Below are positions 1 to 64,000 of a stretch of DNA of 64,000 nucleotides, piece after piece. Origin of the DNA: Histomonas meleagridis (Eukaryota > Parabasalia > Tritrichomonadida > Dientamoebidae); NCBI GenBank assembly GCA_020186115.1, contig WSYJ01000164.1, positions 1,054,001 through 1,118,000 on the forward strand, in the 5' to 3' direction. Both the position numbers and the translations under genes were made by a program. How positions within the stretch are numbered: the first letter of the stretch is position 1; each line of letters starts with the position of its first letter. The notes below the pieces were generated by a model. That model was given only the letters and a program-made list of their open reading frames with translations. It was not told where the DNA came from and made no database searches.

Positions 1-122
1 AGAAAACTTAAAAAGAAAATTTGACATTATTTTCGTTTTCTTCATTTCTATGTGAATTTGAACACATTAAAAAAAATCAAGTTAATTAATGACTTTATTT
101 TTATTAAAAAAAGACATAAAAG

Positions 123-1004
123 TTACTGGTCAGGCTTTGCTTCAAGCTCTTTCTTTTCTGCATCTTCATTCTGTTCAACTTCTTCTTCTCTGTTCTCTTC
201 TTCCGTACATTTATCATTTTCATTTTCGTTTTCATCTTTTTGTTCATTTTGTTCTTCTTTCTCTTCATCGCTACTAAGGAAGTCATTGCTTTGATTTTCT
301 TCCTCTTCTTCGATTTCTTCCTCTTCGTAATATTTCACGTCGCCTTCCAATGGGAAATATAATGGAAGAAGTCGACAGTAAACAGCGACATCGCGTCTGA
401 GGAAGACAACAAAAATGATTCTGTCAACTTTAGGTCTATTTTCGGGGATTTCGAGATATTCTCTGACAACGCGTAACGCAATTTTTGTGGCGGGTTGTAT
501 TGGATATCCGTAAATGCCTGTGGAAATGCAACAAAGTGCAACACTACGAATCTTATCACCATCAATAAATGCAAGAGTTGACTTATATACTTCTTCAAGT
601 TTATCTGGATGCTCACCAACTGGTCCAACAGCATGAATAACATATTTAGATGGGAGCTTAAAGCCAGGAGTCAACGCAGCTTTGCCTGTTGGAGTGTGTC
701 CGATCTTTTTGCATTCATGTGCTAATTCTTTACCAGCAGCTGAATGAATTGCACCGCAGATACCACCACCTGGAAGTAAATCAGAGTTTGCAGCATTTAC
801 AATAGCATCAACTTCAAGTTCAGTGGAATCACCATTTGGTAAAAAAGAAATTAGAGAATTAATTTCTGAATTTGGCTGAAAAATAACTGATTCAGGAGAA
901 GGCTTACGTATTAGTGGTGTCACACGTGGTCCATAATCTTTCCATGTTGGAATTTGGGCCAGTTTTATAAAACTTTCTTTTTCTTCTTGCTCCATCTGAG
1001 ACAT
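123..1004 (-). CDS. macro-domain protein with acidic tail
   Basis: 293 residues. An ADP-ribose-binding macro domain fills roughly residues 45-215: the VDAIVNAANSDLLPGGG loop, then a second glycine-rich loop, CISTGIYGYP, both typical of the fold. These proteins bind or hydrolyse ADP-ribose on proteins or as a free metabolite; which activity applies is not visible. The last 70 or so residues are almost all Glu, Asp, Asn and Lys, a disordered acidic tail unusual for a plain macro-domain hydrolase. The frame is open upstream, but I chose the ATG at 1004 (MSQMEQEEK) because an initiator-like TTTCACAT lies 8-15 bases before it and no upstream ATG is in frame. No signal peptide, so cytosolic or nuclear. 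Family certain; substrate unknown. Confidence 0.87.
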   Translation of the reverse strand: MSQMEQEEKESFIKLAQIPTWKDYGPRVTPLIRKPSPESVIFQPNSEINSLISFLPNGDSTELEVDAIVNAANSDLLPGGGICGAIHSAAGKELAHECKKIGHTPTGKAALTPGFKLPSKYVIHAVGPVGEHPDKLEEVYKSTLAFIDGDKIRSVALCCISTGIYGYPIQPATKIALRVVREYLEIPENRPKVDRIIFVVFLRRDVAVYCRLLPLYFPLEGDVKYYEEEEIEEEEENQSNDFLSSDEEKEEQNEQKDENENENDKCTEEENREEEVEQNEDAEKKELEAKPDQ

Positions 1005-1016
1005 GTTATGTGAAAT
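1005..1016 (-). promoter_or_regulatory. initiator-like element of the macro-domain gene
   Basis: The coding strand reads ATTTCACATAAC directly before the ATG. TCAC(A/T) fits the TCA-pyrimidine-(T/A) initiator described for trichomonads. Similar sites occur before V-ATPase B (21130-21139), TRM5 (56570-56578) and the right-arm EF-hand gene (45488-45494). The motif is short, so chance matches are possible. Confidence 0.35.
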
Positions 1017-1161
1017 CACAAAGAATGGCAAAGAAAAAAATCATTTTTGCTGATCCTAACAGTGTTAAAACTCCTTCTGCGACTTTAACACTGGCTCATC
1101 ACAATTGGTTTTATTGAAATTTTCAAGATTAAAAAATATTGATTTGGAGTGATGAAAAATC

Positions 1162-1168
1162 AAAAAAA
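1162..1168 (-). terminator. Pol III oligo-T terminator
   Basis: Seven T residues on the minus strand immediately follow the discriminator base of the tRNA gene, the usual RNA polymerase III stop signal. Confidence 0.8.
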
Positions 1169-1250
1169 CGACACGAACCAGATTCGAACTGATGAGGGAT
1201 AAACCCATGGGGACTCAAATCCCACGCCTTAACCACTCGGCCATCGTGCC
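1169..1250 (-). tRNA. tRNA-Ser (anticodon TGA)
   Basis: A full class II cloverleaf can be folded. The acceptor stem GGCACGA pairs with TCGTGTC (one G-T pair), the D arm is GCC/GGC, the anticodon is TGA at 1215-1217, there is a long variable arm with a GGG/CCC stem, the T arm is ATCAG/CTGGT with loop TTCGAAT, and the discriminator is G73. The long variable arm and G73 indicate serine rather than leucine. No intron. The closing pair of the anticodon stem (31-39) is A-C and position 37 is G, both slightly unusual. Internal A-box and B-box promoters are intact, and a T7 terminator follows. It lies between the macro-domain gene and the 3' end of a coiled-coil gene. Confidence 0.9.
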
Positions 1251-1386
1251 TTCATTTCCTTTAAAGGATCAATTATATGAAGTAAATAATTTTAAGAAGA
1301 AAATTTATTCTGTTGTTTTTTTTACATATTGTACAATATTATTTAATATGATACTTATCTAAAATATTTAACATTTTATTGAAACA

Positions 1387-3813
1387 CTATGGAAGGAAGC
1401 TTTGATTTATCCTGTAAATCTCGATGCTATTCTCTTTCTGTTTGTAATCTGCATTCACAACTCTACATGAAGACAAATTTACTATTCTTTCCAACGCCAA
1501 AATTTCTTTATTTCTTTCACACAACTTTGTTTTTAGGACATCAATTTCATCTTTTTTACTATTTAGCTCATTTTTTATTGCTTTCATTTCCTCTAAAACC
1601 TCATTTTGCTTCACTTTATATTTCATTATCTCATTATTGCTCACAGAAATTTCATCTTTTTTCTTTTCTATTTCACAGTTTAACTCATTTATTTTAATAT
1701 TTAACTTTTGATTTTCATTTTCTATTTCATTTAATTTCGAAATTATTTTTTCTAATTTTGATGGATGTATTAATTTCGAGTTTTCTTCAGCTATACATTG
1801 TATTCTTTCTTTATATTTATCAATGATTTTTTGTGCGTTTTCAATGTTTTCTGTTCGTTCTTCGTAATATAATTTTAAGTTATTAAATTCTTCGTTTTTC
1901 TTTTGTATTTCTCTTTTCACATTAATTAATTCATTTGTTAACTCTAAAAATGTATTACTAATTTCTTTAAGTTTAAAATCAAATGAATATTTTGTTGGAA
2001 TTGTTAAGTTATGTAAAGAATTTTCATCAAATATTTGATTCTTTAAATTTTTAATTTTGTTCCATCGACATGTAAAAATTACTGTTAACACAACAGTTCT
2101 TAAACTTTGTTCTTTCTTTCCGATTATACTTTCATATAGTTCATTAATAAAGTCTATAGCTTCTTTGTAACATTGTGCAATTTTTCTTGAAAATAAATTC
2201 CTGAGACGGTTTTGCTGTGTAAACCTTTGAATTATTTCATTTTCTTTTTTATAACTTTCGAATTCCATTAATAGCTGCGAATATTCATTCGTTTTATCCA
2301 ATTTTTCTGGAAATGTTTGGATTTTTTGCTGGAGTTCATCTATTTCCTTTTTTGCTGAAGAAAGAAGTATTTTATTTTCTTCTGCTAATGTAATCGCATC
2401 AAATGCTTCACGAGCTTTTTTACGAATGTTAACCCATTCATGTAAAGGATCATCTTCCACATGTAATATGTCTTCGAGGACTTGAAATTCTGATTCGTAA
2501 TGATGTAAAATTGATTCAATTTGCTGTACATGCGTTTTGTGCTGTTGCGTTTGTTCTGTAATAATTTCGCGAATACGCTTTGAGGCGTTGATGCGCTTTT
2601 GGAGCTCGAGCGAAATGCTGTGGTTCTCTTTCCTTAAGATGTTAATAGCAATGTTCCGCCTGTTGATTTTGTTCTGCAAATGGTGAATGAGTTTGGAATT
2701 GTCGTCTTTGCTTTCGTTTTGTTGAATTGCATTGTTGAAGACTTTATTTTGATGTTCTAATTCTTGGATTTTGTTGTTGAGTTTTTGATTTTGTTGCTTT
2801 AATTCATTTATTATATTAATGTTATCATCGTTTTGACTTTCCAATATTTGCATTTTGTTGTTGAGTTTTTGATTTTGTTGCTTTAATTCATTTATTATAT
2901 TAATGTTATCATTGTTTTGACTTTCCAATATTTGCATTTTGTTGTTGTGGTCTTTGTCTTTCTGTTGGAATTCATTTATTTTGTTGATGTAACTATCGTT
3001 TTGATGTTTTAACTTTTGTATTTTATTATTGTAATTATGATTTTGATCTTCTAGTTTTCGCATTTTTTGGTTGCTTTCATTGCTTTGATTTTCTAATTCT
3101 TGAATTCTGGTTTTGAGCTTTTTGTTTTGTTGTTTTAATTCATGTATTTTATTGTTAAGACTTTGCATTTGACTTTCTAATGTTTGCGCTTTGTTATCAT
3201 TGTTTTTGCTTTGTTTTAATTCATTTATTTTATTGTTATATTCTTTATTCTGATTTACTAATTCATGAATTTTGTTTTTAAGTATTTGGTTTTGTTGTTC
3301 TAATTGTTGTACTTTGATAATAAGGTTTTTGTTTTGTTCATCTAATTCTTTTATTTTGTCTTTGTAATTATTATTCTGTTGTTCTAGTTCTAGTATTTTG
3401 TCTGTGAGATCTTTGTTTGTAATTTTTTCATTATTTGATTCCGTTATCTTTTTCTTGTCATCATCCATAGGCTCGGCTGTTGGGGCTTCTTTAAGGAGAG
3501 CTTCTCTTAATTCTTTCACAATATTTTTTAATTGCTGAATTTCTTGTTCGTATTGTTTTTTTTGAAATGCAAATTCAGCTATAAGAATTTTCTGTGATTC
3601 ATCAGATAATTTAAGTTTTGATCTAAGCGTTATTGATTCTTCTCTGTAATGAAGCAATTTTTTTATTTTATTTTCTAAAGATTCTAAAAGCGTGCTTTTT
3701 GCAGATCTGCTTTCTGCAAACGACCTTACTTCTGTCATGCAATTCACTAGCTTTTCTAGATCACTAGAAGATCCTGAATGAGAATGAGTTAAAGAATTTT
3801 CGAAATCATCCAT
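1387..3813 (-). CDS. long coiled-coil protein
   Basis: 808 residues, rich in Gln, Asn, Lys and Glu. Residues 60-420 and about 500-780 are near-continuous heptads with repeats of the type LKQQNQKLNNKIQELE. A less repetitive central part (about 430-600) contains a hydrophobic stretch around RTVVLTVIFTCRW, probably folded and not a membrane segment. A Ser-rich N-terminus (THSHSGSSSD) precedes the coils. No catalytic motif is visible. Such proteins are abundant in trichomonads and act as cytoskeletal or Golgi-type scaffolds; function here is unknown. An internal 84-bp tandem duplication (2768-2947) extended the coil. Start at the first in-frame ATG, 3813. Confidence 0.75.
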   Translation of the reverse strand: MDDFENSLTHSHSGSSSDLEKLVNCMTEVRSFAESRSAKSTLLESLENKIKKLLHYREESITLRSKLKLSDESQKILIAEFAFQKKQYEQEIQQLKNIVKELREALLKEAPTAEPMDDDKKKITESNNEKITNKDLTDKILELEQQNNNYKDKIKELDEQNKNLIIKVQQLEQQNQILKNKIHELVNQNKEYNNKINELKQSKNNDNKAQTLESQMQSLNNKIHELKQQNKKLKTRIQELENQSNESNQKMRKLEDQNHNYNNKIQKLKHQNDSYINKINEFQQKDKDHNNKMQILESQNNDNINIINELKQQNQKLNNKMQILESQNDDNINIINELKQQNQKLNNKIQELEHQNKVFNNAIQQNESKDDNSKLIHHLQNKINRRNIAINILRKENHSISLELQKRINASKRIREIITEQTQQHKTHVQQIESILHHYESEFQVLEDILHVEDDPLHEWVNIRKKAREAFDAITLAEENKILLSSAKKEIDELQQKIQTFPEKLDKTNEYSQLLMEFESYKKENEIIQRFTQQNRLRNLFSRKIAQCYKEAIDFINELYESIIGKKEQSLRTVVLTVIFTCRWNKIKNLKNQIFDENSLHNLTIPTKYSFDFKLKEISNTFLELTNELINVKREIQKKNEEFNNLKLYYEERTENIENAQKIIDKYKERIQCIAEENSKLIHPSKLEKIISKLNEIENENQKLNIKINELNCEIEKKKDEISVSNNEIMKYKVKQNEVLEEMKAIKNELNSKKDEIDVLKTKLCERNKEILALERIVNLSSCRVVNADYKQKENSIEIYRINQSFLP
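2768..2947 (-). repeat. 84-bp tandem repeat inside the coiled-coil gene
   Basis: Two copies of an 84-bp unit plus a short overhang (period from 2768 to 2852 to 2936) differ at about one base. They encode 28 residues, exactly four heptads, so the duplication keeps coiled-coil phase. Confidence 0.85.
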
Positions 3814-3964
3814 ATCAGAATACGTTTAAAATATCTCAAGAAACAGCAAAAACAAACTTATCCACAATATTGCGTTAAAAATAAGATTATATTTACTTTA
3901 AACATATTGGCCATCTTGTTTGACAATTTGTAGTTTAGTATTTTTAGAACAAAAAGTAATTATT

Positions 3965-4588
3965 TTATTTAATACACCATATTTCAATTTTGTTTTTTTG
4001 TGTGACTTCTATTTTTGATGCTTTAATAAGCTTCTTTTTTAGATATGAGAGAATTGATGGGTCAATAACGAAACGTCTTTTTAATTCATCCATGGAAATA
4101 CTTCCTCTTTTGTATAACAATGTTTCAACATGCTGTTGTAAGATGTTAGATTGTTGAACAATCGAATTTGCATTTGCAACGCGAATGAAATACCATGCAG
4201 TACAAAAGATTCCTGAGAAAATAAAAAACAATGGGCTCGAAAGCAATCCAAAAACAAAGAAGACAACAGAAAGCATAGATGTAATATGACTAGCAATTTT
4301 ATATTTGACTTTAAATTCCAATTTTTTTGTTATTGGAGTTGGCGTTTGAGATCGACTTGACCTAGACGAATTTCGTGATATGTGAGTTTCGAATATATTT
4401 TGTGGCACAGGAGATGTTTGTCTTTGTTTAGGATTCTTGTTACTTGACTCAATTTTTGATTTTTGATTTTTTAAATAAATTGATAAAAGCTGTAATCTTG
4501 TAGCATTATTTGGCACCTCTACGCCTTCTTGTTTAAGGCTTTTAATTAGCTCATCTTTAGTGAGCTTCTTTGGATCAGTTCCTTTCAT
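3965..4588 (-). CDS. HeH/LEM-like double-membrane-span protein with C-terminal winged-helix-like domain
   Basis: 207 residues. Residues 5-42 (LTKDELIKSLKQEGVEVP...LLSIYL) look like a HeH/SAP helix-extension-helix. A Ser/Arg/Pro linker follows (RNSSRSSRSQTPTP). Two adjacent hydrophobic helices (about 98-140) form a tight hairpin. The last 50 residues (RGSISMDELKRRF ... KIEIWCIK) resemble the winged-helix MSC domain that ends Man1/Src1 inner nuclear membrane proteins. The order HeH, membrane, MSC is that of Src1/Heh2/Man1, but at about a quarter of their size. Family assignment is inference. The ATG at 4588 is the only in-frame start. A GTCACTTTTT motif lies about 75 bases upstream. Confidence 0.6.
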   Translation of the reverse strand: MKGTDPKKLTKDELIKSLKQEGVEVPNNATRLQLLSIYLKNQKSKIESSNKNPKQRQTSPVPQNIFETHISRNSSRSSRSQTPTPITKKLEFKVKYKIASHITSMLSVVFFVFGLLSSPLFFIFSGIFCTAWYFIRVANANSIVQQSNILQQHVETLLYKRGSISMDELKRRFVIDPSILSYLKKKLIKASKIEVTQKNKIEIWCIK

Positions 4589-4658
4589 TTTACCAGAATT
4601 TCAACCGTTAACTCAATTCACCAAAATACGTTTATGAGGATTACGTTTACTTTGAACC

Positions 4659-4668
4659 AAAAAGTGAC
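4659..4668. promoter_or_regulatory. AAAAAGTGAC candidate promoter motif
   Basis: AAAAAGTGAC lies in the 100-bp gap between the HeH-like gene and NudC. The same core occurs in four other gene-start regions of this window (6138, 17367, 26422-26449, 57365-57402). Role inferred from recurrence only. Confidence 0.35.
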
Positions 4669-4688
4669 TATTCAATATTTTCAAAACT

Positions 4689-5201
4689 TTACTTACCTGA
4701 TTGTGCTTTTGCAAGTTGTTGTGCAAACTCTGGGTGCTCGCGTGTAAGCTTTTCAATCATTTCACGATTCTTGATTTCTTCAGTTGTTGGTAAGCCGGCA
4801 GCTTTTGCGCGTTGATCATACATCATCTTTTCGACAGTCTGACGTGTTTCTGGATCGAGATCAGAAAGTTTGCTATTCTCTGGTTCGATCTTAGATACGT
4901 CAATCTCTGGATCACCAACAATCACGTTTTTCCACCAATGCATTCCAGTCTTTTTAACAAGATAAACTTGAATTTCACGTCCATCTTTAACATCAGCAAT
5001 TGTCCATGATGAATCACCAGGCTTCACTTCTTCTGAAAGATCACCATCAATTATTGGTGTTTTTCCTTTGATTCCTACGATCAAGTGATTTTTTTTAATT
5101 TGGCAATTAACCATTTTTCCTGGTATCCCGGCCTCAACAATAACAGACACAGTGACATCTTCTAAAGTTTGTTCCCAAGTGTATGGAAGCTCGTTGGACA
5201 T
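4689..5201 (-). CDS. nudC: NudC-family CS-domain protein
   Basis: 170 residues. The CS (p23/alpha-crystallin-like) domain covers about residues 6-95 (YTWEQTLEDVTVSVIV ... HWWKNVIVGDPEID). The hallmark NudC tail follows: SKLSDLDPETRQTVEKMMYD, then RAKAAGLPTTEE. NudC proteins are Hsp90/Hsp70 co-chaperones that stabilise dynein/LIS1 and WD-repeat clients in the cytosol. The metazoan N-terminal dimerising coiled coil is missing, as in the short fungal-type NudC. ATG at 5201 is preceded by AT-rich leader and no in-frame alternative. Assignment is secure. Confidence 0.93.
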   Translation of the reverse strand: MSNELPYTWEQTLEDVTVSVIVEAGIPGKMVNCQIKKNHLIVGIKGKTPIIDGDLSEEVKPGDSSWTIADVKDGREIQVYLVKKTGMHWWKNVIVGDPEIDVSKIEPENSKLSDLDPETRQTVEKMMYDQRAKAAGLPTTEEIKNREMIEKLTREHPEFAQQLAKAQSGK

Positions 5202-5562
5202 TTTCCTATAAATGGCCGGCTATTTTCAAAATCTTGTTTTGTGCGCCTTGCCGGCAAATTCGGTTCAAAACATAAAAGGTAAGCCGTTTACAAAATGCGC
5301 TGCAAAAAATCGTTAGCCTGCTCAAAAGTTAAATTATAAACAATTAGAAATGCATATGTAACTTTTATTCAATTGGTGAGCTAATAAATCAAAGGATCAA
5401 TCTAACTTTTTTTCAAATCAAATTTTGAAATATCAAAAAAATACTCTGGTATTATGTCATCAAACAGGTGTACACTCAAATATCCTTTACCCAGTTTTGA
5501 TATTTATAATAATCAATTTTAAAAAAAGAATAGTAATAAAACCAATGATTTGAATGTCAAAT
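5202..5562. other. intergenic region upstream of NudC
   Basis: 361 bases between the NudC start and the cyclophilin stop. AT-rich, no ORF or RNA recognised. It should contain the NudC promoter and the cyclophilin 3' end signal. Confidence 0.6.
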
Positions 5563-6111
5563 TCATATTTTCTTTACTTCTGGTTGGATTTCTCCACAGT
5601 TATAAATTTCACAAACTGCTTTTGGAATTCCACTTGGTGAACCTTGTTTTTCAATTTCCTTGACAATATCCATTCCTTCTATTACTCGTCCAAACACAAC
5701 ATGGTGTCCATCAAGCCAAGGGCAAGGAACTGTTGTGATGAAGAATTGACTTCCATTTGTATTTGGTCCAGCATTCGCCATTGATACAAGCCCAGGAATT
5801 TGATGTGGAATTTCAAAATTCTCATCCTCAAATCTTTCTCCATATATTGATTCACCACCAGTTCCATTTCCTCTTGTGAAATCTCCTCCTTGAATCATAA
5901 ATTGTGGAATAATACGGTGGAATTTTGAGCCTTTGTAATGGAGAGGTTTCTTTGATTTACCTTCTCCTTTTTCTCCAGTACATATTGCACGGAAATTTTC
6001 AGTTGTCTTTGGAACCCAATCAGCAAACAATTCAAAAACAATCCTTCCAATGTCTTTGTCATCTATCTTTATATCAAAAAATGTTTTTGGGCGAATGATT
6101 TTACCGCTCAT
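5563..6111 (-). CDS. cyclophilin-type peptidyl-prolyl cis-trans isomerase
   Basis: 182 residues from the ATG at 6111 ([14 protein letters not shown]). The complete catalytic core is visible: [23 protein letters not shown] with the catalytic Arg, the FSMAN-equivalent [17 protein letters not shown], and [10 protein letters not shown] with the Trp that confers cyclosporin sensitivity. The insertion [20 protein letters not shown] is the divergent-loop type of cytosolic cyclophilin A/40 proteins. Upstream codons are open but no signal peptide fits and an ATG-headed core is standard, so the short form was chosen. Divergently transcribed from the actin-like gene 105 bp away. Confidence 0.94.
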
Positions 6112-6137
6112 TGGAGAAATGGTCCGATATATTACAT

Positions 6138-6146
6138 AAAAGTGAC
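6138..6146. promoter_or_regulatory. AAAAGTGAC motif in a divergent promoter
   Basis: The motif lies in the 105-bp gap between cyclophilin and the actin-like gene, 27-35 bases from the cyclophilin ATG (as GTCACTTTT on its coding strand). Candidate shared promoter element; see the other copies. Confidence 0.35.
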
Positions 6147-6216
6147 ATAATAAGAACTTTTTTTTCAGAACTAAAAATTTTGAGAAATTACAAATAAAAA
6201 AAAACAGCAATTTGTC

Positions 6217-7333
6217 ATGGATGAAAACAATCAAACAATAATTATTGACAATGGTTCTGATACGTGTAAGGTCGGTTTTTCTAATGAAGAAGCACCACGC
6301 GCAATTTTCCCTTCTGTTGTTGGCTTCCCAAAATATGTTGCAACATATTGGAATTCCAATTTACGCGATTCATATATTGGTAATGAAGCTTTCGATAAGG
6401 CAGGTCTTCTTATCCTCAAGTACCCGATTGAACATGGTTTTGTTACAAACTGGGACAAAATGGAAAAGATATGGTGCCATGCCTTCTACAACGAATTACG
6501 TGTTGATCCAGCAGAGTATGCAGTTCTTCTTACAGAAGCTCCAACGAGTCCAAAAGGGATGCGTGAAAAGATGCTTCAAATTCATTTCGAAACATTCAAT
6601 GTTCCAGCATGCTACATTTGTACGCAACCTGTTCTTTCCCTTTATTCAACAGATTGTGTCACTGGTGTTGTTTTAGAGTCAGGTGATGGTGCTTCTTTCG
6701 CAGTTCCAATTTACGAAGGTTACTCTTTCCCGCACGCCATTAAGGGTTTCAATCTTGCCGGTCGTGACATTACGTCATATCTCCAAAAGATCCTTATCCA
6801 ACGTGGCTATCTTCTTACCACATTCAATGAAAGGAAAATTGTTCGTGACATCAAAGAAATCATTGCATACGTTGCACTTGATTATGATGAAGAACTTGCA
6901 AAAGCAGACACAACATCCGAATGTGATATCTCATACGCACTTCCAAATGGTGACGTCATCAGCATTGGAAATGAGCGCTTCAGATGTACGGAACTTCTTT
7001 TTAGACCATATTTTGGAGGATTTGACTTCGACGGCATTGATCAATATCTTTTTGCATCCATTATGGAATGCGGCGCTGATGTCCGCAAGGATCTCTTTGG
7101 GAACATTCTTCTATCAGGAGGCAACACGATGTTTGAAGGATTTGCAGAACGAAATGCTTAATCTTGCACCAACTACGATGAAGATCAATGTTGTTTCACC
7201 ACCAGAACGCAAATATTCTGCGTGGATTGGAGGATGTAAACTTGCGTCACTCTCTACATTCCCACAGATGGTTATAACACGTGAAGAATACGAAGAATCA
7301 GGACCGGGAATTGTTCATCGTAAGTGTTTCTAA
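6217..7333 (+). pseudogene. divergent actin, broken by a short deletion
   Basis: The frame from 6217 gives 314 residues of actin ([45 protein letters not shown]) and stops at 7161. The actin C-terminus ([37 protein letters not shown]) follows in another frame and ends at 7333. Relative to conventional actin about 11 bases seem to be missing around 7140-7150, where TTGCAGAACGA would otherwise be repeated, which suggests slippage. Even before the break it is divergent: the DSGDGVTH signature reads ESGDGASF, so the equivalents of Asp154 and His161, which assist ATP hydrolysis, are Glu and Phe; the D-loop is also altered. It is an actin-related or pseudo-actin paralogue. An assembly error at the break is possible. 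Confidence 0.82.
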
Positions 7334-7582
7334 ATGTTTTTATATTCGGAATTTGTGATGATATTTCTTGAAGTTGTTCTATTTCATCATTACGAATTAT
7401 TTTTAATTGGGTTATGTCCTTCTTTATTATATTTTTATGAAGTTCCCAATCATTCTTTGATAGTTCATTAATGTTTTGAAAAAAGTTATCTGAGAATTCG
7501 TTGAATTTAGATTTATAATTTCTTTTTATAAAGTTTTTTTCAATTTACATATTTCTGAATCAATTATTTCATTTTCAACCAT
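7334..7582 (-). pseudogene. DUF3447 ankyrin-protein fragment
   Basis: The minus strand encodes NDWELHKNIIKKD ... IIRNDEIEQLQEISSQ, which matches the part of the complete gene at 8177-10819 reading DDWKLHKKLVEDG ... LRNDDIDKLQEIATQ. A possible ATG at 7582 is out of frame with this block, and there is no ankyrin region, so it is a truncated remnant. It abuts the actin-like gene tail to tail. Confidence 0.55.
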
Positions 7583-8049
7583 GATATGCTCGGATTGATT
7601 TTTCTTATAATTTCTATAAATAATTAGAAATTATGATATGCATAAATAGTTATATTTTTTAATAGCATATATTGATTTATATATTAATTTTTTAAAAAAA
7701 ATATTTCTGATCTATTTTATTTAAAAAATCAGTATATTTCAATCGTATCCACATAAAGTATTGAAATAAAAACACTTTTTCAAGATATTTTTTAACGGTC
7801 CACTCATTGACGGTTAATTCAAAAATTTGATGTTTACAAAGAAGAAAAACCCATTATTGACTTTATCAAGATATACTGAGCAATTCAAAAAATTAGCAAA
7901 ATTACAAGGCATACAATAAAATGGCCAATATATTGCTTAAAATTTCATTATGAAATATAGGAATAATTTTCAAAAAAACAATCGAAAAACATTTTGTCAA
8001 GCCTTTTTCATTATGAATATCGAATAACATAATATAATGTAATATTATA

Positions 8050-8085
<36 letters not shown>

Positions 8086-8176
8086 CATAAGGAAAATACT
8101 CAACAATCAAAATCAATAATATTCGTTATATGATCATATGATAAATAAAAATACAAAGATAGTTTTGATGAGCTTT
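7583..8176. other. AT-rich intergenic stretch
   Basis: About 590 bases, strongly AT-rich, containing the TA microsatellite at 8056-8082. No gene recognised on either strand. Confidence 0.6.
8056..8082. repeat. (TA)n microsatellite
   Basis: About 13 TA dinucleotides in a row, preceded by imperfect ATATT runs, just downstream of the ankyrin gene. Confidence 0.95.
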
Positions 8177-10819
8177 TTAATTATTTTGGTTTTCAATGTT
8201 TGCTCTAATGCGTTCCTCTACTTCTATTCCTTTTTGTTGGATGAGGAACTTTACAATGTCTATGTGACCTTTTTCAAATGCATGTGTAATTGCTGTAAGA
8301 AACATTAAATATAAATTTCAAATTAATGATTCAAATAGCAAATCTTTGATTAAAACTTCAAACTAAATAAAATAACATCTTTAATATTAATATCAATTTT
8401 ATCTTGTTCAACAAGTATTTTAACAACTTCCAAATTTCCGATATCACATGCATGAATTAGCAAAGTATAAAATCCTTTAAACAAACTCCAAAAATTCCAA
8501 TAAAACATTAAAAAATTAAAATAAACGTTAAATTATCAACATAAATATCTTTCATATTTACATCGAAACCTTCTTGTTCAAGTAACAATTTAACAATTTC
8601 ATTATGTTTATTTCTGCATGCATAAACAATTCCTGTCCAAAATCATTTAAATAAATACCAAAAGCATAATTTAAACGTTATAAAAATCCAAGAAATATTA
8701 AAAGAAATAAATAAACATTTTTAGCCATTATATCAATTTCCTTTTGCTCAAGAAGTATTTTTACAGTTTCAATATTTCCATCACGACAAGCACAAATAAA
8801 TGGTGTTAGCAACAAAATAAATTAACTCCAAAATTAAAAATGAAAAAGTAAAAATATTGATCAAACTATGAAATTATTAAATTAATATCTTTTACATTAA
8901 TATCAATTCCTTCTTTTCCAAGAAGTAATTTAATAATTTGATCATTATTTCTTCTACATGCATAAGTAAATGCTACCCAAAATAAAGAAAATAATTATTA
9001 CATAACTCAAAAAATCATCAAATAAAAGAAGCAAATTTGAAGTAATAAAAATATATATCTTTAAGATTAACATCTAATGCAGGTTCAGCAAGAAGTAATT
9101 TAACAACTTCGGTATATCCATTATCACATGCAAACATTAAAGAAGTACAAAATTATTTGATTAAATTCCAAATATTAAATGTTAACTTCAATTTTTTCAT
9201 ATAAAAATTATCTTGTGCATTAATATCAATTCCTTTATGCATAAGAAGTAATTTCACAATGTTAGAATAACCACTTTCAGATGATATAATTAGCGCTGTT
9301 TTATGTAACACAAATTAATTCCGAATAATAATATAAAACTTCGATTTCTTAATATAAACTTTAAATAAAATGATAAAAATATTTTTAATATTTACATCAA
9401 TTCCATCTTGTTCAAGAAGAATTTGCATAACATCATAATATCCATTCTTACATGCAATAATAAGAGGTGAATTATCAAATATAAAAAATAAATTTCAAAA
9501 ATTATAAACAAATTTCAAATTAATTTAAAAAAACATTTTTGAAATTGATATCAATTCCTTCTTGTTTAAGAAGTAATTTAACAACATCAGTACATTCATT
9601 TTCGCAAGCGATTATAAGTGCTATATTTTAAATCTAATATAAACACCAGAAATATAAATTTTAACATCAATAAATGATAATAAATTTCATTTATTTTAAT
9701 TCCGTCCATTTTTATAATTTGTTGAACAAGTTCAATATTACCTGATTGAACCGAAAATTGCAAAAGTTCATTAATTACTTTATTTTCTTTATTAAACATA
9801 TTGAAGAGATAAATATTTCCAACTTTAGCAGCTTCTTCAATAATTTTCTCATTAATAGTTAATCCTTCATTCATAAGGAACGAAAGAATTTCAAAATTAG
9901 AAAATTGGATACATTTAATACCCAAATCGATTAAATTAATTTCGATTAATTTTTGATCATAAAGATAATAAAATATTTCATTTCGATGTAATTCAATTGC
10001 AGCTTCATAAGATCCGACAAAAGAAGCATTGCTTTGCTCACATAAATGTATAATTTCATGATTTCCACCTAATACTGCATATTTTCCAGTGCTTTGTAAA
10101 TTCGCGCCATTTAACATTAAATATTTGAAACATTTAATTGATCCGAAAAATGCTGCATAATCAATAAGTGTAACATTATATCTACTTACATATGAAAACC
10201 TTTCATAAAGTGATGGTTCAATTGATTGATTAAAATTAAAGTTACTTTGTGTTGCAATTTCTTGAAGTTTATCAATGTCATCATTACGAAGTGCTTGTGC
10301 AATATCTAATGGATTAACTCCATCTTCTACAAGCTTTTTATGAAGTTTCCAATCATCTTTTTCAAGTTCTTCTTTGTTTGTAAAGAATTGATTACTGTAT
10401 TGTAAATTTTCTTTTGGTATATCATCTTTAGTTTTATAATGCGAAAAGTATAACGTAGCTTTGTTTTTGATTAATTCGGGATCTATTAGTTTATTTTCAA
10501 GCATTTTCTCAAGAAGATAAATAGATTCTTTGGATTTAATACGAAGAAGAAATTGCGAAAAAATGGTGATGATCTTATGTTCAACTGTTGAACATTTTTC
10601 TTCTTGTTTGTCAATTTCATTCAAAAAACTGATATAAACTTGGGCGTCTTGTGTTTTTGAAACAAAAGAATAATAAACAAGTTGACAAATGATTAGATTA
10701 TAAGAATATGGATTTTCAGAAAATGAGCCAAATAATTGGATAACTGATTCAACGCATGTCTCTAGATTATTTTCATCCAGTTGAAAAATTTCCTTTTCCA
10801 AAGTGAGTAAGTTTTGCAT
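8177..10819 (-). CDS. DUF3447/ankyrin-repeat protein, split into ten coding blocks
   Basis: Block 1 (10819-9680) carries a DUF3447-type N-terminal region (WKLHKKLVEDGVNPLDIAQA, FFGSIKCFKYLMLNGANL) and a first ankyrin unit. Continuous translation stops at 9596. Nine more coding blocks follow on the same strand: 9624-9535, 9470-9381, 9299-9210, 9146-9057, 8976-8887, 8806-8717, 8636-8547, 8466-8377 and 8296-8177. The eight middle ones are exactly 30 codons, each a stop-free ankyrin unit of the form T(A/P)L..AC..G..EVVKLLLEQ.GIDINIKD. The last ends in a natural C-terminus (IENQNN) and TAA at 8177-8179. Joined in phase the product would be about 659 residues. The spacers have stops in frame and lack GT-AG ends. 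First ATG is 10819, but family similarity runs back to a TTG at 10867, so the original start may be lost. Joining is inferred. Confidence 0.6.
8297..9679 (-). repeat. ankyrin unit plus AT-rich spacer array
   Basis: Alternating 90-bp ankyrin coding units and non-coding spacers. Spacer lengths from 3' to 5' of the gene are 80, 80, 80, 80, 80, 63, 81, 64 and 55 bases. Spacers are almost pure A/T and several share TTTGGA(A/G)TTNAT about 25-35 bases before the next unit (9163, 8823, 8483, weaker at 8653 and 9314). They therefore look homologous to one another and duplicated together with the coding unit. Confidence 0.75.
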
Positions 10820-11094
10820 TAAAGAAAATGAAATATTTTTTCTGTATCGTTCAATTTGACGATTCAAAATTACCCTTTGTTCGAGGGTTCTAATGCGATC
10901 ATTCTTGATTCAATTTTATGGGGCCCAATTTTTATTCGTTTTTAACAGAAATTTCAATATGCAATGTAAAGTATTCATTCGTAATGTTGAAGAACATTCG
11001 AATTAAATAAATTATGTAAATGAGTTCAACGAAAGATATAAAAATAAAATAACATTAATTTTTTAATTCTTTGGAACAAATTTAAAATAAAAAG

Positions 11095-12057
11095 TCATTT
11101 TGGGCTATCTCTATCGCTTCCGCCTATCTCTAAATTCTCAAGTCCATCATCGTCTTCGATATTCAAATCATCCACGTTGTTATTCATTCCGTTTGTATCT
11201 GTATTTGCATCGCCAATAGTATGTGGTTGACCAGTGAATGCATTGTTGTTATTATTGTTTTGCTGGTTCCCATTATTGTTATTATTTTCTTCTTCTTCAT
11301 CGCCCCAAGTGTGCTGAAACACAGCATATGGGCGATAAACAAAGTTACGAACGCCCTCAACAGGAACATACCCAAGCCTGTCAATGCAGCAGTGGCAAAT
11401 TCGATTTTCGAGCCATAAAAAGGCACTTTTCGGAGGAGTCAAAATTTTGACAATTCCGAATTGGTACAAATAACCAACAAGAAGGCCAGAAAGGTGGCCT
11501 AGGAAGGAAACATTTCCTAAAATAAGTTGCATGAAAAGTAACATAACCCATGGATATAAATATGATGGAATGAGAAATAGGCTGAAAAATGAACGATATG
11601 GTCCACCTTCAATGTATATGTCAATGACAATGAGTGCAAACAAAATACCTGAAAAGCCAAGGGCATGAGATTGAAATTCTGATGGTTCACCACCAAGTTT
11701 CATAAAGGCAGCAATGGCTATGTGAATAAGACTCGTGAGAATACAAAAAAGGAATATATGATAAAAAAATGAAAGAGTACCAATTTTTGATTCTAATGAA
11801 ATACCAAGAGATACAAAGCTCATCATGTTCATTATAAGGTGGAGTATTCCACCATGCATGAAAACTGCTGTAAACATTCGCCAAACTTCCCCATGAATAA
11901 TTTTCGTAGGAGAAAATGTAAGATATGATGTAATTGTTGAATCGAAAAATCCAAGTTGGATTATATAAATAATCACCATGAAAATTATAAGGAATCTTGT
12001 CCCAAAATGCACAGATTGGAAGAATTCCTGCATCTGAATTTTCATATCACATTTCAT
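11095..12057 (-). CDS. rhomboid-family intramembrane serine protease
   Basis: 320 residues from the ATG at 12057. Six hydrophobic helices occupy residues 20-205. The catalytic features are complete: HGGILHLIMN (His73, Asn77) in the second helix, GFSGILF with Ser136, and GHLSG with His188. Rhomboids cleave membrane proteins within or near the bilayer. The six-helix core with a long cytosolic tail and no extra helix resembles RHBDL4/RHBDD1-type secretory-pathway rhomboids. The tail is acidic and Asn-rich (EEEENNNNNGNQQNNNNNN), a simple-sequence insertion. An active enzyme is predicted; substrates in trichomonads include surface adhesins, but none is implied here directly. Confidence 0.92.
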   Translation of the reverse strand: MKCDMKIQMQEFFQSVHFGTRFLIIFMVIIYIIQLGFFDSTITSYLTFSPTKIIHGEVWRMFTAVFMHGGILHLIMNMMSFVSLGISLESKIGTLSFFYHIFLFCILTSLIHIAIAAFMKLGGEPSEFQSHALGFSGILFALIVIDIYIEGGPYRSFFSLFLIPSYLYPWVMLLFMQLILGNVSFLGHLSGLLVGYLYQFGIVKILTPPKSAFLWLENRICHCCIDRLGYVPVEGVRNFVYRPYAVFQHTWGDEEEENNNNNGNQQNNNNNNAFTGQPHTIGDANTDTNGMNNNVDDLNIEDDDGLENLEIGGSDRDSPK

Positions 12058-12326
12058 TAACACTAAAAACTTTTTTTATCGCACAAAATAAAGCAATTCT
12101 CTAATTCATACATTGATTTTTCCAAGTATTTCGATAAAATGTAGAGATTTAAAAGAATGTACACAAAAATTATAATAAAGTTTCATTCAAAAAATAGATT
12201 TGAATTTCCAAATATTTCTTTAAAATATTATTTCTGCTAACATTAATTAGCATTATATCTATAAGCGGAAGACCAAGTTATAGCAATAACAAAAATTAAA
12301 TTTCAACACATTTATATATAAACACA

Positions 12327-14501
12327 TTATGTAAATCTGCTTTGTATAATATTTTCAAACACTTCTTCTGTTGATGGACTATATCCGTCAAAGCTTTGCC
12401 CTCTCCTTCTCCCGTTCATCTCCGCTCTCAATGCTCTAATCTCTTCTTCAGCACCCTTAAGCCTTTCCATATAAAATGATAACCTAGGTGCCAAATCATC
12501 GTTTAGCATTTCATTTATTTGTTCTTTCATTTCTCTATTTTGGTCGAACACATCAAAAATTTTTTCGTTTAAACTTGTCATTGAATTTTGAATGGCCGCC
12601 ACATAATTCAGAACCCTGCTCAAAAAGTCGCCAAATATGCTTTCAATTCTTGTCAGATTTCGATGTACAGAATTTATGTAATTTGTGTTCAAAACCGGCT
12701 TGTTTTCAATTTTTGAGATTAAGTTGATGAATTCGTCAAAATTTTGATTTGAAAATATTCCGAAAGAAAATTGAGTGAATATATTACTCAAACTGTTAAC
12801 AATTTTTGAATTGCTATTGTTTTTCATTGAAAAGTGGTTCAGTTTTTCTGAGAACTGATTTGACAAGTTTACATACGAATTTATGTTTTCTTGAAGATTT
12901 AAAATTTTTTGTTGTGCAATTTCAAGATCTGATTTAATCATTTCATTACTTTGTTGTAGTTCTATAGTTTTAGCCTTTTCATTTGATAACATTTCATTTT
13001 GGGACTCTATTTGATTTTTATAATTTTTAATTTGCTTTTCGAATTGTTTCTTCTGCGTCAACAAAGTGTTTAATTCGGTGTTCATTTTAATTGTTTCATT
13101 TTGTAACTTTGAGAATTCATCTGATAGTTGTTCGAATGATTTTTTTATTTGTTCATTTTCGTTCGCATTTGAATTTGTTGTGTTTCCCGCCTTTAATATC
13201 ATTATCTCTGTTTTCAAGTCATTAATTTTTTGTATTAATTCGTTTTCGTTTGTACAATTTAATGTATACATTAAGTTATCGATTACGTTTTTATAATTAT
13301 TGTTCGAAATTTGCATCTTAAGTTTCTGCATTTCGATTTCTAAGTTTTGTTTCTCTGTTTCTGCACTGATTTTATTAAGTTCCGTTTGCTCCAATTGATT
13401 TGTTAATGATTTAATTTGATTGTTTTTCGTTTCTTGAATTGTGTTAAGACTTTCGAGTAATTTGTTTAACTCGTTTTGTAACTTCCAAATCGTTTCATCT
13501 TTGTTCGGGGCGTTTTCAATGTTCATGTTAATGTTTAATGGAATGATATCAATCAAATGATCAAAGCGTTGATATGTTATATTGTTTCGATTATGTTGTA
13601 ATTGATTTGTAATGATTTGAAGTTGTTGTTGAAGTTCATCTCTTTCCTTTTGTAATTGTATTGCTGACGTTTTAAGTTGTTTAAGTTGCGCTTCATTTGT
13701 TTCATTGTTATTGTTTTGTTTTTCAGAAATTAAATTTGAAATTGTCGGAATTAAATCGGTTTCATTTGTGTTAAACATCGTCGTGAGTTGGTTTATGACT
13801 GATGTTGTGGTTTCTAATTTGTTTTTCGCATTGGGTTCTTCAGTATTAAGTGTTTGAAGTAATGACTCGAAAATTGTAAGTTTCTGATTTAAAGTATTTG
13901 GGACTTCATCATAGGTACAATGAAGTTTTTCGGAGAGTTGTTTAACAAAGGATTCAAAATTTTGGTTTGCTTGGTATAGTTTGCCCATAATGTTTGGGAT
14001 TTCTTGTATTGTACATTTGAAATATTGACAAACTGGATCGAATTGTGACGTATCAACAGATTGTTTTGACTTGGACTGAATAGCAATTTTGATTTTATTT
14101 GAAATTTGAGCAAAATGTTCATTTGCTTGATATAATTTTGAATTTACATTATTTGAAAAATCACTTAAAGCCCTTGTAAAACCTTCATCGGCTTGTTTGA
14201 TTTTGTTTGTAATATTATTAACAGGAAAAGGAGAACTTTGTGGTTGATTATAAGCATTTTGTAATTCATCAATTGCCGCTGCTGTAATTGCGCCATACAT
14301 TCTTCTTTTTTCTTCAAGTTCTTTTTTACTATCTTCTACTGTTTTATTATAAGCATCAACTAATTGAAGTGTTGTTTCTCCAAGTTCTTGTGCATGCATT
14401 AAATCATCGAAAGCAGCCCTAATTTTTTCGTCAAGTGTACCATCAATATTAACTGATGAATTAATCAAATTAGCTGTTTCTTCACTAATTTGGTAGGTCA
14501 T
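12327..14501 (-). CDS. large coiled-coil protein
   Basis: 724 residues from the ATG at 14501 (MTYQISEETANL). Residues 60-570 are mostly heptads rich in Asn, Gln, Glu and Lys. The segments EFDPVCQYFKCTIQEIPNIMGKLYQANQNFESFVKQLSEKLHCTYDEVPNTL-like, read here in pieces, repeat a motif (KLYQANQNFE / KLYQANEHFA) at about 120-200, indicating an internal repeat of about 40 residues. The C-terminal 60 residues are a further coil ending FDGYSPSTEEVFENI. No enzyme motif. A structural or scaffold role is inferred from shape only. Divergent from the SNF2 gene's 3' end by 237 bases. Confidence 0.72.
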   Translation of the reverse strand: MTYQISEETANLINSSVNIDGTLDEKIRAAFDDLMHAQELGETTLQLVDAYNKTVEDSKKELEEKRRMYGAITAAAIDELQNAYNQPQSSPFPVNNITNKIKQADEGFTRALSDFSNNVNSKLYQANEHFAQISNKIKIAIQSKSKQSVDTSQFDPVCQYFKCTIQEIPNIMGKLYQANQNFESFVKQLSEKLHCTYDEVPNTLNQKLTIFESLLQTLNTEEPNAKNKLETTTSVINQLTTMFNTNETDLIPTISNLISEKQNNNNETNEAQLKQLKTSAIQLQKERDELQQQLQIITNQLQHNRNNITYQRFDHLIDIIPLNINMNIENAPNKDETIWKLQNELNKLLESLNTIQETKNNQIKSLTNQLEQTELNKISAETEKQNLEIEMQKLKMQISNNNYKNVIDNLMYTLNCTNENELIQKINDLKTEIMILKAGNTTNSNANENEQIKKSFEQLSDEFSKLQNETIKMNTELNTLLTQKKQFEKQIKNYKNQIESQNEMLSNEKAKTIELQQSNEMIKSDLEIAQQKILNLQENINSYVNLSNQFSEKLNHFSMKNNSNSKIVNSLSNIFTQFSFGIFSNQNFDEFINLISKIENKPVLNTNYINSVHRNLTRIESIFGDFLSRVLNYVAAIQNSMTSLNEKIFDVFDQNREMKEQINEMLNDDLAPRLSFYMERLKGAEEEIRALRAEMNGRRRGQSFDGYSPSTEEVFENIIQSRFT

Positions 14502-14738
14502 CAATCTTGAACCGTTTAATATTTCCAATGCGAACAGACCCCTCAAAATAAACGACCGCCAACAACAAAATCGCAATTAAATTCACAAAATCGAACTTAA
14601 TAATGCCTAAATGAGCAAATATGCGTTGCATTTAGTTGTGTTTCTAAGTAAATAATTATTAAAACGAAGAAATGGCGAACGTTAAAAACTCGTTATTTCA
14701 ACAACATTAAAAAAATTTGACACAACATCAAAATAAAT

Positions 14739-17336
14739 TTATTCAGCATCAACAAAATCAGAATCAGCATCAGCGAACTCGAAGACGTTCTCATCCATCT
14801 TATCCATTATCTCAGCGTCTATATCCTTATATTCCTCTTTTTCTTGGTAATAACAATCTCTATTTGAGCATTGTAATATTCCTAATTCCCCATCAGACCT
14901 TGCTATTATACTATTTAATTGTTCATTCGTTGGGTCCAAAATTTCCGGCACTTTACTTTGGTCATTAATTAGTTGTGCTTCACTTTCATTTTCATTCTTA
15001 TTCACATTAAATTTTCCAGCCTCAATGATTTGATGTCCTAAAATGAATTTCTTCCTTGAAACCCTTAAAATCTTTTCTTCACCAGTTTCATTTGTCATTA
15101 ATCTAATTACAACTACAATATTTGTTTGTCCTAATCTATGTACTCTAGCTGAAGCTTGTAATTCCACAAAAGGATTATAATCTGAATCGAACAAAATGAC
15201 CGTATCTGCCACTTGAAGATTCAAACCAAAAGCAGAAGATCTTGTTGACAATAACATACCCGAATATTCGGATCCAGGCTTTATGAACTCATTAATCATT
15301 TTAATTCTTTCATTAGTTTTAACATAGCCATCGATTCTTAAACATTTATAAGATTTATAATTCAAAAACAATTGAAGTAAATCCATCATTGAAGTCCATT
15401 GTGAATATATTAAAAATCGATGTTGCGTCATAATTAATTTCTCCAAAATTTTATCCAAAATCCTAATTTTTGGTGTTCTTGCAATTATATATTCTATTGG
15501 AATACTATTAAAAGTTTTTCTATTTAAGAACAAAACAGGTGAATTTGATACTCTTCGAATTAACACTAATTTCTTTTGCATTGAAGGATTACCTTGTAAT
15601 GAATTCATCAAAATATCTTTCTGTAAATCAGTTGGCGATACTTTAATTGTAATTTCAAGTTTGTTTGGTATATCGAAGTTTAATTCTTCTTTATTTCTTC
15701 GTAATAAATATGGACGAATTACAGAATGTAATCTTCGCATTACTAATTCATGATCTACGTCATGTAAATCATTTAATTCTCTGAAAAACTTATGGAATAT
15801 TTCTAATGAACAAAACTCATATGGATTAATTAAATATAACAATGACCATAACTCATCAATTTCATTTTGGAATGGTGTAGCAGTTGCAATAATTCTAAAT
15901 TCGGAGTAAAATGATTCATCAATTGTCTTAAACATATTTGATTTGGAGTTCTTCAACATATGTCCTTCATCGAACACTATAACTCTCCAAGGGATTTTAG
16001 TCAACAAATCTTTGTCGACTTCTAACAGACTATACGTAGTTAACATTACATCAAAATCTGATCGGAAGACAATGTTCTCAAACATATGACGTCGCGCTTG
16101 TTTCTTACCAATGTATGTAACGACATTAGCTGATGGTAACCATTTCGAAAACTCGTCTTTCCATGTCGCTAATACTGCTCCGGGCATTGCTATTAAGTGT
16201 GGCCCTGAAATGTGACGTTGTTCTCTTAGAAATGCGAAAAACGATATGATCTGTAATGACTTCCCTAGACCTACGTCATCCGCTAAGATGCAATTGGTTT
16301 TGTGATCGTACAAGTGAATTAACCATGACATCCCTTCAATCTGATGTTGATGTAGTTTACACGAATCTAAAATCGACGGTTGACGATAGATTTTGATGCC
16401 GTGTGTAAACGTCGGAGGTTTCCAAAATTCATAGAACTCTTTTTCGTCAAGTGAAGCAAGCGATTCAATTTTGCTCTGGAAAAGTGACATCATTTGATTT
16501 TGATGTTCCGCTCGAATGGCGATGAAATGTTTCTGTAAGTTATGGTTGATAAGACGATTCTTTTGGTACTTGTTTCGAAACTGTGAATAGAATTCATAGC
16601 CATGTGATGCAACAACTAAAGATGCAGATACTGAAAGAACTGACTTAACAACTGGTAACGTTTGCTTGAGATCGACATTCGGATTGTTCTTTTGGCGATC
16701 TCGAATAACATAACGTGGAAGTGGTGAAAATGGAGTCTCTGGATGAAATTCTGGACCAACTGGAAAATAGAAACCACTGCAACTAATCCCACGAATGACA
16801 TAGTTTTTCGCCTTCTCTTTTTGTGAAAGTGGTTTCATACGAACTATTTCGCCCAATTTTCGTTGCGAATATGGTTTACCTTTGGAACTGGCAACGTACG
16901 AATTGTAAATGATGTCGCGGACATAGCGCTGACGTGAATTCAGAAATAAACTATGGACTATGTACTCATACAAGTCCTTATCTTCCTCCGGTATATTGCC
17001 CTTTTTGTTGAAGTTTCGGAGCTGCCGCAAATGCGTTTGCATCTTCTGCTGTATGAAGTTGTCGCGCTCTTGCGCCAGTAAAGAAATTGGAATTTGCTGA
17101 TCTTGAAAATTGCCGACATCACATTGGACGCGTTGGTGATGCGGACACGGGGGACATTTCTCCCAAAAAGTTGGGCTATTTAATGGATATGGAAACGCAA
17201 TCGGTTGTGGTTGGATGTTTTTGATCTGGACACCACTCGCATCGTCAATTTCTTTGGTGTTTGAAAATGTGCCGGTGTTTAAATTTGATGCAAATTTTAG
17301 TTGCGCGAGATATTGGTGGAGTTGTTGTTGATTCAT
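14739..17336 (-). CDS. SNF2-family chromatin-remodelling ATPase (Brahma/Snf2-like)
   Basis: 865 residues. The N-terminus is Gln-rich (MNQQQLHQYLAQLKF) with a small Cys/His cluster (CPPCPHHQRVQC, 61-72). An HSA-like helical region lies near 225-300. The ATPase lobes follow: motif I DDVGLGKS (353-360), DEGH (456-459), ATATPFQNEIDELWSLL, LRRNKEEL, LSTRSSAFGLNLQVAD and RVHRLGQ (731-737). DEGH plus the HSA region fits the Snf2/Brahma group better than ISWI or INO80. These enzymes slide or evict nucleosomes in the nucleus. Motif I ends in Ser instead of Thr, still compatible with ATP binding. No C-terminal bromodomain; the protein ends in an acidic tail. Confidence 0.9.
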   Translation of the reverse strand: MNQQQLHQYLAQLKFASNLNTGTFSNTKEIDDASGVQIKNIQPQPIAFPYPLNSPTFWEKCPPCPHHQRVQCDVGNFQDQQIPISLLAQERDNFIQQKMQTHLRQLRNFNKKGNIPEEDKDLYEYIVHSLFLNSRQRYVRDIIYNSYVASSKGKPYSQRKLGEIVRMKPLSQKEKAKNYVIRGISCSGFYFPVGPEFHPETPFSPLPRYVIRDRQKNNPNVDLKQTLPVVKSVLSVSASLVVASHGYEFYSQFRNKYQKNRLINHNLQKHFIAIRAEHQNQMMSLFQSKIESLASLDEKEFYEFWKPPTFTHGIKIYRQPSILDSCKLHQHQIEGMSWLIHLYDHKTNCILADDVGLGKSLQIISFFAFLREQRHISGPHLIAMPGAVLATWKDEFSKWLPSANVVTYIGKKQARRHMFENIVFRSDFDVMLTTYSLLEVDKDLLTKIPWRVIVFDEGHMLKNSKSNMFKTIDESFYSEFRIIATATPFQNEIDELWSLLYLINPYEFCSLEIFHKFFRELNDLHDVDHELVMRRLHSVIRPYLLRRNKEELNFDIPNKLEITIKVSPTDLQKDILMNSLQGNPSMQKKLVLIRRVSNSPVLFLNRKTFNSIPIEYIIARTPKIRILDKILEKLIMTQHRFLIYSQWTSMMDLLQLFLNYKSYKCLRIDGYVKTNERIKMINEFIKPGSEYSGMLLSTRSSAFGLNLQVADTVILFDSDYNPFVELQASARVHRLGQTNIVVVIRLMTNETGEEKILRVSRKKFILGHQIIEAGKFNVNKNENESEAQLINDQSKVPEILDPTNEQLNSIIARSDGELGILQCSNRDCYYQEKEEYKDIDAEIMDKMDENVFEFADADSDFVDAE

Positions 17337-17366
17337 CCAGAGTTTATCTAAACGGTTGAATTATGA

Positions 17367-17375
17367 GTCACTTTT
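17367..17375. promoter_or_regulatory. GTCACTTTT motif, SNF2/BspA divergent promoter
   Basis: As AAAAGTGAC on the SNF2 coding strand, about 31-39 bases before its ATG. Same core as at 4659, 6138 and 57365. Confidence 0.35.
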
Positions 17376-17545
17376 ATTTTGGGGTGCCCTGTGATTTGGA
17401 TCAAATTTCCACAAATTTCTTTAATTATCGGTTATTTAACCGATTTTTCACACACGCAAATTTCACCAATCTTTTCAATATAGCCGCTGATTTTTCTGTT
17501 AAAAGTTCAAAATTTCTGTTTTTCAAAGGGATTTTGCTTCGGGGA

Positions 17546-19078
17546 ATGCTTTGCGCAATATTCTTTGCTGCTGCATTCCAGGAGTATACTCTCATCAACG
17601 GTACTCTCGAAATCATGGGGGACAACGACATTGATGATAATACCAAGGAAAAAACATTTCATATTTTTATTGATCGACTTGAAATAATTTATAAAAATTT
17701 CGAATTTAGTTCTTACCCTAATCTTAAAACAGTTGAAATTGGCAATAATGTTAAAGAAATTGGTGAACAAGCATTCAGTTATTGTTATAATCTAACAAAA
17801 GTTGTAATTGGAAGTGGACTTGTGATAATTGGTTCAGAAGCATTTCGAAATTGTTCAAAAATGACAACAGTTATTATGGGAAATGTTAAAACCATTGGAG
17901 AAAAAGCATTTCGTTATTGTTATAGTTTAATTGAGGTTATCATTCCTAATTCTACTACTGAAATTGGAGAACAAGCATTCAGCTATTGTACAGGTTTGAC
18001 AAAAGTAGTAATTGGAAGTGGAGTTAATACAATTGGTTCGGGAGCATTTCGAAATTGTTCAAAAATGGCAACAGTTATTATGGGAGAAAATATTAGATCT
18101 ATTGGAGATGAAGCATTTCGTCATTGTTATAGTTTAATTGATGTTATCATTCCTGATTCTACTACTGAAATTGGAGAACGAGCATTCAGCTATTGTACAA
18201 GTTTACAAAAAGTTACTATTGGAAACAATATCACCATCATCGATGAATATTTATTTTATGAATGTACAAGCTTATCAACAATCATTATAGGAGGAAAAGT
18301 AACAGAAATTTGCTACCACGCATTTTATTATTGCGATAATATTTCGGAAATATATTTTTATGGAACAGAAGAGCCTTATATAGGGGATGAAGTTTTTCCG
18401 AATAATATCAACGCAAAGGTCATTGTAAGTAATGATTATAATGGAACGACATTTAATGGTTTATCCATAACTAAATTTAAAGACTTGCAAACAAATACAT
18501 TTACAAAATCAAATACATTCACAGAATCAAATACATTTACAAAATCAAATACATTCGCAAAATCAAATACATTCGCAAAATCAAGTACATTAACCAAATC
18601 AAATGCATTTCCGAATTCGAATACATTTACGCCTTCAAACATTCACTTGGAGGTATCTTATTCTCCCTCAATGGTTCTTACGTACACGCAATCTGTTTCT
18701 GCTTATTCTTATTCTTCTAACTCTTTTGTGCTCTCAGCATACGAAACCACATTCACGTATACGAACTCGTTCTTCATATTTTATGATTACACAGTTATAA
18801 AATATTCGATTTATTCTCCGTTTTATTATACATTTCATGTCCAATCAACTCAGCCAACAGATAACCATAAAATTTCACAGTCGCTTTTGATTGGCCTTTC
18901 GTGCGGAGCAATTGTAAATATATTCGTTTTGATTGGAATTGTTGTCTTTGTCGTGAAGCACAAGAAAGCTAAAGAAAGCTCTTCGTCGGAGTATGTTCAC
19001 GAAAAAACTGTTGTTGACCTGAAACATACGTCGACGCTTCACCAAAATGAAGAAGCACTCGACAATGTTACAATTTAG
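17546..19078 (+). CDS. BspA-like LRR_5 surface protein
   Basis: 510 residues. I chose the ATG at 17546 because it gives an immediate signal peptide (MLCAIFFAAAFQ); the frame is open upstream to 17363 without a signal. About nine LRR_5 repeats of the type EIGEQAFSYCTGLTKVVIGSGV form a solenoid. A cap (EIYFYGTEEPYIG) follows, then a Ser/Thr stalk of repeated NTFTKS hexamers, a Tyr-rich membrane-proximal segment (FYDYTVIKYSIYSPFYYTF), one transmembrane helix and a 45-residue cytosolic tail. The family mediates adhesion of trichomonads to host cells and bacteria. Divergent from SNF2. Confidence 0.9.
   Translation: MLCAIFFAAAFQEYTLINGTLEIMGDNDIDDNTKEKTFHIFIDRLEIIYKNFEFSSYPNLKTVEIGNNVKEIGEQAFSYCYNLTKVVIGSGLVIIGSEAFRNCSKMTTVIMGNVKTIGEKAFRYCYSLIEVIIPNSTTEIGEQAFSYCTGLTKVVIGSGVNTIGSGAFRNCSKMATVIMGENIRSIGDEAFRHCYSLIDVIIPDSTTEIGERAFSYCTSLQKVTIGNNITIIDEYLFYECTSLSTIIIGGKVTEICYHAFYYCDNISEIYFYGTEEPYIGDEVFPNNINAKVIVSNDYNGTTFNGLSITKFKDLQTNTFTKSNTFTESNTFTKSNTFAKSNTFAKSSTLTKSNAFPNSNTFTPSNIHLEVSYSPSMVLTYTQSVSAYSYSSNSFVLSAYETTFTYTNSFFIFYDYTVIKYSIYSPFYYTFHVQSTQPTDNHKISQSLLIGLSCGAIVNIFVLIGIVVFVVKHKKAKESSSSEYVHEKTVVDLKHTSTLHQNEEALDNVTI
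18490..18645 (+). repeat. 18-bp repeats encoding the NTFTKS stalk
   Basis: About eight imperfect copies of an 18-bp unit (consensus ACATTTACAAAATCAAAT) encode hexapeptides NTFTKS, NTFAKS and NTFTES between the LRR solenoid and the membrane. Confidence 0.85.
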
Positions 19079-19593
19079 CAAAACATTTTTTATTATTAAT
19101 AAAAAGCGTGTTAAGTCTTTGGAATTATGCATTGTGATATGTAATAACTTACGTAACTTTGTTCATTATATGTTAATAATTTCAAGTGAAAACTTAGAAA
19201 TGAATTACATGTTGTACAGAATCATTGCTTTTAACAAATATATTTAGTACACAATCTATTTAATGTATACAAACCTTTCTATTTTCAATGAATTTACGGA
19301 TCATGATGATGTTGTCTGTTTTGTATTATATTTCAGGGTGTTCATTATGATATTAAATCAAATATTTCAAAATAAAAATACTGACATTTAATAAACGGAT
19401 ATTCAAAACATGAAACAAAAATCAATCACATTTGAACAAACAATAAATTAACAAATTACAAATATTATTTAAACCATATGAAGTTCTCCTCAATTTATGC
19501 TGTTTCCATCATACTGACGAGTTCCTTATGTAACATTTTTCGCCATAAACAATAAAATTTTCACAAACGTATTCGTTAAGAGCAATTAATCAT
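19079..19593. other. intergenic, tail-to-tail
   Basis: 515 AT-rich bases between two convergent genes. Nothing recognised beyond 3' ends. Confidence 0.6.
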
Positions 19594-21105
19594 TTATTCA
19601 TCTTCTTCGTCTTCGTTTGCCTCATTTTCTGTCTGCCCTCTGTCTCTTGCGTAGAACTCGTTCAATGTCTGCTGGTCGATTCTCTTTAGCGACTCCTTTG
19701 GCAGTGTCCTCAATATTTCCCAAGCCAAGTCCAGCGACTCGAACACGTTTCTACTTTCGTACGGTCCCTGTTGCAAGAACTGTGTTTCGAATCTATGCAA
19801 GAACTCGATATGTTTCTTATCATCTTCGCTCAATGATTCCTCACCGACGACTGCCTTCATTGCGAGGACATCTTTACCGTGTGCGTATGACGCGTACATT
19901 TGGTTTGAGACACTGCTGTGGTCTTTACGTGTCAATCCTTCGCCAATAGCGCTCTTCATCAAACGCGATAACGATGGCAACAAGTTAATCGGTGGATAAA
20001 TTTGTTTGTTATCAAGTTGACGATCAACATAAATTTGGCCCTCAGTGATATAGCCCGTTAAATCTGGAATTGGATGAGTGATATCATCAGATGGCATAGT
20101 GAGAATTGGAATTTGCGTGATACTGCCTGGACGCCCTTTAACACGTCCGGCTCGCTCATAGATGGAGGCAAAGTCGGTGTACATGTAACCTGGATATGAT
20201 CGACGCCCTGGAACTTCACTACGGGCAGTAGAAACTTCACGTAACGCATTTGCATAAGATGTCATATCAGTCAATATGGCTAAGATGTGCATGCCTTGGT
20301 CATACGCAAGATACTCGGCAGTGGTTAAGGCAATACGTGGCGTAATAAGACGTTCAATGGTGGGATCATTGGCATGATTCAAAAAGAGAACAACACGCTC
20401 CATAGAACCACTTTGCTCGAAATCTTGTTGGAAGAATTGGGCAGTGCTCTTGTTGACACCCATAGCTCCGAAAACAATGGCAAAATTATCTGGTGATGTA
20501 TCATAGACATCTTTACCACGGTGTTGAACAAGACCGGCTTGACGGCAGATTTGGGCGGCAATTTGGTTGTGTGGAAGACCGGAGGCTGAGAAAATTGGAA
20601 TCTTTTGACCACGGGCAATGGAGTTCATTACATCAATGGCTGAAAGACCTGTCTGAATCATTTCTCTTGGGTACTCACGGTTGTATGGATTGATTGGTTG
20701 ACCTTCAATATCAAGGAAATCATCAGCAAGAACTGGAGGACCATGATCTAAAGGTGTACCACTACCACTAAATACACGTCCAAGCATATCTGTGCTAACT
20801 GGTGTATGTTGTGTTTGACCAGTGAATTCGATTCTGGTTCTTTTGACATCAATATCTGTTGTACCTTCGAAAACTTGAACAACAGCTTTATCTCCTTGCA
20901 CTTCAAGGACCTTGCCACGACGTTCAGTTCCATCACCAAGAGTAATACGAACAATTTCTGCATATTTTGGGAATTTAACCTTATCGCAAATAACTAATGG
21001 ACCATTAACACTGGTGACAGTTCTGTACTCAATACGAGGCTGAACAATGTAGTCGCGAGTTACTGCATCGACGTGCTGTTTGGTAACTTCGTCGAATTTC
21101 GGCAT
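19594..21105 (-). CDS. V-type proton ATPase subunit B
   Basis: 503 residues, full length for the family. Beta-barrel N-terminal domain ([18 protein letters not shown]), then the non-catalytic nucleotide-binding domain with [21 protein letters not shown] and [15 protein letters not shown] in place of a true P-loop, [12 protein letters not shown], and [29 protein letters not shown] (read in parts) that is diagnostic for subunit B. It alternates with subunit A in the V1 hexamer that hydrolyses ATP to acidify lysosome-like compartments. The acidic tail [11 protein letters not shown] is usual. An initiator-like TTCACTGCTG lies about 25-34 bases before the ATG. Base composition is less AT-rich than neighbours, fitting high expression. 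Confidence 0.97.
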
Positions 21106-21470
21106 TTGAAAATGGTCACCATTTTAACACAGCAGTGAATTTTTTGAATGACGTAAATCATTCAAATTACAATAAAATGATCACCTGTTAACATCCACTA
21201 AAACCAAAGTAAAAAGTATCATAAAAAATATGAACTTATTTAATAATTATTGCTTAATGTTTTAATGTCGATACATAAACATAGGTCGTTTGAGTATATT
21301 TAAGTTATATAAAAAATTAATTCAAATTTGAAATTATTTAATAGTTATCATTAATTGAAGATACTTATTTCGAATAGGTAACAAATCAATTCTTTGAGTT
21401 TTACTCTAATATTTATTAATGGTTTTGTGCAAACACATAGTGAATTTATCGTCAAACAGAAGATACATAT
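21106..21470. other. intergenic, promoter side of V-ATPase B and left flank of the palindrome
   Basis: 365 AT-rich bases. No gene. Its right limit (21470/21471) is where similarity to the right arm begins. Confidence 0.65.
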
Positions 21471-21498
21471 AAACGTCCTCCACCAAACCGTTACAAGA

Positions 21499-23346
21499 AT
21501 GGGAGCAGGAATTTCAGTAAATTATATAGATCAAGTACCATTATTTAAAACATCATGTTGGAAAGTTAGTCGTGCTAAGCATAAAACTACATTAGAAGAA
21601 GTTAGTCTTTGGGAAATTGATTACGATATTATTCAAAGTATCGGAACTAAAGCAGATCAAGAACGATTTTTAACAGAAACACTTTCATCTATATACTCTG
21701 TTCGTCGAATTTTTCATCCAGGTGTTTTAAAAATTCTTGAGCTTTCAGATTCAATTAAAGCTTTAAATTTTGCAGCAGAGCCTATTGAAACGTGTTTAGA
21801 ATATGATAGTTATTTATCTACTAATGACATTATTTATATTTCATATCAATTATGTAAAACATTAGATTTTTTACATAGTTCAGCGCACATTGTAATGTTT
21901 GGCTTATCTATTAGTGATATTTGTTTAACGAAAAGTATGGATACTAAGATTTGTTTATTTACATTTAGTAATCGTTTTATTCATGAGAATGGGGAATCAC
22001 TTCCGCGTATGGGCGACTGGAAATCTGTTACATACTTCCAACCGCCGATTAATTATATTTCACCAGAATATTATAATAATTCGCAATGCACATTTAAGAC
22101 AGATGTCTTTAGTTATGGCTGTATCATCGGCACGCTCATCAAAGGATCGAATGTATTGGAAGAGCCGACTCCGAAGCGCATTGAAGAATCGGTTCGCACA
22201 CCAAATCTTTATCAAAGCAATATTCCCAAGATATTACGCGACATGGTTATTGCATGCTTGAATGTTAACTCCGAAAAGCGTCCGTCATTTAATTTTATAC
22301 TTCATTCACCGTTATTTGATAATGTTTATATTAAGTCGTTACGATATTTCGAAGTGATATTAACTAAAACGCAAGAAGACAAATATAATTTTTATTGTGG
22401 AATATCGAAAACGCTTAACGAATTCTCTATTCGAATTTTACAAAACAAATTTTTAGAATTTTTCATTCAAGAAATTAAGAATGAAATTCTTTATTCGAAT
22501 ATATTAATTCCGATTATATTTGAAATTGGTAAAACGTTTGATAAACGAGATTTTTATGAGTTAATTGTATTACCACTTTATCCAATGTTTACGATTGTTA
22601 AACCATATGAAATCAATTTGATCTTTTTACGATATTTTTCTGTTATTGTCGAAAATATTTCAGAAGAACGAATTTATGAAATTTGTTATCCAATTATTGA
22701 AACATCGATTAAAAGTGAACAAGAACAATTACAAAAAGAAAGTGCACAAGAATTTCAAATATTAGTCAACAAATTAACAGGACAAAAGATCGAAGAAGAA
22801 ATTGTTCCGTCACTTGTCGAATATCTTTCTACATCGACTAACAATAATATTATTAATTGTAGTATTTCATTATTAAAAGAATGTTTACCTAAAGTAAATC
22901 ACAATAAATTTACTGAAGAAATCATTCCGCGCATTTCAGCGTCATGGAATCGCCAAAATAGTATCGAATTATCCGAAATTATCACCGAAATTCTTCGAAA
23001 CCTTCAGCCTACGATCACATTACGTATGAAATATATTGTTCCAATTGCATCAGAAATTGTTTCAAATAAAATTTGTTCACCAAAAACACAAATCGAACTT
23101 TGTAATATTATTAAAATATCGATTGAAATGTATCGAAATCGAAGTCGAACATCAGAAACACAAAGCGCGCAATGGCTTTCGAAAACAATTCAACGAAATC
23201 CAAAACGTAATTTGGCAACGAATCGAAACGTTAATAATAATGTAAATGTAAATAATTCACAAAATGAAAATACAAATCAACAAAATTCACAAACGTTAAG
23301 TAACTCCAATTTATTTAGTGGTATGAGCATTATGAATAAGCACTAA
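21499..23346 (+). CDS. SCY1-like pseudokinase (SCYL), left copy
   Basis: 615 residues. Residues 1-280 are a protein-kinase fold without catalytic residues: the VAIK Lys is absent (EVSLWEID), the HRD loop reads MFGLSISDICL and DFG reads TFSNRF. SPEYY and DVFSYGC of the C-lobe remain. Residues 290-560 are helical HEAT-like repeats, followed by a Gln/Asn-rich tail. This is the SCY1/SCYL architecture, proteins that bind COPI or clathrin and act in Golgi-ER or endosomal traffic. The ATG at 21499 (MGAGISVN) is chosen because the right-arm copy shares it and the arms diverge 28 bases upstream. Confidence 0.85.
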   Translation: MGAGISVNYIDQVPLFKTSCWKVSRAKHKTTLEEVSLWEIDYDIIQSIGTKADQERFLTETLSSIYSVRRIFHPGVLKILELSDSIKALNFAAEPIETCLEYDSYLSTNDIIYISYQLCKTLDFLHSSAHIVMFGLSISDICLTKSMDTKICLFTFSNRFIHENGESLPRMGDWKSVTYFQPPINYISPEYYNNSQCTFKTDVFSYGCIIGTLIKGSNVLEEPTPKRIEESVRTPNLYQSNIPKILRDMVIACLNVNSEKRPSFNFILHSPLFDNVYIKSLRYFEVILTKTQEDKYNFYCGISKTLNEFSIRILQNKFLEFFIQEIKNEILYSNILIPIIFEIGKTFDKRDFYELIVLPLYPMFTIVKPYEINLIFLRYFSVIVENISEERIYEICYPIIETSIKSEQEQLQKESAQEFQILVNKLTGQKIEEEIVPSLVEYLSTSTNNNIINCSISLLKECLPKVNHNKFTEEIIPRISASWNRQNSIELSEIITEILRNLQPTITLRMKYIVPIASEIVSNKICSPKTQIELCNIIKISIEMYRNRSRTSETQSAQWLSKTIQRNPKRNLATNRNVNNNVNVNNSQNENTNQQNSQTLSNSNLFSGMSIMNKH

Positions 23347-23760
23347 ATAATAATATTAATAAATGTTTTATTTTATATATTTTTTTCTCAGTTATAAACA
23401 CTTTTCAATAATTCCAATTAAGTTACGTATTCAACAAATGTTTTAAATTTTAATATAATGCATGAACTGCACAACACAGAAACAATTTGAATTACTTGGA
23501 AAATTTTAAAATATATAAATTTTACTTCATATTATCTAAATAAATAATCAGATGAATATTCTATATCCAAAATAATTCCATCACCATAATCAGTTATTGG
23601 GAAATAGTTTTGAGTTTTTGAAGAATCTTCTGAATCTGAGAAAATATTCTCTAAAGGTTCAGTGTATGGACCTCTTATCTTTACAGCGTTTTCTTTTGAG
23701 TCATTTTTAGTTATCGAATTCAAAAATGAGGATTTTCCAGTTTGATATGGACAAAAAATT
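23138..23760 (+). repeat. source of an intra-arm direct duplication
   Basis: The SCYL 3' end, its downstream region and the P-loop fragment recur at 26471-27090 in the same orientation. The left junction is abrupt at ATCGAAGTCG; the right limit fades after the P-loop motif. Confidence 0.8.
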
Positions 23761-23768
23761 ATTAACAT
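23532..23768 (-). pseudogene. P-loop GTPase-like fragment, copy 1
   Basis: About 78 residues from an ATG at 23768. Contains a Walker A-like CPYQTGKSSFLNSIT; downstream G3-G5 motifs are absent and the frame ends after IEYSSDYLFR. It is one of four related fragments (also 26865, 49668, 52920). This copy alone has no stop before the P-loop. Parent protein not recognised; probably the amino end of a dynamin- or septin-like GTPase. Labelled a remnant because of its length. Confidence 0.5.
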
Positions 23769-24062
23769 TTTAAGTCCTTTAGAGTATTTCTTTATTCCAT
23801 TCAATTATCATGATTATCATGTAGCAGCAAGCTTAGTATTAATAATATATTTCATTTTAGTTTAAAGCAAATTTGCAACATTAACAATTATCTGTTATTA
23901 TCTAAAATTATTAAGATAGTCATGGCCCTACAAAATTTAAAACATGAAATACTTTATTTTGTTCCAACTCATGTTGAATTATTATGCAAACCAATATTTT
24001 CAACTTAAAAACAAAAAGTGAAAATAACTTTATAAATTATAAAATTCTTTAAATTATGAATT
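23769..24062. other. intergenic
   Basis: 294 AT-rich bases between two minus-strand ORFs; nothing recognised. Confidence 0.5.
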
Positions 24063-24473
24063 TTATGGATGTCGTTCCCTATATTTGGAAAAATCTTCAC
24101 CTTTCTCAAAATCGATAATTATACATGGTACAGAAAAAACACTGGAACATTTCTTTCTGAAGTTTTCTACATTTTTTAAATCATGATCATAATTCTTCAT
24201 GAATATATTCCTCAAATTCTCAAAAGATTTACCACTAGAAATTAAATCCCTTTCTGGATGAATAAGACTTGTATAACTATTTTGACTGATTCTGCCTCGA
24301 ATTGGTCTGTAATGAGTTGAAATTAATATCTTATCATGCATTTTTAATCCTCTAGTTTGTTTTTGTAATTTTTGAAATTTTCTTTTTAGATCATCTTCTC
24401 CAACTACACTAATAAATTTGCTTGATTGCTGTGTATAAATATCATATTTAGCCAAAAAAAGGAAAAAGAGCAT
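24063..24473 (-). CDS. unknown 136-residue protein, left copy
   Basis: From the ATG at 24473 (MLFFLFLAKYDIYTQ). The N-terminus is hydrophobic for only about 8 residues, too short for certain export. The rest is basic and soluble-looking, with SVVGEDDLKRKFQKLQ, HYRPIRGRI and VPCIIIDFEKGEDF. No family recognised. The inverted copy at 52252-52662 is also fully open with only about five residue changes and no indel, unlike its neighbours, which suggests a real gene. An AAAAAGTGTC motif lies about 120 bases upstream. Confidence 0.5.
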   Translation of the reverse strand: MLFFLFLAKYDIYTQQSSKFISVVGEDDLKRKFQKLQKQTRGLKMHDKILISTHYRPIRGRISQNSYTSLIHPERDLISSGKSFENLRNIFMKNYDHDLKNVENFRKKCSSVFSVPCIIIDFEKGEDFSKYRERHP

Positions 24474-24921
24474 ATAAAAAAATGTCAATTTGACATGGTG
24501 AAAAATTTAGAAAATCTTTTTTCAATTTTCAATATCATTATAACTTTTTGAATACAAATTTTCATTTTATAACGACGGTTTATTCCTTTCAAAAAGTGTC
24601 ATTTTTTTACAACCTGTTCGTTTGGTTACCAGCGTTAAATATGAGTCTCAACATGATGATCTAATTTTAATTATTGGACACGTTTCGATTTGTTATCAAC
24701 CGGGCGATTGGAGTGAAAGTTAAAAAAATAACGAAAATTTATTTTTCCTGATTTGTATGACATTTGTGTATTTCAATAGCCAAAAACAAGTCATCCATTA
24801 TACAAAAGAAATTTGTGAATGGTTCGACAAAGCTGGAAATCAACTTATAATTATTTTCTAAGAAAAACACCCTATTTAATTGAAAAATACAAAAAAGTTT
24901 ATTATAAAATTACGCATTCCA
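24474..24921. other. intergenic
   Basis: 448 AT-rich bases holding the promoter side of the unknown ORF and the 3' side of the channel gene. AAAAAGTGTC at 24591. No gene seen. Confidence 0.55.
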
Positions 24922-26416
24922 CTAACGATCAGCGACGTATTGCAGCCAAGGAAGAGGGTCTTCTGCGTCCATATCTTCCTCATTCACCTCACCTTCCTCA
25001 ATCATTTCGTCTCTTGCGATATGAACTTCTTTAAACAAAGCAGCATGTAAAATAGCCAACACAATATAAAACCAAATTCCTAAGCCATTAAAAATCCACA
25101 CAGTTAAATAAGCTGATGGAATAATTTTCGGTTTGTCAGAACCGTCGGTTAAACCGTCATAACCGTCAAGTAAGTAATCGCCATAAGAAGCAGCAACGAG
25201 TAATTTCGCAACTTGCCTTGACGATGACATAAGCGGTGAATACCAACCAAACCAAGAAACGCCAAAAATTACAAAACCAAGGAAAAATGGCATACATCCA
25301 ACAATAAATTGTAACAATGTGACAATTGCACTAGAAATCATTCGAACGACAACAAGCGTTGCTGGGCGAAGTTGGAGATATCGAATCAGTAAAATTGATT
25401 GAAGAAATGATGCTAATGCTAATATGAAAAGTGGCCATGGTGCAGTATCATGAAGAATTTGCCCTGATGACATATAAATAATCACCGAGGCAAGAGAGAT
25501 GATATTAAAAAAGTAGTGTTAATGGCTCCCATTTATCAAGTTTCTGTTTAAATATTGTGAATGGGGAAATTCGCTCGTTTACTGCTTTGACCCTGGAAAT
25601 TTTATACAAGGACAAGATAGAAAGTGATTGGAGTAAGATAGCAACCACAAGAAAGGCTAAAAGGAAGAAATAAAGAATTGATGGAAACAAAGAACTCGCA
25701 TTATCGGAGTTACGGACAACGCGATCACGGTCAAGGTTCCATAGGATGATTCCTGTTTCTTCAAAATTGTAAAAATTTGAAATAACTCCTGACTCGATTA
25801 TTTGCCCATATTTTGTTGTTTCAATTGCATAGTAAACCGAAAGACGAACTAATGAAAAGTTTGAAAGGTAAGGTTCGATAATTTCATTTGCAAGAGTTTT
25901 GTTATCATCTTCGAAATGGAATGAAAGTTCTTCCCCATCAAGTGTTAAGAAATAAAGTGTGAGATCAGTTGTTCTATCAATTTTGTAGGAACAAGCAAAA
26001 TCAGTATCAAAAGCAAAAAACTTGTATAGCGATGAATTAAAAACAAATCTGAAATCTGGCTTGGTAAAAATCCTCTTGTCACCAAGCGAATCAACTTGAT
26101 CATCTGTGTAAACATCATATCCTTCGAGAAAGAAAATATTAACAGCTTTTCCAAAATATTGGAAAAAAATTAAAGTTGTGTTTTGAACAGTAATAGCTAA
26201 TAAGAAAAATAATGCAAAGATAATGATTTCAACAAAGCATAGCCATGGGGGTTGGTAATACTTAACCCAAACTGAAAATACTTTTGATGGTTTTGGATGA
26301 GGTTTCGCAGCTGGGTGATGCTTAAACACAAAGTGGGGGTTACGGGTAGCTTGGAAAGCAAGTCCGCCAAATGCATTCGGTCTTGTTTGAGGAACTTTTT
26401 TTGCTTTCCTCCCCAT
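24922..26416 (-). pseudogene. mucolipin (TRPML)-like cation channel, left copy, one frameshift
   Basis: The first frame (26416-25505) gives 303 residues: a basic Pro/His-rich cytosolic N-terminus, TM1 (about 60-80), a long lumenal loop with several N-glycosylation sites, then TM2. The second frame (25504-24922) continues with three TMs, a pore helix and filter region (VAASYGDYLLDG, in the place of the TRPML NGDD filter), TM6 and an acidic tail. The two join at a run of six A on the plus strand (25507-25512); the right-arm copy has five and reads through. So one extra base splits an otherwise intact channel of about 490 residues. TRPML channels release Ca2+/Fe2+ from lysosome-like organelles. 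It may be a sequencing error. Confidence 0.75.
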
Positions 26417-26421
26417 CTAGC

Positions 26422-26449
26422 CACTTTTTCGTTGCTGTAATAAAAAGTG
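26422..26449. promoter_or_regulatory. inverted CACTTTTT / AAAAAGTG pair before the channel gene
   Basis: CACTTTTT at 26422-26429 and AAAAAGTG at 26442-26449, 6 to 33 bases before the channel ATG. The right arm keeps it (50274-50301). A similar pair sits before the RPL7-like gene (57365-57402). Confidence 0.4.
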
Positions 26450-26470
26450 TCGCGTATAACCTCTTTTTCG

Positions 26471-26679
26471 ATCGAAGTCGAACATCAGAAACACAAAGCG
26501 CGCAATGGCTTTCGAAAACAATTCAACGAAATCCAAAACGTAATTTGGCAACGAATCGAAACGTTAATAATAATGTAAATGTAAATAATTCACAAAATGA
26601 AAATACAAATCAACAAAATTCACAAACGTTAAGTAACTCCAATTTATTTAGTGGTATGAGCATTATGAATAAGCACTAA
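26471..26679 (+). pseudogene. SCYL 3'-end fragment
   Basis: Encodes only the last 68 residues of the pseudokinase (SRTSETQSAQWLSKTIQ to MNKH) and its stop. It is the duplicate of 23138-23346 and lies 55 bases upstream of the channel gene on the opposite strand. No start codon in the copied part. Confidence 0.85.
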
Positions 26680-27090
26680 ATAATAATATTAATAAATGTT
26701 TTATTTTATATATTTTTTTCTCAGTTATAAACACTTTTCAATAATTCCAATTAAGTTACGTATTCAACAAATGTTTTAAATTTTAATATAATGCATGAAC
26801 TGCACAACACAGAAACAATTTGAATTACTTGGAAAATTTTAAAATATATAATTTTTACTTCATATTATCTAAATAAATAATCAGATGAATATTCTATATC
26901 CAAAATAATTCCATCACCATAATCAGTTATTGGGAAATAGTTTTGAGTTTTTGAAGAATCTTCTGAATCTGAGAAAATATTCTCTAAAGGTTCAGTGTAT
27001 GGACCTCTTATCTTTATAGTGTTTTCTTTTGAGTCATTTTTAGTTATCGAATTCAAAAATGAGGATTTTCCAGTTTGATATGGGCCTTAA
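26471..27090 (+). repeat. direct duplicate of 23138-23760
   Basis: Same order: SCYL 3' end, AT-rich downstream sequence, P-loop fragment. The copy is nearly identical through the P-loop coding part and then drifts. Confidence 0.8.
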
Positions 27091-27140
27091 ATTATTATCA
27101 CTTTAATTCCTTTGGGGTAATTCTTCAGATGTTCATCCAT
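26865..27140 (-). pseudogene. P-loop fragment, copy 2
   Basis: Starts MDEHLKNYPKGIK at 27140 but meets a TAA just before GPYQTGKSSFLNSIT, so only a 63-residue frame without its own ATG-to-P-loop link remains. Same fragment family as 23532. Confidence 0.6.
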
Positions 27141-27305
27141 TATATGATCTTGGAGCAGCATTTCAAAAAATGTGAAAAATCCAAAATTTGCCAATACGAA
27201 AAGCAAACATACTTTGTCAATTTCCAAAGTCAAAAACATTAAACTTTTATGAATCCATATTTTATAATGGTTTTATTTATAAAATTCCATGTTATTTATA
27301 ATTTT

Positions 27306-29864
27306 TTATAAAGCGAATTTATTGTCTTCTTCGAAATCTGTTGCAAATGGATCCTCTTTAACATTAGATATTTTCATTATTGCTTCCAATGTTTCAGTAT
27401 TAGTAAATTCATTTTGCTCTTCAAAACTTTTTGTTATTTCTTCATTGTTAAATTTTTTATTCTTGATTTTAATTATTAAAATTATAAGTAAAATGATGAT
27501 AATAATTGCAGCAATTACTGTGCAAATCGATATGATAAGTGTTTTGTTATTATTATTATTATTTGGAATTGTTTCTGATTGAATTAAAATTGAAAAGAAA
27601 TTGGAATAAAAACTAAGATAATATGAATACATAACAATTGTATAATCATAATATATTATTAATGTCGGAATGTAAATATTATCTGTGGATCCAAATGAAA
27701 CTAAAAATGAATTCGAAATTAAAGTGTAAATTGAATTTGTTTTTGTTAGTATTAATGTAAATGTTAATGAAAATGTTTCTGTAACATTTATATTACTAGA
27801 AACAGATAAAGTGATGTTGGCATCGTATGATGTGAATGTGGTTGTATTTGCGTATGTCATTGATTTTGTGAATGTATTAGAGAATGAGTGCGATGATGCG
27901 AATGAATTCGTGGGCAATGGACGACACCCTTCAATAGTTGTACCTCGTGAAACATTTAATGTCCCAAATGTGTTTGATTCATATGCATTTGATGTAATTA
28001 CAATAGTTTCAACTGACTCAAATGAATTTAAACTGATATTTGGTTCTGTTTCACCATAATAATAAATGCATTTGAGATTATTACACCCTGAAAATGCTAA
28101 TTCGCCAATTGTTTCAACGCCTTCTTCAATATTAATTGCAAACAAATTAGAACATGAGTAAAATGTCATTGTTCCAATTGTTTTAATTGTTCTTGGAATT
28201 GTAATATTTCGTAATGAAGTACATGTTGAAAATGCTAATTCTCCAATTTCTTCAACGCCTTCTTCAATATTAACTGTGGTCAAATTAGAACATAAATAAA
28301 ATGCTCTTGTTCTAATCGTTTTAATAGTATTTGGAATTGTAATATTTCGTATTGAAGATCCTTCAAATGCTGATGATTGAATTGTTGTCACAGTGTTTGG
28401 AATTGATATTGTTTCTTTACCATTTGGATAACAATGAAGTTCTGTGATGTTTTTGTTATAAAGAATTCCATCATTATCATAATTAGAATATTTCGAATTA
28501 TTTAATGATACGATTATCATTCGAAGTTTTATACATCCTGAAAATGATGTGTTAGAAATTATTATAATTGAATTTGGAATTGTAATATTTGGTAATGAAA
28601 TACATGATCGAAATGCAGAATCACAAATTTCTTCAACTCCTTCTTCAATAGTAATTGACGTCAAATTATAACATTCTCGAAATGTATAACTACGAATTGT
28701 TTTAACTGTATTTGGAATTGTAATATTTTGCAATGAAATACATGAACGAAATGCTGATTCACCAATTGATGTGACGTTATTAATTGTAATATCTTGCAAT
28801 GAAATACATGAACGAAATGCTGATTCACCAATTGATGTGACGTTATTAATTGTAATATTTTGCAATGAAATACATGAACGAAATGCTGATTCACCAATTG
28901 ATGTGACGTTATTAATTGTAATATTTTGCAATGAAATACATGAACGAAATGCTGATTCACCAATTGATGTGACGTTATTAATTGTAATATCTTGCAATGA
29001 AATACATGAACGAAATGCTGATTCACCAATTGATGTGACGTTATTAATTGTAATATTTTGCAATGAAATACATGAACGAAATGCTGATTCACCAATTGAT
29101 GTGACGTTATTAATTGTAATATTTTGCAATGAAATACATGAACGAAATGCTGATTCACCAATTGATGTGACGTTATTAATTGTAATATCTTGCAGTGATG
29201 TACATGAATGAAATGCTGATTCACCAATTGATGTGACTGTATTTGATATTGTAATATTTTGTAATAAAGAATATGATTCAAATGCTTCATATGGAATATA
29301 ACTAACTCCATCTTGTATAATAACATTAATAGCTCTTTCTTTGAATTCTTTATTGTTAAAATCGAGATCAGTAGAAATTGTTAATGTTTGAGTTGTTTCA
29401 TCAAAACTGAGTTGGAATGTATTATGAACAAAAAATATTAAAAATATGAATGAAAATAATTTGTTTTTATTTTTATATTTGATTTGAAGTTTTTTTGGGA
29501 AAAATTCTTGAAATGAATGAAATTTTTTTATATCAATAAAATATAAGAGGTTTATATCATCTAAAATAGTTCTATAATGTAATAAAATATTAAAGTTTAT
29601 GTGTATATTTGAAATAAAATGGTTAAAGCAAAAAAAATATTTGAAAAATGTTAAAAATAGTTCCATAAAATCAGTAAAAATATGATATATAAGACATGCA
29701 CATATTACATAATTGAACAAATTGTAATTAATATTTAAAGGCCGATAAATTTTTGTATTAAATTTAATCCATAAGAATTTTTTTTTTCTCAATTTATTAA
29801 TTGATGATATCATAATATTGCATCCAATGTATATTACATTTAAAATGATCTGAGACAGCAGCAT
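27306..29864 (-). CDS. BspA-like LRR_5 surface protein A
   Basis: 852 residues from ATG 29864 (MLLSQIILN). About 130 poorly conserved, partly hydrophobic residues precede a signal-like segment (LFSFIFLIFFVHNTFQ). LRR_5 repeats follow, including seven near-identical 22-residue units NVTSIGESAFRSCISLQNITIN, then diverse repeats, the cap CIYYYGETEPNIS, a Ser/Thr stalk, the Tyr-rich segment (YYDYTIVMYSYYLSFYSNFF), an Ile-rich transmembrane helix and a tail ending EDPFATDFEEDNKFAL. The DPF in the tail resembles AP-2 ear ligands. It is the outer of two left-arm BspA genes; its repeats and tail reappear in the right-arm mosaic at 46934-49503. Confidence 0.88.
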   Translation of the reverse strand: MLLSQIILNVIYIGCNIMISSINKLRKKKFLWIKFNTKIYRPLNINYNLFNYVICACLIYHIFTDFMELFLTFFKYFFCFNHFISNIHINFNILLHYRTILDDINLLYFIDIKKFHSFQEFFPKKLQIKYKNKNKLFSFIFLIFFVHNTFQLSFDETTQTLTISTDLDFNNKEFKERAINVIIQDGVSYIPYEAFESYSLLQNITISNTVTSIGESAFHSCTSLQDITINNVTSIGESAFRSCISLQNITINNVTSIGESAFRSCISLQNITINNVTSIGESAFRSCISLQDITINNVTSIGESAFRSCISLQNITINNVTSIGESAFRSCISLQNITINNVTSIGESAFRSCISLQDITINNVTSIGESAFRSCISLQNITIPNTVKTIRSYTFRECYNLTSITIEEGVEEICDSAFRSCISLPNITIPNSIIIISNTSFSGCIKLRMIIVSLNNSKYSNYDNDGILYNKNITELHCYPNGKETISIPNTVTTIQSSAFEGSSIRNITIPNTIKTIRTRAFYLCSNLTTVNIEEGVEEIGELAFSTCTSLRNITIPRTIKTIGTMTFYSCSNLFAINIEEGVETIGELAFSGCNNLKCIYYYGETEPNISLNSFESVETIVITSNAYESNTFGTLNVSRGTTIEGCRPLPTNSFASSHSFSNTFTKSMTYANTTTFTSYDANITLSVSSNINVTETFSLTFTLILTKTNSIYTLISNSFLVSFGSTDNIYIPTLIIYYDYTIVMYSYYLSFYSNFFSILIQSETIPNNNNNNKTLIISICTVIAAIIIIILLIILIIKIKNKKFNNEEITKSFEEQNEFTNTETLEAIMKISNVKEDPFATDFEEDNKFAL
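28768..29230 (-). repeat. 66-bp tandem repeat, seven copies
   Basis: Seven copies of a 66-bp unit encoding one LRR of 22 residues, varying mainly at one Asn/Asp codon in the order N,N,D,N,N,D,N, so a 198-bp higher-order unit was probably copied. Homologues have five (right arm) and none (BspA B). Confidence 0.92.
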
Positions 29865-30201
29865 TAAGATATTGTTTTCAAAATGATTTTTTCAAGTTTA
29901 ATTGAGTTAAACAATAAAAAATAAACGTGTCAATTTTGAGTGAAATTACTTTTCACAACCGAAAAGTCAATTTATTTCTTCACAAAAAGTCATCCAGAAA
30001 AGTGTCTATCGAGGAAGTTTTTGACAGAAAAAGTGAAGATGCACTTTTGCTTACTTGGCATGCATCTAACGTTCTCCTATGATCATGAAATCAGATCAAA
30101 TCCCTTGAAAAACAATAATGTCTCATGGGAGTTACTCTTGTTACATTTAACTTTGAATCAAAATTATTAAAATTTTTTTCATTTATTATTTATTTATTTA
30201 T
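29865..30201. other. intergenic between BspA A and CDC5
   Basis: 337 bases, less AT-rich than most gaps. It contains several AAAAGTG/CACTTTT cores (for example near 29999 and 30030) and a short possible hairpin AAAGTGAAGATGCACTTT. No ORF of note. Confidence 0.45.
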
Positions 30202-31872
<1,671 letters not shown>

Positions 31873-32151
31873 TTAATTATTTTTAAATTTAATTTTTTTT
31901 TTTAATAATATTTCATGTCACATGTCTATAAACAAAACATGTGAAGTCATTTAACGTCTTTACAAAAAAAAAAAACTAAAATTATTAAAAATTTATTTAA
32001 AAAAAACTTATGTTAAAATTATTATTTTATTTAATCGTTATTTTATATCATTGTGCGAAGGATATTTATAGCTTCTTCTTCATTATTCTGACTTATTATT
32101 AAAACTTGTGCTATCTCAAAAAAATTTAATTTTCCACCAAATTCTTTCATA

Positions 32152-33670
32152 CAGTTAGGGATCAAAACGTGTCCCAGGAATCAAAGTGGTCGCATACGTT
32201 AAAATACGTCAATAAATAATCTTCAATAAAACCTCATTTTCCACAATGTCAACATTAACACCAGATATGCCCACAAGATCCAAAACCTTTAGGTCGACAT
32301 AGAGCATTAGATGAAGATAAAGAAGAAATAATTGTTCAAGCAATTATTGATTCATTCAATAAAAATCATGCAATGACCCAAAGGCAGATATTATATTTTA
32401 TCAAAAAAATATTTGATTTATCTTTAACAAAGGGATGGATAAATCAATTTTATCTTCGAAATATAGATAAAATCAAAAAATGTGCATCACTTCCTCAAGA
32501 AGACACAAGAATGACAGTTCCTGAAGGGCATTTAAGAGAACACTTTCAATACATGCATAAACATGTGGATGGAAGGTTAACAGAATTAGTTTTTAATTTA
32601 GATGAAGTAGGAATATCATCTTGGGAAGATTGAAAACCGAAGAAAGTTTTTGTTGATGCTAAAATTAACTCAAACAATGTTCATCATTATTCAACAAGAA
32701 AAGTAACTCATATGACACTCCTTACATGTGTTTCAGCAGCAGGTGATGCTCTTACTCCCATATTAATAACCAAACATATATATAGTGATGATTTATGGAT
32801 AAACGGTTTACGACAAGATGAATATGTAATGATCTGTATTCGAAATTCACCTTACGTTGATTCTGAGTTATTTAATGAATATATTAATGATGTATTGATT
32901 CCATATGTCAAATGTGTAGAAGAAAAATATGAAGTTAAAGAGTATGAAGCAATTTTATTAATGGATTCATTTGGTGCGCATTGTAACTTTGATATTCTAA
33001 AAGTTCTAGGAGAAAATAAAATTATTGTTTTATGTTTTCCTTCCCATACCACAAGCATTTGATTTGTCATTATTTGGCGTTTTTACAAAATCAAAAATAC
33101 TGTTGAAGATGAAGAAAGCCAAAAAATGGTAGAAAATGCAATTATTGTCATATTAAAGGCATACGAGCAGACCACAACATCATTTAACATTCGTGGGGCT
33201 TTCAGAAGGGCAGGAATAAGTACTAAAACTGTTGCTGGTAAGAGAGTTGTCGAATTTGTTGCCAAAGAGCTGGTTTCGAATCCGGGTTTTCATGAACTTT
33301 GGAATTTTAATATAAATATCGATGAAGTCAAAAAGAATAGGCAACACAAATTCGGCATCGTGAATTCTGAATACCTTCCACCTGGTTGTACTTTAATTAG
33401 CAACGAAACTCCAAAATATGAAGATGAAGATGAAATAAATCAACTTTTGCAATAAAAATTAAATTGCACTTTTTTTCTTATCTATATGAGATATCATAGT
33501 TCAAATGAATATTTATACTCAAAAGAATAATTTAAATTATTTTTATAAATATAAATTATTAAAACCAATAAATAAATGAGATATTTATGTTTGTTTCAAA
33601 AATTTCTGACATCTAAGTGTAAACGTATGGGACAACTTTAATTCATGGGACACGTTTAAATCCCTAACTG
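32152..33670 (+). mobile_element. pogo-like Tc1/mariner-superfamily transposon
   Basis: 1519 bp. Terminal inverted repeats of about 48 bp begin CAGTTAGGGAT and contain AACGTGTCCCA and CATACGTT at both ends, with a handful of mismatches. The element is flanked by TA at 32150-32151 and 33671-33672, the target duplication expected for Tc1/mariner. It encodes one transposase in several broken frames. Not present in the right arm. Confidence 0.9.
32271..33455 (+). pseudogene. DDE_1 (pogo-type) transposase, broken
   Basis: Pieces in order: an N-terminal helix-turn-helix region (QRQILYFIKKIFDLS ... INQFYLRNIDKI), the first catalytic Asp in FNLDEVGISSWED followed by an in-frame TGA, the second in LLMDSFGAHCN, and a frameshifted third in FDLSLFGVFTKS. 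The tail GAFRRAGIST and PPGCTLISNE is typical of the family. One stop and at least two frameshifts make it inactive. The full family enzyme binds the inverted repeats and moves the element by cut and paste into TA. Confidence 0.82.
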
Positions 33671-34217
33671 TAATTCTTGAACCAATGAAGTGTAGTTCCT
33701 ACACTAACTGTCAAAAATAACATCTCATGTTCTGCGATTAAATTGTACAAATTCCTAATATGTATGTTAGATGAAAATTATCACGAGGAATATTAAAACA
33801 ATCATCCTTCATTTTTCAGAATTTTATTTATTTATTAATTTTTTTTTTCGTTAAAGAATACGTTATATAATATACATATTTCTTTTTTACGTATAAAGAT
33901 TAAGACTATATGATGCCTGAAACATGGAAATTATCTAAATGTTTGGAGTTATTTTCATTTTTTTTAATCCAATTTAAAAATGTCAATTTGATATTTCTTT
34001 CGATTATGTACTCAAATGTAACATGGTGAAATTATCGTCACTTACTTAAGTTTTAAACCGTTCTCTGTTATATCTTCTTGACTTTAAACACTTAAATCTC
34101 ATTATTCAACACGTAATGTTATACTTATTCACATATATTTGAAACAACTTATACACAATTAAACTCTTTAAATTTACAATTAATTATTTTTTTTTTATTA
34201 CGCAAATTTTCTTAATA
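33671..34217. other. intergenic downstream of BspA B
   Basis: 547 bases. The first 145 hold the upstream half of the interrupted remnant. The rest is AT-rich with no gene seen. Confidence 0.5.
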
Positions 34218-36101
34218 TTAAATCCATTTATCTTCCTCGTCATTTATCAATTGTCTCACGTCCTGATTTATTACCTCGACTTTAGTTTCAGTATTTGAAG
34301 AAGTCGCAATACCATTTTCACTTCTTTCCTCTATTGGCTTATTGCTTTTACTGCGCTTGACTATAAAAATAACAATACCAATGGTAAGTAATACGACAGC
34401 GATCGAAGCGCATACAATTGCAATGATTGCTTCGTTCGATATTCCATTCTTAGCTTGTAATGTTGTGGAAATTAATGTAATGAAGTTGTTGGGAAAACTT
34501 ATGTAGAATGTGTATGTTATCATTGTGTATTCATAGTAAACAAAATCTGTTGTGATGTAAACGTATTCAGAAACAATCATAGTCATCGTGAATGAGTTCA
34601 ATAGTGACGGGACGCGCGATAATGTATGTGTAAGAGTAAGTGCGAAAGTGATGTTGGCATCGTATGATGTGAATGTGGTTGATTTGGTAAATGTATTTGT
34701 ATTTGTGAATGTGTTTGTATTTATGTAAGTCATTGATTTTGTGAATGTATTAGAGAATGAGTGCGATGATGTGAATGAATTCGTGGGCCATGGACGACAC
34801 CCTTCAATAGTTGTACCTCGTGAAACATTTAATGTCCCAAATGTGTTTGATTCATATGCATTTGATGTAATTACAATAGCTTCAACTGAATCAAATGAAT
34901 TTAAACTGATATTTGGTTCTGTTTCACCATAATAATAAATGCATTTGAGTTTATTACACTTTGAAAATGCTAATTCGCCAATTGTTTCAACGCCTTCTTC
35001 AATATTAACTGTAATCATATTAGAACATAAATAAAATGCTCTTGATTCAATTGTTTTAATTGTTCTTGGAATTGTGATATTTTGTAATGAAGTACATGAT
35101 TCAAATGCCATTGTTCCAATTGTTTCAACGCCTTCTTCAATATTAACTGTAATTAAATTAGAAGATGTGTAAAATGCCATTGTTCCAATTGTTTTAATTG
35201 TATTTGGAATTGTAATATTTTGTAATGAAGTACATGTTGAAAATGCTAATTCTCCAATTTCTTCAACGCCTTCTTCAATATTAACTGTAATCAAATTAGA
35301 ACATAAATAAAATGCTCTTGTTCTAATCGTTTTAATAGTATTTGGAATTGTAATATTTCGTATTGAAGATCCTTCAAATGCTGATGATTGAATTGTTGTC
35401 ACAGTGTTTGGAATTGATATTGTTTCTTTACCATTTGGATAACAATGAAGTTCTGTGATGTTTTTGTTATAAAGAATTCCATCATTATCATAATTAGAAT
35501 ATTTCGAATTATTTAATGATACGATTATCATTCGAAGTTTTATACATCCTGAAAATGATGTGTTAGAAATTATTATAATTGAATTTGGAATTGTAATATT
35601 TGGTAATGAAATACATGATCGAAATGCAGAATCACAAATTTCTTCAACTCCTTCTTCAATAGTAATTGACGTCAAATTATAACATTCTCGAAATGTATAA
35701 CTACGAATTGTTTTAACTGTATTTGGAATTGTAATATTTTGTAATGAAATACATGAACGAAATGCTGATTCACCAATTGATGTGACTGTATTTGATATTG
35801 TAATATTTTGTAATAAAGAATATGATTCAAATGCTTCATATGGAATATAACTAACTCCATCTTGTATAATAACATTAATAGCTCTTTCTTTGAATTCTTT
35901 ATTGTTAAAATCAACATTATTAGAAATTGTTAATGTTTTAGTTGTTTCATCAAAACTGAGTTGGAATGTATTATGAACAAAAAATATTAAAAATATGAAT
36001 GAAAATAATTTGTTTTTATTTTTATATTTGATTTCAAGTTTTTTATGGCGAAAATATTTATTTAAATTAAACTTGTTTTTGTCAAAAATAAAGAAAACCA
36101 T
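34218..36101 (-). CDS. BspA-like LRR_5 surface protein B
   Basis: 627 residues from ATG 36101 (MVFFIFDKNKF); a longer open frame begins at 36263 (MSKLTFY), and comparison with the right arm shows the family start MLLSTII at 36399, cut off here by one extra T. A signal-like segment (LFSFIFLIFFVHN) precedes about 14 LRR_5 repeats without the 66-bp array. The cap, stalk (NTFTNTNTFTKS) and Tyr-rich segment (YYEYTMITYTFYISF) follow, then a transmembrane helix and a tail (KRSKSNKPIEERSE ... DEEDKWI) unrelated to that of BspA A. Identity with A ends sharply in the stalk at about 34650, so the tail has been exchanged. Confidence 0.85.
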   Translation of the reverse strand: MVFFIFDKNKFNLNKYFRHKKLEIKYKNKNKLFSFIFLIFFVHNTFQLSFDETTKTLTISNNVDFNNKEFKERAINVIIQDGVSYIPYEAFESYSLLQNITISNTVTSIGESAFRSCISLQNITIPNTVKTIRSYTFRECYNLTSITIEEGVEEICDSAFRSCISLPNITIPNSIIIISNTSFSGCIKLRMIIVSLNNSKYSNYDNDGILYNKNITELHCYPNGKETISIPNTVTTIQSSAFEGSSIRNITIPNTIKTIRTRAFYLCSNLITVNIEEGVEEIGELAFSTCTSLQNITIPNTIKTIGTMAFYTSSNLITVNIEEGVETIGTMAFESCTSLQNITIPRTIKTIESRAFYLCSNMITVNIEEGVETIGELAFSKCNKLKCIYYYGETEPNISLNSFDSVEAIVITSNAYESNTFGTLNVSRGTTIEGCRPWPTNSFTSSHSFSNTFTKSMTYINTNTFTNTNTFTKSTTFTSYDANITFALTLTHTLSRVPSLLNSFTMTMIVSEYVYITTDFVYYEYTMITYTFYISFPNNFITLISTTLQAKNGISNEAIIAIVCASIAVVLLTIGIVIFIVKRSKSNKPIEERSENGIATSSNTETKVEVINQDVRQLINDEEDKWI

Positions 36102-36399
36102 AAAAGCATTTAAAATAGATATAGGAAGTAATGAGATATTAAGGCTTCTAAGTAAATTTAAATTGTGATGATGATAATATTCGATGTAATTGAAAAATCT
36201 TAAAAATTTTCTTGAAAGATTAATACAAATTTGATTTACCAGATAAAAAGTAAGTTTGGACATTCAGAATTTGGAAAGTTTTTGAATTTAATTTATTTAA
36301 TAAGAAAAAAGAATCTTTTAAATTATCAACAGATATGATATCGTTGCTTATGATAAATCTCCTATTTGAAAACATTGCGATAATTGTAGACAGCAGCAT

Positions 36400-37053
36400 C
36401 TAATAAGTACTATTTTTTATTGAGAAGTTCCTGTGGGATTCTAGATTTTTTCAAAATTTGACTGTTATGAAAAAAAATTTTTAAACGCTAGAATTTCTTA
36501 AAGGTACAAATGATCATTTTTCATAAAATTTGATTGGTTTTATCAGAATCACATTCAAAAAGCGTTATCGATACAACCAATTTTTTTTTTTTTTTATCAA
36601 AAAGTTTAACATAAAATCTTGTTTTTAGCCGCTGTTAAACTTCGAATCCTTTTTGTTTTTTGAAAAAAATTGTTCCTTGTGAGTTGTTTTGGCACTCATC
36701 TCTGACACTCCTTCTAGCGTTAATCAAATTCGTATGCACTATTTCATTTCTTTTGACAAAATCTCCCTTCTCTGATAATTTGATAACAATAATAAAGTCC
36801 ATAAATTTTACTTCTGATGATGCCTTCCAGAATATGCCAAGGTTTTGCTTTCCACTATAATTTAATTTTCCGTATTCATCTCACTAAATATATAACTGAA
36901 TATTCAGGTTTTGTTCTCTGATAATGTTTTCACATTTTTTCCCCACAGAATGAAAAATTAAATGAATCATTGAATCTCACAATTTTAGGTACCACATCTG
37001 TAAGAATAAATATCAAGTGTTTTTATGGTATTTGAAATCAGGAAAAATTGCCT
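36400..37053. other. intergenic between BspA B and EF-hand gene
   Basis: 654 AT-rich bases, shared with the right arm except for a 256-bp block present only there (46212-46467). No gene recognised. Confidence 0.55.
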
Positions 37054-37570
37054 TTATATTAAGCCTTGTTCCTTTGCAAATTCGCGCGCCATCTTCACCT
37101 CGTTTTCGCCTGATATTATTTCGTCAAAAGTAATTTTTTCCGTCACCGTTTTCGTCGTAGTAATCGATATTTTCTTCGATTTCTTCTTTTGAGTTCACGC
37201 GTACATTCGACATAATCATAAACTTCTTAAACTCTGTCCGAGTGAGATATCCTTTGTGTCCTTCATCGCACCCATCAAAGAAAATCTTTGCAAGTGGACC
37301 GATATTTCCAAAGTTACGTGTATACAATGATATAAATAAATTCCAGAATTCATCGAATGTGATTGTGCCACTTTTGTCAATATCGGCAGCTTCGAAAACA
37401 TATTTTGCAGAAATTTCCGAACCATATCCCATATATGTATAAAAATGTGTAAATTCTTTTAAGTCTAATGAGCCATTTTTATCAACATCACAATTATTAA
37501 ATGATGTTTGTGCCAGTGAGAAGAGCTGATCAGGAGTATATTCGTCATCTTCTACCTCTCTTAACAACAT
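37054..37570 (-). pseudogene. EF-hand calcium-binding protein, left copy, one frameshift
   Basis: From ATG 37570 (MLLREVEDDEYTPDQ). Three canonical loops: CDVDKNGSLDLKEF, ADIDKSGTITFDEF and YDENGDGKITFDEI, plus a degenerate one (CDEGHKGYLTRTEF). The last loop is broken by a run of six T at 37134-37139 where the right copy has five, so the frame ends GDGKNYF. Read through, it would be about 171 residues, calmodulin-like. Function: Ca2+ sensor, target unknown. Confidence 0.75.
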
Positions 37571-38802
37571 GTTCCAAGGAAAGAAGTGAAGTAAATTTGT
37601 GTAAACCACTGAAACTGTTTGCCACACAACAACACCCTTTCAAATAACAACTTTTTGAAAACATTTTTCGGAAAAGTTTTTTAACGTTTATATTCAAACT
37701 TTATTCTCCAATTTGCATAAATTGGTGTGGAAAGTACCTTTGAATCAAAATAAGTGATAAACATCATTTTTCAATTAAGATAGGATTTGGCAAAAAAAAA
37801 TCTCTGAAAAAATACGATCAAAATAATCTCAAAAGCTGGTGATTTTTGGATCATATTGTTGAAGGAAATGCTCGGATAAATAAACGGTCAAAAATTGTAC
37901 GTTAATTGAAAAAAAAATGGATATCAAAGCAATCGTAAATTCAAAAATTACCAATCATTAAAAAACATACCTGCTGTTAATAATTATACCTTCAAGGTAA
38001 TAATTTACTTGTATACAAAGATGAAGTGAAAAGTTCAAATAATTTTTTCTCAAGGTAAAATTGATTTCAAACCAAAAAAACAACATCACGATAATACCTA
38101 ATGTACCCACAATAACACCTTTCATTTAAAGAAAAATCCACAAGACAAATTTATGAAAATGGTCTAAATTTAACTTTAATTTAAAAAACCTGTCTTCAGA
38201 AATTTTAGAATACCTAATGGAATTTATTACCTACCAATCATATTTTTATTTTAATGATTACAGCTGTTTCAAATCAATTTTTAATTTTAGGCATGATTTC
38301 TATACTTTACATCGTATTTGTGTGTTTTACTCGAAGTGCAAATCATATCGTATAACTATCGTCAACTTGGGACGGCCCCCGAAAATTGGCAGTTGATTTG
38401 AGTGCTTATTTGTGGGGTGTTTGTTCTCGATATAATTTAAATATATTACGTATCCATGAATCAAAATAAAATATTAAAACTCTAACCCATTTATATACCT
38501 GTATGGAGAAAAAATTCGGGATTTCCATGATAGAAAAACTAAATTAATCATTTGGTAAATTTATCTAGAAAAAATCTGAAAAATTATAAAATGATTTCAA
38601 TGCCTTGGTAAATAATAGTAGATATAGATGACATTAAACTCTAATTATCAACAAAGTCTCACTCTTAACAAAATTTTTGTGAAACTTGCAGAGAACGTTA
38701 AATCATTTTAACTTTTTAATTAATTTATATTGGTTGAATCGTGAACGATCAAGTAAAAAAAAAAAAAAAGAAATTTATGAAGCATAAATTTGGAAGAAAA
38801 TC
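37571..38802. other. long intergenic stretch of the left arm
   Basis: 1232 AT-rich bases. The only coding-like piece is 38223-38469 on the plus strand, whose right-arm copy is an open frame of 83 residues (44611-44862, minus); here a run of five C instead of four breaks it. Nothing else recognised. Confidence 0.5.
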
Positions 38803-38878
38803 GGATAATCGCTTAAATCTACCAACTTTTTAAATGACAAATATTCAATACTTTATAAAAGCTTTTTGAATAAAATTA
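38803..38878 (+). repeat. terminal inverted repeat of the MULE, left end
   Basis: 76 bp beginning GGATAATCGCTTAAAT and ending GAATAAAATTA. It is the reverse complement of 40888-40963 with a single mismatch. Confidence 0.92.
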
Positions 38879-38982
38879 CAAAAGCAAGAAATAAAAACAT
38901 TGGTATTATAATACTTATAAAAATAAATATTTATAAGTCAGAACAATATAACAATAAGAATTAAATTTTTTATTAATATAAT

Positions 38983-40854
38983 TTAACTCTTTAATACATT
39001 ATAGGGACATCTTGGTGCAGTATGATCTGTTGAATTGCATATGCTACACGCATATTTCTTTCATTTTCGTGTAGCACCAGGTCTTTCAACATTTTGCCTT
39101 GGATGAGTAAAATGTGCACCTGGTAAGAGCAGATTGTCTGGAGGTAATATATCTTTGTCATTTTCAGATTCATTACCATGTTCTATAGCATGAAGATCAT
39201 TTATGGTTTGATCCATAATTTCTCTTATTCGATTCGATCTGTTTGCGTTACTAAAATACTTCTCAAACTTATTAATACATCCATTAAATGACCAGTCATT
39301 ATTCAAAGCTTTTTCTTTTTTGAATGTTTGAATACTATTTGGTTGATCTGGTTGTTTATCAAAGCTTCTCCGCCATCTATTTGGAATATCGTTTAAAGTT
39401 ATCAAAGGAAAATCATCCTTTAACATTTGTTCAAGCATCAAATGACGACATGGTAATCCAAACATTTGGTGGTTTTTGCAACAATTGTTTGAAAAATTAA
39501 TAGAAAGTACCCCTTTTTTTTGTAAATCAATATACTCTGATAGAATTATTGCCTGTGCATAAGAACCAATTTTTTCCATGTCATTAAAATTCATTAACTG
39601 CTCAGGTAAGCTAATCTTCTTTTCGTTAATGGATGTTAGTAATAACCTTTCACCCCTAATATATAAAGCTCTAACAAGATTTGATAATGTTTGTAATTTG
39701 TGTTCTATTAAGTTTTTCAAAGCACCAAAGAAACCCTCAATTCTATTTGTAGTCACGTTATCACAATGTCCATAAGTAGAAATTATACTGGGAAGCCAGT
39801 GCTCCTTTTCTTGTATCAGTTTTTTGAGAAGCCTGGATGATTTTTGGTTTGGATGTTCCTGAATATTTTTCTCACATGCTTCCAAGAATTCTTATTCAGT
39901 GATTTCAAGACAACGCATCTTCTGATATAAATCAAACATTTCATTTCCCACCTTCGACTGAATATTACGACCAATATGTACAGCACAAAATATAATCATA
40001 CAATTTGGAAATACTGTCTTTAAAGCTTGTATTTGCGTTTTGTTTCTGTCACAAATAAACAAACGTATTTCTCCAACTTTTTCTTTAACAATTGTAAAAT
40101 AATCTACAAAAGCTGATAGTGTTCTCGATGATATAATTGAAAATGAATAAAGTTGACTTCTTGCATTTTCATCTTCAGATAAAATAACCAATAGTGGCAT
40201 TCCAAAAAAATATGTACAAGAAGTATCATCTATTATACCAATATATTTTGAATAATCCGAATGAGTAATTGGATCGTGAAAAACGTAGCATGACTCCATC
40301 TTATTCTTCTTATTTACATTAATTGAATTAGACCAATTTTTCCAATTTTTCATCTCATTGAATAAATTGCTCATTTCATTGTTTTTTAATTCTGCTATTT
40401 CTTTGCGCCGAGCAGAATATAGAACGTCTTTTGTACAAGTCAATCTTTCCTGCATTCTTAGTGTATAAGCAGAAACTTCCATTCTTGTAGCATATCTAAT
40501 CCTCTCCTTTTGAGAAGTTGTTAAATGATTTCTAATGCGATGTTGTACAAGTGCTCCCATTGTGTGCGTGTGTACATTATCACATGAATGGAATGTAGCA
40601 ATTTTAGTTTGTTGACAATAGTTGAATCTAACACAAGCTTTGCAATTATAAATTGTGGTTCTATGTTGACAACAAAAGATCTGTAGTGAGCGTGAATTTC
40701 CTGTTGAGAGAGAAACGAATCGACATTTAAAATGATCTGAAACTTCTCGAACTCTTGCAATAAGTGAAGGAACATCCAGAAATAAAGCACCATCTATATC
40801 TTTAAAAGCTGAAAGAAGAGAGGGAGAAGTTTGATAATCGTCATAGTCGTACAT
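38983..40854 (-). pseudogene. MULE transposase with two in-frame stops
   Basis: One reading frame from ATG 40854 to TAA at 38983, interrupted by TAA near 39888 (after CLEITE) and TGA near 39060 (before KKYACSIC). N-terminal Cys/His region, then the DDE core (KYIGIIDDTSCTY, FICDRNKTQIQALKTVFPN, FCAVHIGRN), NRIEGFFGALKN, a SWIM zinc finger (CCKNHQMFGLPCRHLM) and a C-terminal zinc knuckle (CSICNSTDHTAPRC). The internal TAA is shared with the right-arm fragment, so it predates the inversion. No frameshift is needed in this copy, so it decayed recently. Confidence 0.85.
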
Positions 40855-40887
40855 TGATGGTATTAGTTCAAATATGCCTACTTAGTT

Positions 40888-40963
40888 TAATTTTATTCAA
40901 AAAGCTTTTATAAAGTATTGAATATTTGTCATTTAAAAAGTTGGTAAATTTAAGCGATTATCC
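40888..40963 (-). repeat. terminal inverted repeat of the MULE, right end
   Basis: Inverted copy of 38803-38878; ends in CGATTATCC at 40963. Confidence 0.92.
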
Positions 40964-41034
40964 AATATTTTTTGTTTTTTCCTGAGATCTCATAAATTCC
41001 ATTTTATTTTTCAACATTTCTTTTTGAACTTTTT

Positions 41035-41415
41035 CCCTAATCTTTTTTTTTTCTTATGTGTTGTGTATATAAAAAATATACTTCCGATTTGATATGCATT
41101 AACTTGAATTTCGTTATTATCAACTCTATCCTCATCATAATTACTTTGAATTTCATATGAAATAGGTTAACATTCGAATAAAGATGTGTTGTTCATTAAA
41201 TTAATTATCGAAGAAATTTTCGTTCTACATGCATTTTCTGATTTAGTCGGTATTTTAATATTTGATGTGTTAATTGTTAATACGAGTTTGGATAATAAAC
41301 AAAAAATTTCATCATTTGACCAGTTTTTGTTTTGATTTGGACTTCCATCTAATAATGAATTATAACGTAACATAAAGTGATGAATTGCAGATAAATTGTA
41401 ATATAATTGAAGCAT
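41035..41415 (-). pseudogene. unknown ORF remnant beside the MULE
   Basis: An open frame from ATG 41415 gives 82 residues ending at a TAA (41167). The same frame then continues coding-like (ISYEIQSNYDEDRVDNNEIQ) to about 41035, 70 bases from the MULE end. NWSNDEIFCLLSKLV ... KSENACRTKISSIIN faintly recalls a Myb/SANT helix set, but I would not assign it. Confidence 0.35.
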
Positions 41416-42193
41416 ATCAAATTTATTGACTATAATGGTGTAGAGCTGGGATGAATTAATAATTTTTTCTAAGAAATGTTGGCAGGAGGAAAAATTTTTA
41501 ATCTTATCATTGATAATTTTTGAATTTTTCGTAAATGTTACTATCGCTTATGATTAGGTAACTAATCACTATATTTTCTGATTTTTCTTGTAAGCCTTGC
41601 TCACCCGTTTCGAAACTAGACATTTTCTGCTTGATGGATTTGCTCTCAAATTTTTTTTGTAAAGTATTAAAATTTGAGTACCATAATCTTGATGGATTTG
41701 TAACCGCATAATGAATTCAAAAAGTTATTTTTACTTCTTTGTCCAGAGCCTCCAATAATCAATAAACTGCTTCAAGAATTATCCTATTTACATAACAAAT
41801 AAATTATAAAAATTTGCGAAGACAGATTTCTGAGTTTTTGCTCTGGTCATTAGATATAGAAAATCTTGTATAATCTAAAAACAAGATGAAAATTAAAAAA
41901 AATTTATATAAATTTATATTGACTATTATCAGTTCTATTTATATTTTAAATTTGAACTTTTGTTTTTAATTCGGAAGCCCAAAAAAGCATTTTGAAATTT
42001 TCGAGATTGATCATAAAAAAATAAGATAACAAAATTTAGCCAAATTAATTTTATTAAATTTGATATATATAATAATTTTTTCTTAATTTCTTTAAATTTA
42101 ATTCAGAGGAAAATGAAAAAAAAATTAATTTTTTGTTTTAAAACGACCGTTTATTTGGTTGACAGCGTCTTACGTTGTCATACGTTCTGCGTT
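41416..42193. other. AT-rich stretch in the palindrome loop
   Basis: 778 bases, nothing recognised apart from the leader of the EF-hand gene. Confidence 0.5.
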
Positions 42194-42721
42194 ATGCTAT
42201 ACACACAAAAAAACCCTAATGAAAGAGAATTAAGTCCAGATGAAATCTTTTCAATGGCACAGGACGCATTTAATAGATGCGATGCCGATGTTAGTGGATC
42301 ATTAGATAAACAAGAATTCATCAATTTCTATGTTCAACTGGGATATGGTTCAGACACTGCAGCGGGTCACGTGTTCGAAGCTGCTGATATTGACAAAAAT
42401 GGTAGAATCACATTTGATGAATTCTGGAATTTATTTGTTTCAATGTATACGCGTAACTTTGGAAATATTGGACCACTTGCAAAGATTTTCTTTGATGGCT
42501 GTGATGAAGGACACAAAGGCTATCTCACTAGGTCGGAGTTTATTAAGTTTATGACGATGTCAAATGTTTGTGTAAATTCAAAGCAAGAAATCGAAGACCA
42601 AATCCAATCCTACGACATAAATGGTGATGGAAAAATAACATTTGATGAAATAATAACAAACGAAAATCAAATGAAGTCTGCTCGTGAATTCCTTCAGCAA
42701 CAAGGACTTCTAAATAAATAA
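42194..42721 (+). CDS. EF-hand calcium-binding protein, loop copy (intact)
   Basis: 175 residues from ATG 42194 (MLYTQKNPNERELSPDE), aligned with the start of the arm copies; an in-frame ATG at 42113 would add 27 unlikely residues. Loops CDADVSGSLDKQEF, ADIDKNGRITFDEF and YDINGDGKITFDEI have good Ca2+ ligands; the third (CDEGHKGYLTRSEF) lacks them. A small calmodulin-like sensor. It is unbroken and clearly diverged from the two arm copies, so it is an older paralogue and the only intact one of the three. Confidence 0.85.
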   Translation: MLYTQKNPNERELSPDEIFSMAQDAFNRCDADVSGSLDKQEFINFYVQLGYGSDTAAGHVFEAADIDKNGRITFDEFWNLFVSMYTRNFGNIGPLAKIFFDGCDEGHKGYLTRSEFIKFMTMSNVCVNSKQEIEDQIQSYDINGDGKITFDEIITNENQMKSAREFLQQQGLLNK

Positions 42722-43021
42722 ATATTTAAAGAAAATTAATGGGTTCAATTTAAACAAAAAATTAGTCTTATAAAATAAAAAAGAAAATAAATTTAAAAAG
42801 GTTAATTCAATGTAAAACAATTGTTTTAAAATGAGTGTTAAAAAGTTTAAAATCATGGTTTTTAAATAATGTAAATCTAACATTTATTTCAAATAACTTT
42901 AAAAATAGAATAGATTTAACCTTTATTAAAAACATGGTAAAATGATTCAGAGTCAAGTTAATAAATAGCTCAAAAAAATTTTTTATGATTTTGTTAAAAA
43001 TATCAAGTATGATTTAAAATT
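42722..43021. other. AT-rich gap before the truncated MULE
   Basis: 300 bases, no gene recognised; ends at the inner breakpoint of the right arm. Confidence 0.5.
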
Positions 43022-44276
43022 TTGTGACAGAAACAAAACGCAAATACAAGCTTTAAAGACAGTATTTCCAAATTGTATGATTATATTTTGTGCTGTACAT
43101 ATTGGTCGTAATATTCAGTCGAAGGTGGGAAATGAAATGTTTGATTTATATCAGAAGATGCGTTGTCTTGAAATCACTGAATAAGAATTCTTGGAAGCAT
43201 GTGAGAAAAATATTCAGGAACATCCAAACCAAAAATCATCCAGGCTTCTCAAAAAACTGATACAAGAAAAGGAGCACTGGCTTCCCAGTATAATTTCTAC
43301 TTATGGACATTGTGATAACGTGACTACAAATAGAATTGAGGGTTTCTTTGGTGCTTTGAAAAACTTAATAGAACACAAATTACAAACATTATCAAATCTT
43401 GTTAGAGCTTTATATATTAGGGGTGAAAGGTTATTACTAACATCCATTAACGAAAAGAAGATTAGCTTACCTGAGCAGTTAATGAATTTTAATGACATGG
43501 AAAAAATTGGTTCTTATGCACAGGCAATAATTCTATCAGAGTATATTGATTTACAAAAAAAAGGGGTACTTTCTATTAATTTTTCAAACAATTGTTGCAA
43601 AAACCACCAAATGTTTGGATTACCATGTCGTCATTTGATGCTTGAACAAATGTTAAAGGATGATTTTCCTTTGATAACTTTAAACGATATTCCAAATAGA
43701 TGGCGGAGAAGCTTTGATAAACAACCAGATCAACCAAATAGTATTCAAACATTCAAAAAAGAAAAAGCTTTGAATAATGACTGGTTATTTAATGGATGTA
43801 TTAATAAGTTTGAGAAGTATTTTAGTAACGCAAACAGATCGAATCGAATAAGAGAAATTATGGATCAAACCATAAATGATCTTCATGCTATAGAACATGG
43901 TAATGAATCTGAAAAATGACAAAGATATATTACCTCCAGACAATCTGCTCTTACCAGGTGCACATTTTACTCATCCAAGGCAAAATGTTGAAAGACCTGG
44001 TGCTACACGAAAAATGAAAGAAAATATGCGTGTAGCATATGCAATTCAACAGATCATACTGCACCAAGATGTCCCTATAATGTATTAAAGAGTTAAATTA
44101 TATTAATAAAAAATTTAATTCTTATTGTTATATTGTTCTGACTTATAAATATTTATTTTTATAAGTATTATAATACCAATGTTTTTATTTCTTGCTTTTG
44201 TAATTTTATTCAAAAAGCTTTTATAAAGTATTGAATATTTGTCATTTAAAAAGTTGGTAGATTTAAGCGATTATCC
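43022..44276 (+). mobile_element. truncated MULE, right arm
   Basis: Begins abruptly at the sequence for CDRNKTQIQALK and runs to the 76-bp TIR (44201-44276). The 5' half and its TIR are missing. It shares the internal TAA with the left copy and has extra one-base insertions near 43914 and 44013 that break the zinc-knuckle part. Confidence 0.87.
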
Positions 44277-45507
44277 GATTTTCTTCCAAATTTATGCTTC
44301 ATAAATTTCTTTTTTGAAAAGTTTACTTGATCGTTCACGATTCAACCAATATAAATTAATTAAAAAGTTAAAATGATTTAACGTTCTCTGCAAGTTTCAC
44401 AAAAATTTTGTTAAGAGTGAGACTTTGTTGATAATTAGAGTTTAATGTCATCTATATCTACTATTATTTACCAAGGCATTGAAATCATTTTATAATTTTT
44501 CAGATTTTTTTCTAGATAAATTTACCAAATGATTAATTTAGTTTTTCTATCATGGAAATCCCGAATTTTTTCTCCATACAGGTATATAAATGGGTTAGAG
44601 TTTTAATATTTTATTTTGATTCATGGATACGTAATATATTTAAATTATATCGAGAACAAACACCCCACAAATAAGCACTCAAATCAACTGCCAATTTTCG
44701 GGGCCGTCCCAAGTTGACGATAGTTATACGATATGATTTGCACTTCGAGTAAAACACACAAATACGATGTAAAGTATAGAAATCATGCCTAAAATTAAAA
44801 ATTGATTTGAAACAGCTGTAATCATTAAAATAAAAATATGATTGGTAGGTAATAAATTCCATTAGGTATTCTAAAATTTCTGAAGACAGGTTTTTTAAAT
44901 TAAAGTTAAATTTAGACCATTTTCATAAATTTGTCTTGTGGATTTTTCTTTAAATGAAAGGTGTTATTGTGGGTACATTAGGTATTATCGTGATGTTGTT
45001 TTTTGGTTTGAAATCAATTTTACCTTGAGAAAAAATTATTTGAACTTTTCACTTCATCTTTGTATACAAGTAAATTATTACCTTGAAGGTATAATTATTA
45101 ACAGCAGGTATGTTTTTTAATGATTGGTAATTTTTGAATTTACGATTGCTTTGATATCCATTTTTTTTTCAATTAACGTACAATTTTTGACCGTTTATTT
45201 ATCCGAGCATTTCCTTCAACAATATGATCCAAAAATCACCAGCTTTTGAGATTATTTTGATCGTATTTTTTCAGAGATTTTTTTTTGCCAAATCCTATCT
45301 TAATTGAAAAATGATGTTTATCACTTATTTTGATTCAAAGGTACTTTCCACACCAATTTATGCAAATTGGAGAATAAAGTTTGAATATAAACGTTAAAAA
45401 ACTTTTCCGAAAAATGTTTTCAAAAAGTTGTTATTTGAAAGGGTGTTGTTGTGTGGCAAACAGTTTCAGTGGTTTACACAAATTTACTTCACTTCTTTCC
45501 TTGGAAC
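44277..45507. other. long intergenic stretch of the right arm
   Basis: 1231 bases matching 37571-38802. It contains a minus-strand frame of 83 residues (44862-44611; IVNLGRPRKLAVDLSAYLWGV) of unknown kind, broken in the left arm. Promoter side of the EF-hand gene with TTCACTT at 45488. Confidence 0.45.
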
Positions 45508-46024
45508 ATGTTGTTAAGAGAGGTAGAAGATGACGAATATACTCCTGATCAGCTCTTCTCACTGGCACAAACATCATTTAATAATTGTGATGTTGATAAA
45601 AAAGGGCTCATTAGACTTAAAAGAATTTACACATTTTTATACATATATGGGATATGGTTCGGAAATTTCTGCAAAATATGTTTTCGAAGCTGCCGATATT
45701 GACAAAAGTGGCACAATCACATTCGATGAATTCTGGAATTTATTTATATCATTGTATACACGTAACTTTGGAAATATCGGTCCACTTGCAAAGATTTTCT
45801 TTGATGGGTGCGATGAAGGACACAAAGGATATCTCACTCGGACAGAGTTTAAGAAGTTTATGATTATGTCGAATGTACGCGTGAACTCAAAAGAAGAAAT
45901 CGAAGAAAATATCGATTACTACGACGAAAACGGTGACGGAAAAATTACTTTTGACGAAATAATATCAGGCGAAAACGAGGTGAAGATGGCGCGCGAATTT
46001 GCAAAGGAACAAGGCTTAATATAA
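45508..46024 (+). pseudogene. EF-hand protein, right copy, one frameshift
   Basis: Starts MLLREVEDDEYTPDQ. A one-base gain in the first loop (GATAAAAAAGGGCTC at 45595-45609 against GATAAAAATGGCTC on the left) shifts the frame; the remainder, with loops two to four and the C-terminus AKEQGLI, is open to 46024. Broken at a different place from the left copy. Confidence 0.75.
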
Positions 46025-46933
46025 AGGCAATTTTTCCTGATTTCAAATACCATAAAAACACTTGATATTTATTCTTACAGATGTGGTACCTAAAATTGTG
46101 AGATTCAATGATTCATTTAATTTTTCATTCTGTGGGGAAAAATGTGAAAACATTATCAGAGAACAAAACCTGAATATTCAGTTATATATTTAGTGAGATG
46201 AATACGGAAAATATCATTTGATCAATTATTGCACTAATGAATTGATGATCTGTTTGTGTACACAATTTCAAAAGGGAAAAGTAATTCGAATATAATAGCG
46301 ATACATAAAATATTTAATGAACATGAACGAGAGTAAATATTTGATTGAAAAGTTTCATTACATATACCTCTTGGTTATAATGTTGGGGACAAGTTCATTT
46401 AAAAATTTTGGTAATGACTGCTGGTAACCCGCAATATTAGAATATTGAAAAGATTTTTCCCCAGAAGTTAAATTATAGTGGAAAGCAAAACCTTGGCATA
46501 TTCTGGAAGGCATCATCAGAAGTAAAATTTATGGACTTTATTATTGTTATCAAATTATCAGAGAAGGGAGATTTTGTCAAAAGAAATGAAATAGTGCATA
46601 CGAATTTGATTAACGCTAGAAGGAGTGTCAGAGATGAGTGCCAAAACAACTCACAAGGAACAATTTTTTTCAAAAAACAAAAAGGATTCGAAGTTTAACA
46701 GCGGCTAAAAACAAGATTTTATGTTAAACTTTTTGATACCGTGTTAAAAAAATTGGTTGTATCGATAACGCTTTTTGAATGTGATTCTGATAAAACCAAT
46801 CAAATTTTATGAAAAATGATCATTTGTACCTTTAAGAAATTCTAGCGTTTAAAAATTTTTGAACATAACAGTCAAATTTTGAAAAAATCTAGAATCCCAC
46901 AGGAACTTCTCAATAAAAAATAGTACTTATTAG
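46025..46933. other. intergenic, right arm, with arm-specific block
   Basis: 909 bases. 46212-46467 (256 bp) has no counterpart in the left arm. It has no inverted ends, no ORF and no recognised family; left-arm loss is as likely as right-arm gain. Confidence 0.55.
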
Positions 46934-49503
46934 ATGCTGCTGTCTACAATTATCGCAATGTTTTCAAATAGGAGATTTATCATAAGCAACGATATCATAT
47001 CTGTTGATAATTTAAAAGATTCTTTTTTCTTATTAAATAAATTAAATTCAAAAACTTTCCAAATTCTGAATGTCCAAACTTACTTTTATCTGGTAAATCA
47101 AATTTGTATTAATCTTTCAAGAAAATTTTTAAGATTTTTCAATTACATCGAATATTATCATCATCACAATTTAAATTTACTTAGAAGCCTTAATATCTCA
47201 TTACTTCCTATATCTATTTTAAAATGCTTTTTAGGGTTTTCTTTATTTTTGACAAAAACAAGTTTAATTTAAATAAATATTTTCGCCATAAAAAACTTGA
47301 AATCAAATATAAAAATAAAAACAAATTATTTTCATTCATATTTTTAATATTTTTTGTTCATAATACATTCCAACTCAGTTTTGATGAAACAACTCAAACA
47401 TTAACAATTTCTACTGATCTCGATTTTAACAATAAAGAATTCAAAGAAAGAGCTATTAATGTTATTATACAAGATGGAGTTAGTTATATTCCATATGAAG
47501 CATTTGAATCATATTCTTTATTACAAAATATTACAATATCAAATACAGTCACATCAATTGGTGAATCAGCATTTCATTCATGTACATCACTGCAAGATAT
47601 TACAATTAATAACGTCACATCAATTGGTGAATCAGCATTTCGTTCATGTATTTCATTGCAAAATATTACAATTAATAACGTCACATCAATTGGTGAATCA
47701 GCATTTCGTTCATGTATTTCATTGCAAAATATTACAATTAATAACGTCACATCAATTGGTGAATCAGCATTTCGTTCATGTATTTCATTGCAAAATATTA
47801 CAATTAATAACGTCACATCAATTGGTGAATCAGCATTTCATTCATGTACATCACTGCAAGATATTACAATTAATAACGTCACATCAATTGGTGAATCAGC
47901 ATTTCGTTCATGTATTTCATTGCAAAATATTACAATTCCAAATACAGTTAAAACAATTCGTAGTTATACATTTCGAGAATGTTATAATTTGACGTCAATT
48001 ACTATTGAAGAAGGAGTTGAAGAAATTTGTGATTCTGCATTTCGATCATGTATTTCATTACCAAATATTACAATTCCAAATTCAATTATAATAATTTCTA
48101 ACACATCATTTTCAGGATGTATAAAACTTCGAATGATAATCGTATCATTAAATAATTCGAAATATTCTAATTATGATAATGATGGAATTCTTTATAACAA
48201 AAACATCACAGAACTTCATTGTTATCCAAATGGTAAAGAAACAATATCAATTCCAAACACTGTGACAACAATTCAATCATCAGCATTTGAAGGATCTTCA
48301 ATACGAAATATTACAATTCCAAATACTATTAAAACGATTGGAACAAGAGCATTTTATTTATGTTCTAATTTGATTACAGTTAATATTGAAGAAGGCGTTG
48401 AAACAATTGGAGAATTAGCATTTTCAACATGTACTTCATTACAAAATATTACAATTCCAAATACAATTAAAACAATTGGAACAATGGCATTTTACACATC
48501 TTCTAATTTAATTACAGTTAATATTGAAGAAGGCGTTGAAACAATTGGAACAATGGCATTTGAATCATGTACTTCATTACAAAATATCACAATTCCAAGA
48601 ACAATTAAAACAATTGAATCAAGAGCATTTTATTTATGTTCTAATATGATTACAGTTAATATTGAAGAAGGCGTTGAAACAATTGGCGAATTAGCATTTT
48701 CAAAGTGTAATAAACTCAAATGCATTTATTATTATGGTGAAACAGAACCAAATATCAGTTTAAATTCATTTGAGTCAGTTGAAGCTATTGTAATTACGTC
48801 AAATGGATATGAATCAAACACATTTGGGACATTAAATGTTTCACGAGGTACAACTATTGAAGGGTGTCGTCCATGGCCCACGAATTCATTCACATCATCG
48901 CACTCATTCTCTAATACATTCACAAAATCAATGACTTACACAAATACAAACACATTTACCAAATCAACCACATTCACATCATACGATGCCAACATCACTT
49001 TATCTGTTTCTAGTCATATAAATGTTACAGAAACATTTTCATTAACATTTACATTAATACTAACAAAAACAAATTCAATTTACACTTTAATTTCGAATTC
49101 ATTTTTAGTTTCATTTGGATCCACAGATAATATTTACATTCCGACATTAATAATATATTATGATTATACAATTGTTATGTATTCATATTATCTTAGTTTT
49201 TATTCCAATTTCTTTTCAATTTTAATTCAATCAGAAACAATTCCAAATAATAATAATAATAACAAAACACTTATCATATCGATTTGCACAGTAATTGCTG
49301 CAATTATTATCATCATTTTACTTATAATTTTAATAATTAAAATCAAGAATAAAAAATTTAACAATGAAGAAATAACAAAAAGTTTTGAAGAGCAAAATGA
49401 ATTTACTAATACTGAAACATTGGAAGCAATAATGAAAATATCTAATGTTAAAGAGGATCCATTTGCAACAGATTTCGAAGAAGACAATAAATTCGCTTTA
49501 TAA
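46934..49503 (+). CDS. BspA-like LRR_5 surface protein, right-arm mosaic
   Basis: The family start MLLSTIIAMF at 46934 runs to 47272, then one shift (a run of four A at 47221) leads into the main frame, 47224-49503, 759 residues. The N-terminal part (FDKNKFNLNKYFRHKKLEIKYK) is B-like, DETTQTLTISTDLD and five 66-bp LRR units are A-like, the distal repeats (GTMAFYTSSNLITVNIEEG) are B-like, and the transmembrane helix and tail (DPFATDFEEDNKFAL) are A-like. So one gene carries segments of both left-arm genes. Architecture and probable adhesion role as for the others. Confidence 0.85.
47575..47940 (+). repeat. 66-bp tandem repeat, five copies
   Basis: Five NVTSIGESAF units plus the initial NTVTSIGESAF unit. 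The fourth is of the HSCTSLQD type seen only once, at the array head, in BspA A, so a two-part block was duplicated here. Confidence 0.9.
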
Positions 49504-49667
49504 AAAATTATAAATAACATGGAATTTTATAAATAAAACCATTATAAAATATGGATTCATAAAAGTTTAATGTTTTTGACTTTGGAAATTGACAAAGTAT
49601 GTTTGTTTTTCGTTTTGGCAAATTTTGGATTTTTCACATTTTTTGAAATGCTGCTCCAAGATCATTA

Positions 49668-49943
49668 ATGGATGAACATCTGAAGAAGTACCCCAAAGGA
49701 ATTAAAATGATAATAATTTAAGGCCCATATCAAACTGGAAAATCCTCATTTTTGAATTCGATAACTAAAAATGACTCGAAAGAAAACACTATAAAGATAA
49801 GAGGTCCATATACTGAACCTTTAGAGAATATTTTCTCAGATTCAGAAGATTCTTCAAAAACTCAAAACTATTTCCCAATAACTGATTATGGTGATGGAAT
49901 TATTTTGGATATAGAATATTCATCTGATTATTTATTTAGATAA
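49668..49943 (+). pseudogene. P-loop fragment, copy 3
   Basis: MDEHLKKYPKGIKMIII, TAA, then GPYQTGKSSFLNSIT and 55 more residues. Inverted match of copy 2. Confidence 0.6.
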
Positions 49944-50127
49944 TACGAAGTAAAATTTATATATTTTAAAATTTTCAAGTAATTCAAATTGTTTCTGTGT
50001 TGTGCATATCATGCATTATGTTAAAATTTAAAACATTTGTTGAATACGTAACTTAATTGGAATTATTGAAAAGTGTTTATAACTGAGAAAAAAATATACA
50101 AAATAAAACATTTATTAATATTATTAT

Positions 50128-50252
50128 TTAGTGCTTATTCATAATGCTCATACCACTAAATAAATTGGAGTTACTTAACGTTTGTGAATTTTGTTGATTT
50201 GTATTTTCATTTTGTGAATTATTTACATTTACATTATTATTACTGTTTCGAT
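50128..50252 (-). pseudogene. SCYL 3'-end fragment, right arm
   Basis: Only the last 35 or so codons (NNNVNVNNSQNENTNQ to MNKH). Compared with 26471-26679 it lacks 84 bp between two ATCGAA repeats, a deletion by microhomology that leaves the downstream frame unchanged. Confidence 0.8.
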
Positions 50253-50306
50253 CGGAAAAGCGGTTATACGCGACACTTTTTATTACAGCAACGAAAAAGT
50301 GGCTAG

Positions 50307-51802
50307 ATGGGGAGGAAAGCAAAAAAAGTTCCTCAAACAAGACCGAATGCATTTGGCGGACTTGCTTTCCAAGCTACCCGTAACCCCCACTTTGTGTTTA
50401 AGCATCATCCAGCTGCGAAACCTCATCCAAAACCATCAAAAGTATTTTCAGTTTGGGTTAAGTATTACCAACCCCCATGGCTATGCTTTGTTGAAATTAT
50501 TATCTTTGCATTATTTTTCTTATTAGCTATTACTGTTCAAAACACAACTTTAATTTTTTTCCAATATTTTGGAAAAGCTGTTAATATTTTCTTTCTCGAA
50601 GGATATGATGTTTACACAGATGATCAAGTTGATTCGCTTGGTGACAAGAGGATTTTTACCAAGCCAGATTTCAGATTTGTTTTTAATTCATCGCTATACA
50701 AGTTTTTTGCTTTTGATACTGATTTTGCTTGTTCCTACAAAATTGATAGAACAACTGATCTCACACTTTATATCTTAACACTTGATGGGGAAGAACTTTC
50801 ATTCCATTTCGAAGATGATAACAAAACTCTTGCAAATGAAATTGTCGAACCTTACCTTTCAAACTTTTCATTAGTTCGTCTTTCGGTTTACTATGCAATT
50901 GAAACAACAAAATATGGGCAAATAATCGAGTCAGGAGTTATTTCAAATTTTTACAATTTTGAAGAAACAGGAATCATCCTATGGAACCTTGACCGTGATC
51001 GCGTTGTCCGTAACTCCGATAATGCGAGTTCTTTGTTTCCATCAATTTCTTTATTTCTTCCTTTTAGCCTTTCTTGTGGTTGCTATCTTACTCCAATCAC
51101 TTTCTATCTTGTCCTTGTATAAAATTTCCAGGGTCAAAGCAGTAAACGAGCGAATTTCCCCATTCACAATATTTAAACAGAAACTTGATAAATGGGAGCC
51201 ATTAACACTACTTTTTAATATCATCTCTCTTGCCTCGGTGATTATTTATATGTCATCAGGGCAAATTCTTCATGATACTGCACCATGGCCACTTTTCGTA
51301 TTAGCATTAGCATCATTTCTTCAATCAATTTTACTGATTCGATATCTCCAACTTCGCCCAGCAACGCTTGTTGTCGTTCGAATGATTTCTAGTGCAATTG
51401 TCACATTGTTACAATTTATTGTTGGATGTATGCCATTTTTCCTTGGTTTTGTAATTTTTGGCGTTTCTTGGTTTGGTTGGTATTCACCGCTTATGTCATC
51501 GTCAAGGCAAGTTGCGAAATTACTCGTTGCTGCTTCTTATGGCGATTACTTACTTGACGGTTATGACGGTTTTACCGACGGTTCTGACAAACCGAAAAAT
51601 TATTCCATCAGCTTATTTAACTGTGTGGATTTTTAATGGCTTAGGAATTTGGTTTTATATTGTGTTGGCTATTTTACATGCTGCTTTGTTTAAAGAAGTT
51701 CATATCGCAAGAGACGAAATGATTGAGGAAGGTGAGGTGAATGAGGAAGATATGGACGCAGAAGACCCTCTGCCTTGGCTACAATACGTCGCTGATCGTT
51801 AG
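50307..51802 (+). pseudogene. mucolipin (TRPML)-like channel, right copy, two frameshifts
   Basis: Same protein as 24922-26416, with only two or three residue changes. Here the left-arm break site is intact, but an extra T at 51045-51047 interrupts TM2 and an extra A at 51595-51599 interrupts the segment after the pore. All three breaks in the two copies are one-base gains in homopolymers, at different sites. Confidence 0.75.
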
Positions 51803-52251
51803 TGGAATGCGTAATTTTATAATAAACTTTTTTGTATTTTTCAATTAAATAGGGTGTTTTTCTTAGAAAATAATTATAAGTTTATTTCCAGCTTTGCCGA
51901 ACCATTCACAAATTTCTTTTGTATAATGGATGACTTGTTTTTGGCTATTGAAATACACATATGTCATCCAAATCAGGAAAAAATAAATTTTCGTTATTTT
52001 TTTAACTTTCACTCCAATCGCCCGGTTGATAACAAATCGAAACGTGTCCAATAATTAAAATTAGATCATTATGTTGAGACTCATATTTAACGCTGGTAAC
52101 CAAACGAACTGGTTATAAAAAAATGACACTTTTTGAAAGGAATAAACCGTCTTTATCAAATGAAAATTTGTATTCAAAAAGTTCTAATGATATTGAAAAT
52201 TGAAAAAAGATTTTCTAAATTTTTCACCATGTCAAATTGACATTTTTTTAT
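51803..52251. other. intergenic, right arm
   Basis: 449 bases matching 24474-24921; CACTTTTT near 52126. No gene seen. Confidence 0.5.
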
Positions 52252-52662
52252 ATGCTCTTTTTCCTTTTTTTGGCTAAATATGATATTTATACCCAGCAAT
52301 CAAGCAAATTTATTAGTGTAGTTGGAGAAGATGATCTAAAAAGAAAATTTCAAAAATTACAAAAACAAACTAGGGGATTAAAAATGCATTATAAGATATT
52401 AATTTCAACTCATTACAGACCAATTCGAGGCAGAATCAGTCAAAATAGTTATACAAGTCTTATTCATCCAGGAAGAGATTTGATTTCTAATGGTAAATCT
52501 TTTGAGAATTTGAGGAATATATTCATGAAGAATTATGATCATGATTTAAAAAATGTAGAAAACTTCAGAAAGAAATGTTCCAGAGTTTTTTCTGTACCAT
52601 GTATAATTATCGATTTTGAGAAAGGTGAAGATTTTTCCAAATTTAGGGAACGACATCCATAA
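52252..52662 (+). CDS. unknown 136-residue protein, right copy
   Basis: Inverted copy of 24063-24473, starting MLFFLFLAKYDIYTQ. About five substitutions (His to Tyr, Glu to Gly, Ser to Asn, Ser to Arg, Tyr to Phe) and no indel. Function unknown. Confidence 0.5.
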   Translation: MLFFLFLAKYDIYTQQSSKFISVVGEDDLKRKFQKLQKQTRGLKMHYKILISTHYRPIRGRISQNSYTSLIHPGRDLISNGKSFENLRNIFMKNYDHDLKNVENFRKKCSRVFSVPCIIIDFEKGEDFSKFRERHP

Positions 52663-52919
52663 AATTCATAATGTAAAGAATTTTATAATTTATAAAGTTA
52701 TTTTCACTTTTTGTTTTTAAGTTGAAAATATTGGTTTGGATAATAATTCAACATGAGTTGGAACAAAATAAAGTATTTCATGTTTTAAATTTTGTAGGGC
52801 CGTGACTATCTTAATAATTTTAGATAATATACGATAATTGTTAAAGTTGCAAATTTGCATTAATCTAAAATGAAATATATTATTAATACTTACTAAGCTT
52901 GCTGCTCCAAGATCATATA

Positions 52920-53195
52920 ATGGATGAACATCTGAAGAAGTACCCCAAAGGAATTAAAATGATAATAATTTAAGGCCCATATCAAACTGGAAAATCCTCA
53001 TTTTTGAATTCGATAACTAAAAATGACTCGAAAGAAAACACTATAAAGATAAGAGGTCCATATACTGAACCTTTAGAGAATATTTTCTCAGATTCAGAAG
53101 ATTCTTCAAAAACTCAAAACTATTTCCCAATAACTGATTATGGTGATGGAATTATTTTGGATATAGAATATTCATCTGATTATTTATTTAGATAA
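52920..53195 (+). pseudogene. P-loop fragment, copy 4
   Basis: As copy 3, with the same TAA before GPYQTGKSSFLNSIT. It sits where the left arm has copy 1, but resembles copies 2 and 3 more, which points to gene conversion within the arm. Confidence 0.6.
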
Positions 53196-53379
53196 TACGA
53201 AGTAAAATTTATATATTTTAAAATTTTCAAGTAATTCAAATTGTTTCTGTGTTGTGCATATCATGCATTATGTTAAAATTTAAAACATTTGTTGAATACG
53301 TAACTTAATTGGAATTATTGAAAAGTGTTTATAACTAAGAAAAAAATATACAAAATAAAACATTTATTAATATTATTAT

Positions 53380-55224
53380 TTAGCGCTTATTCATAATGCT
53401 CATACCACTAAATAAATTGGAGTTACTTAACGTTTGTGAATTTTGTTGATTTGTATTTTCATTTTGTGAATTATTTACATTTACATTGTTATTACTGTTT
53501 CGATTCGTTGCCAAATTACGTTTTGGATTTCGTTGAATTGTTTTCGAAAGCCATTGCGCGCTTTGTGTTTCTGATGTTCGACTTCGATTTCGATACATTT
53601 CAATCGATGTTTTAATAATATTACAAAGTTCGATTTGTGTTTTTGGTGAACAAATTTTATTCGAAACAATTTCTGATGCAATTGGAACAATATATTTCAT
53701 ACGTAATGTGATCGTAGGCTGAAGATTTTGAAGAATTTCGGTGATAATTTCGGATAATTCGATACTATTTTGGCGATTCCATGACGCTGAAATGCGCGGA
53801 ATGATTTCTTCAGTAAATTTATTGTGATTCACTTTAGGTAAACATTCTTTTAATAATGAAATACTACAATTAATAATATTATTGTTAGTCGATGTAGAAA
53901 GATATTCGACAAGCGACGGAACAATTTCTTCTTCGATCTTTTGTCCTGTTAATTTGTTGACTAATATTTGAAATTCTTGAGCACTTTCTTTTTGTAATTG
54001 TTCTTGTTCACTTTTAATCGATGTTTCAATAATTGGATAACAAATTTCATAAATTCGTTCTTCTGAAATATTTTCGACAATAACGGAAAAATATCGTAAA
54101 AAGATCAAATTGATTTCATATGGTTTAACAATCGTAAACATTGGATAAAGTGGTAATACAATTAACTCATAAAAATCTCGTTTATCAAACGTTTTCCCAA
54201 TTTCAAATATAATCGGAATTAATATATTCGAATAAAGAATTTCATTCTTAATTTCTTGTATAAAAAATTCTAAAAATTTGTTTTGTAAAATTCGAATGGA
54301 GAATTCGTTAAGCGTTTTCGATATTCCACAATAAAAATTATATTTGTCTTCTTGCGTTTTAGTTAATATCACTTCGAAATATCGTAACGACTTAATATAA
54401 ACATTATCAAATAACGGTGAATGAAGTATAAAATTAAATGACGGACGCTTTTCGGAGTTAACATTCAAGCATGCAATAACCATGTCGCGTAATATCTTGG
54501 GAATATTTTGATAAAGATTTGGTGTGCGAACCGATTCTTCAATGCACTTCGGAGTCGGCTCTTCCAATACATTCGATCCTTTGATGAGCGTGCCGATGAT
54601 ACAGCCATAACTAAAGACATCTGTCTTAAATGTGCATTGCGAATTATTATAATATTCTGGTGAAATATAATTAATCGGCGGTTGGAAGTATGTAACAGAT
54701 TTCCAGTCGCCCATACGCGGAAGTGATTCCCCATTCTCATGAATAAAACGATTACTAAATGTAAATAAACAAATCTTAGTATCCATACTTTTCGTTAAAC
54801 AAATATCACTAATAGATAAGCCAAACATTATAATGTGCGCTGAACTATGTAAAAAATCTAATGTTTTACATAATTGATATGAAATATAAATAATGTCATT
54901 AGTAGATAAATAACTATCATATTCTAAACACGTTTCAATAGGCTCTGCTGCAAAATTTAAAGCTTTAATTGAATCTGAAAGCTCAAGAATTTTTAAAACA
55001 CCTGGATGAAAAATTCGACGAACAGAGTATATAGATGAAAGTGTTTCTGTTAAAAATCGTTCTTGATCTGCTTTAGTTCCGATACTTTGAATAATATCGT
55101 AATCAATTTCCCAAAGACTAACTTCTTCTAATGTAGTTTTATGCTTAGCACGACTGACTTTCCAACATGATGTTTTAAATAATGGTACTTGATCTATATA
55201 ATTTACTGAAATTCCTGCTCCCAT
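53380..55224 (-). CDS. SCY1-like pseudokinase (SCYL), right copy
   Basis: 614 residues, full length and open. Differs from the left copy by about six substitutions and one missing Ser (YQNIPK for YQSNIPK). The same catalytic-site losses apply. The shared sequence ends about 29 bases upstream of the ATG, so the two copies have different promoters; beyond the edge this one has TTTTGGTAAAC and AAACGGTTT. Confidence 0.85.
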   Translation of the reverse strand: MGAGISVNYIDQVPLFKTSCWKVSRAKHKTTLEEVSLWEIDYDIIQSIGTKADQERFLTETLSSIYSVRRIFHPGVLKILELSDSIKALNFAAEPIETCLEYDSYLSTNDIIYISYQLCKTLDFLHSSAHIIMFGLSISDICLTKSMDTKICLFTFSNRFIHENGESLPRMGDWKSVTYFQPPINYISPEYYNNSQCTFKTDVFSYGCIIGTLIKGSNVLEEPTPKCIEESVRTPNLYQNIPKILRDMVIACLNVNSEKRPSFNFILHSPLFDNVYIKSLRYFEVILTKTQEDKYNFYCGISKTLNEFSIRILQNKFLEFFIQEIKNEILYSNILIPIIFEIGKTFDKRDFYELIVLPLYPMFTIVKPYEINLIFLRYFSVIVENISEERIYEICYPIIETSIKSEQEQLQKESAQEFQILVNKLTGQKIEEEIVPSLVEYLSTSTNNNIINCSISLLKECLPKVNHNKFTEEIIPRISASWNRQNSIELSEIITEILQNLQPTITLRMKYIVPIASEIVSNKICSPKTQIELCNIIKTSIEMYRNRSRTSETQSAQWLSKTIQRNPKRNLATNRNSNNNVNVNNSQNENTNQQNSQTLSNSNLFSGMSIMNKR

Positions 55225-55388
55225 TCTTGTAACGGTTTGGTGGAGGACGTTTACCAAAACCGTTTATTTTTAAAACTCTGGTTAAAATCAAACTTAATCA
55301 CCACGAAAAAATCACATACTCCTCGGAAGTGCAACGTTGATAAGATTGATATTTTATATTAATTTTATTGCATTATTTATCACATTGG

Positions 55389-56543
55389 TTAGTGTGGAAT
55401 TTCTCTTGTTGATGGATCATCTGAACCAAAGAGATCAGCCACAGCAAAGCTACACCTAAACATATCTTTCTTTGGCGACACATCTCTTACTCTATGAACA
55501 TTTAATTTTGGCAATTGCATTCCCAATGCTTTCGTTGCCTTTTCCTTCAACGATGCTTCATGGTTAACATCTTTATCATCGAATTGATGGAAATATACAA
55601 TTGGAAGCCTTGCTGTTGTTCTATACTTTTTTGCGCCTTCTGCAACAGCATCTAAAAAAGTGACGGCGATTTTGGGCAAATTCATTACAATGTAATCAGA
55701 GCCTCCGTTCTTAAAGATATTAACGATAAACTCACGTGCATCAATGTTAGAGCAAATTACCTTGTCGGTAACATGGTTAATTTTACAGTTTTCCATAAGC
55801 CATTTATACGAATCTGGATTTAAATCATTTGCATAAACAGTACAGTTCTTTCGTTTGGCTGCACGAATAGCAAATGGTCCAATCCCACACATGGCATCCG
55901 CAACAATGGAACCTTCTTGGAAAAGATCAACAAGTGAATCATGTTCATGTTCAAGCCTTGAATTCCAATAAACTTTGGAAAAATCCATTCTAAATGTGAG
56001 CCCTGTTTGCTTGACTTCTGTTATAAATGAGTTTTCACCTGCAATAACTTCAAGATTCATATTTCGATAAACATTGTTTATAGCGCCAGTTTTAATGGCA
56101 ACTGTTTTAAGAGAAGTATTTTTGAGTAGAATTGCTTGTCCAATGATGTGTTTATATGGCATTTGTTCTTCAAGAAGATTTAAATGTGCAACTTTCCCAA
56201 TGGTTTCAAATGATGATGGAATAACGGTTCCCTCTGGTAAAAATTGCTGCAATAATTCTTGCAAAGAAAAATTATGATAATCAAGTGTAATATCATATGA
56301 AGTTAATTCGACATCACCAATAATTTCTATTATTTCTTTTGGAACCTCATTAACTCCTTCTCCAAGAAGAATTCTTTTTCCTTCATTTTCTGAAATGACA
56401 ACATTGAACTTTTGATATTTTGGAAGAAGATCATATTTCTTGAGAATTTTTAGTACATCTGCTGTCTTTTCTTTAGGAATGACAAAAGATTGAAGTGTTT
56501 TATTTATTTTATATGTCGAAAGATCGAATTCTGTTGAAGCCAT
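55389..56543 (-). CDS. TRM5: tRNA (guanine37-N1)-methyltransferase
   Basis: 384 residues from ATG 56543 (MASTEFDLSTYKI). The D1-like N-terminal region leads to the Trm5 core: LEEQMPYKHIIGQAILLKN, NSFITEVKQTGLTFRMDFSKVYWNSRLEHEH, SAM site VADAMCGIGPFAIRAAKR with NDLNPDSYKWL, and the catalytic-loop motif VMNLPKIA. Trm5 makes m1G37 next to the anticodon, preventing frameshifting, in the cytosol and often in mitochondria-like organelles. No targeting peptide is seen. An initiator-like TCACATTTC lies about 27 bases upstream of the ATG. It directly flanks the right arm. Confidence 0.94.
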   Translation of the reverse strand: MASTEFDLSTYKINKTLQSFVIPKEKTADVLKILKKYDLLPKYQKFNVVISENEGKRILLGEGVNEVPKEIIEIIGDVELTSYDITLDYHNFSLQELLQQFLPEGTVIPSSFETIGKVAHLNLLEEQMPYKHIIGQAILLKNTSLKTVAIKTGAINNVYRNMNLEVIAGENSFITEVKQTGLTFRMDFSKVYWNSRLEHEHDSLVDLFQEGSIVADAMCGIGPFAIRAAKRKNCTVYANDLNPDSYKWLMENCKINHVTDKVICSNIDAREFIVNIFKNGGSDYIVMNLPKIAVTFLDAVAEGAKKYRTTARLPIVYFHQFDDKDVNHEASLKEKATKALGMQLPKLNVHRVRDVSPKKDMFRCSFAVADLFGSDDPSTREIPH

Positions 56544-56624
56544 TAAACAAAACAAACATAGTCAATTAAGAAATGTGATATGAAAAATGTTGATAATTTA
56601 TTTTGTGATTTATTTATTAGTTCT

Positions 56625-57347
56625 TTAGATTATTGCTTCAATGAACTGAATAATATCGTTGCCTCTCCATCCGCTTGGACCGCCTGCATATAATGGCAAC
56701 TTTATGTTTTTCAATTCTGTCTTATTAAAATGAAAAGGTGCTAAAAATGCAGTAATTGCCTCTATTTTGTTATCATCGCCTTTGTTGAAAGCATGTACCA
56801 TATCATCCAAACAAATAATGTTTTTGTCAGATAATGCATCTGCAATCATTTTATTTGATGTTATATGAACTTCTTTACCATTAACAACTGTTGAGGCTCT
56901 TGTATGTATAAGTTGTCTGACCAATTCTTGAGAGGGAGAACCGTATGTTATTAAATGATTTATAGATTTGAGTTTTTGTCTATTTTCTTCATTGAGAAAA
57001 ACAAAACATCCATCAAATTTTTCATTAAGCTTTAAGTCAGATAATATTTTCTTTGATTCTGGACAAATATTTGCTTTTGCATCAATCAAACGAATAACTA
57101 ATGCAAATTTCAAATTAGCATCAGGAAGTGGGAAATTATGGGATTCTTTGCGTTTTGTATTGTTATCAAATTTCCTTTTATCTGCCTTTATTTGCTTTGT
57201 CTTTGAAAGGATTGTTTCTGCTCTATAAAAACGTTTTTGTGGAATGACAGTTATTGTTGTTCCTTCTCGAATTGGATTTACTCCTTTTGATATTGTATAA
57301 TCATGGCGTTTTTTGCGCAAAGCCACTTCTTTTTCAGTTCCTCCCAT
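56625..57347 (-). CDS. ribosomal protein L7/uL30 family (RPL7 or Rlp7-like)
   Basis: 240 residues. A basic N-terminal arm (KRHDYTISKG, TKQIKADKRKFDNNTKR) precedes the uL30 fold: LKFALVIRLIDAKANICPESKKILSDL, KFDGCFVFLNEENRQKL, ITYGSPSQELVRQLIHTRAS, NKMIADALSDKNIICLDDMVHAF, and the closing GGPSGWRGNDIIQFIEAII. It lines up end to end with eukaryotic RPL7 but is more divergent than expected for a core ribosomal protein, so the biogenesis paralogue Rlp7 is a real alternative. GTCACTTTT and AAAAAGTG motifs stand 18-55 bases upstream. Confidence 0.85.
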   Translation of the reverse strand: MGGTEKEVALRKKRHDYTISKGVNPIREGTTITVIPQKRFYRAETILSKTKQIKADKRKFDNNTKRKESHNFPLPDANLKFALVIRLIDAKANICPESKKILSDLKLNEKFDGCFVFLNEENRQKLKSINHLITYGSPSQELVRQLIHTRASTVVNGKEVHITSNKMIADALSDKNIICLDDMVHAFNKGDDNKIEAITAFLAPFHFNKTELKNIKLPLYAGGPSGWRGNDIIQFIEAII

Positions 57348-57364
57348 TTGGTTCTGTAGATTTT

Positions 57365-57402
57365 GTCACTTTTACTCGACCATAGCCCAAAATGAAAAAG
57401 TG
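57365..57402. promoter_or_regulatory. GTCACTTTT / AAAAAGTG pair before the RPL7-like gene
   Basis: GTCACTTTT at 57365-57373 and AAAAAGTG at 57395-57402, the same inverted pairing as before the channel gene at 26422. Confidence 0.4.
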
Positions 57403-57643
57403 CCAAACGATTTTTGGAACCATTTTTGATTATCTTCAAATTATATAAAATCTTTCATTCTTTCTTCTCATAATGTTTATTGAAAGAAAGCCTTATTATG
57501 CAATATGGATTTTCTTTGTAAGTATTAACATATTGAAGCTTATTAAGATTTTTTCATGTTTTCCTTTATTTTATATCGAAAATTCTCATTACAAAATACA
57601 AATATCAAATATTAATAAAAACTGTATTTTATTGATAATTATA

Positions 57644-59397
57644 TTATATTTGTTCAATAAATTTTTCTTCTTTGAAATCTTCGGCAAATGGATCTTCTTC
57701 AATATTTATATTACTTATTCCTGTAGTAAATGTATTCATAGTTTCATTTTCATTTTCATTTTCTTCTGATTTATCATTTTCATATATTTCTTCTTTTTTA
57801 TTTCGAATATGTTTCATTAATATAATTAATAAGATGATAATAACTATTACTACAACAATTACACAAACTGAAATGATAATAATCGTTGTTTGATTTCATT
57901 GTTTTGATTATTATTATCATTATCATTAGTGTAAAACATTGTAAAGAAATTGGAATAATAATTATAATAAGTCGAATAAATAACAATCGTATAATTGTAA
58001 TAAATAAATTCTGTTTCAATATATGAAAATGTCCAATTATTTATATATAATGAAAATGATATCGTTTTTGTTTCATAAACAGTTAATGAATGTGTAATTG
58101 ATAATGTAATTGTTAATGTATATGAAAATGATAATGATAATGAAATATCACTTTGAAGTGATTCAGTAAGTGTATCTGAATTAGAAAATTTATTCGATTG
58201 ACTAAATGAATATAATTCTGAGAATGAAATTGAGTCTGACTGTGCATATGTATTCGATTGACTAAATGAATGTATTGGAAGTGGTTCGCATATTCCTTCT
58301 GTGGATTCGCTAACAACATCTAATTGTCCAAAATGATCCTCTACATATGTTGGATATGTGATAACACTTGTAAAAACATTATAAAATGCACCTTCACCAA
58401 TATTTGGTTCTGAATCTCCATAATAATAAATGCATTGAAGATTATAACAATTCCCAAATGCTGAACTTAAAATTTCTCTTATTCCATTTCCAAGTGTTAA
58501 TATCCTTAAATTAGAACATGATGCAAATGCTGAACTTCCAATTGTTGTAACTGAATTTGGAATTGTAATGTTTTTGATTGATGAACACAATGAAAATGAT
58601 GAACCACCAATTGTTATAACATTTCCTCCAAATATAATCGTTTCTAAATTAGAACATGATAAAAACACATTAATTCCAATATTTGTGACTGAGTTACCAA
58701 AATTAACTGAAACAACTGAAGGCCATTCTGAAAATGCATTGTTTGGAATTGAATAAATATTTCCACTGATAATTATAAATTTTGTTATGTTTTGATATTT
58801 ATCAATATCTTCAAATTCATTTAAGTTCATGATTGAAAGTGTTGAATTATCATAGTTAAATATTTGCAATGAATTTGCAAAAAACATAACAAATACAAAA
58901 ATATTTTCAATTTTTTTCTTATCTTTTACTTTCAATATATATTTGGTCGTCAATATTTTCTGAACTGAAACCGTATTTTTCTGATAAAATTTGATATAAA
59001 TAACCGGAAATATAATTGAAAAAATGACAGTTAAATGAAGTAAATCATTCAAAATGTTTGGTCCTTCTTCGTTATCGTTTAGCATCATAAAAAAATGTGA
59101 AAATTCACCTTTTAGAGAAGATATATCTTCATAATATTTGTGTAACGTTTCCTCAAATGTGATATCTTTGTCAAATATATCAATTTCGAAGTCTTTTTTC
59201 AAAATGTTTGAAAAATATGTTCTTCGAAATTTTTGTTTGTTATTAAAATCTTGACGTACAATTGTTGTATATTCATTGTTTTGTATCAAATTTAAAAATA
59301 TTTTGTTTATCAAAAATTTATAATTATGATGAAATCTTTTGAATTTTTTGTTCATAATTTCATTAATTGATACTTCCCTATCACATTTGTAAGTCAT
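57644..59397 (-). pseudogene. BspA-like LRR_5 surface protein, frameshifted at its membrane helix
   Basis: The frame from 59397 gives 512 residues, ending RLLSFQFV at 57859. An overlapping frame supplies the missing Ile/Val-rich transmembrane helix and a tail ending EEDPFAEDFKEEKFIEQI at 57644; the shift is near 57893. The N-terminus is long (about 160 residues) before a signal-like segment (IFVFVMFFANSLQIF). Only five or six LRR_5 repeats remain, then the cap CIYYYGDSEPNIG, a Ser-rich stalk (SQSNTYAQSDSIS) and the Tyr-rich segment YYNYTIVIYSTYYNYYSNFF. The tail matches that of BspA A in its DPFA.DF core. Confidence 0.8.
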
Positions 59398-60048
59398 TCC
59401 TTCTTGTTTTGGTGGGTTTGTATTTGGAACATTTCTTCTTGAATAATAGAAGGTGTAATAAGATTTGTATCGTCTCTATAACGTTCAACTGTGCCTAAAA
59501 TGATGAACAAATGAAGGATTTTCATGTTTCAACTTGCAATATATTTTAAGACCTTCACTAAATACACATCGGCTGTCTCAAAAGGTTAAAATCTCACGGT
59601 TAAACTTTAAAAAACTTGTTGTTTAATTGTAGTTTTTCTATTTAATTTTGAAACGTTTCTTTGAATATTTGAAAATGTAAATTAAAGGAACGACTTTAAA
59701 ACATTATAAAAACACTTTTAAATAATATAAGGAATATATGTCATAAAGTTGAGTTTATGCTTTAAAATGATATGTAGAATGCATATTAAATTTTTTTATC
59801 TATGAATTTTATCTGAAGAAAAATGTTATGTGTTTGTGAATATAATCATATGCACTGCAATATTAATATATGACGAATTAAATCGCTTATAAAAAAGCAA
59901 TAAACCATATTTCAATTATTCATTATTTATTCAAAACAAACACAAGAAACTCAACAAATTATGAAGAAATACAATTTAATGTTTGACTTAATATGAAATC
60001 CAAACTCGAAATTCCTTAAAAACAAAAACAAATTTTCACACGAAATTT
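59398..60048. other. intergenic between two BspA genes
   Basis: 651 AT-rich bases. A short minus-strand frame from about 59530 (MKILHLFIILGTVER) approaches the BspA start in another phase and could be a misplaced signal peptide. Nothing else seen. Confidence 0.4.
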
Positions 60049-63000
60049 TTATTTTATTTCATTAAGCTGAGATGAAAACTCAGTGAATCCCTCTTTCTTT
60101 AATTTCTTTCTGATCTGCACAATAACAATTATAGTCACAACGACGACAGCAACAACAATTATTGGAACGCCAATTGTCAAGAAATAAAACACCGGCTTCG
60201 ACATTCCATCGGCACTTTCACTCGCAGCATTTATCTCTAAAGTTCCAAATTTGTTACCTTTGTATGATGAAGTCACAATAACTTTCGAAGTATTGATTTG
60301 TGAAAATGAATTATTACTAATTTGTGGTTCATCAATTCCATAATAATAAATATATGTCAATGAGTAACAGTTAGAAAATGCATAATCATTGATGATTGAA
60401 ACATGACTACCTATATGAAGGTTGATTAACTTGGTGCAATTGTAAAATGCATTTGAATCAATAACCGACGTCGTATTGGGAATTATGAGGTTTACAACGG
60501 AACAGCTTGTGAACGATGACTTCCCAATTTTTGAGAGACTTTGTCCGAAATTGACTTGATTCAAATTGTAACATTGTGAGAATAAATTGTCATCAATTAT
60601 TTCAATTGATTTTGGAAGGGTAATTGCGGTTAATTTAACACAATTAGAAAAAGTTGAGCTTCCAATTTCTTTGATATTTTGACCAAGTTCAATGCTTTGA
60701 ACGTTTACACAAGATTCAAATGAATTAGAACCGATTTTTTCAATTGAATCTGGCAGAATAACTTCCGTTAGTTGATAACAATTTTTGAATGCTTGACTTC
60801 CAATTTCTTTGGTATTTTGACTGAAATTAATTTTTGCCAAGTTTACACATTGACAAAATGATTTTTCTCCGATTTTAGTGATTGAGTTTGGTAATTTAAT
60901 TTCTGTTATTTTAGTACAATTATAAAATGTGTTATTCCCAATAATTTCGACATTTTCACCGAATTTAACATTTCTTAAATTATCGAATGATTCAAATGTT
61001 ATTCCTTCGATATTATTAAAGTTTAATGTGATTAAAGTTAAACTTTGCTTGAATCCATAAACAAAGTCGATATTTGATATATTTGTATTTAATATTATTA
61101 AATCAGTTATGTTATTGCATTGCTCAAATGAATTCATATAAATCGTTTGAACATTTTCGCCAATTGTAACTTTCGAAAGTTTTGCGCATGAAGCGAATGC
61201 GCGCTCTTTAATTGTTGTCGCATTAACACATACTGAAAACAAATTCGGTAATTCTTTAAATGTTTGCTCGCTAATTGATGCGATTTTGTCGCCAATTTGT
61301 AATGTGTTTAATGTTTGTGCAAAGTCAGCAATCAATTCCCTGATGCCAATGTGCGGAGTGAGAATTGTAACGTTCGAGATGTTTAACGTTTGGTAAAACG
61401 CATTTTGTTTAATGGTCTGAAGGCTCTCGGGGAATGTGAACGACTTCAGTTGTGTGCAGTACGAGAAAGCGGAATGTCCAATGTTTTCAACACTGGGAGG
61501 AAGTTCGATGTTTTCAAGTTTACGACATAAACGAAATGCATAATTGTGAATAGATTTGAGATGTCCTTCAAAATGAACTTTAGTTAAATTGCAACATTCT
61601 TCAAATGCATTGTTACCAAGTGTAATGTTGGAACTAATAATAATTATTTCGTTCAATTCGCAACAAAATTCAAATGAAAAATCTGAAATTTGAGCATTCG
61701 GTGCATTGATATTAATATGTTTAATCATTGAACCTTCAAATGAATGTTTACAAAATATTGATACTGTATTCGGAAGTTTAATATCAAATAAATTCATCGG
61801 ACAACAATAAACTGTAGAAATGTTTTTGTCATACAAAATCCCATCATTTAAATAATTACTATATTTGTTATTATCGTTAGAAACTGTAATGTTATGAAGT
61901 TGTGAACATTTGGAAAATGCTCCCGTGCCAATGGATGTGACTGACGACGGAATGTAAATGTTCGTAATTGATGAACATGAATAAAATGAATATTCGCCAA
62001 TCGTGGTCAAACTGTCTCTAAATTTAATATTATTTAATCGTTCGCAATATGAAAATGATGAAACGCCAATTGTCTGAATAGATTTCGGAAGAGTAAATTC
62101 ACTTAACTTCGCACAACAATAAAACAAATAATCATTGATTGATGTGATTAATTCACTAAGTTTAACAGTTGTCAATTCTGGACAATACTGAAATGCGCAG
62201 TTGCCGATCGATGTGACTGTGCCAGGTAATTCGACATTTACTAAGTTACATCCATAGAATGCCGAATTGCCAATGCTTTCGAGTTTATCACTAAAGATAA
62301 TATTTGTTAGTTTCGTACATGACTGAAACACAAAATTCCCAATACTTGTAACACAATTAGGAATTGTAATCGTTTCCAAATTATAACAATTCCTAAATAA
62401 ATAATTAGGAATAGAGCTCACTAACCCTTCTTCAATAGTAATGTTCGTCAAACTAAAACAATATTCAAATAAATAACTTCCCAACATCATAACATTATTA
62501 GGAATTCGAATATTATTAAGTTGTGGTGATTCTGAAAATGCATATGAACCAATGATCATAACATTATCATTAATATCAATATATTTCAATCCGGAACAAT
62601 TATAAAATGCATATTCTGGAATTGTAATTAAACCTGTCCCTAATGTAACTGTCTCCAACATTGCACATGATGAAAATGCATATGTACCAATTTCTGTCGT
62701 CGCATTTGGTATTATAATTTCCTTTAATTTATAACAATATCTAAATGCTGAACTTCCAATTGTATTTAATGATTCTCCGAAAGTTACATACTCCAAATTA
62801 GAACAAACTCTAAATGCATTACTTTTAATCGAAGACACTAAATTTGGTATTTCAATTCCAGTCAATGCATGACATTCATAAAATGCATAACTTCCAATCG
62901 ATTTAATACCATCTCCGAGTATAACTGTCTTCAATCCTTCACAGTTTTGGAATGTATAACTTTGAATTGATGTAACTAAATTCGGAACTTTGATTTCAAT

Positions 63001-64000
63001 TAATTTTGGAGATGATTCAAATGCTGAAGGACCAATGTTCGTAAGGCCATTACCCAAATTAATTATTTCCAAATTATTACAATAAGAAAATGAACTTTCA
63101 CCAATCGATTTAAGTGAATCAGGTAAACTTACATTAATTAAATTTTCACATTGTTTAAATGTATAATCACCAATAGTTTCAACTTTATCACCAAATTTAA
63201 TATTATTTAATTTAACGCAAGCTTGAAATGCACAATCACTAATTGTTATAACTAAATTAGGAATAATTACATTATTTAATTTTGCACATTCTTCAAATGA
63301 ACTTTCACCAATAATTGTAACATTTTCTCCAATAATAACTTTCTCTAATTGACGACAAAATATAAATGAATAATCGCCAATTTCAGTTGTCGAATCTGGT
63401 ATTATAATTGATAATAAATCTGAACAATAAGCAAATGCATTTGTACCAATTTTTTGTATGTTGGCTTCAATAATTACATTTTGTAATGATTCACATGATT
63501 GGAATAAATTATCTTCAATTGTCGTAACTAACTTTGGTATTGTAATATTTAATAATTTATAACATTCATTAAATACTGACTTTCCAATTGTTGTTAAGTT
63601 TTCACCTAATTTAACTTGCACTAAATTTTCACAACAATCAAATGCATTATCTTCAATTGTCGTGATAGAATTAGGAAGTTCAATTCCAATTAAATTCGTA
63701 CATTGTTTAAACGAAGATTTTTCAATTGTTTGTAAACTTTCGCCTTTAAATATTACTTTAGTTAAACTTGTACATGATTCAAATGAACTTTCTCCTATAG
63801 TTTGTACGAACTTCGGAATTGTTATTTCTGTTAATTTTGTACATTTATAAAATGTATGTTTACCAATTGTGGTTAAGTTATCTCCAATTGTGATATTAAC
63901 TAAATTAGAACATAATTCAAATGATTTATCACCAATTGTAGTTACCGAATTGGGAATTTGTATTTCAGTTAATTTGTTACATTTATAAAATGCCGATTTC
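60049..64000 (-). CDS. very large BspA-like LRR_5 surface protein, 5' end outside the window
   Basis: At least 1317 codons, open to the right edge with no start codon in view. More than 50 LRR_5 repeats of 22-24 residues (for example EIGSQAFKNCYQLTEVILPD) form an uninterrupted solenoid. The cap YIYYYGIDEPQIS and KFGTLEINAASES follow, then one transmembrane helix and a short tail (RKKLKKEGFTEFSSQLNEIK). Unlike its neighbours it lacks the Ser/Thr stalk and the Tyr-rich segment, and its repeats are diverged, so it is older and not a product of the recent array growth. Confidence 0.9.
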   Translation of the reverse strand, partial: KSAFYKCNKLTEIQIPNSVTTIGDKSFELCSNLVNITIGDNLTTIGKHTFYKCTKLTEITIPKFVQTIGESSFESCTSLTKVIFKGESLQTIEKSSFKQCTNLIGIELPNSITTIEDNAFDCCENLVQVKLGENLTTIGKSVFNECYKLLNITIPKLVTTIEDNLFQSCESLQNVIIEANIQKIGTNAFAYCSDLLSIIIPDSTTEIGDYSFIFCRQLEKVIIGENVTIIGESSFEECAKLNNVIIPNLVITISDCAFQACVKLNNIKFGDKVETIGDYTFKQCENLINVSLPDSLKSIGESSFSYCNNLEIINLGNGLTNIGPSAFESSPKLIEIKVPNLVTSIQSYTFQNCEGLKTVILGDGIKSIGSYAFYECHALTGIEIPNLVSSIKSNAFRVCSNLEYVTFGESLNTIGSSAFRYCYKLKEIIIPNATTEIGTYAFSSCAMLETVTLGTGLITIPEYAFYNCSGLKYIDINDNVMIIGSYAFSESPQLNNIRIPNNVMMLGSYLFEYCFSLTNITIEEGLVSSIPNYLFRNCYNLETITIPNCVTSIGNFVFQSCTKLTNIIFSDKLESIGNSAFYGCNLVNVELPGTVTSIGNCAFQYCPELTTVKLSELITSINDYLFYCCAKLSEFTLPKSIQTIGVSSFSYCERLNNIKFRDSLTTIGEYSFYSCSSITNIYIPSSVTSIGTGAFSKCSQLHNITVSNDNNKYSNYLNDGILYDKNISTVYCCPMNLFDIKLPNTVSIFCKHSFEGSMIKHININAPNAQISDFSFEFCCELNEIIIISSNITLGNNAFEECCNLTKVHFEGHLKSIHNYAFRLCRKLENIELPPSVENIGHSAFSYCTQLKSFTFPESLQTIKQNAFYQTLNISNVTILTPHIGIRELIADFAQTLNTLQIGDKIASISEQTFKELPNLFSVCVNATTIKERAFASCAKLSKVTIGENVQTIYMNSFEQCNNITDLIILNTNISNIDFVYGFKQSLTLITLNFNNIEGITFESFDNLRNVKFGENVEIIGNNTFYNCTKITEIKLPNSITKIGEKSFCQCVNLAKINFSQNTKEIGSQAFKNCYQLTEVILPDSIEKIGSNSFESCVNVQSIELGQNIKEIGSSTFSNCVKLTAITLPKSIEIIDDNLFSQCYNLNQVNFGQSLSKIGKSSFTSCSVVNLIIPNTTSVIDSNAFYNCTKLINLHIGSHVSIINDYAFSNCYSLTYIYYYGIDEPQISNNSFSQINTSKVIVTSSYKGNKFGTLEINAASESADGMSKPVFYFLTIGVPIIVVAVVVVTIIVIVQIRKKLKKEGFTEFSSQLNEIK

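Follow-up and report, generated by a model that had tools for sequence, protein, structure and literature searches.

Chains of 17-nucleotide elements in ankyrin genes of Histomonas meleagridis are almost certainly left out of the protein, probably as RNA micro-introns

The window analysed here, a stretch of 64,000 nucleotides from Histomonas meleagridis, a parasite of poultry (contig WSYJ01000164.1, forward-strand positions 1,054,001 to 1,118,000), carries on its minus strand a DUF3447/ankyrin gene that is interrupted by chains of very short elements. When only these elements (33) are dropped, a protein of 692 amino acids results, which starts with a Met codon at 10819 and ends with a TAA at 8179-8177; the 2,643 nt of this reading in the genome, stop included, thereby shrink to 2,079 nt. 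Judged from the sequence, all of the elements are almost certainly omitted from the protein, and the gene is probably intact, each 17-mer being cut from its RNA as a micro-intron. Such a process would fit no known type of intron. If they are cut from RNA, they constitute an intron class of fixed 17-nt length, without GT-AG, with one-codon exons and with 33 members in one gene, in a lineage thought to be nearly intron-free; if ribosomes skip them, this would be bypassing in nuclear genes and throughout a genome. In both cases, existing gene models are overturned for a large family in Histomonas, and perhaps in Tritrichomonas too, and a compact, countable system becomes available for exploring the limits of intervening-sequence size and signal content.

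The first coding block of the gene (9686..10819; 378 codons, Met to Glu) is an open frame with 32 relatives that holds a DUF3447 domain (PF11929, 39.0 bits against a Pfam cut-off of 26.9) and the first ankyrin-like unit, right behind which stops interrupt the exon, just as a first-pass annotation of this DNA had described. The same annotation had placed nine more stop-free ankyrin blocks on this strand, and these were indeed recovered, with anchors at 9618, 9464, 9293, 9140, 8970, 8800, 8630, 8460, and 8290 (successive distances of 154, 171, 153, and five times 170 nt) and a natural C-terminus in the last block. The repeats, 33-34 residues long and with the turn D-x-x-G-x-T-A/P-L, are ankyrin repeats. 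Each of the nine loops between the blocks parses into codons and A/T-rich elements of 17 nt or, three times, 18 nt, the latter keeping the reading frame only if all 18 nt are removed. Loop 0 (9628..9685), which was parsed by hand and is the least certain of the nine, contains elements at 9685-9669 (17 nt), 9665-9648 (18 nt), and 9644-9628 (17 nt), with the stranded codons GAT (9668-9666) and GGT (9647-9645) between them. It is followed by block 1 (9535..9627, 31 codons) and loop 1 (9477..9534; elements 9534-9517 of 18 nt, 9513-9497, and 9493-9477; codons GAA and GAA), which reads KN|E|E|DNSP, and then by block 2 (9381..9476, 32 codons) and loop 2 (9303..9380; 9380-9363 of 18 nt, 9359-9343, 9339-9323, and 9319-9303), reading KN|K|E|G|KTA. 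Block 3 (9207..9302, 32 codons) precedes loop 3 (9150..9206), whose three elements (9206-9190, 9186-9170, and 9166-9150) leave QDN|E|G|CTS, and block 4 (9057..9149, 31 codons) precedes loop 4 (8980..9056; 9056-9040, 9036-9020, 9016-9000, and 8996-8980), with KD|Q|D|N|WVA. The remaining loops also have four elements each: loop 5 (8810..8886; 8886-8870, 8866-8850, 8846-8830, and 8826-8810) reads KD|I|T|G|LTP, loop 6 (8640..8716; 8716-8700, 8696-8680, 8676-8660, and 8656-8640) KN|N|N|G|WTG, loop 7 (8470..8546; 8546-8530, 8526-8510, 8506-8490, and 8486-8470) KD|N|N|G|YTL, and loop 8 (8300..8376; 8376-8360, 8356-8340, 8336-8320, and 8316-8300) KD|E|A|E|LTA. They alternate with blocks 5 (8887..8979), 6 (8717..8809), 7 (8547..8639), and 8 (8377..8469), of 31 codons each, and the gene closes with block 9, the C-terminal tail and the stop TAA (8177..8299; 41 codons with the stop).

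A spacer of about 68 nt is thus a set of four, sometimes three, 17-nt elements with single codons between them, following the general pattern KD |17| x |17| x |17| G |17| x TAL, and the ankyrin beta-turns are restored when only the 17-mers are dropped. Since the elements sit between neighbouring codons, two or three sense codons per window loop are stranded as 3-nt exons. The interruptions noted in the first-pass annotation are therefore real, although what had been taken for one spacer per block is a chain of 17-mers with one-codon "exons", and "nearly pure A/T" describes the elements but not the two or three sense codons stranded in each spacer. The gene is no single oddity, as it belongs to a very large H. 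meleagridis family: the genome holds 4,259 copies of a 32-nt exon core and 5,017 of a 27-nt spacer core (up to 3 mismatches; reversed-pattern controls gave 0 for both). Paralogous arrays were sampled at 30 loci, the best-scoring of 79 matches; L005, L007-L009, L011, and L012 are overlapping parts of a single array (contig C36), and identical units were collapsed before counting. As many as 250 of 265 unique units parse exactly into codons and 17-mers, while the other 15, inspected by eye, comprise eight with one 18-mer, two with an 8-nt remnant and five that are otherwise irregular. Units of 153 nt differ from those of 170 nt by the absence of exactly the first element, and the Gly that forms the third loop codon in 169 of 200 units of 170 nt is retained in 28 of 31 units of 153 nt. 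Arrays grow as their unit, of 170 nt with four elements or of 153 nt with three, is duplicated and homogenised. The element ends are weak, [G/A]TTT...TTT, and the motif, built without the L031 elements and without all 18-mers and 16-mers, has an information content of only 9.3 bits. This is little for a splicing signal and counts against the micro-intron reading.

The omission of the elements is best seen in the distribution of stop codons among 200 unique 170-nt units from the window and the paralogous arrays. On the 17+3 grid, the four loop codons contained no stop (32.1 expected), and because the fourth of them borders on the following exon, the three codons that are really stranded were also counted separately, again with no stop (14.2 expected). 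Of 19 other shifts of the grid, the ones with at least 10 expected stops gave 0.63 to 1.06 of expectation. The exon frame had 1 stop against 108.5 expected, a figure slightly biased because the unit-finding profile reads the exon (the loop codons lie outside this profile), and the other two frames had 287 and 1101 against 289.9 and 1098.4. Furthermore, the five window units without their 17-mers matched Ank_2 in Pfam with 177.1 bits (1e-52), compared with 141.0 bits after removal of the whole spacer and 150.2 bits for a 34-residue control. These stop tests and the Ank_2 score uphold the earlier proposal that the ankyrin blocks are joined in one protein in which the interruptions are skipped. 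One intron of 77 nt (or 68 nt) per loop, with no stranded codons, would be the simplest reading of the earlier block/spacer map, but it was rejected on the empty count in the three stranded codons and on a Pfam score lower by 27-36 bits, and the 153-nt class, which lacks exactly one 17-mer and still has its Gly, speaks against it as well; we find it scarcely credible. Hidden AG acceptors (ACAG|CA in the array consensus) were dismissed, as their use would remove part of the repeat's Thr-Ala and an AG is missing from several window loops. A frameshift in place of removal was also dismissed, since consecutive units of 170, 153, 154, and 171 nt need different frame changes, so that no single frameshift works.

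The same tests bear on whether the arrays are decayed or silent, be it as pseudogenes or as a satellite that arose from an ankyrin exon. The length of the 170-nt units puts each of the 200 out of frame with its successor, reading through the elements brings a stop into the exon frame in 120 of 200 (170-nt) and 13 of 31 (153-nt) units, and in array exons pN is on average about equal to pS (0.176 vs 0.185). Whole-exon purifying selection is therefore weak, and the case rests on stop avoidance and the loop codons. Against decay stand the confinement of stop avoidance, in exons and loop codons alike, to the right frame and grid, the fact that the loop codons encode Gly and residues usual in loops, and the presence of elements at the same turn in other ankyrin genes, which together make decay very improbable. 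The window spacers have diverged from those of the arrays (mismatch 0.39, vs 0.56 for random letters of array composition), and even so all window loops can be parsed, which supports the omission of the elements.

Other ankyrin genes were sampled at 43 loci, some of them overlapping, with identical stretches collapsed. Their repeat spacing is 99 or 102 in 86 pairs, and 26 of the 32 spacings from 110 to 180 equal 99 or 102 plus 17k or one more (23% by chance), although 5 of these 26 fail to parse. A parser that accepted no element before the end of codon 22, and that took the motif and Gly as guides, resolved 25 loops and failed on 7; the 25 include 5 from L031, itself an array, and 4 with spacings outside the 17k classes. 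Provisionally, k elements seem to occupy the last k loop junctions, the exact positions in these genes being provisional because of the constraints on the parser. A first, free parser had placed elements inside exons and was discarded. In H. meleagridis, elements were absent from the scored Ras domains and from nearly all scored kinase domains, and they are, as far as tested, confined to ankyrin beta-turns. A window-wide scan for frame-fusing deletions found 17 nt no better than other lengths, and none of the four places found for 17 nt held an element. As for relatives, a T. foetus gene and six others yield predicted proteins that all terminate at an equivalent point of a loop. Predictions from ENA contigs, genomic or mRNA, mostly run into the junction and then stop, and if any of these contigs are mRNA, this counts against excision. 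One of these relatives (P0005) crosses a junction without an insert (SKN-VMFE-SAL), and its loop there is either free of elements or already processed. No Histomonas-named protein occurred among the best 120 of 6,855 matches to the joined composite query.

The elements might also be removed from DNA, either like the internal eliminated sequences of ciliates or by rearrangement of a germline cassette store before expression, as the first-pass annotation had suggested; the repeated cassettes speak for this. The elements do resemble internal eliminated sequences in that they are short and A/T-rich and make the gene unreadable unless they are removed. Ciliate internal eliminated sequences have a TA dinucleotide at both ends; the Histomonas elements run [GA]TTT...TTT and lack TA ends. 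They are also present in the assembled genome, where thousands of element-bearing units lie in an ordinary assembly, and no element-free copy of the repeat was evident among the matches scored, 150 of 9,008 candidates. In that set, the best long uninterrupted matches reached 54% identity, and shorter ones, with 60-78% over about 243-264 nt, would agree with read-through of 153-nt units. Parabasalids are not known to have a second nucleus. DNA-level removal is thus most improbable, and pseudogenes, DNA elimination and a germline cassette store are all poorly supported.

Ordinary introns proved to be present as well. A classic GTATGT...ACTAACACACAG intron occurs in H. meleagridis (L067), in agreement with the earlier statement that trichomonads have strict GTATGT introns, and a U6 candidate (only U6 was sought) scored 43.7 bits, just under the cut-off of 44, with its ACAGAGA box intact; a spliceosome is thus present. 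The exact 12-mer ACTAACACACAG has 3 occurrences in the genome vs 2 for a control, two of them in an intron-like context. The existence of GTATGT introns makes the 17-nt elements a separate class. None of 800 elements (200 unique units) ends in AG, 25 start with GT and none is GT-AG, and the 30 listed window elements lack an AG end, GTATGT, and the fused branch/3' motif, as the first-pass annotation had observed for the GT-AG ends and the GTATGT 5' site. A special case of the micro-intron reading, which we regard as doubtful, is that the ordinary spliceosome removes the elements as introns with degenerate sites, in the manner of heterotrich ciliates. The U6 gene fits this, and the Stentor introns of 15-16 nt described in the available text of PMC9505925 imply that 17 nt is not impossible; they share with the elements a near-fixed minimal length and high A/U. 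According to that text, however, Stentor introns mostly keep a GU start, an AG end, and a branch A at a fixed place, in contrast to the elements, which lack an AG end and stand in chains 3 nt apart. The excerpt of PMC12316389 at hand likewise gives 63 active introns in the T. vaginalis genome, all GT/AG and 23 nt or longer, with no transcript that has more than one intron; for T. stableri it mentions three transcripts of three exons. The T. vaginalis type A and B introns described there are also short interruptions in parabasalid protein genes, some of them ankyrin, but the Histomonas elements differ by their 17 nt, the lack of GT-AG, their number of 33 per gene, and the single-codon exons. 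The classic intron at L067 further argues against degenerate sites.

An unlikely alternative is that the elements stay in the mRNA and that ribosomes hop over each 17-mer, perhaps aided by the folding ankyrin chain. Precedents are phage T4 gene 60 and, in the available part of PMC5009743, 81 inserts in Magnusiomyces mitochondria; these, too, are short frame-breaking inserts left out of the protein and, in Magnusiomyces, many per genome. A nascent-chain signal would also explain why elements are found only in ankyrin turns, while the Ras domains that were scored, and almost all of the kinase domains, are uninterrupted. Unlike the known bypass elements, those of Histomonas are 17-18 nt long, reside in nuclear genes and are limited, within the range tested, to a single structural position in a single type of repeat. 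Matched take-off and landing codons mark the T4 case, with imperfect matches in Magnusiomyces as far as the same text goes, whereas here the take-off codon is identical to the triplet that ends the element in 9 of 800 cases, and the two agree in two or more bases in 127. Moreover, each protein would need about 30 hops separated by single codons, unlike either precedent.

A hint at the RNA level comes from the 21 open frames of the window, whose sense strand has few 17-mers resembling the elements (1 vs 10 and 16 vs 30 expected), and none of 80 column-permuted motifs gave so low a count. The depletion is modest and not clean, since the reversed motif gave 5 vs 10.1 and 22 vs 30 in the same frames, window-only elements 17 vs 30 on the sense but 20 vs 30 on the antisense strand, and array-only elements 18 and 44 vs 30, respectively. 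Two of the frames are fragments of a disrupted transposase-like gene, and another is the first block of the ankyrin gene itself, which contains the only 17-mer with a high score. In the micro-intron reading, 17-mers (rarely 18-mers) would be excised singly from RNA without GT-AG and ACTAACACACAG signals, by a derived spliceosome or something else, and the stranded codons would be kept as 3-nt exons in the beta-turns between ankyrin repeats. Whether tritrichomonads possess, beside the classic spliceosome, a second mRNA-processing system that cuts chains of fixed 17-nt A/U-rich micro-introns without GT-AG, with one-codon exons between them, seems evenly balanced. In H. meleagridis such a system would serve the ankyrin repertoire, with an estimated 19,000 or so introns of this kind (about 3.8 elements in each of at least 5,017 loops). 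The published H. meleagridis annotation lists 573 introns in all, at most one per gene, and the estimated number of elements is more than thirty times as large.

The first-pass annotation had described an ankyrin gene at window positions 8177-10867 whose blocks are separated by A/T-rich spacers lacking GT-AG ends. Our analysis confirmed this arrangement on the minus strand of the window, which lies on contig C99 of the 43.28-Mb assembly G000. Between its Met codon at 10819 and a TAA stop at 8179-8177, the gene contains a DUF3447 exon followed by nine ankyrin blocks without stops, spaced by 154, 171, 153, and then five times 170 nt. Parsing of the spacers gave 33 elements, of which three are 18 nt long and the other 30 are 17 nt long; these include the elements of the first junction, which was parsed by hand. 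With the elements left out (each marked by a slash), five loops read KD/Q/D/N/WVAF, KD/I/T/G/LTPF, KN/N/N/G/WTGI, KD/N/N/G/YTLL, and KD/E/A/E/LTAI; a further one reads KN/K/E/G/KTAL, its first element being 18 nt long, while QDN/E/G/CTSL and KN/E/E/DNSPL contain three elements, the first of the latter again of 18 nt. Omitting these 564 nt shortens the coding stretch from 2,643 to 2,079 nt, that is, 692 codons and a stop. When five window units were joined without the 17-mers, the Pfam Ank_2 profile scored 177.1 bits, versus 141.0 and 150.2 bits for two other joinings. The split ankyrin gene is real, and it is odder than the first-pass annotation claimed.

The array region had 79 matches in the H. 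meleagridis genome, itself among them; the others had 64-80% identity, mostly 65-70%. Unit spacings, surveyed with an ankyrin-block profile on 29 matching loci and the window, were quantised: 296 of the 423 listed, in which overlapping loci are counted more than once, were exactly 170 nt and 75 were 153 nt, with 173 (16), 150 (13), and 154 nt (6) being rarer. A 32-nt exon core was present in 4,259 genome copies and a 27-nt spacer core in 5,017, with 0 for both reversed controls. Since the two main classes differ by 17 nt (170 - 153) and the aligned 170-nt units have a uniform spacer except for three variable triplets at 20-nt steps, with GGA conserved, the spacer was read as four 17-mers, each followed by one codon: GAT-17-RAW-17-NNN-17-GGA-17-NAW ACA GCA CTT. 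Dropping the 17-mers yields KD-x-x-G-x-TAL, a normal ankyrin beta-turn (for example KDKDGKTALILASEKGYTEIVKLLLEQEGIDINA), and the 153-nt units (n = 31) lack exactly the first element. Gly is the third loop codon in 169 of 200 unique 170-nt units and in 28 of the 31 shorter ones. The elements share the pattern [GA]TTT.TTT......TTT across loci, with a motif information of 9.3 bits relative to genome composition, a figure partly inflated by the parser, which placed non-array elements using such a pattern. At L017 and L027, two 161-nt units have an 8-nt remnant where the last 17-mer would be.

The reading frame was examined by comparing stop triplets in the 200 unique 170-nt units with the number expected under column independence, a rough null for kin sequences. 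In the exon frame, 1 stop was found versus 108.5 expected (the unit-finding profile spans the exon, so a few stop-bearing exons may be missed), whereas the two wrong frames had 287 versus 289.9 and 1101 versus 1098.4. Loop codons 1-4, which lie outside the profile, had no stops versus 6.4, 7.8, 0.0, and 17.9 expected; for the truly stranded first three this means 0 versus 14.2, the fourth adjoining the next exon. When the grid was displaced by -9 to +10 nt within the identical sequences, ratios ranged from 0.63 (8 versus 12.7) to 1.06 wherever at least 10 stops were expected. Array units compared with one another had a pS of 0.185, a pN of 0.176, and a spacer mismatch of 0.137; for the five 170-nt units of the window compared with the arrays, these values were 0.396, 0.299, and 0.390. 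They point to homogenised array units whose average residue is under weak purifying selection, and to a window array that is old and diverged, yet every loop of it parses. That the window gene is a pseudogene is very unlikely. The most variable sites in units are a few exon codons and the loop codons, a pattern resembling that of repeat proteins diversifying a binding surface. Variation between repeats is focused on the loop codons and, counting from the anchor Leu, on exon codons 2-3, 6, 7, and 9; these array codons vary at first and second positions, too.

At 43 other ankyrin loci, some overlapping one another, neighbouring repeats were 99 or 102 nt apart in 86 pairs, and 26 of 32 spacings of 110-180 nt exceeded 99 or 102 by a multiple of 17 or by 1 nt more than that (16 of the 71 possible values belong to this class); five of these 26 had no parse into elements. 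Clear cases are L033 (TDN/EG/LTPM), L034 (KDENG/NTPL and KDG/E/G/WTAL), and L053, all by eye, as well as L058 and L075. No non-ankyrin gene in the window was found to require 17-nt removal. Of 666 Ras-domain candidates, 150 were scored, and each of these matches formed one continuous, stop-free open stretch; in two, the match began at profile position 26. Scoring 132 of 635 kinase candidates gave 133 matches, of which seven contained stops and four were partial, one of them both; the partial match on contig C103 has a classic intron end, ACTAACACACAG, 272 nt further on.

Fifteen relatives of the first exon (39-52% identity) were found on short ENA contigs, and their predicted proteins mostly stop at or just past the junction, with ...KDI or ...AQDI (e.g., P0002, P0004, P0006, and P0009). 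P0013 runs through a three-element loop closely resembling those of H. meleagridis (KNKIYFNDFIFQNNIWGFLKLFKTAL). P0005 has one insert-free junction (SKN-VMFE-SALMKAC) in a family where inserts are otherwise present, and ends at the next one; either this loop lacks elements or the contig is a processed RNA. Tritrichomonas foetus TRFO_10994 and six relatives (57-66% identity) all end 3 to 31 residues past a conserved D-x-x-D-x-Q-G, which in all seven is followed by V or I and an F/L/I-rich stretch; as ends of predicted proteins, these would fit a [GA]TTT element after Gly and are suggestive only. The published H. meleagridis annotation reports 11,119 genes and 573 introns, at most one per gene, in models from AUGUSTUS trained on a transcriptome (PMC8529796). 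Three NCBI H. meleagridis proteins named 'cask-interacting protein (caskin) 1,2' (P0012, P0015, and P0016) are relatives of the DUF3447 exon; the last residues of P0016 look like translated element sequence, so its annotated C-terminus may be wrong. Among the open-access papers listed, no title or opening of an abstract describes introns of 17 nt, chains of one-codon exons, or ankyrin arrays with interruptions in parabasalids. For Tritrichomonas musculus, the publication on the genome gives introns in 5.66% of genes, and its main text does not mention ankyrin (PMC11978803).

We infer the step from DNA to protein in element-bearing genes from genomic data. As to spliceosomal introns, the genome contains a U6 with an intact ACAGAGA box and a GTATGT...ACTAACACACAG intron in L067, a DHHC-type gene by eye, whereas an AG end was found in 0 of 800 elements. 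In T. vaginalis, every intron described is bounded by GT/AG and none is shorter than 23 nt (PMC12316389), unlike these 17-nt elements, and those of Stentor, although 15-16 nt long, mostly keep GU-AG (PMC9505925). Only 3 exact copies of the 12-mer of the classic intron end exist in the 43-Mb genome; such ends were seen in L067 and in L068 (kinase-like by eye). As to bypassing, in which the ribosome would hop over an insert left in the mRNA, the take-off codon equals the element's last triplet in only 9 of 800 elements, whereas the codons are matched in T4 gene 60 (PMC5009743). Most weight is given to excision of the elements from RNA. Recognition of the element by a factor, whatever the mRNA, would be expected to keep element-like 17-mers out of ordinary genes. 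In 21 window open frames, sense-strand counts were 1 versus 10 and 16 versus 30 in synonymous shuffles, below all 80 column-permuted motifs, while the reversed motif was also somewhat low (5 versus 10.1 and 22 versus 30). Because motifs from element subsets gave a smaller deficit and the window-only motif was also low on the antisense strand, we regard this avoidance as a hint of recognition at the RNA level.

Several other features were noted. In a minus-strand gene at 57859-59475 of the window, the transmembrane-like C-terminus lies in a different frame, near 57898, where no 17-nt element was seen; a small indel is perhaps responsible. At G000:C78:376002-376739, which is not part of the window, a protein kinase domain lies inside an open frame reported as 22,955 codons, which would encode a giant protein. 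Finally, two opposed transposase-like open frames in the window, at 39061-40881 (minus strand) and about 43185-44900 (plus strand), are both interrupted by stops and have long identical protein stretches in common.
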